From Rhizophagus irregularis (Eukaryota; Glomeromycota; Glomeromycetes; Glomerales; Glomeraceae): a DNA stretch of 64,000 bases. The position numbers and the translations under genes are program-made. Below the pieces are notes generated by a model that saw only the letters and a list, made by a program, of their open reading frames with translations, searched no databases and was not told the DNA's origin. Numbering within the stretch: the stretch's first letter is position 1; each line of letters begins with the position of its first letter. Location: positions 310,001 through 374,000 of the forward strand of contig NC_089459.1 of NCBI RefSeq assembly GCF_026210795.1, written 5' to 3'. This document shows, piece after piece, positions 1-64,000 of this stretch.

Positions 1-310
1 GTGAATTATTTTCCTTAATTGAAAAGTATGTTACTCATAATTTGAAATTATAATAAAAAAAATTTAATATTTTTTTTTTTGTTTTATTATATTCTTCCAA
101 AAAAAATCGTTAAAAGTTTCGAAAATGTGAGACCTGCAGTAAAAAATAGTAAAAATTTTACAAATGACTTATAATTAAATTTTAAAGGCCGACATCATAT
201 ATAGATAAATTCATCTTAAAGAGATTTTTCGATCTTCAGAACATTCTCGAATTTAGATTTTGGATTAATTAATTTAAGGTCTCAAAGTATAGAAAAAAGC
301 ATGTTTTTTA
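1..310. repeat. Copy of a BTB-TLDc gene 3' flank at the window edge
   Basis: This stretch aligns by eye with 4900-5210, the region just downstream of the BTB-TLDc gene ending at 4879. Shared blocks in the same order include CCTTAATTGAA, CATAATTTGA, AAAATGTGAGAC, AAATGACTT and GGATTAATT. No coding sequence is visible. Because 4900-5210 is a gene's 3' flank, this copy suggests that a further paralogue ends just left of the window; that is inference. Confidence 0.6.
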
Positions 311-511
311 AATCATTTATTATATATACTGTATACTCTTTTAATACCCATTCGGAATAAAGCTTTCTAAATATTTTATTTGTCTGAACTTAAGTTTTCT
401 TGGTTTATTCCTTATTCGATTGAGGGAATTATTCAATAAATTATTATAAAAATTTTTAGAGATAAAATTTTATTATCCATTATTAATAACGAGATGAGTA
501 AGAAGAACAAT

Positions 512-995
512 GAGTAGTGCTCCATACGGGACAAATCGGGCTGGGTTTGAGAGATGTTTGAATTCAACCCGAGTATTTATGTGGTTTGACTTGAATATTT
601 TGAGTCGATCGAACTTTATAGTCTACCTGTCAACTTCGAATTTAAATAAAAATTCAGATGGAACTTCTATTTATTATTTTATTTATAATAATAAAGTTGT
701 GTACATTAAAATTTTATTTAGGCGTAAAATTTTCAAAATTAAAAATTATAAAAACTATACATTTTATATTATATATCCTACAATTTGTGCGGCGCGTAGA
801 TAAAAAAACTTCCATCTACGAGTAATTTTTTATCAAATGTTGATCGAACAAACACAGGGTCACTGGGTCAAAGCAACCTAACCCGATGAGTCGAGTCATG
901 CGGGTCACAAGTCATTAAAATTATCAAGATTAATCGATTTAAAATTCGGATCGGGTCAATCACCTGGATCTGACCCGTCCCTTTTGGAGTACTAT
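512..995. mobile_element. MITE-like element with inverted terminal repeats
   Basis: The left end carries TAGTGCTCCATACGGGAC. The reverse complement of the right end carries TAGTACTCCAAAAGGGAC, followed on both sides by GGGT/GATCCAGG-like sequence. The interior is A+T-rich and contains a 97-codon open frame at 510-803 that resembles no known protein and is probably incidental. No clear target-site duplication was found, so the superfamily is unknown. Confidence 0.5.
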
Positions 996-1840
996 GTTCT
1001 CGTTTTTTCAATAAACTAATATCGTCCGTAATGTTTCAACAATAACGAATTTTTCTTGATTTTTTAAGTATCTGAATTGCAGATTATAAATCAAGCAATT
1101 TACGTGATAATTTGATACACATTCAAGAAGAATATGTTCATAAGAACCCGTCAGATCATAAAAATTCGAAGATTTAAGAATTATTGCATGTAAATCAGTA
1201 AACCAAGATGTTCTTTCTGTCTGGAAAATCCATCATTAGAAAACCATTATTACTATAGTATTTCAGAGATGACAATTCTACATAGCTATTTAATATAAAA
1301 CTTCGACATACAAAAATTTTCTACGCGAAAACAAACGAAAAATATAAAAACTTCTTCTTATTCTTTTAATAGTTATTTTATAGAAAATCAGGAAGCTAGC
1401 GTAAGAGCGATTAAATCTCACTATGATATTTAATAGAATTCGTCATTGGAAGGATTTTTTTAGTTAGTTGTTGTAATAATCAAAAAGTTTATTCATTATA
1501 AAATAAAAACAAATTTTTAAACTAGGAAAACGACATAAAGTCCTTCGCGTTTATTTACTCAAGATCTTTTTTTATTTCAACATTAAACAAAAAAAATTGA
1601 TTATGAAAAATATCAATCAGTGTTACAAAAAAAAAGGAATATGAATGAAAGGATTTTTAAATCATTGTTTGAATTTGAATGTTAACAATTTCTTCAGCGT
1701 GCTAGTCCTAAGAATGTTATCATGGAAAACTTCAAAATCAAATAGTCTTAAAATTAGATATATCAAATTATTTATTTAGTTACGTTTATATGAATCAATT
1801 TAATAAATTAATAAAGTGAACAAATTCTTATGTAATTACT

Positions 1841-1925
1841 ATTTGTTGCTGACTTAGCCAAGTCTTTTAAAAAACTTGTTGTCACCTGATCACCACGTTG
1901 AGGTGCAGCAACATTGATCAGGGGG
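1841..1925 (-). mobile_element. Solo terminal sequence of the rve-type transposon
   Basis: About 85 bp are nearly identical, in reverse complement, to 63075-63160 at the 3' end of the decayed transposase element at the other end of the window. Shared landmarks are TTGTTGCTGACTTAGCCAAG, CTTGTTGTCACCTGATCACC and GAGGTGCAGCAACATTGATC. No transposase lies beside this copy. The purine-rich repeat that follows starts where the intact copy has its short CT-rich subterminal stretch. Confidence 0.75.
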
Positions 1926-2450
1926 GAAGGTGAAACGAAAGGGAAAGGGGAAAGGGGAGAACGAGAGGGAAAGGGAAGAACGGAAGGAAAAGGGAGAACG
2001 AGAGGGAAGGGGAGAACGGAAGGGAAAGGGGAGAACGAGAGGGAAAGGGGAGAACGAGAGGGAAAGGGAGAACGGGAGAACGAGAGGGAAAGGGGAGAAC
2101 GAAAGGGAAAGGGGAGAACGGAAAGGAAAGGGAGAACGAGAGGGAAAGGGGAGAACGAAAGGAAAAGGGAGAACGAGAGGGAAAGGGAGAACGAAAGGAA
2201 AAGGGGGAGAACGAGAGGAAAGAGGAGAACGAAAGCGAAAAGACGAAAGGGAAAGGGAGAACGGAAGGGTAAGGGGAGATACGAAAGGGAAAGGGGAGAA
2301 CGGAAGGGAAAGGGAAGAACAAAGGGAAAGGGGAGAACGAAAGGAAAGGGAGAACGAAAGGGAAAGGGGAGAACGAGAGGGAAAGGAGAGAACGGAAGGG
2401 AAAGGGAAGAACGAGAGGGAAAGGGAAAACGAGAGAGGAAAAGAGCAAGG
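1926..2450. repeat. Purine-strand GA minisatellite (about 18-19 bp unit)
   Basis: There are roughly 28 imperfect copies of a unit close to GAGAGGGAAAGGGGAGAAC, almost entirely purine on the plus strand. Long open frames appear in several frames on both strands only because the unit lacks stop codons; their translations are low-complexity EGKGR or FPFRS repeats and should not be called genes. The array abuts the transposon end at 1841-1925. CA-rich and A-rich sequence follows to about 2650. Confidence 0.9.
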
Positions 2451-2649
2451 AAATACACAAACGTACGCACCACTCACACACAAACCCACACACAACCCTA
2501 TATATACACAACAACCCACATACCTAAAGGAAGACGTAAAGAAAAGGGACTTAAGAATAAAGAGAAGACCTAGACAGAGAGAAATCAAGACCTAAAAAAA
2601 GAAAGATAAAGAAGACCAAAAAAAAAAGAAAAAAAAAAAAGAAAACCGA

Positions 2650-3422
2650 CATATTTATATTATTTTAAAGATTATATACTCATAACAAAAACCCACATCA
2701 AGATCATGTGTTACACGTCATAAGGAATTATTGTTTGCATATTTGCATGAGTAATTTTAGTAACTTTTATTCATATGACTGATATGAGTATTAGTCCAAA
2801 CTCCGAAATGCTTTAACGTACATCGTCACGTGCCGGATGGATAGACGGACAGTATAGAAGTTATATAGTCCTTCGTTTCGGACAAATAGCAAATTATCAA
2901 AAAGAATTAAAAAAGGGGTGAATAAGGATGGCGTAGTCTTGGCACAACGAATTACGAAGGAAGATAAAAACATTGGAAGGAAATCTAATCTTTTTCAAAG
3001 AATCGTCTAATATGTAGATCCTAGTGATTTAACAAAACAATTTCAACAACGCTGATCTGCACTGCTGCAAAATTACGTAATTTAGGATGTCAAATGTTAC
3101 GCTCCTCTTATTATGAGGACTAGATTTTTTTTGTAAAAAATTGTTATCCGTCAATGTATAACATTAACATCCGCAAGACAATAGCATGATCTACAGAAAT
3201 AATTTGCAAAACATAAAAAAACAATTGATAAGCACGGCTTTGTCACCTAAATTCTGCATGATATGCAAATGTCATACGTCTATTATAAAAATTTCTTACA
3301 TTTTTTCGTTTTCTAAATATTTTTTTATTAACGTGGAAAAATAAATTTATTGGCAATCTTAATTAATATTTATTCATAAATTATTCAGTAAGAAAATTGA
3401 CGTTATTTATTTATTACTTATA
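2650..3422. other. Intergenic, no gene seen
   Basis: A+T-rich sequence upstream of the BTB-TLDc gene. The only open frame (2791-2973, minus) is 60 codons and unconvincing. The phrase ATAAGCACGG about 200 bases upstream of this gene recurs at about 6657, upstream of the next paralogue, so part of the promoter region may have been duplicated with the genes. Confidence 0.4.
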
Positions 3423-4879
3423 ATGTTATCTAATCATGTCATGTCAGAAGTTATTAAAGATTTTGAAAGGGCCCTAGAAAACGAGGAGAATTGCGATGTA
3501 ATTATCAAAGCCGGTGAAGAACCTAAAGAACTTCGAGCTCATTCATTTGTGCTTCGTACTAGATGTCCATATTTTAAAAGAGCATTATCTGAAAATTGGG
3601 AGGAAAAGGACGATGATGGTAACTTTATTTTCAAAAAACCAAATGTCTCTGTTGAAGATTCCAATTAATTCTCAGGCAAGTAAATTATTTTTCTTCAACT
3701 ATTATATTGCCTTAATAAATAGCTTATTCCTTACTTTTTTCTAGGTATTTATATACTGGAATTATATATTATGATCAATACAGCAGAGACGTAATCTTGC
3801 AATCCCTTATTGCGGCTGATGAACTAGGATTGGATAAATTGATTGAGCGAATTCAATATGATTTAATTATTAACGAAGAATTTGCATATAAGGATCCAAT
3901 TGGAATACTTCAAATCATTGTTCAATATGAACCATTCGAAAATTTGAAGAATCATTGTTTAGAAATTATTAGTGAAGATCCTCAAATTCTTTTTTCATCT
4001 GAAAAATTCTCATCATTAGAAAAACCGATTATTACCATGATACTTCAAAGAGATGATCTTAATATGGAAGAAATTGACATATGGGATTCTCTTCTTAGAT
4101 GGCTTTTTGTTCATTACTTAAAAATCAATAAAGATGAATCTAAGTGGTCATCAGAAGATTTGGTAAATGTCAAACAGACTATAAAAGAATACATTCCATT
4201 AATCAGATTCTATGATATTTCCAAGGAAGATTTTTATCTAAAAGTATATCCATATAAAGATCTCTTGCCTCAAGATTTGCTCAATGATATTTTTAGATAT
4301 CATATGGTTCCAAATTCTACTCCAATGTTGAATTTCAAACCTTCTAGGAATCAATTTGATTCTGTTTTAGTGAATTTTAATGTATTTAAGCTTTTTGCGA
4401 AGTGGATCGATAAGAAAGATGAAGATTATACCCGCCAAAATATGCCATACCAGTTTATTCTCCTTTTACGTGGGACAAGAGATGGATTTGATTCCGCAAA
4501 GTTTCATCGATTATGTGACGGAGAAGGCGCTACAATTTCTTTTGCAAGAGTTGAAAATTCAAAACCAATTATTGGTGGTTATAATCCTTTAGGTTGGAAT
4601 CAGAATAGTTCATACGCTAGTACAAATGATAGCTTTTTATTTAATATAACAGATATTGATAATCTTAATTCTGCTAAAATAAGTCGAAGTAATAATAGTA
4701 ATAATGCTATATATTATCATAGTAATTATGGACCAACTTTTGGTAATGGGCATGATTTGAGAGCACAAGGAAAAACATGGTATACTAATATTGGGGATAC
4801 TTATACCAACATTAGCATGCCAAATAGTAATTTTACAATTGATGAATATGAAGTATTTAAAGTTTTGAAGTTATTTTAA
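3423..4879 (+). pseudogene. BTB-BACK-TLDc protein with a one-base frameshift
   Basis: Two exons, 3423-3675 and 3745-4879, around a 69-nt intron with a GC donor (CAG|GCAAGT) and TTCTAG acceptor. Exon 1 encodes the BTB core (DVIIKAGEEPKELRAHSFVL). Exon 2 encodes the rest of BTB, a BACK-like helical region and a C-terminal TLDc domain (LLLRGTRDGF, IIGGYNP, YGPTFGNGHDL). Relative to the paralogue at 6767, one T is missing near 3657-3658 (GTTGAAG|ATTCC against GTTGAAGTATTC). The frame then stops just before the intron, while exon 2 stays fully open in the frame expected without the deletion. BTB-BACK proteins typically act as Cullin-3 adaptors; TLDc domains occur in oxidation-resistance proteins. 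It is a very young pseudogene or an assembly error. Confidence 0.85.
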
Positions 4880-6766
4880 AATGAAGTGATAGTTATAAAT
4901 TTTGACCGGTGATTTTTTTCCCTTAATTGAACGTTTTTCATAATTTGACATTATAATAAAGGAATTTCGAATTTCATATTTTTATTATATTTTTAAAATG
5001 TGAGACTTATAATAAAAATAAAGAGAAAAAGAAAAAATTTTATAAATGACTTGTAGCTAAAATTTAAAAGCTGACTTCTTATACACTAAAGAAATTTTTG
5101 GTCTTTAAAAAGGTCTCAAATTTGGATTAATTCATTTAATTGTCGCAAAGTGGTAAAAAAACGCGTGTTTTTATTATATATTAGTGAGAAGGTAACTTTT
5201 TTTTAGTTATTGATATAAACTAATTATTAGTTTGAAATGGCCTTACATATTCCCACAATGTATTTCCCAAGCTCTTAAAAACTTATACCTTACTCTTCTT
5301 GTTTAAATCCTTAATAACTTAAACCTTACTCTTGTTTCAGTTCAGCAGAAATCGATCATGTTGCATAAAATTTTTGATTATAAATACGCCTTTGAATATA
5401 ATTAATAATTAATTTTTGATGATGTTAATAAATCCTAATAATTTCTCATATTATTTAAATTGAATAAATCTAAAAAAAAAATTTGTTCTGTATTAATTTT
5501 ATATGTTTCGTTCAGCAAAATATCATGAAAAATACTGCGGGAGAATAGAAAAATATTTTTACAAAATTTGATTGTTATAATGTTTATATAAACCATACGT
5601 AATGGTAAATTGTCACGTTATTATTGTATTCTATAAAATTTTTATAGTGGAAGTACTTGAGTAATTACTTTTTCTAAGCTCATATATTTTAAACTTTTCT
5701 ACGATTATTACTGCGCCATTCATGACGATCTCTAAAGTTCAACATATAATTTTTTTTTATATTGTTTTCTTTGTTGAAACTCAAGTTGTCGCTCATCTAG
5801 ATGCTTTGCATTATCTGTTATCTTAATCTCTTTTTTATCAGATATTACTTTATTAGTTAATCATAAATCATGAGTAATATTAAATGAATCTAGTTAGTGT
5901 TTTATACGCAACTATAATAAACATGTACTGTACAGGTCCTATAAGGAAAAAGTTAACAATATTTCACTTGTATACCTAATCTTAGTACAATTCAATATTT
6001 GTTATGTCATATAGTTAATTACTATTATACTTTATGAGTGTTACGTGTTTCTTTACCATGGCAAACAGGTTTTTGTTACTTTTGGTCGTTATTGTTTTTA
6101 TTGTTTACCGGCGAATATTTTCTTTTAAAAAAAAAAAGCGGCGAGCTACGTCACGAGTTACAACCTTTCATTAACTTAATGAGTAAAGCCTGCACGGCTG
6201 CACCCCTATCATGGAAATAATAGAAATTCTATTTATAATTATTTTTAATATTCTTGTAACTGAAACATTCTTAGTTTATTGATAAATTCAATTTTTTGGC
6301 GAATTGCTGAAATGATCATTCTCACCTGATTTTCGGTGGCCACAACTAAATTGGTTCGGTCGTTCGGAGAATAAATAAATGAAGTCACATTATGTAATAA
6401 GGAATACTGCGGTGACTAATAGGAATTAATACTACTACTAATATTGGAAAAAATATAGGTCATTAAAATCCCGCATTTTCAATTATTTTTGTTATTTGAG
6501 AACTAAAAAAATGAAGTAAATGAAGCATACCGTTTTGAAATAATTAAAAAAGTTATTTTGTACGCTTCACCGTGTCACAAGAATCTAATAGATTGATAAG
6601 GTTTGGTGAATGACCACTTTTATGGAAATAACCTACAAAACTAGTCTATTTTATTAATAAGCACGGATATATTCCCACCTTCGTAAATATTTCATTTTCA
6701 CAACTTTTTTTTATTCTGAATATATCTTATTTAGATAAATCAATATTTATAATCATATTATTATTC
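4880..6766. other. Intergenic, contains the 3' flank copied at 1-310
   Basis: 4900-5210 matches 1-310. The rest is A+T-rich with no convincing gene. A 38-codon ATG frame at 6058-6174 encodes a hydrophobic stretch (FLLLLVVIVFIVY) followed by a basic tail (RRIFSFKKKKRR). It could be a small single-span membrane peptide, but chance is as likely. Confidence 0.35.
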
Positions 6767-8251
6767 ATGTCATCATCTCATGTGTTAGAGGTTATTAAAG
6801 ACTTTGAAAGGGCACTTGAAAATGAAGAGAATTATGATGTAATTATCAAAGCCGGAGAAGAACCCAAAGAACTCCGAGCTCATTCATTTGTGCTTCGTAC
6901 TAGATGTCCATATTTTAAGAGAGCGTTATCTGAAAATTGGGAGGAAAAGGATGATAATGGTAACTTTATTTTTAAAAAACCAAATATCTCTGTTGAAGTA
7001 TTCAAATTAATTCTCAAGTAAGTACAATATTTTTTATTTATTTAAAAATATAGTCTTTTATTAATAATGTTAAAATTTTTTAAATATTCCAGATATTTAT
7101 ACACAGGAATTGCGGATTTAAGTCAACATAGTAAAGAAATGATTTTGCAATGTCTATTTGCGTCCGATGAATTAGGATTGGATAAATTGATTGACCAAAT
7201 TCAAGATGATTTAATTAATAACGAAGAATCTACGTATAAGGATCCTGTTAGTACACTTAAAGTTATTTACCAACACGAACCATTTGAGCGTCTAAAGGAT
7301 TATTGCCTAGAAATTATTAGCGAAGAACCAATGATTCTTTTTTCGTCTAAAAATTTTTCATCATTGGAAAAAGAAATTATTATCATGGTACTTCAAAGAG
7401 ATGATCTTAATATGGAAGAAATAGACATATGGGATTCTATTATTAGATGGCTCTTCGTTCATAACTTAAAGTTTGATGATGATAATTTTAAATTATCATC
7501 AGAAGACATAGCAAATTTTAAAAATACTACAAAAGAATTTATTCCATTAATTAGATTCTATGACATTTCTAGAGAAGATTTTTATTTAAAAGTATATCCT
7601 TATAAAGATCTATTGCCTAAAGATTTGATCCATGATGTCCTTCGATATCATATGGTTCCGGATTCTACACCGATGCTAAATTTTAAACCTTCTAGAGGTC
7701 GCAAACATAAATCCATTTTAATTGATAATAATGTATTTATGCGCTTTGCTAAGTGGATCGATAAAACAAATGAAGATTATACTAAAAAAACCATGCCATA
7801 TAGGTTCGAACTACTACTTCGTGGCACTAGAGATGGATTTGGTTCTGCAAAGTTTCATCAATTATGTGACGATAAAGGAGCTACAATTTCTTTTTCAAGA
7901 GTCAGTAATAATCAAAACCAAATTATTGGTGGCTATAATCCATTAAATTGGTATCAAACGGAAGCATATGCAAGTTCGAATGATAGTTTCATATTTAATA
8001 TAACAAATATCAGTGACCTTAATTCTGCTAAAGTAGGACGTTGCAATAATTCTAATAATGCAATATATTATCATAGTAATTATGGACCAACTTTTGGTAG
8101 TGGGCATGATTTGCGCGCACAAGGAAATACTACCTGGAGTACTAGTAATGGAAGCACTTATTCCAGCGTTAGCCTGCCAAATAATAGTTTTACAATTGAC
8201 GAATATGAAGTATATAGAATTGTAAAGAAACGTAGTCTTCAAAATACTTAA
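6767..8251 (+). CDS. BTB-BACK-TLDc domain protein
   Basis: Two exons, 6767-7017 and 7093-8251, with a 75-nt GT-AG intron (CAA|GTAAGT ... TTCCAG). The split codon restores LKYLYTG, giving 469 residues. The BTB domain covers about residues 20-125 (DVIIKAGEEP, HSFVLRTRCPYFKRAL, YLYTG, DELGLDKL). A BACK-like region follows (about 135-240; LQRDDLNMEEIDIWD, YPYKDLLP). The TLDc domain is about 290-462 (LLLRGTRDGF, FHQLCDDKGAT, IIGGYNPLNW, NDSFIFN, YGPTFGSGHDL). The architecture suggests a Cullin-3 substrate adaptor with a TLDc sensor domain, by family knowledge only. The start is supported by alignment to paralogues beginning MSSSHD and MSIHYC. It is the only member of the left pair without a visible defect. 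Confidence 0.9.
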
Positions 8252-11170
8252 ATTTTGATCCGAGTATTTTTTTTTGTATATTTAAAGTATATAGTTCTTT
8301 ATACTTAAATGAATTACTGTTTTGATAAATATATTTTTTTTTAAAATATTTTTATAATAAAGATTTAAATCTAAAAAGAAATTAGCATTGGTCGTTAAAT
8401 GCATAGTTGTATACTGTACAATAATTTTGTAGGTATAAGCAGTCGACAAGAGAATTGATTCATTAAATATTTCTGCGCAAAACCAATAAGTATGTGTCGG
8501 ATTCGAGTATAACTTAATCATAATTCTTAAAATAATTAAAATAATTTTAACGTTAAGACAGTATCGCGGTTTATATGTATTTAACGGTATCATATGTATA
8601 AAGACGATACATGTACTATATTAAATTATTTACTTTTTAATAACTTGAAATACTTCACATTAATATCTCACCAAATGTTGGCCGATAATTCATATAGAAT
8701 ATTGTTGATTCTCATCAATTGGATAACTTCTTTCGTTGAATTATATATATAATATTATTGATACATGTATTACTGGATTTAGTAGTTTAAATGAATTGGT
8801 CCAACTGATTAACTATATTTACTTACCATGATATTGAGCCGAAACAATAATAAATTTTCAGATTTCCATATTAATGGTGAATGATGAGGCGTATGAAAGT
8901 ATGATAAGAGAAATATATAATAATTATAAGAGAATAATAAAAATAATTAGGATCAAGTTTTAATGATGGCAAACAGTACAACTCGAGTTTCATTTAAAAA
9001 GAATTATAGTATTTATTGCAAAAATTTAATGTATTTAAATCTAATTTAAACGTTACAAGACGCTCGTAACAACCTGTCAGTGTCATGTTTATAACTAGGT
9101 AACGGTGACCGTTAAACGTCCGTCACGCTGCACGTTTTTCCAAAGTAAAATCTTATTGGTGTTATATTTTGCAACGATTTATAAACATCACGAGCACAAC
9201 GTCTTTCACATTGATTATGAGTTCTAATTTTGCGTTTTCTAACTGTTTCAGGATGAATAAATACAGGCTGGCTATCTATTTTATATTTTAATTTATTATT
9301 TTAAGATTTTAATAACGAAAATAAATTACACTAGTTATAAGTTACAGTATATTTCTTTCATTTATTATATTTTTCCGTTTATTATTAATGAATCTTAAAT
9401 TACATGAAGAAATAATTTAAAAACAACTAAATTTATTATATACATCTTATGAAGGTTAAACTAAAGTTTAATAAAGTCTAATTTTAAGCAACTAATAGTA
9501 TCGAAATTAATAAGCTAATAGTATAAAAGTATTAAGCTTATAATGCCTTAACAGTTAATAATTGCAGTGTTATATATGGCACGTGTATATAAATCACGTG
9601 TAGGACAGGCATGATTTTGCATAGAATGTAAAATTTCTCAACTCCGCTTCGGACAATAAAAACTTTTTTTTACTATTATGTTTATTATATATATCTACGT
9701 TTATTTTTCACGCACCAGAAAAAAAAAATAATGTTACACAATATTCATTCAAAGATATTAACCTTTTCGTTTTAAAACCAACGCTTCTACATTATATTTA
9801 TAAAAATATTTATAATTTGATAATTAATATTAATGTAAATTTAGTAAAAAACTGTATATTACCTGATGAAACAATAGCAAAGGCAAATGCATGATTACGA
9901 ATTTTTTTTTTTTCGATAACACGTACTTTCAAATTTTGAATCAATACATATTTTTTTTACGATTACATCATCTGAAAGTCATTAATTGTTAATTCAAGGT
10001 TATAGCTAGTTAAGGCTGTTAACCAATTAACCGGTTAAAGATTTGTTTAATCTGTTAAGTTTTAGTATTTCGGTCAGAATTAAGTAAATGCTTATAAAAA
10101 TTTTACTTAAAAAAAAATCCTTTTAATTTGTTATGATCAAAGATGTCCAGCCAAAATTAAGTTTAACCGGTTAAATGACCAGTTATTAGCTAGGTAAGCC
10201 ATTAAGATTTTGGGGCTGATTTCAATTATAGTTGAAAGCGAAGTATAAACTGTGCCACTCTAAATTAATAACTTGAAATTATGTTATTTTACGTTAGCGT
10301 ATGAATATATAGTCTTTCATTACACTTCGGACCAATAATACTATAATTTTAAATGCATTTCAGTAATATATTTAAAAATTATCGCTAATAATTAATTGAT
10401 TAAAGTAAAAATTTATAATAGTAACCAAAAAAAAAAACAATAAAGCATCATTATACACGGTAGATTCATTTATAGATCATGTGTTGCATTTCAAGTATAA
10501 ACATTTAGTTGATGTATCGAAATTAATTAAAGAAACATTATCAAAAAAAAAATTTCATTCATCCATTGTAATTTTTGTAATTATGGTTCAATATAAAAAA
10601 TTTTAACAAGTACTGTATCTATTATTGAATGGAGGTGTAGTTATATCAGTCACAGGTCCGAATGATTGATAAAGATGGGTCTTTTCAAGAACTTGGTGTG
10701 AGTATTTGAAGTTGGCATCGTTAATATAGCCAATGCTTGAAATATTTCAGTGGCAATATTATAATCGAACACATATGACATTTTACCACCATGGAGGCTT
10801 GATTCTTTTACCAGTTTGATACCGCCATTATTTTTCAAGAAAACATAGATGAACAGCACATAGCAAAAGTTTAGAGATTTCTAAACATTTCAAAGCCTGC
10901 TAAGCCATTATATAACTGATAACGTAATGCCATGTGACATGTCAAGATGGCGTAGCTCCACGAGCAGCGTATAGCAAAAAATATCAGATGCTTGGTGATC
11001 ATCTATTCGAAGCTTCATCATTCAAAGCTTGCTACTGACAACGCAAATAACGTGTCACGATTTAATTCCGTAGCCTAAGTATCAATAATCCTTTTAGGCG
11101 AGAGAATTCTTTTTGAGCAACTTCATCTAAGCATCAGGCTTAAACCTTCGCTAAGCATTAGCCTTTATAT
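8252..11170. other. Intergenic with weak relics
   Basis: There is no confident gene. On the minus strand, 9123-9265 reads as an open stretch containing HPETVRKRKIRTHNQCERR and CARDVYKSLQNITPIRFYF, possibly an exon or transposon relic. 10650-10859 (minus, no ATG) is open for 69 codons and includes SLHGGKMSYVFDYNIATE; I do not recognise it. 10003-10200 contains two outward copies of TTAACCGGTTAAA-type sequence resembling a small MITE. Confidence 0.35.
10003..10200. mobile_element. Possible MITE with TAACCGGTTAA ends
   Basis: The left side reads TAGCTAGTTAAGGCTGTTAA then TTAACCGGTTAAA. The right side in reverse complement reads TAGCTAATAACTGGTC then TTTAACCGGTTAAA. The arms are imperfect and no target-site duplication was resolved. 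Confidence 0.35.
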
Positions 11171-11175
11171 TCATG

Positions 11176-11183
11176 TATAAATA
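11176..11183 (+). promoter_or_regulatory. TATA box of the small secreted-protein gene
   Basis: TATAAATA lies 71 bases upstream of the ATG at 11254, a plausible TATA position with a short A-rich leader. An AATAAA signal is present about 140 bases after the stop (11835-11840). Confidence 0.5.
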
Positions 11184-11253
11184 TGCCTAAACTCCACACT
11201 ATTTGAAAAATAAAAAAACTTCTTCAAAAAGTAAAAACCGATAGAAATTCAAA

Positions 11254-11697
11254 ATGAAATTTAACTTATTTTTGCTCCTTTTAACCACCCTTACTGCTGT
11301 TGTTTTAAGTCAACATCATATAATACCCGGTCAATCAATAATTCAATTACTCGGTCGTGATCTTTATTGGGATGTAAATGATGGCGTTGTTTTATACCCA
11401 GGGGGTGTTAATCCTGCTAGATGGATAATTCAACCTTTACCTAAAGGAAATTTTATCAAATACATTAATGGTGGATTCGTCCAATACAATGGTGATTCCA
11501 AACAACTCAATATTACAGATAGTGGAAGTCCTTGGCTATTTGAACCTAGTACAGAAGAACCTTGTTTCATTTGTTCCAGAGAAAACCAAACTGAGTGTGC
11601 AACAGCAGTTGAAACAAATAATAATGGATGGGTAGTTAAAGCTAAGCAAAAACATTCTAGTCCTTACCAGTTGTGGAGAGTATATAGGGTTGCTTAA
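11254..11697 (+). CDS. Small secreted protein, candidate beta-trefoil or effector-like
   Basis: A single-exon frame of 147 residues. Residues 1-19 form a clear signal peptide (basic start, LFLLLLTTLTAVVLS, likely cleavage before Gln20). The mature part is rich in Trp, Gly and Asn, with spaced motifs such as LGRDLYWDVNDG, ARWIIQPLPKG, FIKYINGGFVQYNG, SPWLFEP and GWVVKAKQK. There are three Cys (104, 107, 115) and two N-glycosylation sequons (Asn86, Asn111). The spaced W/Y-hydrophobic pattern is reminiscent of beta-trefoil lectins or fungal protease inhibitors, but that is a guess. A secreted role, for example at the host interface, is inference. TATA and polyadenylation signals flank it. Confidence 0.75.
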   Translation: MKFNLFLLLLTTLTAVVLSQHHIIPGQSIIQLLGRDLYWDVNDGVVLYPGGVNPARWIIQPLPKGNFIKYINGGFVQYNGDSKQLNITDSGSPWLFEPSTEEPCFICSRENQTECATAVETNNNGWVVKAKQKHSSPYQLWRVYRVA

Positions 11698-11699
11698 TA

Positions 11700-13214
11700 C
11701 CGCTGGGAAGGGAGGTCAAGAAGGTGATTTCAAAGAGTAAGCTCTGCAGGAAGAAACTACTTAATTCTTTTGGATGTTTATACCATTATGATTATATAAC
11801 ATGTTTATATTGTGCGATATATAGTGTAAGAAAAAATAAAAAATGCTTACGGTTCTAACCAATGAAATTTTTTCACATGATTTTTTTTATCTATTTACTA
11901 ACGAAATTTAGAGTCTCATTATTCAGATGGTTATTGCACCTATTAATATTGTACACTATACTCACTCCTGATTCATTATAACAATTACGTATTAACAGTT
12001 ATTACACACCCATGCCTCACCGAATACTATATATACAGTACATGTTAAAAACATAGGAGTATTCACCCGAAAATACAAAAATTTATATGAGATCAACTTA
12101 AAGTAGGTTTTTAAAATTCAGATATTTTGTTCGTCGTGATAATGGAGATTATTTACAAGAATAATCCAAGTCTGTTAATGGTCTCTGATAACCATCGCAA
12201 TTATTTCATATTCTGAAAAATAAAACAAGGAATGAGATGAATATATACAATATATTGGCTCCGTATAATTTTCGTACTACGCGTATACGTTCTTGACTAT
12301 GTACTGTACCTATTTTTGTTATTCGAAGTTTCGAAGTAGAAAATGTTGATATATGACTCTAGACCATTATGAAATAGAAAAGGTGAATAGACTCGATCGT
12401 CGTGATTTCTTTTATCCGTTTTCTAAATTAAAAACAAATTAATCAACTTTACCGTTTTGATACGTAAAAAACGTTACAATGAGTCTATATCGTGAGTTCG
12501 TGACTAAGAAATATATATTATGTAAGAGTTTATTCTTATTTCTTACCAAGCAACTTGTGTACAGAACGAGAATCATTTCTTTAACTTTTAATCGGAACAG
12601 TGAGATCTATCCAAGGCATAAAAGTCTGTTTACCCGTGGACGAATAATTTAAATCTTATTTCACTGTTCCCTCCAGGATTACACTCGGTCACAATATTGC
12701 CTGTATTTGTATTAAGAATTGGCAATAACACAAAAATAGTATTTTATATACGGCAGTATGCAAGACGAATCGCACAATATTAAATTTATTCAAATTTATT
12801 CATATAAAGAAACAAATATTATATATAAGTACGTAATGCAGTCACTCACGCGTTATTTTAATAACTTGACAAATCTTTGTGGCATGTCGACTTTAGGATA
12901 AGTGTATGAATTATTTGCACAAATGTCTTTTAAGATGCAAACTCAAAGGTAATGTTTGGATTGGGTTTACCTTAACAATCAGAAATGAAAATAATTGCAC
13001 TATCCTATATATATCAACAAACAATGAAGATTTAGGTTTGAATCGGTCCATACCTGCAACATCTGCTGCAAAGCAAAAGTAGAAAAAATTAGTTTAAAAT
13101 AATTCAAGATTTGGATTTAATGAATCAATTAAATTGAAGTAATGACATGATTGTCGAGAAGATGAAGAAGAAATAATCATTAAGATTTTTTTTTATTTGA
13201 TATGAATTGTTGTA
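11700..13214. other. Intergenic with a TLDc 3'-end relic
   Basis: No intact gene. At 12881-12930 the minus strand keeps a short, decayed copy of the 3' end of the neighbouring BTB-TLDc gene: TAGGATAAGTGTATGAATTA here against TAGAATAAGTATATGAATTA at about 13292. An unexplained AG-flanked, GT-flanked 12-base stretch occurs at about 13050 on the minus strand. Confidence 0.4.
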
Positions 13215-14713
13215 TTAATAATAATATTCTGACCTATTAACTCGATATACTTCGTAATCATTTACGGTAAACATTGGTGGAATATCAATTTTAGAATAAG
13301 TATATGAATTACTTGCCCAATTACCATTATCATGACATACTAAATCAAGACCGACACCAAATCTTGGCCCATGATCTGGTACACAACAAATAGAATATTT
13401 ATGATTCCCTTCAATAGGATAACTTACTTTTGCGGTTTGAAATTCATTTCTGTCCATAAATGAAAATATAAAACTATCTTTTGTAGACTTATTATAATTA
13501 CTATGATTTGAATTCTTTGGTTTCCAATCCAATGGATTATAACCTCCAATTATTTGTTCTGAATTTGCAATTTTTGCTACAACTATAGTAGGACCTTTAT
13601 CATCACATTTTTCATGAAACGCTGCACCTGTATTACCATCTCTACCAGCACTATAAAGTAAATTGAATTTATATGGAATATTTCTTCCATTATAATAAGA
13701 ATTATTTTTCTTGTCAATCCAACTAGAAAAAATATTAAAATATTGAGGCGTAATTATGGCTGGTTGTTTTCGTTGAGGCTGTAAATTAATACATTGTCTT
13801 TTACTTGGTGCCATATGATATGTAAATATGTTATTGATTAAATCATTTGGTAATATTTCTTTAAAAGGATATACTTTTAGAAGAAAATCTTCTGGAGGTA
13901 TATGATAAAATCTAATCGATGGAATAAACTTGCTTAATCTTCTCTTCATCGCCGTAAATTCACTTTTTTTCCATTTATTAATATCTTGTTGAATAACAGG
14001 ATTCTGACCACATGCCCACTTTAATAAATTTTCCCAAACAATGATTTCATTATCAATACAAAAATCGTCTCGTTTTAAAATTATTGCTAAAATAGACGGA
14101 TTAAAGGTAAGAAATTTAGTTGATTTAAATAAGTGATCAGGATTATCACAAATTTTTTTAAGACAGAAATTCCATAAATTATCTAAATAATGTTTTTGAT
14201 AAGTTAATACAATAATCTCAATAGCATTTTTAATAATAAAATCATAATTTTCAATCAAAGTTTCTTGAATGCATTTAACTAAATATTGAAATCCGAGCTC
14301 ATTTGATAATAATAAGAGATTTATTATTTCTTCACAAGATTGTAATTTTGTTAAATCAAAACTTCCACTGTACATACAACTTTATAAAAAGAAAATATAA
14401 TATTAGTTCATCATTTAAAGCTATTTAATAAAATTAGATTAAAAAAAAAAAGAAAAGAATACCTTAAAATTATTTCAACAAATTTAGGTGAATTATTATT
14501 TAAATTTAAAATATAATAACCATCCTTTTTCTGAATATCTTTGGTAAGAAGAGTTTGGAAAATTTTAGATTGGGATTTTAATATGAGTGAATGAACATGG
14601 AATTCTTTTACATTTGGTTTTTCACCAGCATAAATTTTTACATCGTATCCTTCCTTGGATTCATATAATTTTTTATAATTATTTATTATCTCCTTATAAA
14701 AAATTATAGCCAT
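13215..14713 (-). CDS. Divergent BTB-BACK-TLDc protein
   Basis: Minus strand, exon 1 14713-14463 (251 nt, the same length as exon 1 of the gene at 6767) and exon 2 14379-13215, with an 83-nt GT-AG intron. Total 471 residues. Exon 1 carries the BTB core (YDVKIYAGEKPNVKEFHVHS, ILKSQSKIFQTLL). Exon 2 carries the end of BTB (CMYSGSFDL in place of YLYTG), a BACK-like region (LKRDDFCIDNEIIVWENLL, YPFKEILPNDL) and TLDc (NLLYSAGRDGNTGAAFHEKC, IIGGYNPLDW, DSFIFSF, HGPRFGVGLDL). It has diverged well beyond the plus-strand paralogues: the usual LLLRGTRDGF core is NLLYSAGRDGN. The acceptor (TTATAAAG) is weak but keeps the frame. Confidence 0.85.
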
Positions 14714-15365
14714 AATGATAAAAGAGTTTTTTTTTTTATAGATATGTTAGATATTTATAATCCAAAGCAAATGAAAGGATGTAAGATTATCTATCATACA
14801 ATCGTATTTTATTATGTAAAATAAATAAATTATGTAAAAAAATGATGTAACATTTTCATAATATAAAAATTTGTGTTACTGTATTGTAAAAATAATTTCC
14901 CACACGAAAACAAATGATTTTTTTGAATAATATAATTTTTTCTACTATTCTGTTTCGGTTATGCCAGCCATCTGACATAATACAAATTCTATTAACTAAA
15001 CCATGAGACCTACAGGCAAATCGAGATCTACCAGGCAAAAAATTTAATGAGCCTAACCCATTATCAATAGCACACAACTCTAATATATAATACAGGAGTA
15101 GAAATTGCATCTGTAAACATATATTAAAATTGATGAGCTACTTTAGATACGAGTAATCCCAGAAAAGCATCCTATACGTTCGAAAGTGGCCATGTCATTC
15201 TTTCTAAGATTATATTTTACTCAATCAAAATTTATTCGAGTGTTATTTTGTTGGATAATTTACTAAATCACAAAGTAATATTTTTTTTTTTGAAAAAATG
15301 GAATTCTTCTTTATTATATATTTAATAGTTTTTTGTATTTTAATGAAATGAATTTTATTTATAAA
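14714..15365. other. Intergenic
   Basis: A+T-rich. The minus-strand open frame 14856-15110 (about 84 codons, including SLNFLPGRSRFACRSHGLVN) is unrecognised and could be a transposon fragment. Confidence 0.3.
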
Positions 15366-15367
15366 TA

Positions 15368-15719
15368 CAGTCGACTCTGGTTATAACGAACCTGTTTGTA
15401 CCGAAACCTCGTTATACCGAACCATAATTTCCAGAACCGATTTTTATAAATAATTTCACTGGATATAACGAACTTTTAGAACTCTTATAATAAAACACTA
15501 TATAACGCATCCGAACCGAACTTAACCAGCCATATTTATTTTATAATAACTTTATACTTTCTATAACGAACGCTCATGTGACTATATAGTAGTCCAGGCC
15601 GAATTTATAGTGCTGGCCAGAATTACTAGTAATTTTTTCGTTAAAAAAGAAATGACAACAAAAAAAAAAGAAGAAATTATGATTCTGGACAGCATTACAA
15701 ATTTGGCCTAAGTTGACTG
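15368..15719. mobile_element. TA-flanked MITE, pogo/Tc1-like
   Basis: About 352 bp bounded by TA on both sides. The left end is CAGTCGACTCTGG and the right end in reverse complement is CAGTCAACTTAGG. The interior holds repeated TATAACGAAC phrases and GGCC(G/A)GAATT motifs that recur in other TA-flanked elements of the window. There is no transposase. CAGT-type ends with a TA target duplication are typical of pogo/Tigger relatives. Confidence 0.6.
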
Positions 15720-16284
15720 TATTATATACAAGATAAATATGCGTGCAAAAGGGAATTTTTTTTGGAAATTCTTGGTTGTTGATTTAATTAATATGGTCGT
15801 ATAACTCTTAATACACAAAGAATAGCGAGAGATTAATACATTGAAACCAATATTTAATGTTTTTTTCTTATGCAAAATAATAATTTATATTATCGTTCAT
15901 AATATGAATTTATGACATGTTTTGAACCGGATTAAATGATCGCAAGTATGAGTATCATAATGCAAGTATCATAATACGAAAGAAAATATTTTTAATTACT
16001 ATCTTTAAATGAACAGGATATTATTTACATAATATTTTCTTTTTTTGACTTTGACGAAAAAAATCATGAGGATCAAATAATAGATCTGATGAGGGTGATA
16101 TTATTATAATGTAATCTTTGTTTAGAAAAGTGTTCATAACATTAAAGAAAATCTTCACCTACAAATATTAATTCATTGAGATGTGAGATTGATTTTGGCA
16201 TTTGACTTCAGAATGGATGGAAATCGGAAGTTAGAGAATGTTAGTAAGACTTTTACTAACGCTTCTTCATTTTTTTTTTAATTG

Positions 16285-16330
16285 TAGGTACTTATCTGAA
16301 CGCAACCAGGACAGAAAATCCAATGGGTTA
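16285..16330 (+). pseudogene. Exon relic of the small-exon family
   Basis: After a polypyrimidine tract and TTGTAG acceptor, the sequence reads YLSERNQDRKSNG before GTTAG. It resembles the LPEKQRNDFLISVK exon of the gene at 17218-18000 and similar relics at 36.6-37.1 kb. No surrounding gene is intact. Confidence 0.35.
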
Positions 16331-17217
16331 GGAATTTTTTTTTCTTTTTAGGGTAAACGCAATACTTTATTTATTAAATGATAAAGAACATAAAATAAAA
16401 TGTAAGTTCACATTAAGTTTGGACAAAAGACCTCCCTCTTTACTCCTCCTTCCCTTGTAGCTGTATATAGATATACCTTTTCGTCCCCCAGGAGAAGTAG
16501 TACCCATTCATAGTATCTCCCTGAAAAAAAATAAGATAGTTCATTTTTTATTGATTTATTATTTAAAAAAAATTTAATTTTACTTATATATTATACATAA
16601 TTTTTAAACAGATTCTATTCATTAATAAAAATTTGATTTATAGCGGAGTGATATAGATATAATAGTAGTGATCAATTTGCAATTTGCAAAATACCCGGGG
16701 AAGCTTTCCCTTTAATATTTTTGATTCTACGATTAAACTACAAATATACTACTATAAAAGGTAGACTATACTAATATGTACTACCTAAAATTCACATAAC
16801 AAACTACGTATCATGTTGGGTCGCTACATATTTGATATCGTCCGCACCTAAATTTGAAAATAAATGTTGCAGTAAACGTTTTGATTCGTTGGATGTATAA
16901 CATCCGTTGATCATATACCTTCCTTTCTTCCGGAGAGCGTTTGATTTTTGAAAAAATCCCACTAGTATAATAAGCAATGATTTACTGATAAGAAATACAG
17001 TATGTGCATGATTTTAGTAAAGCAAATAAGCTAATAACAAATTACATTAACAGTTAAACTATAAAAAGAATATACTACATATAATGAAAGAATATATGAA
17101 AAGAATATACTGTATATGATAATGAAAAATAATATACTACATATAATATTGTACAACTGAAGCAAATAAGCAAAGTAATATCTTAGCATATCAAAGAAAT
17201 CACATTAACGACGCCTT

Positions 17218-18000
17218 TTATTTTTTTTCCTGTTTTTTTCTTGTTGCAATTTGGAAAGTATTATGATGTTTTTTTTGTGATTCTGAAAGAAAGGAAAACA
17301 GTTATAAAAAATTTAAGGTAAAAACATCTCTAATTCAAAGAAATCACATCAACGACGTTTTCTTACCTTTCACTGAAATTAGGAAGTCATTACGTTGTTT
17401 TTCCGGTAAATCTGGAAGGAAAGAAAATGGTTATAAGAATTTAAGAGAGATCCGTTTAGGAAGTAGAGAGAAATAATGAGATTATAAACATATTTCGGGT
17501 TAAAAAAAATCGCATATACCAGCTTCAATTTCAACAATAGTCCCATTAGACTCCATGACCCATCCTAACCAGTTAATCTCAGAATTCCGCCACCTTGGAA
17601 TAATCCCAAAGTGGCCATAATAAACCACTCATACCAACCCAATCGAATACACAGCCATAACAAGAACTCCATGTGGTCGCACCCGATGATGATAATGTGA
17701 TTAAAGCCATATTGTTTAACAATTTCAATGTTAGATGTAAGATTTTCAATATCTTTGTTGAGAATCTCAAAACCGAAAGATGTTTATCGTTCTCATAATC
17801 AACTGACCCTTTATTCATGGAGCGATTGTCATCATGTTTTCCACCAAGATTGTCCGGGAGTATAAAACAACACGTTTTCTCCGAGATTACTGATTTCCAG
17901 ATAATGCATGATAAGGCATCATTTCGGCGCAATTTCCCCAGTGATGCCTGCAATTCGAGGATTATTGCTTCGTTAGAACTGATCCATTTTTTCTGTAAAG
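17218..18000 (-). pseudogene. Unknown small-exon gene with a frameshift
   Basis: Three exons can be phased on the minus strand: about 18000-17520, 17411-17367 (exactly 45 nt) and 17282-17218 (stop TAA). All junctions are phase 1 with good splice sites (GCTG|GTATAT, TTCCAG|AT, GAAAG|GTAAG, TTTCAG|AA). Exon 1 is open from about 18000 and includes WISSNEAIILELQASLGKL and CFILPDNLGGKHDDN, then CYGCVFDWVGMSGLLWPLWD. It hits a stop at about 17579 and continues in another frame as EINWLGWVMESNGTIVEIEA into the donor, so one indel is needed. The short exons give LPEKQRNDFLISVK and SQKKHHNTFQIATRKKQEKK. I do not recognise the family. The start is not resolved. Confidence 0.5.
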
Positions 18001-18004
18001 TGTA

Positions 18005-19180
18005 GAGCCACGACCAAGCGTAAAAACTTAATAAATAAAATAAAATTACTTAGTGTAAGGCTGAGACATAACAAGCAAGATACACGTAAGACTGACTGAA
18101 TTTTTGACAAAATCTGGCAATTTTTCTTCCATTAAAGTAATACACTTGAAGATAAAGAAGATAGTCACGTTTTAAAATACTCAAATAAAATAATACATTT
18201 CTTTATCATCAGATAATTCCAGCTATAATCTTCAGTTAAAATTTATTAAAAACTTACAACTACTTTACAAGATATTATGACTAAAATAATACAGATTGAC
18301 AAATTTTTTGTTTTGTATTTGAGAGAAAAAATAAGTATTTCTCGATTATTATTTGCCCTTGAAGTTTTATTTTTATTTTTATTTAAGTACACAAAGTTGT
18401 AGTACAAATTATACAGACAGCTAAAAAAAAGTTGAAAATAATTCTAACACTAACAACCAAATCGCGACCAAAAGGAGACGATGATACCTTGGCCTTGAAA
18501 TAGAACAAGCAATGAGAGGGCTCCGAGAGCGCTATCGGGACTCGTACGCCGAGGAAAGAAAATAAATGGACGAACATAAAAATAATACTAACTAATATTA
18601 ACAAAATTAAGTAATACATGATAATCATAAAAAGAAAATAAATCTATATTATCGAACGAAATTTCATCTCTATGATATTCCCAAGATCCTGAATGTAAAA
18701 AATTACTTGACGTCCAACGGGTATGTGCTGTAGCATCATAAAATCCACCCGCTCAGGCGTATGGAATTGATAAAGGGGTAAAGTTACGTGTGTTGTGTCT
18801 ATGTTCCCTACTCTGACGCAGCGAAGTAGTAGAAGGCGAGCCATTTGTTGCACGTTTAACGTGCGCACAGTGTTTCTTATAATACAACTTTTTCTTCTTT
18901 TTCGTAATATTAACAATAGTTCATATTCTTTAAATGATTTACTACGTTTGGTTCCATATTTGTGAATTAATATTAGTCATTATGTGATTCATAAAAGAGA
19001 GGGCCTGAAACCGAGTTTTCTTTTTTGGCAGGTAATTATAAAATATAATGGTGAGGTCAGCAGGAATTAAATGGTGTATTAACAAGTAAAAAGGATGAAG
19101 TGTCAAATGATATATCAAAAAATGGTGAGGACTGTATAGTATCCTTCAGTCCGTATTTTAAGCCTTTGGCGAAATCATTA
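18005..19180. other. Intergenic with unconvincing open frames
   Basis: Minus-strand frames at 18383-18628 and 18644-18916 are open but have no recognisable domain. They sit in a slightly more G+C-rich block than their surroundings, compatible with old transposon sequence. 18515-18565 on the plus strand reads AMRGLRERYRDSYAEERK before a stop. Confidence 0.3.
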
Positions 19181-19189
19181 ATGATATCT

Positions 19190-19375
19190 AAAAGAATCGT
19201 CTAATGACGCCTTATTATATTTTTACAAGCGTCACGGTGTTTAATACACAGTCCGATGTGTTCGTTAATGTCAGATTGAATGTTGCATTGTGAACAAGGA
19301 ATGGCACCTGTAGGGTACAATTGAGGGTAATTACGTTGCTGAATATCTGCAGTTGGATAAATACTTGTTATCTCA
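19190..19375 (-). mobile_element. LINE-like reverse-transcriptase C-terminal relic
   Basis: The minus strand reads IQQRNYPQLYPTGAIPCSQC, then NIQSDINEHIGLC then IKHRD, followed by a stop. The spacing CxxC...H...C near the end of a protein is the zinc-knuckle pattern seen at the C terminus of many non-LTR retrotransposon ORF2 proteins. Only this fragment is present. Confidence 0.5.
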
Positions 19376-19386
19376 TTGTGTATGGC

Positions 19387-19457
19387 GTATACACCGATGG
19401 ATTTTATACTTTTTTTATACCGGCGGAATAATTTACAAAAAATCCATCGGTGTATAC
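19387..19457. repeat. Perfect 19-bp inverted repeat
   Basis: GTATACACCGATGGATTTT at 19387 is matched by its exact reverse complement ending at about 19457, with a loop of about 33 bases. A further partial copy (ATACCGATGGG) follows. It is a small foldback or MITE core. Confidence 0.7.
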
Positions 19458-19802
19458 ATAATACCGATGGGATAAAGAAAATTACATTTCTTAATTTTAT
19501 TCATTTGATCCTTTGAAAGTTTAAACCCAGTAGCTGAATCTAGAGGTTGTAATTGATCCATTCTTTATCGATATCTCCGTTGATGATTGCAGAATTATCA
19601 TAGAATTGAAAATCAGAGGATTGGTCACGTTGTTACTCCATTTTCTTATTATTTATTTGCCCTTGAAGTTAAAATTCACTAAGATTAAGCGTACTGATTA
19701 CGTGATTTCAGAGATCTATTTGACAATGCTGTGCCACTACCTGGCATGTGACTAATAATATCGAGTACAATTAAAATGAAATGTTAAAGATTTACTTTAC
19801 GC

Positions 19803-20180
19803 CGACAACTACTTCTGCATTACCAATGTGGTTGATCCTGTGTACTTGCAATTTTTTACATTCTGGTGGATGGTTATCTTCTATCCGGCAGCCTAGTAGT
19901 TTTGAGTTAGATATATATAATTTTTCTTCTCATTGTAATTTTAATTTTAATTTTTTCAGTTCAACTTTTTCTTTAGATAGTCCCTTCACGACTTAGGTTA
20001 TGTCTAGGTTGTTCTTGTTAATAATCAGGCAGGACGACTTCTTCGGGCTCCTCCCGAGAGGTTGGGTTTATCATTAGCTTAGAATTTAGTAGACTATTAG
20101 TAGTTTATAACTATTCTTATGTAACGTTATACTCCAGTCGTGTCTATATCTTAAAAATAAAAATAAAAAATAAAAATAAA
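19803..20180 (+). mobile_element. 5'-truncated LINE 3' end with 13-bp target duplication
   Basis: ATTTACTTTACGC occurs at 19790-19802 and again at 20181-20193, bracketing this segment. The segment ends in an (AAAAATA)-type tail, as expected of target-primed reverse transcription. An open frame to 19996 (HSGGWLSSIRQPSS, then Ser/Phe/Asn-rich) may be the C terminus of ORF2. A G+C-richer 3' UTR (CTTCGGGCTCCTCCCGAG) follows. Confidence 0.7.
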
Positions 20181-20193
20181 ATTTACTTTACGC

Positions 20194-21786
20194 TTATAAA
20201 TCATTTGAACAATACTCTGATGCTACTTGTGAAGTTGGTAGTGTTTACTATTTATTATTAGTAAACTATTAAGGTTAGACATTTTTACTCACTTTCGCAA
20301 TTTTGTTATAATTGGTTTTTGTTCTTATATATATTATTCTCGACTCTTAATGATCAGATTAAATTATCTGAACGATTTCTTTACTTTTACTCATAAATAG
20401 AGGCAGTAAGTCTTTTTATTACGTTTAAACTTGCATATAAGAAATTATTTCATCTTTACATTTATATATTTGGTTACACACATTTTACTGTTAATTATTT
20501 TTTACTATATAGCAAACTCCATAAAAATTAATTAGTATTAGCCATAACCTTCGAATGTAATTCAAATAAAATCTATTTTAAGATAATTGACTATTAAAAA
20601 ATAATATCTTTAGCAGCACAATAATATAATATTGTTTATTAATTTTTAAGTATTTACTGGCTATTCAGATAAAAATATTAACCCCGGTAAACCAAATATT
20701 AATTAAAGTACTTGGTTCGGTTACACCAGTGAAAAATTCCATATAGGGGAAATTTGAATTCTACAAAAATAAAGGGAAACATTAGTAAATGTTTCTATTA
20801 AGTTTCAAAGTTAAACTTTGAACATAGCTCTAAACATATTATTTAAGTTTCATCATTGAAGGCTGATGGGTCAATATTATTTGCTTGTTATGCAAGTAGT
20901 CGAAATCACATTATTAAACCATTTTACGAATCACACAATACTTTAGAAATTATAACATATTTTGAGGCGAGAACCACTGGCTGTATAAAGTTAGTTCGAG
21001 AGGTTGCTTTATGTATTATTATTTGGATTAAAATTGTAGTAAAGAATAAAGAATTTAATAGGGAAATTTAACGTATGTTATGGATCAAAAGTCACGTGAT
21101 GAGAATATACATTTTTAAGCCTGGTCATCTTTTAATTCTATTAATAAAATTTTAGTATTTTATACCGACGCTTGAAACTCAACCCAAGTGCAAATATTTT
21201 CACTCCACACCTAATAGTATATACGTGTGGTAAAGGTCTTGACCTTTAATAGAATTATACAGCTTTTATTAGACAAAGTTTTTCTTACAAGATATCACTT
21301 TACAAAAGTCATTTTTAGACATAATCTTTTTTATTTCGGAGTTTTTTTTTCTCATTATTTTTGCTTAACCATTAATACTTTATGCTTTTAATTCAATTTT
21401 TTTTTACTTTCTTTTAAAATATTATATAATTTTTATAATTTCTTTGACTTTATTATGTCACTACTTTTTCAATTATTCTTAATCAACCAGTGCATTAAAG
21501 ATTTATAGGATGATTCAGAACTCATATATGTGACAGTTTCTAATAGTATCTTTTGTGTAGTGATATAGTTAAATCGGTAGGTCAATGACGTCCGTAACAG
21601 AATCACACAGCGAGTACAACTAACGATCACGTGCAGATGATCCTTTCCAATAATGAACCAGGGGCTGTTAAATTGTTTTAAAGTCTAACCTGATTGGGTT
21701 TCTTTGACAGATTAATTAAAGAATAAACGGCAAAAAAATTTTAAATTGGCAACTATTCCGTCTGAAAAATAGTTACTCCTACTAAT
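20194..21786. other. Intergenic upstream of the Sel1-kinase gene
   Basis: A+T-rich. The frame 20856-21071 lacks an ATG and a recognisable domain. A 31-base string at about 21124 (GGTCATCTTTTAATTCTATT and onward) is repeated near 31167, so both sites carry the same dispersed repeat. Confidence 0.4.
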
Positions 21787-24700
21787 ATGGGTGAATATAT
21801 TAGTCCGTTAAAAAAATCATTTAATTTGCATCAAGAAGCAGTAGAAAATGGTGATAAAGATGCACAATTTAATTTAGCTATGTGTTATTACAATGGTGAA
21901 GGAACACTAAAGAATCTAGACAAAGCCTTTTATTGGTATCAAAAAGGAGCAGAAAATGATGATAAAAATGCAATGAATAATTTAGCAAGATGCTATTACA
22001 ATGGTGAAGGAACAGAAAAGAATCCAGAGAAAGCCTTTTATTGGTATCAAAAAGCAGCAGAAAATGGTATTGAAGTTGCAATGCATAATTTAGCTATATG
22101 TTATTACAATGGTGAAGGAACAGAAAAAAATTTAGAAAGAGCCTTTTATTGGTATCAAAAAGCAGCAGAAAATGATAATAAAAATGCAATGAATAATTTA
22201 GCTAACTGCTATAAAAATGGTGAAGGAACAGAAAAAAATCTAGAAAAAGCATTTTATTGGTATCAAAAAGCAGCAGAAAATGATAATAAAAATGCAATGA
22301 ATAATTTAGCAAAATGCTATAAAAATGGTGAAGGAACAGAAAAGAATCTAGAAAAAGCATTTTATTGGTTTCAAAAAGCAGCAGAAAATGATAATAAAGA
22401 TGCAATGAATAATTTAGCCATATGTTATAAAAATGCTGAAGGAACAGAAAGGGATTTTGATAAAGCCTTTTATTGGTATCAAAAAGCAGTAGAAAATGGT
22501 ATTGAAGTTGCAATGCATAATTTAGCTGTATGCTATTACAATGGTGAAGGAACAGAAAAGAATCCAGAGACAGCCTTTTGTTGGTTTCAAAAAGCAGCAG
22601 AAAATGGTATTGAAGTTGCAATGCATAATTTAGCTATATGCTATTACAATGGTGAAGGAACAAAAAAAAATTTAGAAAGAGCCTTTAATTGGTCTCAAAA
22701 AGCAGCAGAAAATGATAATAAAAATGCAATGAATAATTTAGCAAAATGCTATAAAAATGGTGAAGGAACAGAAAAGAATCTAGAAAAAGCATTTTATTGG
22801 TTTCAAAAAGCAGCAGAAAATGATAATAAAGATGCAATGGATAATTTAGCCATATGTTATAAAAATGGTGAAGGAACGGAAAGGAATTTTGATAAAGCCT
22901 TTTATTGGTATCAAAAAGCAGCAGAAAATGGTATTGAAGTTGCCATGCATAATTTAGCTATATGTTATTACAATGGTGAGGGAACAGAAAAGAATTTAGA
23001 AAAATCCTTTTATTGGTATCAAAAAGCAGCAGAAAATGATGATAAAAATGCAATGAATAATTTAGCAAAATGCTATAAAAATGGTGAAGGAACAGAAAAG
23101 AATCTAGAAAAAGCATTTTATTGGTTTCAAAAAGCAGCAGAAAATGATAATAAAGATGCAATGAATAATTTAGCCATATGTTATATAAATGGTGAAGGAA
23201 CAGAAAAGAATCTAAAAAAGGTCTTTTATTGGTGTCAGAAAGCAGCAAAAAGTGGAGATAACATTGCAATGAATAAATTAGCCATATGTTATGAAAATGG
23301 TGAAGGAACAGAAAAGAATTTAGAAGCAGCATTTTATTGGTATCAAAAAGCTGCCGAAAATAGTGATAAAAATGCACAATTTAATTTAGCTGTATGTTAT
23401 TATAATGGTGAAGGAATAGAAAAGAATCTAGAAAAAGCCTTTTATTGGTTTCAAAAAGCATCAGAAAATGGTCATGAAGATGCAATGAATAATTTAGCCA
23501 TATGTTATAATAATGGAGAAGGAACAGAAAAAAATTTAGAAAAAACCTTTTATTGGTATCAAAAAGCAGCAGAAAATGGTAATGAAGTTGCAATGGATGG
23601 TTTAGCTAAATATTATTATATTAATAATGAAACAGAAAATAATCTAGAAAAAGCCTTTTATTGGTATCAAAAAGCAGCAGAAAATGGTAATAAAGAGTCA
23701 ATGACCAGTCTAGCCACACTTTATTACAATGGTAATGGGATAGAAAGGAATTTTGATAAAGCTTTTTATTGGTATCAAAAAGCAGCAGAAAATGGTAATG
23801 AATTTGCAATGGTCAATTTAGCCACACTTTATTACAATGGTAAAGGAACAGAAGAGAATTTAGAAAAAGCCTTTTATTGGTGTCAAAAAGCAGCAGAAAA
23901 CGGTAATAAAGATGCAATGAGCAGTTTAGCCCTATTTTATGAAAATGGTATAGGAGTAGAAAAAAATATAGAAAAATCTTTTTACTGGTTTCAAAAGGCA
24001 GCAGAAAATAATGATGAAAATTTACATAATAGTAATGAGTTATGTAAAGAATGTGAACAACCATTTATTGATTATCATTGGTGTCAACAATGTAATACTA
24101 AAAAATTTCAACAAGATTCTTCAAATTGGACAAGTAAAAATAAACTTATTGATGAATTTATTCAAGAAGCACAACTAAATGCTAGAAATAGTTATGAAGT
24201 TTTGGAGTGGATACCTTATAATAGATTGGAAAATATTAATTATTTTAGTAAAGGTGGATTCGGTGAAATCCATAAAGCTATTTGGTTAGATGGACCTATT
24301 GATAGTTGGAATTTTAATATGCAACAGTGGAATAGACAATCAGATTATGAAGTTATTCTAAAAATTCCTATTGGTTCTTCAAGTTTTGATGAATTTTTAA
24401 GTGAGGTAGGATTTATTTTATTTATTTATTTTATTTATTATTAAAATTAATAATTCTAATTATTTATATAGTGGAAGTATAATTATAATTGTCAGAAAAA
24501 ATCATTTTCAAAATTTATTCAATTCTTTGGGATTACTCAAGAGCCAAATAATTTAAATTATATAATAGTAATGAGTTATGCAAAAGAAGGAAGCTTAAGA
24601 AAATGTTTATCTAGCATAGTTAAACTTAAATGGCAATATAAACTACAATTATTAAAAAATATTATTTTGGGACTTAAGATAATACATGAATCAAATCTTG

Positions 24701-25362
24701 TTCATTGTGATCTTCATGATAGTAATATTTTGATGTCAGATAATTATGAAACGTATATTATTGATTTAGGATTATGTAGACCTGTTAATGACTCATCACA
24801 AGATAAAACTGATGAAAATTACGGAATTCTACCTTATATGGCACCTGAAATATTAAGGAACGATCCTTATATTCCAGCAAGTGATATCTATAGTTTCTCA
24901 ATGATAATGTGGGAATTTACATCAGGTGTTCCTCCGTTTAATAATAAAGCATATGATTATCAACTTACTATAAACATTTGTGAAGGGGATCGTCCTGAAG
25001 TTATAAAAAATACACCAAAATGTTATATAGATTTGATGAAAAAATGCTGGGATTCAGACCCTTCTAAAAGGCCAACTATAGGAGATCTTGAGCATATTAT
25101 ATCTCAATGGCTTAAATGTGTTAATAGATATTATGAAATAAATGAAGGAAATAGTAATGATATGAAACCTTTATATAGTAGTGATATAATCCAATTCAAG
25201 GTTGATATAGATGAATTTATAAGAGCTAATGAAGCTTCATTACAAGAACAACCCGATACTTCTATTGTACAATCTCATCCACAATCATATTATACAAGTC
25301 GCCTACATACTGAAATTTTAGTTCAAAATTCTGACTGCTTAGATTGTATGGTTGATGATTAA
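21787..25362 (+). CDS. Sel1-like repeat protein kinase
   Basis: Exon 1 21787-24405 and exon 2 24472-25362 flank a 66-nt GT-AG intron in phase 0, giving 1169 residues. Residues about 15-745 consist of about 20 Sel1-like repeats of 36 residues (consensus AFYWYQKAAEN...NLA.CYYNGEGTEKNLEK), predicted to stack as a helical solenoid for protein binding. A Cys motif follows (C753, C756, C766, C769; CKECEQPFIDYHWCQQC), possibly a zinc ribbon. The kinase has a glycine loop GGFGEIHKA (about 823), lysine in VILKIP (859), catalytic loop HCDLHDSN (about 951), DLG instead of DFG (about 971), APE and a C-lobe SDIYSFSMIMWEF. The HCD and DLG forms keep both aspartates, so activity is plausible. The repeats are nearly identical at DNA level. 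Minus-strand frames inside are shadows. Confidence 0.92.
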
Positions 25363-26890
25363 ATATATAAAACAAAATCCCTATTCATAGTAAACTGCAA
25401 ATTTATCCAAATATATATTTTAGTTTATTTTAATCAAAACATTTAATTCATTATTATTACCTTATAATTATATAGTGAATATGTTGAAAATCAAAATACT
25501 GTATTAAAGAAATACTTGAAATAAATCCATTTTATTATTTTATGCTATTTTTACATTATATTTCGGTTATATAATTCATTTAGCAATTGTCTGATAAAAT
25601 TTCAACTTCACTTGTACTAATATATTTAAGATAAAATCTTAGTACCGCCGCCAGTAAACGATCGCAATTATATTGTAAATATCACGTGTTATATCAATCA
25701 TGCGATAGCACCGACGGCGGGCAATTAAAAAATTCTATATTTAAATATAGATAAAGTATCATTGTAAATATATTGTTGCCGCTATTGAACGTAATTTACA
25801 TTACAGATGCAAAATCTTGTTGCCGTTATGAATTGAAACAGCAATTAATATTTGGGCACAATGATTCACGAAGAGATTCTAGTAGTTAATAATGGATCGA
25901 ATTATTGCAAAAATCAAAAATTTTTTCTAGCTAATGGAAAAAATTTATAATTTTATAATCCATTAAATAAATACACAATTATTCAGTGAAATAGAAAAAT
26001 TATATTATTCTGAGTGACACTCCCCCTATTTCTATCTAATGAATCTTTTCCTAATTTCGCTAATTTAAAATTATCATCAACTACCGAACTACGTGCTGTT
26101 CAGGATTCGGATGGAAAGGGATATGAGATGCTTCAACAAAAAAATGTTCAAAGAAATGTCCATTATTCAATATTTCCTATTGCATCTACATAATTATTTC
26201 AACACACCTCTATCCCTAGCCGACAAGCTCTGTGCTTGATCCATTTGGAGCAACGAATCTTTAATATAGGCTAGGGGCTAGTATATCATGAGTAAAGGTC
26301 GATTCGTCTGGTAGTTGTCATTTTTCCAAGCATGTAATAAATCTCTGATTAATGATTTAATTGATCACTTTAGCATAACATCATTGTTCCTTATTTTATT
26401 AATCCATTTTAAGACGCGATTGTTGGAAATTTGTGAATTCCCAGTCCTTCTTTATAACTTTTTTGTCAATTATTGTGTGATTCGTTTTATATGATATGAA
26501 TCAATAATTCCGGATAAGATTGGATCATCCTCATCTAATTTTAAGTTTAGAAACATTTCTTGCAATTATTAAAATAATCTTAGTATTTGGATAATGTTGC
26601 AAACCATTTTAACGTCAACTTCAGTTACTAAATCCATATTCACTAGACATGTCGAAAATACAATGTTATTTTCACCATTAAAGTAAATTATAAAAAATTT
26701 TAAATGAAATGAAATGAGGTAACAGCTAATATTATGACAGTTCACGTGAAGCTTAGAACTAGAACTCTGGAAGTCATCAGAATCACGTGATTTGCAGCCG
26801 CGCTTTTGGCTTTTAACATTTTGTTTATGTTTACCTCTTTATTAGATGAGCGTATCTTAATTCTTTTTATTTACCGTAATTTTAATTTCT
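25363..26890. other. Intergenic with a G+C-rich inverted repeat
   Basis: No confident gene. The plus strand from about 26035 to 26193 is open for about 52 codons (SFPNFANLKLSSTTELRAVQ then DSDGKGYEML); it is unrecognised and lacks supporting splice structure. Confidence 0.35.
25644..25722. repeat. Imperfect G+C-rich inverted repeat
   Basis: The left arm ACCGCCGCCAG...CGATCGCA pairs imperfectly with the right arm TGCGATAGCACCGACGGCGG, separated by an A+T-rich loop. The arms are unusually G+C-rich for this region. It could form a cruciform or be a MITE core; function unknown. Confidence 0.5.
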
Positions 26891-27120
26891 GTATGGCCTC
26901 TATCAGAAATAATCAACGTCATAGGAAGAAAAGATCTGCTGCAAAGCACATGAAGGATATAAATAGACTTTTGAATTACAACAAAAGAAAGTAAACTAAT
27001 CTATTTCATAAAGAAATTTTGAATAACTTAGATAAGACTTGCATAAATAACGCTGTTATTGAAGAAATAACTTATCATAACGACGGTAAGTGCTATTCTG
27101 TTTTCGCTTTAATTTAAAGC

Positions 27121-27140
27121 ACACGGGTGAATTCTCCCGT
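27121..27140. repeat. Stem-loop motif, copy 1 (ACGGG/CCCGT)
   Basis: ACGGGTGAATTCTCCCGT lies about 33 bases downstream of a GTAAGTGC donor. It is the first of eight related copies: a five-base stem around a conserved GTGAATTCT-like loop. Others are at 27769-27788 (ATGGG/CCCAT), 27974-27993, 29233-29252 (ACAGG/CCTGT), 29321-29339, 29382-29400 and 29512-29530. One more, at 27322-27329 plus 27706-27715, is split by a MITE. Confidence 0.75.
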
Positions 27141-27329
27141 CTGTCTATAATGACAAGCTCTTTCATTATTTCTTCTCTTCAAAATATACAAAATTCGTTG
27201 TATCATTTGTATTATTTATTAATTTTCAAATTTATCTTATTATCTTCTTATAACTAGTCTGACCGAATTCTGACCATGTGAATGATATAATTAGTTATCT
27301 CATGATCATGGTAAGTGCATGCGACAGGG

Positions 27330-27697
27330 TAGGGTTGGAATCAATAATCGAATCAAAATCGAATCTCATTTGTTGAAGAGAAAATTGAAATTAAGCAAAA
27401 AAATTAGCATCGCATCCAAAATTAAAGTGCATGATTTAAAATATTTTCAAAAAAGAAAAATTGATCGATAATGGCCTTCAAAAACTTAAAAATGACGAAA
27501 TGATCGGCAATGATGTTATAGTAAATTACAGTTGGGTATTAGTAACGATATATAATTTCTTAATAGATTTTACAATTTTAATTCAGAATTTATATATTTA
27601 CTGATTATGGAATTAATTATCAAAGCTTAAAATGGATTATCTTTTAAGGAACAAAAAATCGAATCTACAAAGATTCGATAATCGATTCCCATCCCTA
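27330..27697. mobile_element. hAT-type MITE with 8-bp target duplication
   Basis: 368 bp flanked by CGACAGGG at 27322-27329 and 27698-27705. The left end is TAGGGTTGGAATCAATAATC and the right end in reverse complement is TAGGGATGGGAATCGATTAT. An 8-bp duplication with TAGGG ends fits the hAT superfamily. It has no coding capacity. It landed inside one copy of the stem-loop; the empty-site arrangement is preserved at 29221-29260. Confidence 0.85.
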
Positions 27698-28262
27698 CGA
27701 CAGGGTAAATACTTCTGTTCTATAAGACGCTTATTTAGCTTACGCTGCCCGGTTTGAGGAGTAGTTAACATGGGGTGAATTCTCCCATAGAAATTATAGG
27801 GCTCTTTCACTGACTCTTGAAGGTTTTTATTTAGATCAAAATCTCGATTGACACTAAGAAAATGGCGAAGGTATTACATGTTCCTTTATTTTGAATAATA
27901 AGAATTTCCACTAAATTTTAAAATTATATATTTTTTAATTTAGACAAAATGGATGGTTATGAAGAAAGTAAGTGAACGGGGTGATTTCTCCCATTTATTA
28001 CTAGTGATTTATTCTTTAAATTTTGATCGAAATGTTGAAAAATTATTCAAGTTATGTGTTATTAACTATTTTATAGAGCTTGGATTATTTGAAATATTTT
28101 TATTATCGCATCCTTAGAAATATTTTTTTATAATTATCTCATTTACTCTCAACCGGCTAATTATTACGCGGATATTTTTGATGAAGTTATTAAACCGCAA
28201 AATTATACGCTAATCTATTTTTGCGAGTCATTATAGTATAATATTAGATCAACATAACGAAA

Positions 28263-29104
28263 GGCGATACATATGTAGTAATGTAACTATTTGATGAAGA
28301 CGAGAAGGTAGAGAGAAATAATATTATAACATGGAACGATAATAATGTATTCCAATTTTTGGAGAGGATAAAAAGAAGTCTCAAAGTAAAAAGTTTAAAC
28401 GGATAGGAAAAAATTTGATAATTAAAAATAAAGATGGAATAAATATGGAAGAATCGCCTATATTGATAAAATGTCATGGTTGTGAAAGGAATATAAAGAG
28501 AAATAAGGATAACAATGAATGTTTAATATATTTGGAAAATGATTCTAGTAGGTTAATAAGAAAAAGAATAAAAGATTAGGGTATTAAACCATATGAGACT
28601 TTGGGAAACATTATTGAAAAAAATAAATGTGTTAAATTATATAACGAAGAAGATATAAAAGATGCAAGATTTAACGAAAGAATAGAACTATTGGATAGCT
28701 TGATAGACGCGGAAATTGAGTTTATCGAAATTCTAAAAAACAGTATTTATTGTGAAAAAGAAGAAGGTGAAAGAAGAAGAAAGAAAGGGGTTTGGAAAAG
28801 AGAGATTTAAGGAAAAGGAAGGAGAAGGATGAGGAAATAGACGATATAAATAAAAATAAAAATAAAAAAAATAAAAAAAACAGATGAAAAAGAAAAAATT
28901 TATGAAAAAAATTTAGGGAAAACAATAAAATAGTAACAAAGGATAAAATAATTACGATAGGTAAAAAAATGTTTTTTAAATTAGATTATATAGATTAAAT
29001 TTTTAGACTAGGTCAAACTTAGTTAATTATATTATTTTCTTAATCAATTTAATGATTGTTTTAATTAATAAACGCGTTACTATTTTTTTTTTTAAAAAAA
29101 AAAG
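28263..29104 (+). mobile_element. 5'-truncated LINE with 17-bp target duplication
   Basis: AGATCAACATAACGAAA occurs at 28246-28262 and 29105-29121, bracketing this segment. The interior is a decayed reading frame (LIKCHGCERNIKRNKDNNEC, then KPYETLGNIIEKNKCVKLYN and ELLDSLIDAEIEFIEILKNS) with a stop between the blocks. The 3' end TTAATTAATAAACGCGTTAC followed by a T/A run matches the end of the LINE at 48030-49120, so both belong to one family. Small frames called within it (28601-28810) are remnants. Confidence 0.75.
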
Positions 29105-29232
29105 AGATCAACATAACGAAAATGGCGTTAAAGACGTAATCTCATCAAAAACTCGACCTACAAATTTTGAAGTGAATGAAACGAGAGATGAAAATCAGTT
29201 ATCTCATGATCATAACAACGGTAAGTGCATGA

Positions 29233-29252
29233 GACAGGGTGAATTCTCCTGT
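29233..29252. repeat. Stem-loop motif, copy with compensatory change (ACAGG/CCTGT)
   Basis: ACAGGGTGAATTCTCCTGT follows GTAAGTGCATGAG. Both stem arms differ from copy 1 at one position, and pairing is kept. Confidence 0.75.
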
Positions 29253-29320
29253 TCTATAAGACGCTTATTCAGCTTTCGAAACCCCGTTTTGAGCATTAGT
29301 TTTAGTTTAATTTAAAGCAA

Positions 29321-29530
29321 ACGGGGTGATTTCTCCCGTCCAATGTCCTTATAGCTTATTAGATATTGGTTTAGAAAAAACACGGTGTGAATTCTCCCGT
29401 CCAATGTCCATAATGTGTATTAGATTTTGTCTAGGGCTCTTTCATTGACTCTTGAAAGATTTTTATTTAGATCAATATTTCGAAATGGATGATTATGAAG
29501 AAAGTAAGTGAACGGGGTGTTTTCTCCCGT
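29321..29530. repeat. Three further stem-loop copies
   Basis: 29321-29339 (ACGGGGTGATTTCTCCCGT), 29382-29400 (ACGGTGTGAATTCTCCCGT) and 29512-29530 (ACGGGGTGTTTTCTCCCGT). The last follows a GTAAGTG donor by only a few bases. Stem arms are kept even where loop bases change, apart from one mismatch in the second. Confidence 0.7.
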
Positions 29531-30627
29531 TTATTTCGAGTGATTTATTCTTGAAAATATTATTCATGACGAAGGTATGCTAGGAATTAATTTAAATAGC
29601 TGGATATTATTTGTTACAATTGATAATCGAGAAATGTTATTTAGGTCAATTGACACTTGAGCAATCTTATATTGACAAAATTATTTTAAAAGAAAAAGGT
29701 ATAGCACTTTTTTTTCAAGAATTTAATTCCTCTTATAATTTACTACTTTTAACATTTTACCCGTAGTTATCCAAAAGTCAGAATGGTGTTTGTGTTGTAA
29801 TATGTATGATTGTCATTGCCGGCCTATAATTCGTTCAAATTACTGCTTTAATTGTGGATATTATAAGTGTACCAAGAAAAAGTTTAGCAAGCAAAGAAGT
29901 GGACTTTTTACAGTGGAAGTTTAGTCAGATCTAGTAGCGTAAATGAATTTGATATTCAGCAATTAAAGAAATTGTTAAATAAGTATCGAATTTATAATGT
30001 AAGAAAAGAAGGTAAATAGCATTAATTGACCATTGCCAGATCAGTATTTCAATGTTAGTTTACATTTATATTTTTAGTTCAGTGTTTTTCAAAGGAATTA
30101 GATGCTACCGCGATAACTATGAGGAAAAGAGTGTTTAGATATGATAACTCCTTAAAAATTGGTTTTGTACTGGTTGTTGCTATATTATCCATGACGTAAT
30201 ACGTAAGAATATTCAATTTTTATTTTATTGTAATTATAAGATAATAATAACCTATGTTTATTTGTAGTTCAGAGCGTTTCTGATATCAGATGTAATTGTG
30301 AAAGGTATCAACAGAAAGATAAAGTATTTAATTATATCAATGAGAAAGATAAAGAATGGATTTGTTCCGATTGTAAATATTCCATAATAAATAAATGTCG
30401 TACAAAAAAATTTTCACCTTGTTATACGTAATAGTTATTTCACGGGGAGTCATGAATATCAATGATTTCACGGCGCAAACTCTTTTATCTCATGGAGACT
30501 AACGCCAGTGATGGGAAAGAGTGGGGAAAGGTATGAATAAACTATAAAAACACGTGAGCATGAAAAATATCATCAGAGAAATTACAGACATGAATATATC
30601 ATCAAAAAAATCACTGTCGACCAATTA

Positions 30628-31004
30628 CAGTCAAATCTCGATATACCTAACCCACGGTTTGGGGGTAAAAGTTTGGTATATAGTAGAGTTCGGTAAAGAA
30701 AAATTTTTTTATATATCATACCGAAAAGTTCGGTATATAAAGAAAATCACGTGATTAATATCCCAATTTCGGCCAGAATTAAATGTCTTGGCATCAATTA
30801 ATTTAGGCAAAATTAAGTGGTTCTAATTCTGGCCGAAATTAATTAATTTCAGGCGAAATTGGCAAATCATGTGACTGAGTTCGGTTTTTATAATAAGCGC
30901 CGGTAAACCAATAAAAGTTCGGTATACATTATATAAAGTTCATACTATGAAACTTTTAAAAAAAGTTCGGTAAGTCGTGGGTTCGTTACATCGAGATCAG
31001 ACTG
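30628..31004. mobile_element. TA-flanked MITE (CAGTC ends)
   Basis: TA borders at 30626-30627 and 31005-31006. The left end is CAGTCAAATCTCGATATACC with AACCCACG. The right end in reverse complement is CAGTCTGATCTCGATGTAAC with AACCCACG. The interior repeats GTTCGGTATA and GGCCGAAATTA phrases. The 66-codon frame 30554-30754 overlaps its left end and is not a gene. Confidence 0.7.
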
Positions 31005-31299
31005 TAGTAAACATGAGATAAATAGTAATTATTTTATACATCTATAACTTCATTAAAATTGGAATATATGTAAAAACGCTTACAATTAATAAAAACGACA
31101 TGTTTTTTATATTTATTATTTAATAAGAGTTTTACTAACTTGCCCCTGGTCAGTAGTGTTCCGATCCATATCCCGGTCATCTTTTAATTCTATTAATAAA
31201 ATTTTGTCTTAAAAAAAATACCTTTTAAAAAAGAATTTTGATAATGTATGTGTGCTATTACACATAAGTAATAAATAAAAGTGTGTTTCCCAAAAAACC

Positions 31300-31745
31300 A
31301 ATATACCGTCATATTCGCTAATTGGTTTGCCATACAACGATAACTCTCATTATAACAATTGTTTCCGTACAAAAAAAGGTCACCATCACCAAATGAAGTC
31401 ATTTCTATAGCGTGGTTCTTATCTTCAATAAAATATAATCTTCTATATTTTCCTTATTCTTAATAATATAAAACTATCTTTCTTAGTGCCAAATCTACAG
31501 TCAGATTTACATACAGTATACCTCAAAAGACTTTGTTACTATGAGATTGGCTATCACAAATCTCATGAAATTAATGAGGCGAAAATTCATCACGCACGAG
31601 ATCCATAAAAGAAACAACTTAAATCTATTCGAATTTTCATCTCTTCAATAATTTCTTAATTCAGCATGTTGGATTGTAGTGATTTTTGGAACAATACTTT
31701 TTGAACTAATCTCTTTAGTTATTATCTTTGATCCTAGCTAAAACT
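31300..31745 (-). pseudogene. TLDc pseudogene, partial copy of the 32646-35265 gene
   Basis: The minus strand keeps the C-terminal TLDc motif SFGDGDLFLYGNNCYNESY against SFGNCDLVLYGNNFYDQSY in the intact gene. The flanking 31421-31740 matches the DNA of the intact gene around 34130-34330 (CAAATCTCATGAAA, GAAAATTCATCAC, CAGCATGTTGGATTGTAGTG). It has multiple stops and internal deletions, and lacks BTB, BACK and coiled-coil parts. Confidence 0.7.
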
Positions 31746-32645
31746 TTGATTATAAAAAATTATACAAAGAACTGCGTGAAAATTTAAGTATATTTAAATT
31801 ATGATTAGAAATTACTGACGAGGCGGAAACTTTCGTGGATCTTGTGATTGAACAGGAAGATCTGACGATTTTTTTGATTGATTAAGAACGGTTATTTTAT
31901 TTTATTTAATTTTTTGTTAGTAGCCATAACAGAGAAATTCAAATGTAATGAAGAGAAATTCAGATAGAACGAAGAAAACGAAGAAAAGAATGAAAGATTC
32001 TTACTTAGCTATGTAGTAAATTTAATAAATTTCATGAGATTCGTAATAATCAATCTGCATTCTATTATTGTAATGCATTACCCCGTTTGAAAAATTTATC
32101 AATCGAACAATGGCTTTGCCATTAGTTATGTTTGCAATTACGCGATACAATGATAAATTATTAATATTATGTTAACAAACAAAATAATAAATTTTCAAGA
32201 GAAAAATAATCAACTCTTATTAATTAATATTATAATTATTATTACAGGTTCAAATGTTCAAATAATTGAAGGGGTTGCTAAATATCAACCTTCCAACCCT
32301 TGTAATTCGTGATTAGTAGCATTCATTGTTCAGTAAATTTATTATTTATAAAGAGAAATAAAGAAAAGTATAAAATTTCCAAACAAATTCTTTTATTATA
32401 CTTGTAGTTTACTATATAGTAAATTAATACATACTATTTAATAAATTAATACATGCCATTTAATTTAAATGTTGCGCTTAAATAAACAAATTTCTTGCTG
32501 TTATAAGGTTACTATAGTTATTATATAAAAATATCGAATTTTTTGAATATCAAATTCAGAAATTAAAGTAGTCTCCTCGTCTCCAATTTTCTTCTCATGT
32601 CAAACTAATTGCATATGTTTCTCCTCTTCAATTCTTTTTGCAATT

Positions 32646-35265
32646 TCATTGCTGCCTCTTCAATTTTTCTTGCCACTTCAGTTGTTCTTGTCTCTCTAAT
32701 TCTTCTCGCATCTTCAATTCTTTTTGCCATTTCAGTTCTTCTTGTCTCTCTAATTCTTCTTGTATCTTCAATTCTTCTTGCCACTTCAATTGTTCTTGTC
32801 TCTCTAATTCTTCTCGCATCTTCAATTCTTCTTGCCACTTCAATTGTTCTTGTCTCTCTAATTCTTCTCGCATCTTTAATTCTTCTTGCCACTTCGATTG
32901 TTCTTGTCTCTCTAATTCTTTCCGCCTCTCAAATTCTTTTTGCAACCTCAATTCTTCTTGCTTCTCTAATTCTCGTCTCAATACTTTTTGCCACCTCAAT
33001 TTTTCTTGCTTCTTCAGTTCTTCTTGCCTCTTCAATTCCTTTTGCCTTTTCGATTGTTCTTGTCTCTCTAATTCTTTCCGCCTCTCAAATTCTTTTTGCA
33101 ACCTCAATTCTTCTTGCTTCTCTAATTCTCGTCTCAATACTTTTTGCCACCTCAATTTTTCTTGCTTCTTCAGTTCTTCTTGCTTCTTCAGTTCTTCTTG
33201 CTTCTTCAGTTCTTCTTGCTTCTTCAGTTCTTCTTGCTTCTCCAGTTCTTCTTGCTTCTTCAGTTCTTCTTTCCTCTTCAATTCCTTTTGCCTTTTCGAT
33301 TGTTCTTGTCTCTCTAATTCTTTCCGCCTCTCAAATTCTTTTTGCAACCTCAATTCTTCTTGCTTCTCTAATTCTCGTCTCAATACTTTTTGCCACCTCA
33401 ATTTTTCTTGCTTCTTCAGTTCTTCTTGCTTCTTCAGTTCTTCTTGCTTCTTCAGTTCTTCTTGCCTCTTCAATTCCTTTTGCCTTTTCGATTGTTCTTG
33501 TCTCTCTAATTCTTTCCTCCTCTCAAATTCTTTTTGCAACCTCAATTCTTCTTGCTTCTCTAATTCTCGTCTCAATACTTTTTGCCACCTCAATTTTTCT
33601 TGCTTCTTCAGTTCTTCTTGCCTCTTCAATTCTTCTCGCACCTTCAATTCTTCTTGTATTCCCGCTTCCCTTGATAATACACTCTTCTCCAATATTCTTT
33701 TTATATTTAGTTCTTTATTATTATCATGCGAAGAGACTTCATTAGCATCGTTATTATCCTTTTTTGAACATCCTTTCACAATCTGAAACATTTCATATTC
33801 TTCTACAGAAAAATATTCAGTTTCTCTAATTAATTTTTCATAACAAGAAGATTTCTTACAATAACTCTGATCATAAAAATTATTTCCATATAATACAAGG
33901 TCACAATTACCGAATGATGGACCATAATTAGGATTATTATATATAGCATTCTTATCATCATCTACTCGACTTAAAATAAAATTTTCAATGTTATCCTTAT
34001 TTTTAAAAGAAAATATAAAACTATTTATAGTATTACTATGACCTGAAGTAGGTTTCCATATAATTGGATTATATCCTCCAAGAATTTCATTACTATCTCT
34101 AACTTTAATAATTGTTATAGTATCAGATTTATTATTACAAATCTCATGAAACTTTTTGGGTGAAAATCCATCACGTGAACCACGAAGGATTAATTTGAAT
34201 TCATATAAATTTTTTATATTATCAGTAATTTCTAATTTATCAATCCATCTTGAAATTAATCCAACATGTTGAATTGTAATGATCTTTGAATCAATACTTT
34301 TTGAATTAATTTCTTTTGTTATAATTAATTCTGATTTGTTATTTTGTTGATAAATAAAATTTTTAATTAATTTTTCACGTAATTCTTTTGGTATGATTTT
34401 TTTATATGGATATACTTTATCTATAAATTCTTTAGAATTTAAATTATAGAATTTAATAAAAGGAATGAATTGTTGTAGACTATCTTTCAGAATATTAAAA
34501 TCATCTTTTGAATAATTCGAAGGATCTGAAGAAAGTTCAGGATTCTGAGAAATTCCCCATTTAAGAATATTTTCCCAAATTTGAATATCACCCATTTGAA
34601 TATTATCGTTTTGAATAAGAGAAATCAAACATTTTTTTGAAAGTGAAGTAAAATCGATTGAATTAAAAACTTTTTCAGGTTCTTTAGATATTAATTCAGT
34701 ACAAAAATTTTGTAATTTTAAGAAAGAATCATTATTAAAACTTGTTTGATAGATTAAGTTAAAATTTTGTTCGATCCAATCTTTTTTATTTTCAATCAAA
34801 AATGATTGTAAGTGTATGGTTAATTCCTGAAGACTAAGTTCACTAGCACTAATCAAGATATTAACAATGTCTGAAATATTATATTCCTCTAAAGAAAGGC
34901 TTCCTCCATATATATATCTTAAAAAAAAAAGAAAATTAATAAATATTAAATAAAAAAAATTAAAATAAAAGAATCAATTATAATTCAGAATTTTCAAGTT
35001 ATCCTTAACTTAAGATGATTTGAAAAGTTTCAGGTAAAATATTTGATAATTTAATATGCGTTAAAGTACTATCATCTTTCCTTTTATTTGTTGATAAAAT
35101 TCTCCGTAAATAAGAAGAACGATAATTTAAAATAACCATATGAGCACGGAATATTTTTACATGAGGGTCATCACCAACTTCAACAGTAATATCATAATAT
35201 TCATTATCATCTAAAATTTCAAGTAAATTTTGAGATAATTTTTGTAATAATTTGTTATCATCCAT
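32646..35265 (-). CDS. BTB-BACK-TLDc protein with long charged coiled coil
   Basis: Exon 1 runs from ATG 35265 to about 35010 and exon 2 from about 34917 to 32646. Exon 1 gives MDDNKLLQKLSQNLLEILDD and the BTB core (YYDITVEVGDDPHVKIFRAH). Exon 2 gives YIYGGSLSLEEYN, a BACK-like region (NDNIQMGDIQIWENILKW, YPYKKIIPKEL), TLDc (FKLILRGSRDGFSPKKFHE, EILGGYNPIIW, YGPSFGNCDLVLYGNN) and then about 350 residues of E/K/R/Q-rich repeat (units like RRELEKQEELRLQKEF and KKQEELKKQEEL), a predicted coiled coil. The donor is odd: the expected TTAAG|GT reads TTAAGTTAAGG. The nearest GT, one base earlier, leaves the next exon out of frame. This is a lost base, an unusual splice or an error. Plus-strand frames here are shadows. 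Confidence 0.75.
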
Positions 35266-35316
35266 TACAACCAGAGTTTTCCGTACTTCAAAAAGAAATA
35301 AAATGCAAAAATGCAC

Positions 35317-36540
35317 AATCGTTGATCATTTTTATAGGGAATTCCGGCTAAATTAAATCCGGAAAAAGCACAAGGATGGATTTGTGAAAAAATGTAATAC
35401 AGAGTTTACCCGTCTGTAGTGATGTTATTGCTGGATTAATTTAATTGGTACAGTACGATGCACAGTCACAAGATCGTCACAGGTACAATTCAATTCGCAC
35501 AGCCCACCGTACCTCTATATATAAATTTTATAAATAAAATAAAAATCGCAAAATTATTTCTTGGTAACAGTAACGTATATTGCGGCGCATGTTACCAAAT
35601 GTAAATGTATTTCTTTTTTGTGCAAGCACCTTTAATTTTTATTTGTTATCTAAAATTTGCATGTATGCCTATAAGAAATGAGTTGAATGTGTAGCAGACG
35701 ACTTAAAAACCAAAAAAAAAATTTTTAGAACTATATTGCTGTGGCTAAGAGTGAGTTTGACATTCCCCAGGATCACAATAATTTTATTATAAAAAAATTT
35801 CTGCTAAGCCATAAATTTAAAAATGCAATTTTTGTTTTACTAAATTTGTGGATACGAATTGATGGTGTAGTGATTGAAGATTTAGAATGTTCATAAATTT
35901 TAAATTTTATGCTTTTGGCTAAAGTGATGACTAATATAAATATTACCAGTTGGTCCTGAAATTTTAATTTTTGCAGTACAGTTTTCATCATTATCTAATT
36001 TTTGAAATTGGATGGATTTTACGTTCACCTAAATAATTTAAAACAACTATCACCTTGATCATACTCCTAAGATGTATGTATCAAATTTCTCTTGTTTATT
36101 AAAAACAATATTTAGTATATTTTATTTAATTTTTTAGTCGGTACAAAGTAAAGCGGTTAAACGATATTGAGTTACGAGATAACCTCCGAGGTTGTATAAT
36201 ATAATTTGATAAAATCTATGCAGTATAGTTGCAAAAACTATACTCTGAGTATTGAAATTTTTAATGCCATACAGCTATACTTTATAAATTTAGTACATAC
36301 TAACATACCATTAGATAACTTGATAGACTTTGATGTTCAATAAAAAACAAATTTTTAAATTAAAAAAGTTTTCCTAATCACATTTATTATTTATTTATGC
36401 ATTTTTAAGTAAAAGTAATCAAAATTCAAAAATAATCCGACAAATTCAGCTTAAGTGATTATTACCAATAAAAATAAAAAAAATATAAACATGAGAGTTA
36501 AAATTTTCGTTTAACTTCGTAATTTATTATCTAATAATCC
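35317..36540. other. Intergenic, nothing recognised
   Basis: A+T-rich. The minus-strand frame 35773-35991 has no known domain. Confidence 0.3.
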
Positions 36541-36559
36541 CAGAAGACATATTAGACGC

Positions 36560-37110
36560 GTCCTGTTCTCTACAAAAAAAAAAATGAAACGTTAAAATGT
36601 TTTTTTTAAAGTAAATCCTCATTAAATCTTCCATTACAATGTACTAAGTTCTCCAAGCAATGTTGTTCTTAACCTGTACCTTTCAAAGTGTTCAGGTAGG
36701 AGGCTTCTACGGTTAAAAAAAAAATGAAAGAAACGTTAGTAAAGGTTCTACTAACGTCCTCTAACTCCAAATTCACAACGCCTACCTTTTATTCAGAATC
36801 CAAGGTCGTTCAAGCGGTCAAGTAGGTATTTACAAAGAAAAAAGGCAAAAGAAATGCTAATAAATTATATTAACATAACCTAAATCACCACTTCCTAATC
36901 CCTACCTTCATTGAAACCGATCTCAAGTTCTGAAATCAAATATCCAAGACGTCCGGTAGGTACCTACAAAATAAAAGAAATCAAAAGGAACATTCAGTTA
37001 GTAAAATTGCACTAAAATTCCTTAAATCCTGCACTTCACGTTCAACTCTCACCTAATTATGAGATTTTGACTTCAAAGTGGTTTCCGATTCTATTTGTCC
37101 CTAATCCTGA
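36560..37110 (-). pseudogene. Row of short exon-like relics
   Basis: On the minus strand four short segments sit between AG and GT signals about 100-130 bases apart. They include VPTGRLGYLISELEIGFNE before GTAGGG, YLLDRLNDLGF before a stop, and SLLPEHFER before GTACAG. They resemble the LPEKQRNDFLISVK exon at 17367-17411, suggesting repeated duplication of one small exon with its introns followed by decay. No complete gene can be assembled. Confidence 0.35.
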
Positions 37111-37442
37111 AAAAAGAAAAATGATTTTTTTAATAAAAAAATAAAAATAAATAAATAAAATCAATTTTTTCACCCTTTCTTTTAAAAAAAACGAAAAAAG
37201 AAGTTAAAAATAAAAATTTTTTTTTTAAAAAAAAAATCCACCGTTAAAAAGTCCAAATATAGTTAGTATAACAGTATCGCACTTACTATCACTATACAAC
37301 ATCGGAGGTTATATCATACTCAATAACTATATTATCAATGTAAAGTAGATTTATTCAAAATTCTATCTAGATAAAATACAACTTAATAATATTAAATAAA
37401 AAAAACAGACAAATGTATAAGCTATGTTAATGTATATATTAA

Positions 37443-38550
37443 TTAATTGTCTTTCTTGATACAAATACCGTAAGGACGCAAATCTGCTCCATCAGGGGAA
37501 ATCCAATATTCACCATTTTCAGTTTCTTCATTTGTAATTCTAACTAAATTATTTGGATTAACTCTATTTTGAAACACGATTCTATAAACATCCCCTTCGT
37601 AAGTGAATTTTTTAGCGTATTGATACGCAACATTAATATCCGGAGTAGAATAAATTCCATGTCCAAATAGGAATCGTTTACCCTTGCACAATTGATAACC
37701 TTCATCAGCGATTGATTTACAGTTATGTTTTGCAGTTCCATGGTAAGAAACTATTAAAATACGTAAAATATTGATGAAATGAGTAAAAAATATATATTAC
37801 ATTAAATATTACAAATATTTCCTTATTACCTGGCCATTCATTTTGTACCGAACTTGTTAAACAACGTCTATTATTAACACCAAGCCAACTGTTATCTTCA
37901 TATTTATTAAGAACGTTGAGGGCATTTCTTTTCCATCCACAAGGACGTTTATATTCAAAATTTCCTCTCATAAATTTTATTCCTTCATCATTTACATCCG
38001 TGAAATCATAATCATAATCTGGGTCAAGCTGATCCGGATGAATAAATAATACTCCCATACCACCGCCACCTCTTAACCTCAATAATAAATGCAAGGTACT
38101 TCCAGTTTTTATATCACAATCCACTAAAGTGGCACCATCTTCTAATCCTTTGCCAGCAAAAATTAATCTTTGTTGATCTGATGGTATACCTAATCTATCT
38201 TGAATTTTTGCTTTTAACTGATCAATTGTTTCATTTAAATCAATTTCTACTTTTATAGTTTTGTCCGATAATGTTTTAATGAACACTTCGGCTAGTTTTT
38301 GATTCATCTTAGTTCGACTTATTGATCCTCTTGAGAACACGAATTTTAATTTTGATGATTCATTATTTGCACTACCCTTTATATTAGCAGTTGGCACTCT
38401 ACCACCAATTAAATGTGACTGGTGAAGAGATTCTTGACTCAATGGAGAATAATCACCACTATTCCACCATTTATTACAAAAATCATCGTAAGTAATAACA
38501 GTATTATTGGTAATAGCACTTAATGCTGCGGCTAAAAGTGTATTTGACAT
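37443..38550 (-). CDS. Ubiquitin fused to a putative ADP-ribosyltransferase-like domain
   Basis: Exon 1 38550-37830 and exon 2 37750-37443 with a 79-nt GT-AG intron (phase 1) give 342 residues. Residues about 88-162 are a ubiquitin domain very close to canonical ubiquitin ([49 protein letters not shown]), with Lys48 kept (Lys134) and the Lys63 site changed to Thr. A region with [13 protein letters not shown] and [12 protein letters not shown] follows. The C-terminal part has YHGT (His244), [10 protein letters not shown] (Tyr274), an AYQYAKKF helix and a final RPYGICIKK strand. HGT...GIYS...YA is the pattern of PARP-type ADP-ribosyltransferases. The third catalytic residue is not obvious. LRLRGG is intact at 157-162 and followed by GG, so deubiquitinase cleavage is conceivable. 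Activity is unproven. Confidence 0.85.
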
Positions 38551-39842
38551 TTCCTTAAATTCTAATTTCTTTTAATGTTGTGAAAATTTTGCTTGTATAT
38601 CAGATTACTATTTATCGGTTTTTTTTTTAAAAAGGGGATACTAACAAAATTACGCTTCATTTAAATATTTTATTAAATCGACATTCATTCTATTTTTAAA
38701 GTTGTTTGTATTACCAAGTTTGTTCATGTCAAACATATTAATTTCGTTAAAAAGAAAATAATTACAAAGAAGTCAATGTGAATAAAGGGATGAAACTGCT
38801 AGTGTCGGCAAAATTCGAAAAAGGAAATTATAACAATTATTTGTTTTTCTTTTTTCGAATATATTGTTTTTTCCCTTGGATCCGAATTTTTCCTTTCACA
38901 TGAAAACGTGTGTTCATGAGTTTGTAAGATTTAGTCCAAATTTGATTTGTTATTATTTCCCAAATCGGCGATGAAGAATTTCCTTTAATTGACTTGACTA
39001 GCACAGATGAACAAGCGTAACTATATTTAGTTAAAATCTGCATTTACAGCGGAATTAGCAATGTTTTAATACTTTCTTTTCGCTCTTTCGTCATTAATTT
39101 TCATTTCCTACCATATTTTCCTCTTTATCATTTCCACCTTTAAAAAAAAAATCCCAGTAACAGTTTTTTTATAAATCCAGATTTTTTTGCAATGATAAAA
39201 GATTTCATTCGTAATTTTGTTAGAGTTATATGTAATAAAACTCATCAATTAATTTATACAAGTTTAGCATTAATAAACGCTCAAATTTAAAATTTATTAT
39301 CACATTACCAATAATTCCTATCAATTTGTAAATAAAAAATTTATTCCTTATATTATTTTAAACTTATTTCTTATTTATTTGAATTTTCAGTTGTAATGTC
39401 CACTTTACTTAAATAGTTTAGTAATAAAATTTATTTAACTATTTCTTATTAAAGTCAATTTTGTTAATTTGTTTTTCTTGCGTAATGATTTTATCTAAAT
39501 GGGATCATCGTGTAATTATCCAGAGAATTTATTAATCAATTACGATAGGCGTCGTATATTGGGATCGGTCGACCTTTCTGATACCGAATTCAGTAATGAA
39601 CCTCGTAAGCTAGGCGGCGGGTAGTACCTTTGAGGTTAATACACAAATATGATAGAGGCCTACAGCATTTAGCGAGGAGAAATAGGGACGTTGTAAATTG
39701 ATTCGACATCAATTAATAATTGAAGTATTTTATATAGTTATATTCATAAGGTGTTATTGGATGGTTTGTATTGCGTCACATAAATTCGTTAATAAAACCT
39801 ATTTATTTAAAATGTATTCAATTTTTTGCTAAATATGATAAA

Positions 39843-39873
<31 letters not shown>

Positions 39874-40330
39874 TTGCACGGTAAACTTATTCACATGTGT
39901 GTAATATATTGTAATTTCTCCCGGGATAATGAAAAAAGTACAGTATAACATTAACGATCACGTGAATATATATTTGTAGTTCAGGCCGGAATTACAGGTT
40001 CGGCCCGAATTACCGCAACGCATTAAAATCATAAATCAATATTAGAGTCATGTGATCCTCGTAGACAAAAAAAAATTTGCGTGGTTTGTTCTACTAACAG
40101 TTAAAACTTAAAACGTTTCACAATTTTTAATTACTATATTTTTCAAAATTAAACTATATCTGATCAGTATACTTTAAAAATTAAATTATATATTGTTATT
40201 ACTTTTTAACTAACTTTTTATCGAATAGAAATAATAAAACAGTTGCATCTAACAGTTACTATAACTATGAGGAATCGATGTTGTTCTTGTTATATGTTTC
40301 TGATTTTATTTATTTTTCTTCTATTTATAT
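38551..40330. other. Intergenic, nothing recognised
   Basis: A+T-rich with a (TA)n stretch at about 39856-39873. The minus frame 38837-39043 is unconvincing. GGCCGGAATTA and GGCCCGAATTA phrases at about 39993-40013 recall the interior of the TA-flanked MITEs. Confidence 0.35.
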
Positions 40331-40339
40331 AAAAAGTAA

Positions 40340-40555
40340 CTTCCGAATGAGCTGCAATATTTAATGGTTGTAAAAATGGGGATGATGAATCCATAATATT
40401 ATTAGGAATCGAAGGATCAAATATTGTTGTCCATATATATTCATTATCATGACGACCATTCAAAAGTGTTTATATTTAAATTATATAGTGATTCTTCATA
40501 GTATTTCCTTTCCCTCCAAAAATTATTACTTTTTTATCATCTATTCCTATTAAAA
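40340..40555 (-). pseudogene. Kelch-repeat protein fragment
   Basis: The minus strand reads IDDKKVIIFGGKGNTM, then after a frameshift ESLYNLNINTFEWSS followed by stops. VIIFGG...LYNLNINTFEW is the core of a kelch beta-propeller blade. Further downstream is IWTTIFDPSIPNN. A single decayed exon-sized piece. Confidence 0.55.
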
Positions 40556-40915
40556 CAATAAAGACGATTAAAAACTGAAAATCCAAAAAATTTTATTTAT
40601 TTGTTTTTATTTACAGTATTACCATATCTTTTCGAAGTTATTGTTAATTATTATTTATTATTTATAGTAACGATAATTATAATGATAATGATAATTGATA
40701 ATAATTGTACAAGTAACCTATCAAAATTAAGAATTCTATAAATTTCTATTACTTTTATTTTCCTCTTTAATAATATTTACCTATACCAAACATACCACCT
40801 AAATAATAATACAAAATAATCTACATATATAGTCCACTATTAGGTAATATAGTTTGTAAACTTTTCATTGTTTATTGTGGACCGTAACTCCTTGTTCTAA
40901 AGTAGAGAGTAACTG

Positions 40916-41061
40916 TACAGAAACTTCAAGATCGTAGCGATGGCTTAATGCGCAGTAACTGTGTTATAAATATATAGTGACCACATTATGTAATCGTAAA
41001 GAAATTACATATATGCAGTTACTGCGCATTAAGCCATCGCTACGATCTTGTAGTTTCTGTA
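40916..41061. mobile_element. Foldback MITE with about 46-bp arms
   Basis: Both arms begin TACAGAAACT and contain CAAGATCGTAGCGATGGC then TTAATGCGCAGTAACTG, with one visible mismatch. They are separated by about 54 bases. TA at each border suggests the Tc1/mariner-pogo type of target duplication. No coding capacity. Confidence 0.85.
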
Positions 41062-42299
41062 AAGAAGTTATTTATTTAATTCTACTATCAGACTTTTTAT
41101 TATTTATCAGTTCTCTATTTTTTTTAAAAAAAAAGAAAAATAATTACTTAATTTGATAACTTTCAAAGAAACTATACTGATGGAAGACGGTAAGGACCGC
41201 TACTGATTCTACCATAAATTTCATATTATTTAATATAACTATAGAGAATTTGAATTTACTTTAGTAACATTAAAAGTTAAAACGTTTCATTAATGATGAA
41301 AATGAAGAACTTTCAGTTTCCTTTATTGAGGCTTATAGTGTTACTTTTAACCCATTTCATGGAATGGTCATCCGACCTATATTTGTCATTTTCATTTTCT
41401 TTGCATACATACATGTTTATGTATATTAAAAAAATTTTCTTTTTTTGGATCAATAAAGATTTTTTGAAAAATTGGAAATATATATATATTTCACGGATCA
41501 AGTCATAATTCTATATAATATATAACCTATTTACTTATATAAATGAATTGGAACAAAAATTTCAAAACGTACTTGTAAAAGAACCTTTATCGCTAGTTTA
41601 CGAAATTAAAATTTTCGATCCATTAACGATTTGTAACGTCCGTAAGAGTTATAATTATATTATGACCCAAAGTATATCAAAGTAAGTAAAATCTGCTCCA
41701 AAGTGTTGATTAAGAAATAATATTAATATATGTCAATGACAAATAAAGATCTCACCAAATTTGCATTGCGTTACTTCTTTAAATATTATCATATCTTAAT
41801 ATCGTCATGAAAAATAATACTTATAAAAATTCAAATTAACCATTCTGTAGTATTATGGACATTACAAATTGTTGCAATTTTCGTGAGTATTTTGAAAGAG
41901 AAAGTATTATTTTATTTATCTTAAGCAAGACAAAGAATTTAATAATCAGAAGAATGTATTAATTATTATTAGGCCATTAGATATTTGTTAGGATAAAAAA
42001 ACCTTTATTTTTATCTTTAATAGACCAATTAGACTAAGTAAAGTTAATAAATAATAAAAATAATAAATAACTGAATATAAAGTTAATTCTTTATTGATAT
42101 ATTAAAATAATCATCATATCATTTTGCTCAAGTTAAAAATAACTGAATAATTACCGTATATCTCATAACAAGTGAATTATTTACTGTGATTTGTAACATA
42201 AATAATTTATTGTACATTTGAATTTTTTTTTAAATTTAATTACATCAAGCAATAAATTAATATATATATTCATTTTAATAAGTACATTTGTACTTGTGC

Positions 42300-42400
42300 A
42301 TCAAAATAGAAGACTTTGGTTTATCAAGAAAAAAAAATGCCTTGTATAATCCAGCAGATATCCATGGTATAGTTTCTTATCAAAATATTAAAATAAAAGT
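42300..42400 (+). pseudogene. Protein kinase activation-segment fragment
   Basis: The plus strand reads KIEDFGLSRKKNALYNPADI then HGIVSYQ. DFG followed by LSR and a Y(M)APE-like position (SYQ) is a kinase activation loop. It is a small relic, with no catalytic loop or lobe beside it. It lies just beyond the 3' end of the oppositely oriented kinase gene. Confidence 0.6.
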
Positions 42401-42533
42401 CAACATATAAATTAAGTACAATCAGCTATTGGAATAAGTATAAAATATTTTACATTATCATTGGAAATGGTTTTATATAATTATTTTGATAATTTATATC
42501 TCATAATTGGAAAAGTTATAAAAAAAGATTTAT

Positions 42534-42712
42534 TTAAATTACAAACTAAGAAACTTGTACAATATCTACTACTCTAGTCTTAGTGTTTAAATAATTCTAA
42601 GTATAATAAAAAACGTGAATATAAATATATAAGCTAAAAAAAAAGAATTATTTAAATTACAAACTAAGAAACTTGTAAAATATTTTACTACTTTAGTCTT
42701 AGTGTTTAAAAG
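42534..42712. repeat. Two tandem copies of a roughly 65-bp segment
   Basis: AAATTACAAACTAAGAAACT ... AGTCTTAGTGTTTAAA occurs at about 42535-42590 and 42654-42710, about 117 bases apart. It is just downstream of the kinase gene, probably in its 3' region. Confidence 0.6.
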
Positions 42713-42804
42713 AATAAAATAAAAAACAATTTCTTTTGAATATTGCAATATCAAATATCACTTAAAAAAAATTATAAATTTTTTTAAAAGCAAACAATGA
42801 TTGG

Positions 42805-45800
42805 TTAATTTTCATCTGCTTTAATATCTAAATAATTAAATATTAAATATAATTAATTTCACATAAATAATTTGCAAGATTAATTCTTTTATATATCATA
42901 ATACATACCTAATGACCCCAGACCCTTAATTATATAATCATTCAAATCTTCACTTACTAGTATTTCATTTGCTTTTACACTAGCTTGTGAATCTTCATTT
43001 TCAGAAATTTCATTCGACTTTTTACTAGTACTCTCATCTGTTTTAATAATTAAATAATTAAATTAATTTTATATAAATAATTTGCAAGATTAATTCTTTT
43101 ATATCTCATAATACATACCTAATGACCCCAGACCCTTAATTACACAATCATTCAAATCTTCACTTACTAGCATTTCATTTGCTTTTACACTAGCTTGTGA
43201 ATTTTCACTTTCAAGAATTTCATTCAATTTTTTACTAGTAAAATCAAGTAAGCGACTTGTAAAACATGCTTTAGGATGAGATTTAGTAGCAAGATCGCTA
43301 TGCCCAATTGGTGCATTTATAAATTCCATAATGTTGCTTTTTAATTCTTCATTAATTTCATAATCTTTAGGACGGAAAATCCATTTTTTAATAATTTCTA
43401 ATACTTCTTTAGAAGATGGCCTTTTTAATGGATTTTCATTCCAACATTTTTTCATTAAATCTACATAACATTGTGGAGTAATTTCAATAATTTCAGGACG
43501 TTCACCTTTACAAATACTTAAACTAAGATGAATATCATGTGCTCTATTATTAAATGGTGGTATTCCAGATGTAAACTCCCACATAATCATAGAAAAACTA
43601 TATATATCACTAGTTGGAGTATAAGACTTGCCTCTTAAAACTTCAGGAGCCATAAATGGTATAACACCATAAATATCATACTTTTTCAAAAACGATTTTA
43701 CAGGTTGACATAATCCTAAATCACTAATATAAAATTTATCCTTATTCCTATCATTATGATTTAAAATATTACCATCATGAAAATCACAATGAATAAGATT
43801 TTTTTCATGTATCTTACTAAGTCCAGAGATAATTCTGTACAACATATCTAATTTTTGATTCCAATTATTTACAACTATTCTTGTTAAATTTTCTCTTAAG
43901 TTACCTTTATTTGCATAATACATTACTACCATATATTTTGATGTATTTGGATCTTTTGTGAATCCATAAAATTCTATAATATCATTTGAACTTAAAACAT
44001 TTGTATGATATTCCCACTATAAAAAATAATAATAATTTATTAATATAAATAAATTTTAATTTAAATTAAAAATAGAAAATAATATACTCTCATACTTCTT
44101 TCAAAAATTCATTTAAATTTTCATTTAAATTCTTGTGACATTTAAGAATTACTTCTTCATTATTCTTTAACCAAGTAGCTTTAAATATAGTACCAAATCC
44201 TCCCTCATTAAGATATTCAACATTTTTAAATTTGTTATAAGGAATCCATCTTAATTTTTTTTTAAGAATAAAATCATCTATAATTGTATTACGACTTTAT
44301 CCAAATCTATAAATTTAAATAATTAAATTATATTATAAATTGTAATATAATTTATACAAAATAAATTATTACTTACTCTAAAATTTAAATAGGAATTTAA
44401 TGAAATATAAGTCTTAGTTTTTAGATAAATACATATAATAACCTATGATTTACAACTTACCGACTAAAGTAACAGATATTTTTCAAATAAAAGAATTCAG
44501 TTAACAAATAAATATTATATAAATATATAACAATAGAGATACTTACAAGCTAGATTATAAATAATTTTTAAATAAAGAAATTAGTTAGTTTAAATTATAT
44601 GTAAGTATTATAACAATAAGTAATAATAGAATTAAATAAATAACTTATAACTTACGATCTATTAATAAATAAAGAAATTAGTTAGTTTAAATTATATGTA
44701 AATATTATAACAATAAGTAATAATAGAATTAAATAAATAACTTACGAGCTATATTATTTAATAATTTTTTAAATAAAGAAATTAGTTAGTTTAAATTATA
44801 TGTAAATATTATAAAAATAAGTAATAATAGAATTAAATAAATAACTTATAACTTGCGATCTATTAATAAATAAAAGAAATTAGTTAGTTTAAATTATATG
44901 TAAATATTATAATAATAGAATTAAATAAATAACTTATAACTTACGATCTATTAAATAAAGAAATTAGTTAATTTAAATTATATGTAAATATTATAAAAAT
45001 AAGTAATAATAAAATTAAATAAATAACTTACTTGCTACATTATTTAATAATTTTTTAAATAAAGAAATTAGTTAGTTTAAATTATATGTAAATATTATAA
45101 AAATAAATAAATAACTTATAACTTACGATCTATTAATAATAAAGAAATTAGTTAGTTTAAATTATATGTAAATATTATAACAATAAGTAATAATAGAATT
45201 AAATAAATAATTTACTTCCTATATTATTTAATAAAGAAATTAGTTAGTTTAAATTATATGTAAATATTATAACAATAAGTAATAATAGAATTAAATAAAT
45301 AACTTACCATCTATAAAATAATTTTTTAAATAAAGAAATTAGTTAAATTATATGCAAATATTATAACAATAAGTAGTAATAATAGAATTAAATAATAACT
45401 TACGAACTATATTATTTAATAATTTTTTTTTAATAAAGAAATTAGTTAGTTAAATTATATGTAAATATTATAACAATAAGATAATCATGTATTTTTCCTA
45501 AAAAAATTTCTAATTTTTAGGAATTCTACACAATCCTAAATATAATCATATATTTTTCCTAAAAAAAATTTCCTAATTCAGTAAAATAAAAATTAGGAAA
45601 TTTTTTAGGAAAAATACATGATTATAACAATAAGTAATAATAGATATAAATAAATAACTTACGAACTATATTATTTAATAATTTTTTAAATAAAGAAATT
45701 AGTTTAGTTTAAATTATATGTAAATATTATAACAATAAGTAATAATAGAATTAAATAAATAAATCATGACTTACCAACTAAATTAAATTACAAAATAATT

Positions 45801-46104
45801 TTTTCAGATAATGAAATTAGTTAAATTATATAAATAATATAAATATAGATATCATATAACTTACACCCTGTAGTATTATTAATTATTAATTAGTTAAATA
45901 TAAAGATAATATAAAAGTATTTACTGTAAATATATATATATATTACTTACAATCTAGTTATTTAAATTAAGAATATAATTAGTTGAATTATGTAAAATAT
46001 TAAACATGAATTGTTTATAAATAAAAACTTAGTATTTCGGCTTGTTTGATATACCTTCAATACATTTGTCCATTACTATATCAAAATTCTCAAATTCTTC
46101 CCAA
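42805..46104 (-). CDS. Protein kinase with a micro-exon array and a duplicated 3' exon
   Basis: Minus-strand exons: A 46104-46055 (WEEFENFDIVMDKCIE, phase 1 out), a row of 3-nt candidate exons (separate entry), K1 from about 44294 or 44277 to 44096, K2 44016-43119, K3 43037-42909 and K4 42827-42805 (stop). K1 has RNTIIDDFILKKKLRWIPY and the glycine loop LNEGGFGTIFKATW with VILK. K2 has IEFYGFTKDPNTSKYMVV, HCDFHDGNIL, SDLGL (DLG for DFG), APEVL and the C-lobe. K3 duplicates the K2 tail and K4 adds DIKADEN. All junctions keep phase with introns of 79-109 nt except one enlarged by a MITE. The closest relative in the window is the kinase part of the 21787 gene. Exons upstream of A are not resolved. 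A Cys-rich frame at about 46150-46300 (FVCHICNDANACTCDQRFC) carries stops. Confidence 0.75.
42830..43118. repeat. Tandem duplication of a 3' exon with its intron
   Basis: The 210-bp unit at 42830-43037 repeats 43040-43250. Both contain ACATACCTAATGACCCCAGA, CCCTTAATTA, CAAATCTTCACTTACTAG and TTTGCTTTTACACTAGCTTG in the same order. On the minus strand this yields exon K3 (DESTSKKSNEISENEDSQAS, then NDYIIKGLGSL) as a near copy of the last part of K2 (NDCVIKGLGSL). Confidence 0.85.
44377..45953 (-). repeat. Tandem array of intron-sized units each holding a 3-nt candidate exon
   Basis: Each unit (about 83-109 bp) has on the minus strand a polypyrimidine/A+T tract ending in AG, three bases, then GTAAGT or a variant. 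In gene order the triplets are ATT 45951-45953, GGT 45865-45867, TTG 45775-45777, TTC 45663-45665, TTC 45404-45406, ATG 45308-45310, GAA 45216-45218, ATC 45127-45129, CAA 45032-45034, ATC 44945-44947, ATC 44857-44859 (GC donor), CTC 44746-44748, ATC 44656-44658, CTT 44547-44549, TCG 44461-44463. A last unit has a single A at 44377. The intronic parts (AAATAAAGAAATTAGTTAG, AATTATATGTAAATATTATA on the plus strand) are nearly identical between copies. Confidence 0.8.
45481..45625. mobile_element. Mutator-like MITE inside the array, 9-bp target duplication
   Basis: 145 bp with ends ATAATCATGTATTTTTCCTA and its reverse complement, flanked by AACAATAAG at 45472-45480 and 45626-45634. A 9-bp duplication is typical of Mutator-like elements. 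It interrupts one intron unit of the micro-exon array and enlarges it to 256 nt without touching the splice sites. An internal copy of the end sequence (ATAATCATATATTTTTCCTA) is also present. Confidence 0.85.
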
Positions 46105-46356
46105 CTGGAAAAGATAAAGTAAATATCTTTTTTTCTTTTTTTTGAGCGCCTTTATTAGTATGATGATAATATTTATGCAAAATACATTATATGCAAAAGC
46201 GTTGATCACAAGTACAAGCATTTGCATCATTGCATATATGACAAACAAACCGGAATGTAGATCAATTATTACAAAATCGCATTAACTGATTAATCATTTC
46301 ATCTTAGGTAATTATTAAGCACCAATGAAATGATTATCATTTATTTTTATATAACA

Positions 46357-46378
46357 CTAGCCGTGCAGCGCCGGGATA
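46357..46378 (-). mobile_element. Helitron-like 3' end
   Basis: The minus strand reads CCCGGCGCTGCACGGCTAG followed by T. A short G+C-rich hairpin ending in CTAG before T is the classic 3' end of a Helitron. The matching TC 5' end was not located, and no Rep/helicase frame is visible. Confidence 0.4.
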
Positions 46379-46379
46379 T

Positions 46380-47030
46380 ATATTTAGTATATGTATTGAA
46401 AAGAAAATTATGATTTATGTTTAGAATTTTGTTTGTAATTAGAAATTAAAAAAACCTAAGAAAGGGGTCTGAAAGGTAGTCAGTACCCTTAGAAAAAATT
46501 TTTATATATATAGAAAAATTCTTTTACATATTAGAAAAATTTCTTGCATGTTAATAAAAAACTGAAGTAGTTATGTAGATTTGTATTTAATATTAGACTA
46601 ACAATTTAATTTTTGTATAATACTGAACATACAGTAATTTATATTTACAATATTTACAATACAATAATGTGAGGTATATTTACAATACGATTAAATTAAA
46701 ATGATATATTAAAATAAATGTTGCAGTATTATAGAATTTATGGTTTATTTATATGTTTACAGACTCATCACAAAATCAATTCTGAATAATTAATTGTTAC
46801 AAAAAAAAAATTTCTCATCACCAAGAATACCATCATACGAATGTATTATTACAGAAGATTATCATAGTAATCTATTTAAAAAAAAATTTATATCAAAAAA
46901 AAAATATTCTTATCACCAAAGCCTATTGTTATTACTAAAAAAATCGATAGAACTATTACTTAATAGTATTAGAATGATGCCAGTTACCAGAAAGCAAAAA
47001 AAAAAGTAAATTTTTTTATAACCAGGAACT
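46380..47030. other. Intergenic
   Basis: A+T-rich. The frame 46794-47009 is low complexity and not convincing. Confidence 0.3.
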
Positions 47031-47035
47031 AACTA

Positions 47036-47232
47036 CAGTAACACCTCTCTAAGTGCACCCCCCTTGGGACCATAGTAAAAAAATAGTAGAATGTGCACTT
47101 AGAGAGGGTGTGCATTTATAGAGAGTAAAATATTAAGAGCTCTTATAAGTTGGGATCAGATCCACCGTGCACTTAAAGAGAATTTATATAGTGCGTGCAC
47201 TTATAGAGGGTGCACTTATAGAGGTGTCACTG
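47036..47232. mobile_element. TA-flanked MITE (CAGTAACACCTCTCTAAGTG ends)
   Basis: TA at 47034-47035 and 47233-47234. The left end is CAGTAACACCTCTCTAAGTG and the right end in reverse complement is CAGTGACACCTCTATAAGTG. The interior has further GTGCACTTATAGAG repeats. About 197 bp, non-coding. Confidence 0.8.
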
Positions 47233-47239
47233 TATTACT

Positions 47240-47600
47240 AATTAATATTAGTAAATGTCAGTTACCGAACATAAAGAAAGGGCAAAGTCCGATCTATTGT
47301 TGGAAAAAAATTTTTAAAAATAAAAAAAATTTCTAATGAAAAAAAAAATCTGATCTGTTGTTAAAAAAATTTCTAAATTAAAAAAAAATCCTAAAAAAAA
47401 AAATAAATAAAAATTACTAAATGATTCTGTTGTTTAAAAAAAAAATAATAAAAAAATAACTAAATGATCTATTAAGAAAATAAAAAAAATTACTCAATGA
47501 AAAAAATTCTGATAAAAAAAAATAAAAAAATTACTAAACGAAAGAAAGGCCAAAGTTCGATCTATTGTTCAAAAAAAAAAAAAAATCATAAAGCTAATCT
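47240..47600. repeat. Degenerate A-rich repeats
   Basis: Poorly conserved copies of a unit with CAGTTACCRGAA, AAAGTYCGATCTATTGTT and ATTACTAAATGA recur between about 46980 and 47900. No coding content. Confidence 0.4.
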
Positions 47601-47601
47601 G

Positions 47602-47788
47602 CAGTCTATCCTCGATATACCGATATTCGATATACCGATATACTATTAAAAACTTGATATACCGATAAAATTTTATTTTCCCACTATATGTGAGGACATA
47701 TAAATATCGGTATAACTTAGACATAACGATATTTTCTAAAAATTTTATATATGTCCCGACATATCGTTATATAAAGGGTTGATTGTAT
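47602..47788. mobile_element. Small MITE with CGATATACCGATA motifs
   Basis: The left end is CAGTCTATCCTCGATATACC and the right end in reverse complement is CAATCAACCCTTTATATAAC. The interior repeats GATATACCGATA and ACGATAT. The left flank is TG rather than TA, so the left border is approximate. Confidence 0.55.
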
Positions 47789-48029
47789 TACGGTTAAAAA
47801 AATAAAAATAAAAATATTACTAATCGTAAAAAGAAGAGCGATATTGTTAAATTGTCTATTATTACTTATTAATATTAGCCAAAACTTCAATTACCAGAAA
47901 CTAAAAAATAATCAAACAGCCAAACAGCCAATCAAATAATATTCTAACTTAATATGGAATAGATTAGGTGCGGCAGAGATTAGGCGCGGCAGATCATGTG
48001 TTTCATATTACACAATTCAAATTATTTAT

Positions 48030-49120
48030 TTTTTTTTTATTTTTTAAAATAGTAACGCGTTTTATTAATTATTTAGAATTGCGAAACAATTACATAATTA
48101 AATATAAAAAACACTTAGAGCAAAGCAAAAATTTATTTTTGCTAAACCCTATAACTAAGTAATTTACGAACAAAAAACAAAAAAATAAACTAAACTACTT
48201 TATCCTATGTTATACTAAACTATAATTATGTAACATTTTGTCTATTCTAATAGTATGGTAATTTGATTATCGTATCCCAATTTTTATCTATATTGATGCC
48301 GTCCGTTATCGCACCCATTAATTTTCCTAAAGTTACTATTTTAATTTGGTTTTTTATATTATTTTCCTTGGTTTTTTCTAAATTTTCTGTTGTTTTTTTA
48401 TTTTTACTATTTTCTGTTTCTAAAAGTTTATTCTGATGGCCTTCTGGTTCCTGCTTCTTTAGTCGTAGATCGGATTTCTTTATTTCCTCTTTTTTTTCCA
48501 GTCTTTCAATCTCATCACATCGTGGAATCCAGATTCTTTTCTTTATTTCGTCATATATGAAATTCCAAAGTTCTTTTATAACCGCTTTTTCTTCTTTGAT
48601 TTTTGATATGTTGCTAAATTTATCGTTATAAACTCCTCTGATCAATTCCCATTTTCTACTCTTTTCTCTTAAAATTAGTGAAGGACTTTCGAGTATAGTC
48701 AGAAAGTTACAAACATGATTTCTTATTATTTCTAATTCTTTAACCTTGTTTTGAGCTTCTAGTTCTAATTCAAATTTATACGGTGATTCTCTTATTATGT
48801 CATCGATCGAAATTTCGTTATCTTCACAAATCCAAACATGTTCCCAATCTTCTTCTACTTTTTTCCCGCACCTTATACATTTTGGTGAATCTATTTTATT
48901 GGTATTTCTTTTGTATAAGGTTTTATATGTAGGAAGTTCTTTCAACATATTCTTGATCCTATACGAGCGATCTATCGTATCTTTATCACCGCATTGTCTT
49001 GATGAGAAGGTTATTCTATTACTTATAAATTCCAACGTTGTAATCCAATCAAATTCTTTTTTATAATTATATACAAATAAATCATCTAGTTTAACACTGT
49101 TTAAAATTTCGTTCTTCCAA
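48030..49120 (-). mobile_element. 5'-truncated LINE insertion with 18-bp target duplication
   Basis: ACAATTCAAATTATTTAT occurs at 48012-48029 and 49121-49138. On the minus strand the insert opens directly in frame with WKNEILNSVKLDDLFVYNYK, then KEFDWITTLEFISNR. It continues through LPTYKTLYKR, the zinc-knuckle-like CIRCGKKVEEDWEHVWIC and a long Lys/Glu-rich tail to NWDTIIKLPYY and a stop at 48247. An A-rich tail follows. The frame is intact from the truncation point, about 290 codons, so the insertion is young. It is the C-terminal end of a non-LTR retrotransposon ORF2 protein; the reverse transcriptase itself is missing. Confidence 0.85.
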
Positions 49121-49138
49121 ACAATTCAAATTATTTAT

Positions 49139-49374
49139 ACTTATACACGGTAAGATATTTTTATCTATCATGTGCTTGATGTTTATCTGTACGTGCTTCT
49201 GATGTTTTATCTGTACTTGATAAAATTCTTTTGGAATTTTTTTTTTTTGATAAAAAATTTTGTTAGAGAATTTTTTTATTGATAGGGACATTTCAGAGTT
49301 TTTTTTTCGATGGATAATTTCGTTAAAAAATTTTTATAATAAGATCTTTTTTTGGACATACCTAATTTGTTGGA
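49139..49374. other. T-rich spacer
   Basis: GAATTTTTTT...TTTGATAG-like phrases as in the foldback arms, but without a clear partner on the right side. No gene. Confidence 0.35.
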
Positions 49375-51735
49375 ACAATTTTTTTTAACAGGATTTTTTT
49401 TTTGATAGAGAATTTCGTTAAGAATTTTTTTTTTTAATAGGAGGGAGTTTTCCTTGATAAAGAATTTCTTTTGGGAATTTTTTTTAATAGGTGAAAGTAT
49501 TTTTGATGGAGAATTTTATTAGGGAATTTTTTTTAATAGGGGGATTGTTTTTGATAGAGGATTTTATTAAAGAATTTTTCTTTAATAGGAAGATAAATAG
49601 TTTCGCTGAGAATTTTTTTTTTGATAGGAATTCTTTTGAGAATTTTTTTTAATAGGTAAGAATCTTTGAATTTTTTTTTAATAGGGAAAATGTGTTTTTT
49701 GATGGAAGATTTTTGTTAGAAATTTTTCTTAATCGGGGATATTTTTTTTGATTGAGAATTTTATTAGAGAATTGTTTGTTGAAAATTTTTTTTTTATTTT
49801 TTTGATAGAGAACTTTGTTTAGAAATCTTAATAGAAAATTTTATTGAAAATAGTTTTTTTTTAATAAGGGTATCGAGAATTTTGGCTTGAAATTTTTTTT
49901 TTCTAATAAAGAATTTCATTAGAGATCTTTTTTTATAAATTAAAAAAATATTAAATTACATTAATAAGATTAAAAAAAACTATGATAGAATCCTAAATAG
50001 CATAGTAAATTAAGCAAATTTTATATACTAGTAAAGCTTCGCATGAGCCGAGCCGGCTTGCAAGCCGAGCCATACTTAATAAATTGGCTTGATCCAGCTC
50101 GAAAAGCTCGAGCTGGCTTGCCTACAAAGTAATAAAATAAAAATTAATCATTAGTATTTTTTTTTTGTTTGTTTTATTTGTTTCATTTTAATAATTTCAG
50201 ATTTCTAGAATTTATTTTTATGGTATTTCTTTTAAAAAATTTATCTTAATTTATTTAATAATTTTCTTTAGTTTGGTATTTTTTGATTCCATTTTTAACT
50301 TTTAATTTTTAGCATTTTTTTTTTAATTTTAATATTTTTTTACAAATTTCTTATTATATAATCATATAATATTCATATATAACATAAATTAAAAAGTTTT
50401 TAAAATAATGTTAACTTTAAAAAAAGTATATAGCAGAAATTTGTTTGAAGTGTTTTTTCTTTTTATCATTAATAATAATTAAATAATTGGCATAAAAACA
50501 TTTTTTGAAAATCTACTATTTTTAAATACTTTGAATATATATAAATAAAAATTGGGGATTGCTAAACATCGCCTGGGTTTTTTTTTCATCTAATTTTTGA
50601 TCGGTTATTATTGCAAAAAAAAGATTTTTTTAAAAAAATTTTTTGCAAACATATTTATTCAAAATAATCTTATTTAGTGAAATTTTATTTGCAAATATTA
50701 AAATTTAAGTCACACATTTACGATTTTAAAGAAAAAAATCACCATATTTATTTTTATTGAAGTGTACAAATAAAAGAAACAATAACAATAAATAAAATGA
50801 TAAGTAAATTACAATGATCAAGGAGAAAGATGCTAATAAAAAAATGAAATAACAATGAGTAATGGAAAGTAATAGAATATGAAAGGGAGTAAAAAAGAGT
50901 AATGAGAAGTGATAGGAAACAAAAAGGAGAAATAGGACATGATGAGAGATGAAAAGGAGTGATGGGAGACGAAGAGGAGTGATGGAAGATAAAAAGGAGT
51001 AATGGGAGACAAAAAGGAGTGATGGGAAGATGAAGAGGAGTGATGGGAGATGAAGAGGAGTGATGGGAGATAAAAAGGAGTGATGGGAGACAAAAAGGAG
51101 TGATGGGAAGATGAAGAGGAGTGATGGGAGATGAAAAGAAGTGATAGGAGACGAAGAGGAGTGATGGGAGACAAAAAGGAGTGATAGAAGACGAAAAGGA
51201 GTGATAGGAGATGAAAAGGAGTGGTGGGAGACGAAAAGAAGCGATGAAAGATGAAAAGGAGTGATGGGAGGCGATGGGAGATGAAAAGAAGTGATGGGAT
51301 GATGAAGAGGAGTAAAAATTTATTAAAATTGTAAAATTTAATAAAAAATTTTCCAATAAATTTTCAATCAATTTTTTATAAAAAAAAAGATCTCTATAAA
51401 TGAAATTCTTTATTAAAAAAAAAAATTTCAAGCTAAAATTCTCGATACACTTATTAAAAAGAAACTATTTTCAATAAAATTTTCTATTAAGATTTCTAAA
51501 CAAAATTCTCCATCAAAAAAATAAAAAAATTTTTCAACAAACAATTCTCTAATAAAATTCTCAATCAAAAAAATATCCCCGATTAAAGAAAATAAAGATT
51601 CTTACCACCTATTAAAAAAAATTCTCAAAAGAATTTCTATATCAAAAAAAAAACTCCTCTCCTATTAAAAAAAAAAATCTTTACCGAAATTCCCTATCAA
51701 AAAAAAAATATCCCCTGTTAAAAAAATTCACTTCA
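49375..51735. mobile_element. Foldback element with repetitive arms
   Basis: The left arm (about 49375-49945) and right arm (about 51370-51735) are inverted copies, for example TAGGGGATATTT/AAATATCCCC, ATTTCAAGC, ATTTTCAATAAAATTTTCTA and ACAAACAATTCTCTAATAAA. Each arm is itself built from repeats such as GAATTTTTTTTAATAGG and TTTTGATAGAGAATTTCGTT. The interior (about 1.4 kb) has no transposase; it holds A+T-rich sequence, a short GAGCCGAGCCGGC motif near 50045, and the minisatellite at 50815-51310. The long repetitive arms recall foldback (FB-type) elements. Confidence 0.65.
50815..51310. repeat. GTGATGGGAGA minisatellite
   Basis: About 24 copies of a 20-bp unit near GTGATGGGAGATGAAAAGGA. 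The long minus-strand frames 50754-51431 and 50833-51174 translate to low-complexity SLLFISHHSSSS repeats and are by-products. Confidence 0.9.
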
Positions 51736-51770
51736 CGAGTTTTGAAATTTCTTTGTCAAAAAAGACACAT

Positions 51771-51890
51771 ATCTGATCGTACAAGAAAATAGCACCTGAA
51801 AGATACGGTGCATATTGTTGGCTTGTTGCATAATTTGATCGTATAAGAAAATAGCACGTGATCGTATAAGAACGATACATTTGCAACTTT
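51771..51890. repeat. Short direct repeats TGATCGTATAAGAAAATAGC
   Basis: TGATCGTACAAGAAAATAGC at about 51773, TGATCGTATAAGAAAATAGC at about 51836 and TGATCGTATAAGAACGATAC at about 51861. They lie between the foldback element and the next LINE. Confidence 0.6.
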
Positions 51891-51916
51891 GATATAAGCT
51901 TTTCTCTTAGTGGTGT

Positions 51917-52640
51917 GTTGCCAACCTATTCTGTATTAAATAAGAGAGGAGTAAACGGGATAATAAATCCAAGATGTAAAACAGTTAGTGAAGACTGGGA
52001 CCATGAGGATTTAATTAAAAGATCAATTTGTGAGTACGAACAAAAGCTTTTAGAAGAAAACAGAAACGAGGAGGTAAACATTTTGAAAGAGATAATGTTT
52101 GATTTTATTAGAATTTTGGAGCAACCGTCACTAGTCCTCATTGGGAAAAAACGAGAATGGGAATTATTGAGAGGAGTATATAATGAAAACTTCAATAAAA
52201 TCTCAAAGAAAAGGGATATTAGAAAAGTTATCGAAAATCTATGGATCTATTGCTACGAAAATATAAGGTCAAGGATATTAGAAAAGGATGTGAAGTAGTT
52301 GCAGATATAGAGAAAGAACAAGGATTAGAGAAGGAGTTGGAAAAAGAAAAATATTAGATATAGAAGACGAAGGAGAAGAAGGGAATAATAAAAAAAGTAA
52401 ATTTAGAAAAACAAATGAAAACGATAAAAATCAAAAAAAAATTAAATAAAAGAATTAAATTAGTAACGAAAGATAGAAGCATCTCGATTAAAAATAATTG
52501 GCATACTATAATACAATTAGCTTAGGTAGGCTTAGGTTATATTAATAGATTAGATAGGTAAAATTTTAGACTAGATTGGACTTAGTTATAGAGGGTATTA
52601 TAAGTTATTATAATATTTTCTAGGTGTTTTGATAATTTTG
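51917..52640 (+). mobile_element. 5'-truncated LINE with 12-bp target duplication
   Basis: TCTTAGTGGTGT at 51905-51916 and 52641-52652. The insert starts LPTYSVLNKR, matching LPTYKTLYKR of the 48-49 kb copy. It keeps WDHEDLIKRSICEYEQKLLE and REWELLRGVYNENFNKISKK, and ends IKNNWHTIIQLA against NWDTIIKLPYY. The zinc-knuckle region is partly deleted (INPRCKTVSEDWDH), and the frame breaks after LEKDVK at 52298. It is an older, independent insertion of the same family. Confidence 0.8.
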
Positions 52641-52652
52641 TCTTAGTGGTGT

Positions 52653-53995
52653 AATAAGAGACATGTGATAAACATATGATAATCATCATGATAGAAAAAT
52701 TATTCTATCATAATATCGTAATATCGTAAATAACTTTTACATAATCAAAACATGGCTTCATGATGGGTTAGAATCTTAGCCAATCATGACACATTTTTTT
52801 TGAAATTGTACATTCCTTCAATTTATTTAAGAAAACTAATCCATAAACAATGATACATATTATTTCTAATATCACATATATCACATTTTTTCTATCATAA
52901 TGCACAAAAAAATTATTTATAAGAAGCGGATGGGATCTTTTTATTAATAATCGATTAAGATTAGGATTCTAAACTCTGAATCTATATTCTAATACATTAT
53001 TACTCTTGGATTCGGAATATAAATTTACGACCATTTTTTAAGATTTCTGCTTCAGTCTGAACTTAACCCGAAAAGAAAGTTTCTTTATTCCTAATTCGTT
53101 TAGTAAAATCTAACCAAAAATGATATATATATATATATACTGTATATTACATCGTACAAAAAATGCAGGACAGGAAAAAAATAACAGCCATTTTTCTATA
53201 CTATTCTTAACAGTTAACATCATATGATTGACTTTACGTGAAATTTTGACTTATGAGCGATAAATAGTGACCAGTAAATATTTCCACAATTTTTTTTAAC
53301 CGAAAATGTCGAGTAAAGGGTATGAAACATGATCAACAAAACAATAACAACACTATAGTATAACATATTCTTGAAAGACATAGTAAACAAATAATTTATT
53401 AATTTAGTCTGGAAAAGGTTAATTCTTAACTGTATAACAATATAACTTTCTTCAGCTTTGTATGTGGTATTAACTGACTTAGTGGATACCCGTTAAACAA
53501 TTTAAATCTGCCATTTGCAAATTTAAATTATAAGTAGATTCTAAATATAAAGGAACAATCGAATGACTTCTGAATTATAGATTTTTTTCTCGTTTATATT
53601 CTTGTTAGTTATCTCTTGTCTCCCAATTAGTAAATTGTTTGATTTTGGCATAATAATGTTTACGGGACCGTACCTATTGCGGAAAACAAATCTCGTCGGT
53701 TTCTTTTATGGTAATATTGATAACATGTATTTACCATTATCTGTATTGTTCAACTATTGTTCTTTAAATTCTAATTGTGGGAAATTAATAGTCTGTAACA
53801 CGCGCGCGACTTTTGCATAATTCGTGATTTGAGGCGATATTAAATCGCCCTTTTTTTAAATATGACCTCTCCCATTTCAAAATTTTCCAATTGTCTTTTT
53901 TATCGAAGTATGTGTTTAATTATAGGATTGGATGTTTTGTTTAATTTTTTTCTTTTTCATTCTTATTGACGCTTTATCAATTATATTGTTTAGAT
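52653..53995. other. Intergenic, no gene seen
   Basis: A+T-rich with a (TA)n run at about 53122-53141. The frame 53602-53820 has no supporting features. Confidence 0.35.
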
Positions 53996-55496
53996 ATGAC
54001 TCCTCAACATTGTTCGGAAGTTATTGAAGATTTCGAAAATGCTTTCGAAAATGAGAAATATTGTGACGTGATTATCATAGCCGGAGAAGATCCTGATATT
54101 AAAGAACTCCGAGCAAATTCATTTGTACTTCGTGTTAGATGTTCGTATTTTGAGAGAGCATTTTCTAACGATTGGGAAGAAAAGAACGACGATGGCAATT
54201 ATGTTTTCAAAAAGCCAAATATCGCTTCAGAAGTATTTCAATTAATTCTCAGGCAAGTAAATAATAATTTTTTTTGCTTATACCTCTTTATTTATTTATA
54301 ATTTTCCCAAATTAAATATATCTATTAAATAAACCATTCATTTTCTTTCTTTTAGATATTTGTATACAGGACTTATAGATTATGAAAATCACAATAAAGA
54401 AGTGATTTTGCAATGCTTAATTGCGGCTGACGAACTGGGATTGAATAAATTAATTGAACATATCCAGATATATTTGATTGATAACGAATATTTGCGTAAG
54501 GATCCCGTTAGCACACTTCAAGTCACTTACAAACATGAACCATTTGAAGATCTAAAAAATTACTGCTTAGACATTATTAGCGAAGAGCCAAGAATACTTT
54601 TTTCATCTGAAAAGTTTCCCTCATTGGAAAAACCAATTATTACCATGATACTTCAAAGAGATGATCTTAATATGGAAGAAATTGATATATGGGATTCTTT
54701 TATTAGATGGCTTTTTGTTCATTATTTGAAGATTAGCAAAGATGATTCTTCGTGGTCATCAGAAGATTTGAGTAATGTCAAACTGGCTTTAAAAGAATTT
54801 ATTCCGTTAATCAGGTTCTATGATATTTCCAGGGAAGACTTTTATTTAAAAGTATATCCGTATAAAGATCTCTTGCCTCAAGATTTGCTTAGTGATATCC
54901 TTCGATATCATATGGTTCCTAATTCTACTCCAATGTTGAATTTCAAATCTACAAGGATTCGCAAAGTTGATTCTGTTTTAGTGAATTTTAATGTATTTAA
55001 GCTTTTTATGAAGTGGATTGAAAAAAAAGATAATAATTATAATGGAAAAATCGCGCCATTTCAATTTATTCTCCTTTTACGTGGGACAAGAGATGGATTT
55101 GATGCTTCAAAGTTTCATCAATTATGTGATAGCAAAGGCGCTACAATTTCTTTTGCAAAAATTCAAAATTCCAAGCAAATTATTGGTGGTTATAATCCTT
55201 TGCACTGGCAACAGAATAGTACATACGCAAGTACAAATGATAGCTTCTTATTTAATATACCAAATACTGATACTCTTGGTTCTGCTAAAATAAGTCGTTG
55301 TAGTAATCCTAGTAATGCAGTATATTATCATCCTAGTTATGGTCCAACTTTCGGTAATGGACATGATTTGCGTGCACAGGGAAATGTCTGGTATACTAGT
55401 AATGGAAATGCGTATCCTAACATCAACTTGTCAAACAATTTTACGATTGATGAATATGAAGTATTTAAAGTTGTAAAAAAGGGTAATAAAAGTTGA
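53996..55496 (+). CDS. BTB-BACK-TLDc domain protein (tandem copy A)
   Basis: Exons 53996-54252 and 54356-55496, with a 103-nt intron whose donor is GC (CAG|GCAAGT) and acceptor TTTTAG. 465 residues. BTB: YCDVIIIAGEDPDIKELRAN, YFERAFSNDW, YLYTGLIDYE. BACK-like: LQRDDLNMEEIDIWDSFIRW, YPYKDLLPQDL. TLDc: FILLLRGTRDGFDASKFHQL, KQIIGGYNPLHW, NDSFLFNIP, YGPTFGNGHDLRAQ. Against paralogues the core HSFVL is NSFVL. The start is placed at MTPQH by comparison with MSIHYC and MSSSHD; an in-frame upstream TTG/ATG extension is not conserved. It is the first of three tandem genes on this strand, spaced by about 645 and 967 bases. Confidence 0.9.
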
Positions 55497-56140
55497 AGCG
55501 AATTTTTGATGCGTTACTTGGTTGATGACCGGTCATTATACGAAAAATCTCGTGAACGGTTCTTGATGAAACACGTGATTAATAAATAAATAAAATTTTT
55601 ATATATTTTATGTTAGTTTTTTTGTTACATTTTAAAATAAATTTCTATATAATAAATGAATCAATCAATAAAGTGTCATATGTGAAACATCGAAAATATT
55701 AATTTTATAAATTAACATTCTCACATTCTTTGAAATTTTGAGTTAATTACTCTTGCCCTAATATGTATAGTAGCAAATGCAATGTTTTAATGTTTTTATG
55801 ATTGTTATTGTGGAATCTACAGATCATGTGAAAATACCTGTTATTTATATACTTGAATAATTTGATTAATTGCTCTATTGTTATTCAATTTAAGAAATGG
55901 TATAATTAAAATGTTTCGACGTGTAACTGAGGCCAAATAAATGATGAAAACTTTCATCATAAATAAACAATTAATTGATATTTATTGAAATATTGCTCTT
56001 TACACTTCTTTAGTATGAATTTCGCTCTTGTAACTTATATTACTAACATCCAATTAAGGGATTTTTTCGATTTTTTCTTAAAGTTATTCGCTATTTTATA
56101 TAATACTCTTATCTTTTCCGAATTTTATTATTACGCGGAT

Positions 56141-57602
56141 ATGTCATCATCTCATGATTGTTTAGAAGTTATTCAAGACCTTGAAAAGGCTCTTGAAAAT
56201 GGAGATGATTATGATGTAATCATTAAAGCTGGAGGGAGTAGCAAGGAACTACGAGCTCATTCATTTATGCTTCGTGCCAGATGTTCATATTTTAAAAGAG
56301 CATTATCTAGTGATTGGGAGGAAGTAGACGGCGACGGTAACTTTATTTTCAAAAAACCAAATATCTCTATTGATGTGTTCCAATTAATTCTCAGGTAATC
56401 AAGTAATATTGTTCTTTACTTCTTTTAATGATAATTTTGCGTGCTTATCACTTTCATGATGTTTAAAAATTTTCAGATATTTATATACCGGAATTGTTGA
56501 TTATGATCACAGCAAAGACATAATCTTGCAATCCCTTATCGCGGCTGATGAACTAGGATTGGATAAATTGGTCGGACGTATACAAGAATATTTGTTAGAA
56601 AATAAAGAATTTATATATAAGGATCCCGTTAGCACACTTCGAGTCATTCACCAACATGAACCATTGGAAGATCTAAGAAATTACTGTTTAGACATAATTA
56701 GCGAAGAACCAACAATTCTTTTCTCGTCCAAAGAATTTCCATCATTAGAAAAATCAATTATTACCATGATACTTCAAAGAGATGATCTTAATATGAAAGA
56801 AATTGATATATGGGATTCTATTCTTAGATGGCTTTTTGTTAATTATCTCAAGATCGGCCAAGATGACTCTAGGTGGACATTAGAAGATTTAAAAAATGCT
56901 AAACAAATTATAACCGAATATATTCCGTTAATGAGATTCTATGAAATCTCTAAGGAAGATTTTTACTTAAAAGTGTATCCGTATAAAGATCTTTTGCCTC
57001 AAGATTTGATTGATGATATCCTTCGATATCATATGATCCCAAATGCTACTCCAATGTTAAATTTCAAGTCTCCTAGAGGTCGCAGAGTTGATTCTGTTTT
57101 AATTAATTACAATATATTTAAGCTCTTTGCGAAATGGATTGATAAAAAAGATGGCGATTATAATATGCCATATCAATTTACTCTCCTTTTACGTGGAACA
57201 AGAGATGGATTTGATGCTACAAAGTTTCATCAATTATGTGATAGCAAAGGAGCTACAGTTTCTTTTGCAAGAATTAAGGATTCAAAGCAAATTATTGGCG
57301 GCTATAATCCTTTACATTGGTATCAGAATAGTCAATATGGTAATTCAACTGATAGTTTTTTGTTTAAAATAATAGATAGTGACAACCTTAATTCCGCTCA
57401 AATAAGTCGTATTTGTAATAGTCACGGCAACGCAGTATACTATCACCCTAGTTATGGTCCAACTTTTGGTAATGGGCATAACTTGTGTGCACAAGGAAAA
57501 ACCTGGTCTTCTAATAATGGAAACGCTTATTCTAATATTGGCATCCCAAGTAGTTTTACGATTGACGAATATGAAGTATTTCAGGTTACAAAGAAAACTT
57601 AA
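56141..57602 (+). CDS. BTB-BACK-TLDc domain protein (tandem copy B)
   Basis: Exons 56141-56394 and 56477-57602, an 82-nt intron with an ordinary GT donor (CAG|GTAATC) and TTTCAG acceptor. 459 residues. BTB: YDVIIKAGGSSKELRAHSFM, YFKRALSSDW, YLYTGIVDYD. BACK-like: LQRDDLNMKEIDIWDSILRW. TLDc: FTLLLRGTRDGFDATKFHQL, KQIIGGYNPLHW, YGPTFGNGHNLCAQ. The reading frame extends upstream of the chosen ATG, but paralogue alignment supports MSSSHD. The loop before TLDc is three to four residues shorter than in the sister genes (DGDYNMPYQF). No defects seen. Confidence 0.9.
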
Positions 57603-57923
57603 TTTAAAAAATTGAACTTTTGAATTTTTTATTATTTAATTTGAGATTTTGAATTCGAGACTTTTATATGTTTAAAATTAAAATTTCTTAAAGACCAGAA
57701 TCTAAATGTTCCATCTACAGTATGTACTTCTATGTCTTTGACATACATAAAATTCTTTCAAAGTGATTAAAAAATACCTGTTACATGAAACATTAATCGT
57801 CTTTTTTTACGATTATAATATAATAATTCACATCTTTTTATTTTATTAATAAAATTCATGGTTATATATGTTTGAATATCGTAATTTTTATTTACAATAT
57901 TTATATTCACGTATTTATATGTA

Positions 57924-57990
57924 CAGTCAGCTCTCATAAATGCACCTCCTCGAGACCGTGCATTTAGCGTGCATTGTTAATCAATAACTA
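57924..57990. mobile_element. Single MITE end related to the 47-kb element
   Basis: TA then CAGTCAGCTCTCATAAATGC, CACCTCCTCGAGACC and GTGCATTTAG. The order and content match the left end of the 47036-47232 element (CTAAGTGCACC, GGGACCATAG). The right end was not identified. Confidence 0.5.
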
Positions 57991-58569
57991 TTCATTTATT
58001 ATTAAAATTAAAAATTAATAGTAATCGTCAAATAACAAAGAAATTTCGTCAATATTCAAAAAAAATCTGTTCAGGTCGCACAAATCACGCGTGTTGGCGT
58101 GTGCATCTTTGGTAGCACCGTAACAGTGTATCACGTGCTACACGATTGCACGTAAAAACCTAGGGGTTAAAAACATTCTCGATTGGTAGCTACTCGCGTT
58201 ATTTGTCACACTATGACAAAAAAGGTAAATCTATGTTGATAAATGACCTTTTGTAGAAATTATATTTTTGCTTATATATTGCATTTCTCCCTGCGTTGTT
58301 GTTTTTCAAGCCAATTTTCGGTTTCTTTCGGTTTCTACTGTATTTTATGCGGTAAGTTGTTTAATAACGATAATAAAAAAATTATCTAGCTTGCAAAGCT
58401 GAAGATAATGATGAAGGTTTATAAAAATGAAAGAAAAAAGTCGCGTTAGTTTATTTGTGTGACCTTAATTAGTGAATTATGAGATCATTATTATATTCCT
58501 AAATAAATATAAAATAAAAGACCTTTTCACTCATTTTAAAGTTACTTGTCTTTATATCATCTAGATATC

Positions 58570-60054
58570 ATGTCAATTCATTATTGCTCAGAAGTTATTC
58601 AAGATCTTCAAAAAGCCTTTGAAAGCTGTGATGATTACGATGTAATCATTATAGCTGGAGAAGATCAGCAAGAAATTTTTGCTCATTCATTTGTACTTAG
58701 TACCAGATGTTCATATTTTAAAAGAGCATTATCAAATGATTGGGAAGAAAGGGATGATGATGGTAATTACATTTTCAAGAAACCGAATATCTCTTTTGAA
58801 GTGTTTCAATTACTTCTCAGGCAAGTAAATATTAATTTTAATTATATTGTTTATTTATTCTAACGACGAATAAAGATCTAACTAGTCACTTGTTTCCTTT
58901 TATTAATCATAATGTTTAGGTATTTATATACAGGAATTATAGATTATGATCAATACAATAACGAAGTGATTTTGCAATGCTTAGTTGCAGCTGATGAATT
59001 GGGATTGAACAAATTGAATGAACATATCCAGGAGTATTTGATTGATAACGAAGAATATTTGCATAAGGATCCAGTTAGCACACTTCAAATCGTTGGTCAA
59101 CATGAACCATTCGAAAATTTAAAGGATTACTGTTTGGAAGTTATTAGTGAAGAACCTAGAATTCTTTTTTCGTCTGAAAAATTTACGTTATTAGATAAAT
59201 CAATTATTACTATGATACTTCAAAGAGATGATCTTAATATAGAAGAAATTGATATATGGGAGTCTCTTCTTAGATGGCTTTTCATTCATTACTTGAAGAT
59301 CAATAAAGATGAATCTTCATGGTCATCAGAAGATTTGAGTAATGTCAAACAGACTATAAAGGAATATATTCCGTTAATCAGATTCTATGATATCTCCAAG
59401 GAAGATTTTTACTTAAAAGTATATCCATATAAAGAACTCTTGCCTCAAGATTTGCTTAGTGATATCCTTCGATATCATATGGTTCCAAATGCTACTCCAA
59501 TGTTGAATTTCAAGTCTTCTAGGAATCGCAAATTTGATTCTGTTTTAGTGAATAATAATATATTCAAGCTTTTTATTAAATGGATTGATAAAAAAGATAA
59601 TAAATATATTGGAAAAAGCACTCCATATCGATTTATTCTCCTTTTACGTGGGACAAGAGATGGATTTGATGCTCCAAAATTTCACCAATTATGCGACGGA
59701 AAAGACGCCACAATTTCTTTTGCAAGAATTAAAGATTCAAAGCAAATTATTGGCGGCTATAATCCTTTACATTGGTACCAGAATAGTACATACGCAAGTA
59801 CCAATGATAGCTTCATATTTAATATAACAGATATTGATAACCTTGATACTGCTAAAATAGGTCGTTGTAATAATCCTAATAATGCAGTATATTATCATCC
59901 TAACTACGGTCCAACTTTTGGTAATGGGCATAATTTGAACGCACAAGGAAATAACTGGCATACTAGTAATGGAAACGCGTATCCCAACATCAACTTGTCA
60001 GGTAATTTTGCGATTGATGAATATGAAGTATTTCAAGTTGTAAAGAAAATTTAA
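58570..60054 (+). CDS. BTB-BACK-TLDc domain protein (tandem copy C)
   Basis: Exons 58570-58820 and 58920-60054, a 99-nt intron with GC donor (CAG|GCAAGT) and TTTAG acceptor. 461 residues. BTB: YDVIIIAGEDQQEIFAHSFV, YFKRALSNDW, YLYTGIIDYD. BACK-like: LQRDDLNIEEIDIWESLLRW, YPYKELLPQDL. TLDc: FILLLRGTRDGFDAPKFHQL, KQIIGGYNPLHW, NDSFIFNITD, YGPTFGNGHNLNAQ. It is closest to tandem copy A and to the frameshifted gene at 3423, sharing the GC intron with both. The start at MSIHYC is the first ATG of the frame. Confidence 0.9.
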
Positions 60055-60596
60055 TATAAAACGAAGGAATAGTTCAATATTTGAATAGTTTAAAAATTTT
60101 ATATCTGATATGTTTTATAGACTTAAACAGTTATAACTCTGATTTCATTAATAAAGGAATTTTATTATACTATATCTTTCATTAATCTTATGTTTTGTTC
60201 TTGAACCACGTGTTTGATATATCGACTTTTATTTTATTGGATTTTTTTGGATATGTAATTTTTGTTGGTATTTTTCGCTATATTATAACTAGTGAAGGAA
60301 AAATACTATTATGTAAAAAACTATTATCTGAAAATGCTTTCATAATTTTTTTTTTTTAACGAATTTAATTATTTGTAATTGCGTTAACAGTTTGATAATT
60401 ATTATTAAATAGATATAAAACAGATAAAAATTTTTATATTGAAAGTTTCTCTGATATTGCCCGTCCCGAACGTTTTAATTTGTAGTTTATATAAATCAAT
60501 TTTTACATTCAATTCAGAAGCGTTATTTTTGTTTCTGAAATCTTGAAAAATTTCCAAAATTTTCGGTGCTTCATAAATCGTAAAGAAAAAAGAGAG
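60055..60596. other. Intergenic
   Basis: A+T-rich. 60579-60596 on the minus strand is the T-run that would terminate the adjacent 5S-like sequence. Nothing else seen. Confidence 0.4.
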
Positions 60597-60689
60597 TTAC
60601 AGCACTCAATATTCCCAGGCTGTCCCCAACCGTAGTACTGACTGGGCCATCAATTCGGCACTTTCCACTGTGCATGGCATGGCCATAAC
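60597..60689 (-). rRNA. 5S rRNA pseudogene with internal deletion
   Basis: The minus strand reads TATGGCCAT...GTGGAAAGTGCCGAATTGAT, then GGCCCAGTCAGTACTACGG, TTGGGGACAGCCTGGGAAT and ATTGAGTGCTGTAACTCTC followed by TTTTTT. This matches the 5' start and the 3' half of 5S rRNA (box C region, GTACT, CCTGGGAA, GTGCTGT). About 30 bases in the middle that normally hold AAGTTAAGC (box A) are missing, so it is probably not transcribed. Single, dispersed 5S copies are usual in fungi. Confidence 0.75.
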
Positions 60690-61843
60690 TTGAAAAGGAG
60701 TCCAAATTTATTTATTTAAAAATTTCATATTATGAGATCAATTATATAATATTTTACTAATCATCGATCTACTGTGAAAAAAAATAATTTTTTTTAAAAA
60801 AATTACTAAACCTCAACAAATCAATTTTTTCCAAATTTTGATTCAAATATAAACCTTATGAAAACGGATCTTACGTTATTTATCCTTAAAAATCGTCTCA
60901 TATAATTATATTAATGAATTAAATATTATTTTTAACACATTTTTCTCGTTAAAAATACGTTTCAGATCTTATCTAAACGAATATGTTTAATATGTTTTGA
61001 ATTTTGAAATTATTATTTATTATTTATCTATTTTACGGTTCAAATGAAATTTTTTTTTTGAATATTTATAATTTTTTCTCACCAACTAATGTCGAAAAAT
61101 TTATCTCTGTTTAAAAAAATGTCCTAAAATCTAATTTTTTTTCCCCGGTACCCGGTATATAACGTTTGATACTTTTGAATTTTAATTTCATTTAAAAAAA
61201 AATTTTTTTTTTTATTATTCATTGTCCCGGAAGGAGAACACTATATTTTTACACACTTTGTAAAAACTTCAGTCACTGTCCAATCGTACTTGATCACGTG
61301 TAATTAATAGCCTCTTTTTGTTACTTAATTAAACAATTTATATATTTAAAAACAGGTTTAATAAACAACATAATTCGTTTTCTTTACTAAAATGTTAATT
61401 GTTAATTCATACAAAAAAAAATTTTGATTATTAAAATATCCATTGTCAATTCATAGAAAAATTATTATAATTTATATTGTATTTGCTTTTTTATAAAAAT
61501 AATCACATAGTATAATTTTTTTTTTATTCACTTTTTTAAAACTTTATTTCCAGATCTATCATATTTATATTTTTTTTTTATTAATAAATAATAATTAATC
61601 AATAATAAAATATATATATAAATTTTCTTAAGAGAAAAAAACAATAAATCTTTAAAAAATGTATTTTTTTAAAAAAATTAAAACCTGTTGATAATGATGA
61701 ACTTTTGGTGTTAATCCCTATATGATAACTCAATGTCCCTGACACGTGATGTATTTGTATAAAATGATTATCCGATTAGATATTTCAAAAAAAAAAAAAA
61801 AAAAATATTTAATTTCTTTACTTCGTTAACCATTACAAAGAAA
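60690..61843. other. Intergenic, no gene seen
   Basis: Very A+T-rich with homopolymer runs, ending in a long A run at about 61787-61804. No convincing open frame. Confidence 0.4.
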
Positions 61844-63010
61844 ATGTCACCAAGTTCTTTACAAGAAAATTTTGAAATTATGCAAACTTGTCACTCGAAA
61901 CTCGATCGAAAGAGGTGATCATGACATACTAAACGTCATAGAATTACAATTAGAGCGTCTTGCATTATTACTTTCTATGTATTCAAGAGTTCGACAATTT
62001 TAGATGTTACCTATCAAATAAAGTTGAGTGATATTTATTTTGTAATTAGGAGATTATATCAAAGAATTGAAATTTTAAATTGTGATTCAAGTTCTGCTAA
62101 AAAAATTTATTAGAAAAGTAAAAACAGAAAGTAGACCAAAGATTGTCAGATATAAAGATGTCATCAAATTATTGAGACAGTTTGAATATAATTGAACCGA
62201 TATAGCAAATACATTTCCAAGAACTTTAAATAGAATAAGAAAAGACAATAACAAGTTAAACGGGAAAATCCCTTTTTTGGATAGATAATGACAATGAATC
62301 AAGAGGTATTCAAATTATAAACGTTTAAGAGAATCTATACATAGAGTTGATGCATTTGAAGCAATTACACGGTGGACAGAAATTAAACCTCGTCGTACAG
62401 TACATACCATGTTGCAAAGCAAATGCCTGTGAGCTGTGACATGTGGATGATAAGTTAATTCAATGAAAATTCGTCATTCATGCAGGAATAGATGGATTTC
62501 CAGGTTGATTGCTTGTGTGCACTGTAGTGATAACAATCGATTAGATACTACTCATTTTAAAGGGGCATGTAATTATTTTGGTACACCTAGTCATGTCCGG
62601 GCAGATCGTGGTGGAGAAAATGTAAAATGTTAAAATTCAACGATATATGAATGCCTACCGAAGTGAAAATTGTGGAAGATCAGTTCATAATCAAAGAATT
62701 AAACGTCTTTGGTAGATTTAGTATAAAACTTTTTGCTTCTATTATTGTATTTTTACCACGAATTAATCAGGATTTATTAAAATGGAAAGCATCAATGGAA
62801 TGTCACACTGAAAATCAACAAACTCCTATGCAATTATATACCAAAGGAATGATTCAATATGGATTTAGAGGGATGGAAGAAGAGATTGTTAATCCAAATG
62901 ATTATGGAATTGATTGGGATGGGCCGATTTCAAAAAGTAATGATGATGTTAATGTAATAGTTGATGAACCTAAACAGATAATCAATATAATCTTTTACAA
63001 TCTTTGTTAA
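61844..63010 (+). pseudogene. Decayed rve/DDE-type transposase
   Basis: Read across several frames, the family pattern is clear. There is an N-terminal part with LNVIELQLERLALLLSMYS, a helix-turn-helix-like stretch (SRPKIVRYKDVIKLLRQFEY, FPRTLNRIRKDN), then INVEAF-like RVDAFEAITRWTEIKPRR. The catalytic core has HVDDKLIQ, VIHAGIDGF, FGTPSHVRADRGGENVK and RSVHNQRIKRLW. The end is IVFLPRINQDLLKWKASMEC, then QQTPMQLYTKGM and YGIDWDGPI. At least several stops and frameshifts break it, so no active enzyme is made. The core belongs to the integrase-like (rve) DDE transposases found in eukaryotic DNA elements. The last 119 codons (62651-63010) are the longest open part. Confidence 0.75.
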
Positions 63011-63074
63011 ATTCATTAGAAGAAAATATTTAATAAAAAACTGTAAATCCCTTTCCCTTATTCCCTCGCTCTTT

Positions 63075-63160
63075 CCCCTGATCAATGTTGCTGCACCTCA
63101 ACGTTGGTGATCAGGTGACAACAAGTTTTTTAAAAAGGCTTGGCTAAGTCAGCAACAAAT
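63075..63160 (+). mobile_element. 3' terminal sequence of the rve-type transposon
   Basis: CCTGATCAATGTTGCTGCAC, CTCAACGTTGGTGATCAGG and GGCTTGGCTAAGTCAGCAAC end the element. A short CT-rich subterminal stretch (CCCTTTCCCTTATTCCCTCG) precedes them. The same end, inverted, is at 1841-1925. No 5' terminal repeat was found left of 61844. Confidence 0.7.
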
Positions 63161-64000
63161 ATTAATGATTTGTTAGCTCTTATTAAATATATATATACTG
63201 TATATAACTATAAATTAAAAATAAAAGTTTTATTTAATTTCTCATCTATAATAAATATTTTGATTATTCAATTTTTAATTTTCGCTCAAAGATTATTAAT
63301 TAGTAGATCTAAAATTTATCAAGTTTCCTTTGATTAAAAAGACTAATGCGTATTGTATACAAAAGTTAATTCTAACTTTAATTAAACATAGGGCAATTGT
63401 GACAACTAGCAACAATATTAACATTCAAGTTGGTATCACTACTTGGTCTTTAGCCTGATTGGGATCCCAAATCATTCTTTGTAATAATAATATAAATATT
63501 CAATAATTTAATCACATGAATATTTATTGTCAATAGTTTTAAACGTAAAATTTATTATCAACAAAATGGGTTTATTTTTATAAAATAAAATAAAAAAAAA
63601 TAAATTCTTTATTGAATTAAATATAAAAGGCAATAGTCTGAACTCAGACCAAAAATATCGATCTTGGACTGAGTCTGTCCATATATCAGGATCAATAATT
63701 CTTAGGACTCTAACGGACGGACCTTCTCCACCCTATATATAACGGAATCTTAATGTATCGTATAACGAAATTGTGTGACAGAAAATTTCAATCTTACACG
63801 CATTAAAATTTTTACTAAAGTGCCCGGTGGAATTGTGATGAAAGTTCCAGACATACGAATTTTTGGTTGTGGCCGTACATTGAAGGTTGAAATACGAAAA
63901 GTCACGTATCACGGGACCTTGTATTATTTTAAGTGTTAGATGTTACGGTAAATTTGTTATTTAAAACTTCCGTTCCTTCAGCGTAATGTTTTATTTTAAT
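63161..64000. other. Right edge, no gene seen
   Basis: A+T-rich. The frame 63140-63337 overlaps the transposon end and has no domain. Confidence 0.4.

What the first reader, a model, noticed from the sequence alone, without database searches (positions are those of the whole stretch)
44377..45953. Tandem array of candidate 3-nucleotide micro-exons with hypervariable triplets
On the minus strand at least 15 intron-sized units in a row each contain AG, exactly three bases, then GTAAGT (one GC donor, one GTAAAT). Units share long nearly identical intronic sequence, yet the triplets are ATT, GGT, TTG, TTC, TTC, ATG, GAA, ATC, CAA, ATC, ATC, CTC, ATC, CTT, TCG. In the subfamily with AATATAG before and GTAAGTTATTTATTT after, the triplets CTC, GAA and TTC differ while both flanks are constant. 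Every gap is 83-109 nt (one is longer by a MITE), the intron size of all genes in the window. The flanking exons are phase-compatible: exon A ends in phase 1, and including all triplets plus a final single A gives DWFVLHGNPNHPHPF then DRNTIIDDF with no stop. Skipping any triplet also keeps the frame. This would be a combinatorial, one-residue-at-a-time variable segment just before a kinase domain. I know of no described system of this form.
Basis: partly seen in the sequence, partly recalled or inferred. Interest (0 to 1): 0.93.

Follow-up and report, generated by a model that had tools for sequence, protein, structure and literature searches.

The report
Arrays of one-codon exons in kinases
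In the root-symbiotic fungus Rhizophagus irregularis, a family of kinase genes appears to spell the front of its protein one codon at a time, as long rows of three-base exons whose letters change much faster than the introns between them.

Summary
The window copy has 15 AG-NNN-donor units plus a one-base exon. The genome, Rhizophagus irregularis, has 47 exact copies of the array's end motif. I read 31 arrays: 15-78 units each, 1117 triplets, and a kinase exon follows in 31 of 31. In them 1025 of 1042 GTAAGT lie exactly 3 nt after an AG. The flanking exons put the triplets in phase 1. In that phase, stops are nearly absent at junctions of neighbouring triplets (2 of 1026; 22.5 in shuffles), but not at junctions that skipping one triplet would make (22 of 943; 20.3 in shuffles). 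This is what selection on mRNA joining every triplet in order would leave; it argues against combinatorial skipping. Array ends are conserved. Inner triplets differ about ten times as often as the near-identical introns around them, while introns are shared almost unchanged between genes. Seven public gene models seem to contain such runs, in another phase; one was checked on DNA. I saw no transcript. The window copy carries an in-frame stop. My searches found no described gene of this structure. The function, a fast-evolving N-terminal specificity segment, is inferred.

The parts
46055..46073 (-). exon A, coding part (ATG to donor), ends in phase 1
45951..45953 (-). 3-nt exon 1, ATT (conserved start of array)
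   Evidence: ATT-GGN start in 30 of 31 arrays
45865..45867 (-). 3-nt exon 2, GGT
45775..45777 (-). 3-nt exon 3, TTG
45663..45665 (-). 3-nt exon 4, TTC
45481..45626 (.). inverted-repeat (MITE-like) insert inside the intron after exon 4
45404..45406 (-). 3-nt exon 5, TTC
45308..45310 (-). 3-nt exon 6, ATG
45216..45218 (-). 3-nt exon 7, GAA (donor GTAAAT)
45127..45129 (-). 3-nt exon 8, ATC
45032..45034 (-). 3-nt exon 9, CAA
44945..44947 (-). 3-nt exon 10, ATC
44857..44859 (-). 3-nt exon 11, ATC (donor GCAAGT)
44746..44748 (-). 3-nt exon 12, CTC
44656..44658 (-). 3-nt exon 13, ATC
44547..44549 (-). 3-nt exon 14, CTT (conserved end)
   Evidence: CTT-TTG end in 22 of 31 arrays
44461..44463 (-). 3-nt exon 15, TCG (last triplet; TTG in 40, TCG in 6, TCA in 1 of 47 loci)
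44377..44377 (-). one-base exon, A, shifts phase 1 to phase 2
44096..44306 (-). kinase exon K1 (phase 2 start; in-frame TAA at its third codon in this copy)
43099..44016 (-). kinase exon K2, 305 codons open to the stop
   Evidence: PF07714 and PF00069 are listed for relatives

Best explanation
The array is a row of real, constitutively joined one-codon exons at the N-terminus of a family of kinase genes of Rhizophagus irregularis. The upstream exon ends in phase 1, each triplet keeps phase 1, a one-base exon moves to phase 2, and the kinase exon follows. Each 3-nt exon has a complete short intron on both sides. A 3' and a 5' splice site three bases apart can hardly be bound at once, so the introns are probably removed one after another, each removal setting the upstream exon against the next donor (inferred). 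Rows grow, shrink and swap units by recombination within and between genes, which keeps introns alike; inner triplets diverge, most likely under diversifying selection (inferred). The kinase thus carries a fast-changing N-terminal segment of about 15 to 78 residues, most likely a specificity or docking segment in recognition signalling (function inferred, perhaps one chance in three).
For: Spacing: 599 of 613 and, in a check set, 426 of 429 GTAAGT lie 3 nt after AG. Frame: exon 2 or exon A in phase 1, one-base exon, K1 in phase 2; L014 joined so gives an unbroken 474-residue protein from 37 triplets plus one base. One unit skipped: 22 of 943 against 20.3. Conserved ends. Donor GTAAGT in 1025 of 1117 array units, GTATGA in 15 of 15 K1-K2 introns of the same genes. 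Kinase exon K1 downstream in 31 of 31 arrays. Introns identical between arrays with differing triplets: 95 of 112 on the 5' side, 68 of 112 on the 3' side. A public model, P0037, follows the triplets of its own locus, ten in a row unbroken.
Against: No transcript or peptide was seen. None of the proteins fetched shares 6 or more residues in a row with the phase-1 reading of the 31 arrays; the matches of that length are all to phase 0, and no hit covers more than 76% of a region whose last two thirds is kinase. Public models that include runs mostly read phase 0. 92 of 1117 units have variant donors and were added by my gap-filling; 60 gaps over 135 nt stay unexplained, and a missing exon there need not keep the row intact. 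Two phase-1 stops remain, one in L027 and one in L012 at a doubtful unit. The window copy itself has an in-frame stop. The triplet-to-intron ratio is inflated by choosing pairs with low intron divergence, and the few pairs touching array ends (11) also show faster triplets (5 of 33 against 50 of 2099). The branch-site count has no control.
Confidence: 0.82

Rival explanations
1. Combinatorial micro-exon gene: triplets are skipped freely, giving many isoforms that differ by single residues.
For: All triplets are multiples of three, so skipping keeps the frame. Micro-exon genes of flatworms work so, by PMC7653826 (passages).
Confidence: 0.08
2. Neutral satellite in one large intron: the row is an intronic minisatellite spliced out whole, with splice-like motifs carried along by duplication.
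For: Units are clearly repeats; rows differ in length between genes. Joining exon 2 to the one-base exon and K1 would be in frame without any triplet. Most public models start inside the kinase or leave the row out.
Against: Exact 3-nt spacing in diverged units, conserved ends, and the neighbour-specific stop depletion. A complete intron of about 96 nt lies between any two triplets.
Confidence: 0.06
3. One-codon exons read in phase 0, with a 5-nt last exon (AGTAA) instead of a one-base exon, as in public models.
For: P0037, P0043, P0113, P0115, P0118 and P0021 have runs rich in Leu, Ile, Gly and Met that end LSK before the kinase block; P0004 is similar.
Against: P0004 reads the acidic exon out of its usual frame. 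In L024 the 5-nt exon has no GT donor and in L013, L014 and L022 only GTGTT, while the donor after the single base is kept. Phase-0 stop triplets are rare (3 of 1117) but so are all TGN and TAN (11 and 0), so that is not stop-specific; the neighbour-specific depletion exists in phase 1 only.
Confidence: 0.08
4. Mobile introns (introner-like): an intron copied itself every three bases into a former coding stretch, so triplets are old codons and introns young copies.
For: Introns are far more alike than triplets, also between chromosomes.
Against: The exact 3-nt step over up to 78 units needs an insertion rule not known to me; the four single hits outside arrays looked like relics of this gene family, not introns of other genes; duplications of several units keep their triplets (21 of 21 identical two-intron pairs).
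Confidence: 0.05

Closest known systems
Micro-exon genes (MEGs) of schistosomes and tapeworms (PMC7653826, passages seen)
   Same: Many consecutive very small exons, lengths divisible by three; gene finders and read mappers miss them.
   Different: Here every exon of the row is 3 nt, in one phase, up to 78 in a row, built as a tandem repeat with near-identical introns; the evidence is against free skipping; the gene is a kinase.
Aphid bicycle genes (PMC9168663, passages seen)
   Same: Many small exons with one constant phase; one gene has more than 100 microexons; fast-evolving proteins.
   Different: Bicycle genes are insect effector candidates; uniform one-codon exons and shared introns are not described in the passages I saw.
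HET-D/HET-E WD40 repeats of Podospora (PMC1805685, abstract seen)
   Same: Repeats exchanged within and between genes, constant frame, a few codons under diversifying selection.
   Different: There the constant part is translated into WD40 repeats; here the constant part is intron and only the variable codon stays.
Single-nucleotide exons: Arabidopsis APC11 (PMC4674806, abstract and introduction) and Fusarium CYP621A (PMC12940212, abstract)
   Same: A one-base exon needed for the frame.
   Different: Here one such exon closes each array across a gene family; not yet shown by RNA.
PRDM9 zinc fingers and TAL effector repeats (recalled, no call)
   Same: Near-identical units with one or few hypervariable codons.
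   Different: Their constant part is translated.

Membership tests
Micro-exon gene (definition in PMC7653826) | at least seven exons, half or more of them micro-exons under 70 nt divisible by three, runs of at least four | tested here: met
   On sequence prediction only: 15-78 triplets per array, and the L014 model has 37 of 42 exons of 3 nt. By this definition it is a MEG in gene structure.
Micro-exon gene (definition in PMC7653826) | protein variants made by exon skipping | tested here: inconclusive
   Stop pattern argues against regular skipping; no RNA seen.
Introner / mobile intron (definition recalled) | copies inserted in many unrelated genes | tested here: inconclusive
   Four single hits inspected were relics of the same family; all array introns read lie in this family; a genome census did not complete.
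Concerted repeat family under diversifying selection (as het-d/het-e, PMC1805685) | units exchanged within and between loci | tested here: met
   112 identical intron pairs between arrays; ordinary introns of gene pairs that share array introns are 73-96% identical. The array comparison takes the best of many pairs.
Concerted repeat family under diversifying selection (as het-d/het-e, PMC1805685) | variable codons under positive selection | tested here: inconclusive
   Triplets 46 of 291 bases different against introns 270 of 19121, biased by pair choice; no dN/dS on isolates.
Recursive splicing (definition recalled) | new 5' splice site formed or exposed after each step | not testable with these tools
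   Geometry fits (AG-NNN-GTAAGT), no RNA intermediates available.
Protein kinase family PF07714/PF00069 | domain downstream of the array | tested here: met
   K1 downstream of 31 of 31 arrays; domains precomputed for relatives.

The most novel reading that the evidence does not exclude
A gene family writes a variable protein segment as a minisatellite of one-codon exons. The constant part of the repeat is pure intron, so units can be exchanged between genes without any constant protein repeat, and each exchange adds, removes or swaps single residues next to a kinase. Up to about 80 introns are removed in order, and the segments form a recognition repertoire in a fungus whose many nuclei share one cytoplasm.
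Probability: 0.35. Interest if true: 0.97.

Novelty: categorically new. Interest (0 to 1): 0.93.

Why it matters
If transcripts confirm it, these would be rows of single-codon exons unlike any that my searches found; before its own one-base case, PMC4674806 (abstract) gave 6 nt as the smallest constitutive exon and 3 nt as the smallest alternative one. The rows would test how a spliceosome copes with splice sites three bases apart dozens of times in succession. They would show a way to diversify a protein in which the repeat scaffold is thrown away as intron. They would explain why public models of this kinase family so often begin inside the kinase or in another phase. The variable segments are candidates for recognition genes of arbuscular mycorrhizal fungi. 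On strict wording the genes meet the published MEG count rule; I rate the kind as new because uniform one-codon exons, the intron-only repeat frame and its exchange between genes are not part of it.

Tried and rejected
Neutral satellite: rejected by spacing, conserved ends and the neighbour-specific stop test. Phase 0: disfavoured. A mutation hotspot at every AG-NNN-GTAAGT: disfavoured, since the last triplet, in the same surroundings, is nearly constant (47 loci). A free mobile intron: disfavoured. A genome census of any three consecutive units was not obtained: the same request did not complete seven times, so I cannot say whether other gene families hold such rows. Searches for other isolates' versions found only P0037 itself and eight further proteins matching mainly in the kinase part. 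Structure prediction was not tried; a spliced protein is not among its allowed inputs.

Rows dropped before counts: of the 20 regions, L010, L018, L025 and L026 (no array plus kinase) were left out; L001-L008 overlap L009-L011. Only neighbours at most 135 nt apart were counted as junctions. The first 17 arrays come from the first 100 of 768 listed places, so from contigs C1-C4 plus the window; the 14 others were chosen by me from the end-motif list, not at random.

Full report
What is in the window. On the minus strand exon A (46073-46055) ends in phase 1. Fifteen units of AG, three bases and a donor follow (45953 to 44461), then AG, one base (44377) and GTAAGT, then the kinase exons K1 (44306-44096) and K2 (44016-43099). 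All 13 AG-NNN-GTAAGT matches of the window's minus strand lie here; a first-order Markov model expects 0.53. Two further units have GTAAAT and GCAAGT. An inverted-repeat insert lengthens one intron.

Where it comes from. The window is C31:310001-374000 of a 146.7 Mb, 32-contig assembly. Public Rhizophagus irregularis proteins named OCT59 lie on contigs of exactly the lengths of C4, C7 and C16 (P0013, P0105 and P0026; lengths). So the organism is R. irregularis, an arbuscular mycorrhizal fungus.

It is a family. One unit subtype has 768 exact matches (363 + 405; 0 in the reversed control). The 20 regions cover the first 100 listed places. Sixteen hold an array followed by the kinase; four hold single units or fragments that I read as relics. 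With the window this makes 17 arrays. The end motif GTTACTTTAG-NNN-GTAAGTTGT occurs 47 times, on 23 contigs; a related motif with up to 2 mismatches occurs 212 times (1 in the control). A search with one member's protein gave 91 long kinase matches of 68-99% identity, all of the 91 candidates that were scored, so a lower bound. Fourteen more arrays were fetched as a check set. K1 lies downstream in 31 of 31. The 31 arrays hold 1117 triplets, 15 to 78 each; 1025 have GTAAGT, and 92 with variant donors were added by a gap-filling rule. Of 137 gaps over 135 nt between GTAAGT units, 60 remain after filling.

Spacing. In the first set 599 of 613 GTAAGT have AG exactly 3 nt upstream, at a background AG frequency of 3%; other distances up to 15 are near zero except 1, where triplets beginning with AG count. 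Introns of the first set have a median of 96 nt. A CTAAY branch-like site is present in 808 of 1026 introns (A at a median of 33 nt before the 3' end), a looser YTRAY in 204 more; no control was run.

Reading frame. Exon 2, where present, carries an acidic repeat in a clear frame and ends in phase 1, as exon A does. K1 begins A TTT GGA in phase 2. Triplets plus the one-base exon connect the two; without the one-base exon the frame fails. The single base is A in most copies shown, C in L013 and G in L024. L014 joined so gives an unbroken 474-residue protein.

Stop test. In phase 1 a stop arises when a triplet ending in T is followed by one beginning AA, AG or GA. Pooled it is 2 of 1026 against 22.5, with 0 of 2000 shuffles as low; for GTAAGT units only, 1 of 857 against 17.5. 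With one unit skipped it is 22 of 943 against 20.3. After removing repeated junctions of the first set, T-ending triplets give 2 of 106 and others 40 of 256 (Fisher p = 3.7e-5). The protein made by joining every triplet in order has been kept open; proteins made by skipping have not. This is the strongest evidence that the triplets are exons. Phase 0 shows no such neighbour effect: stop triplets are rare (3 of 1117), but so are all TGN (11) and TAN (0).

Ends fixed, middle variable. 30 of 31 arrays have ATT-GGN within their first six triplets (L021 does not), and 22 of 31 end CTT-TTG. In the 47 end-motif loci the last triplet is TTG in 40, TCG in 6, TCA in 1; TTG and TCG give the same Phe codon in phase 1. 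Inner triplets are different: units with at most 2 mismatches in 80 flanking bases differ at the three positions in 53, 31 and 44% of 724 pairs, which are not independent. In 97 non-redundant pairs over two consecutive introns, inner triplets differ at 46 of 291 bases, introns at 270 of 19121; 11 pairs touching array ends give 5 of 33 and 50 of 2099. Choosing pairs by low intron divergence inflates the ratio. The 21 identical two-intron pairs of the first set all keep the triplet, so duplication carries triplets along and change comes later.

Introns travel between genes. 112 pairs of introns from different arrays are identical; the 5' triplet differs in 95, the 3' triplet in 68. For 15 of 105 gene pairs that share array introns with at most 2 edits, the ordinary K1-K2 introns are 73-96% identical; the array value is the best of many comparisons. 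This looks like concerted evolution, as described for the WD40 repeats of het-d and het-e (PMC1805685, abstract).

Public models. Seven proteins have runs that look triplet-coded before the kinase block: P0037, P0043, P0113, P0115 and P0021, and P0004 and P0118 of R. diaphanus, mostly in phase 0. Only P0037 was checked on DNA: it maps to C11, and its segment follows the L029 triplets in order, ten in a row unbroken, with some left out. Whether RNA lay behind these models I do not know. P0093 and P0097 resemble phase-1 readings by eye only; no fetched protein shares six residues in a row with a phase-1 array reading. R. diaphanus probably has such arrays too.

Literature. Searches for microexons with Rhizophagus or mycorrhizal fungi, 3-nt and single-nucleotide exons, runs of microexons and gene structure in Rhizophagus listed no such structure. 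The library holds open-licence papers only. PMC10234402 (passages) mentions 2,533 kinases and long-read mapping with an intron cap of 3000 nt; a row longer than that could be lost (my inference).

How it probably works. Shown from sequence: architecture, spacing, frame, stop pattern, conserved ends, intron sharing. Inferred: one-after-another splicing, diversifying selection, a role of the variable segment in recognition or docking.

Noticed in passing
L010 near 4334, L018 near 4595 (minus), L025 near 4366 (minus), L026 near 4031: Single units or short fragments of arrays without a whole gene; L018 has decayed kinase pieces, L026 five units in a row. They look like relics of the family.
   Followed up: partly
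window 45481-45626: Inverted-repeat element inserted in one intron of the array.
   Followed up: partly
31 arrays: The second base of the triplets is T or G in 1052 of 1117 and A or C in 65; TAN triplets are absent. I have no tested reason; avoiding extra AG or GT near the splice sites is a guess.
   Followed up: no
31 arrays: Between neighbours, phase-1 His and Val are also rarer than in shuffles (inner units: His 39 against 56.2, Val 33 against 50.9), not so with one unit skipped. Duplicated stretches may cause this.
   Followed up: no
31 arrays: Identical introns keep their 3' triplet more often than their 5' triplet; the 3' part of introns may mark unit subfamilies.
   Followed up: no
window 21812-24009: About 20 copies of a 108-base tandem repeat; the consensus looks like Sel1-type repeats (recalled).
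   Followed up: no
L016 near 5720-5980 (oriented): Unrelated sequence replaces the array end and the start of K1 in this copy.
   Followed up: no
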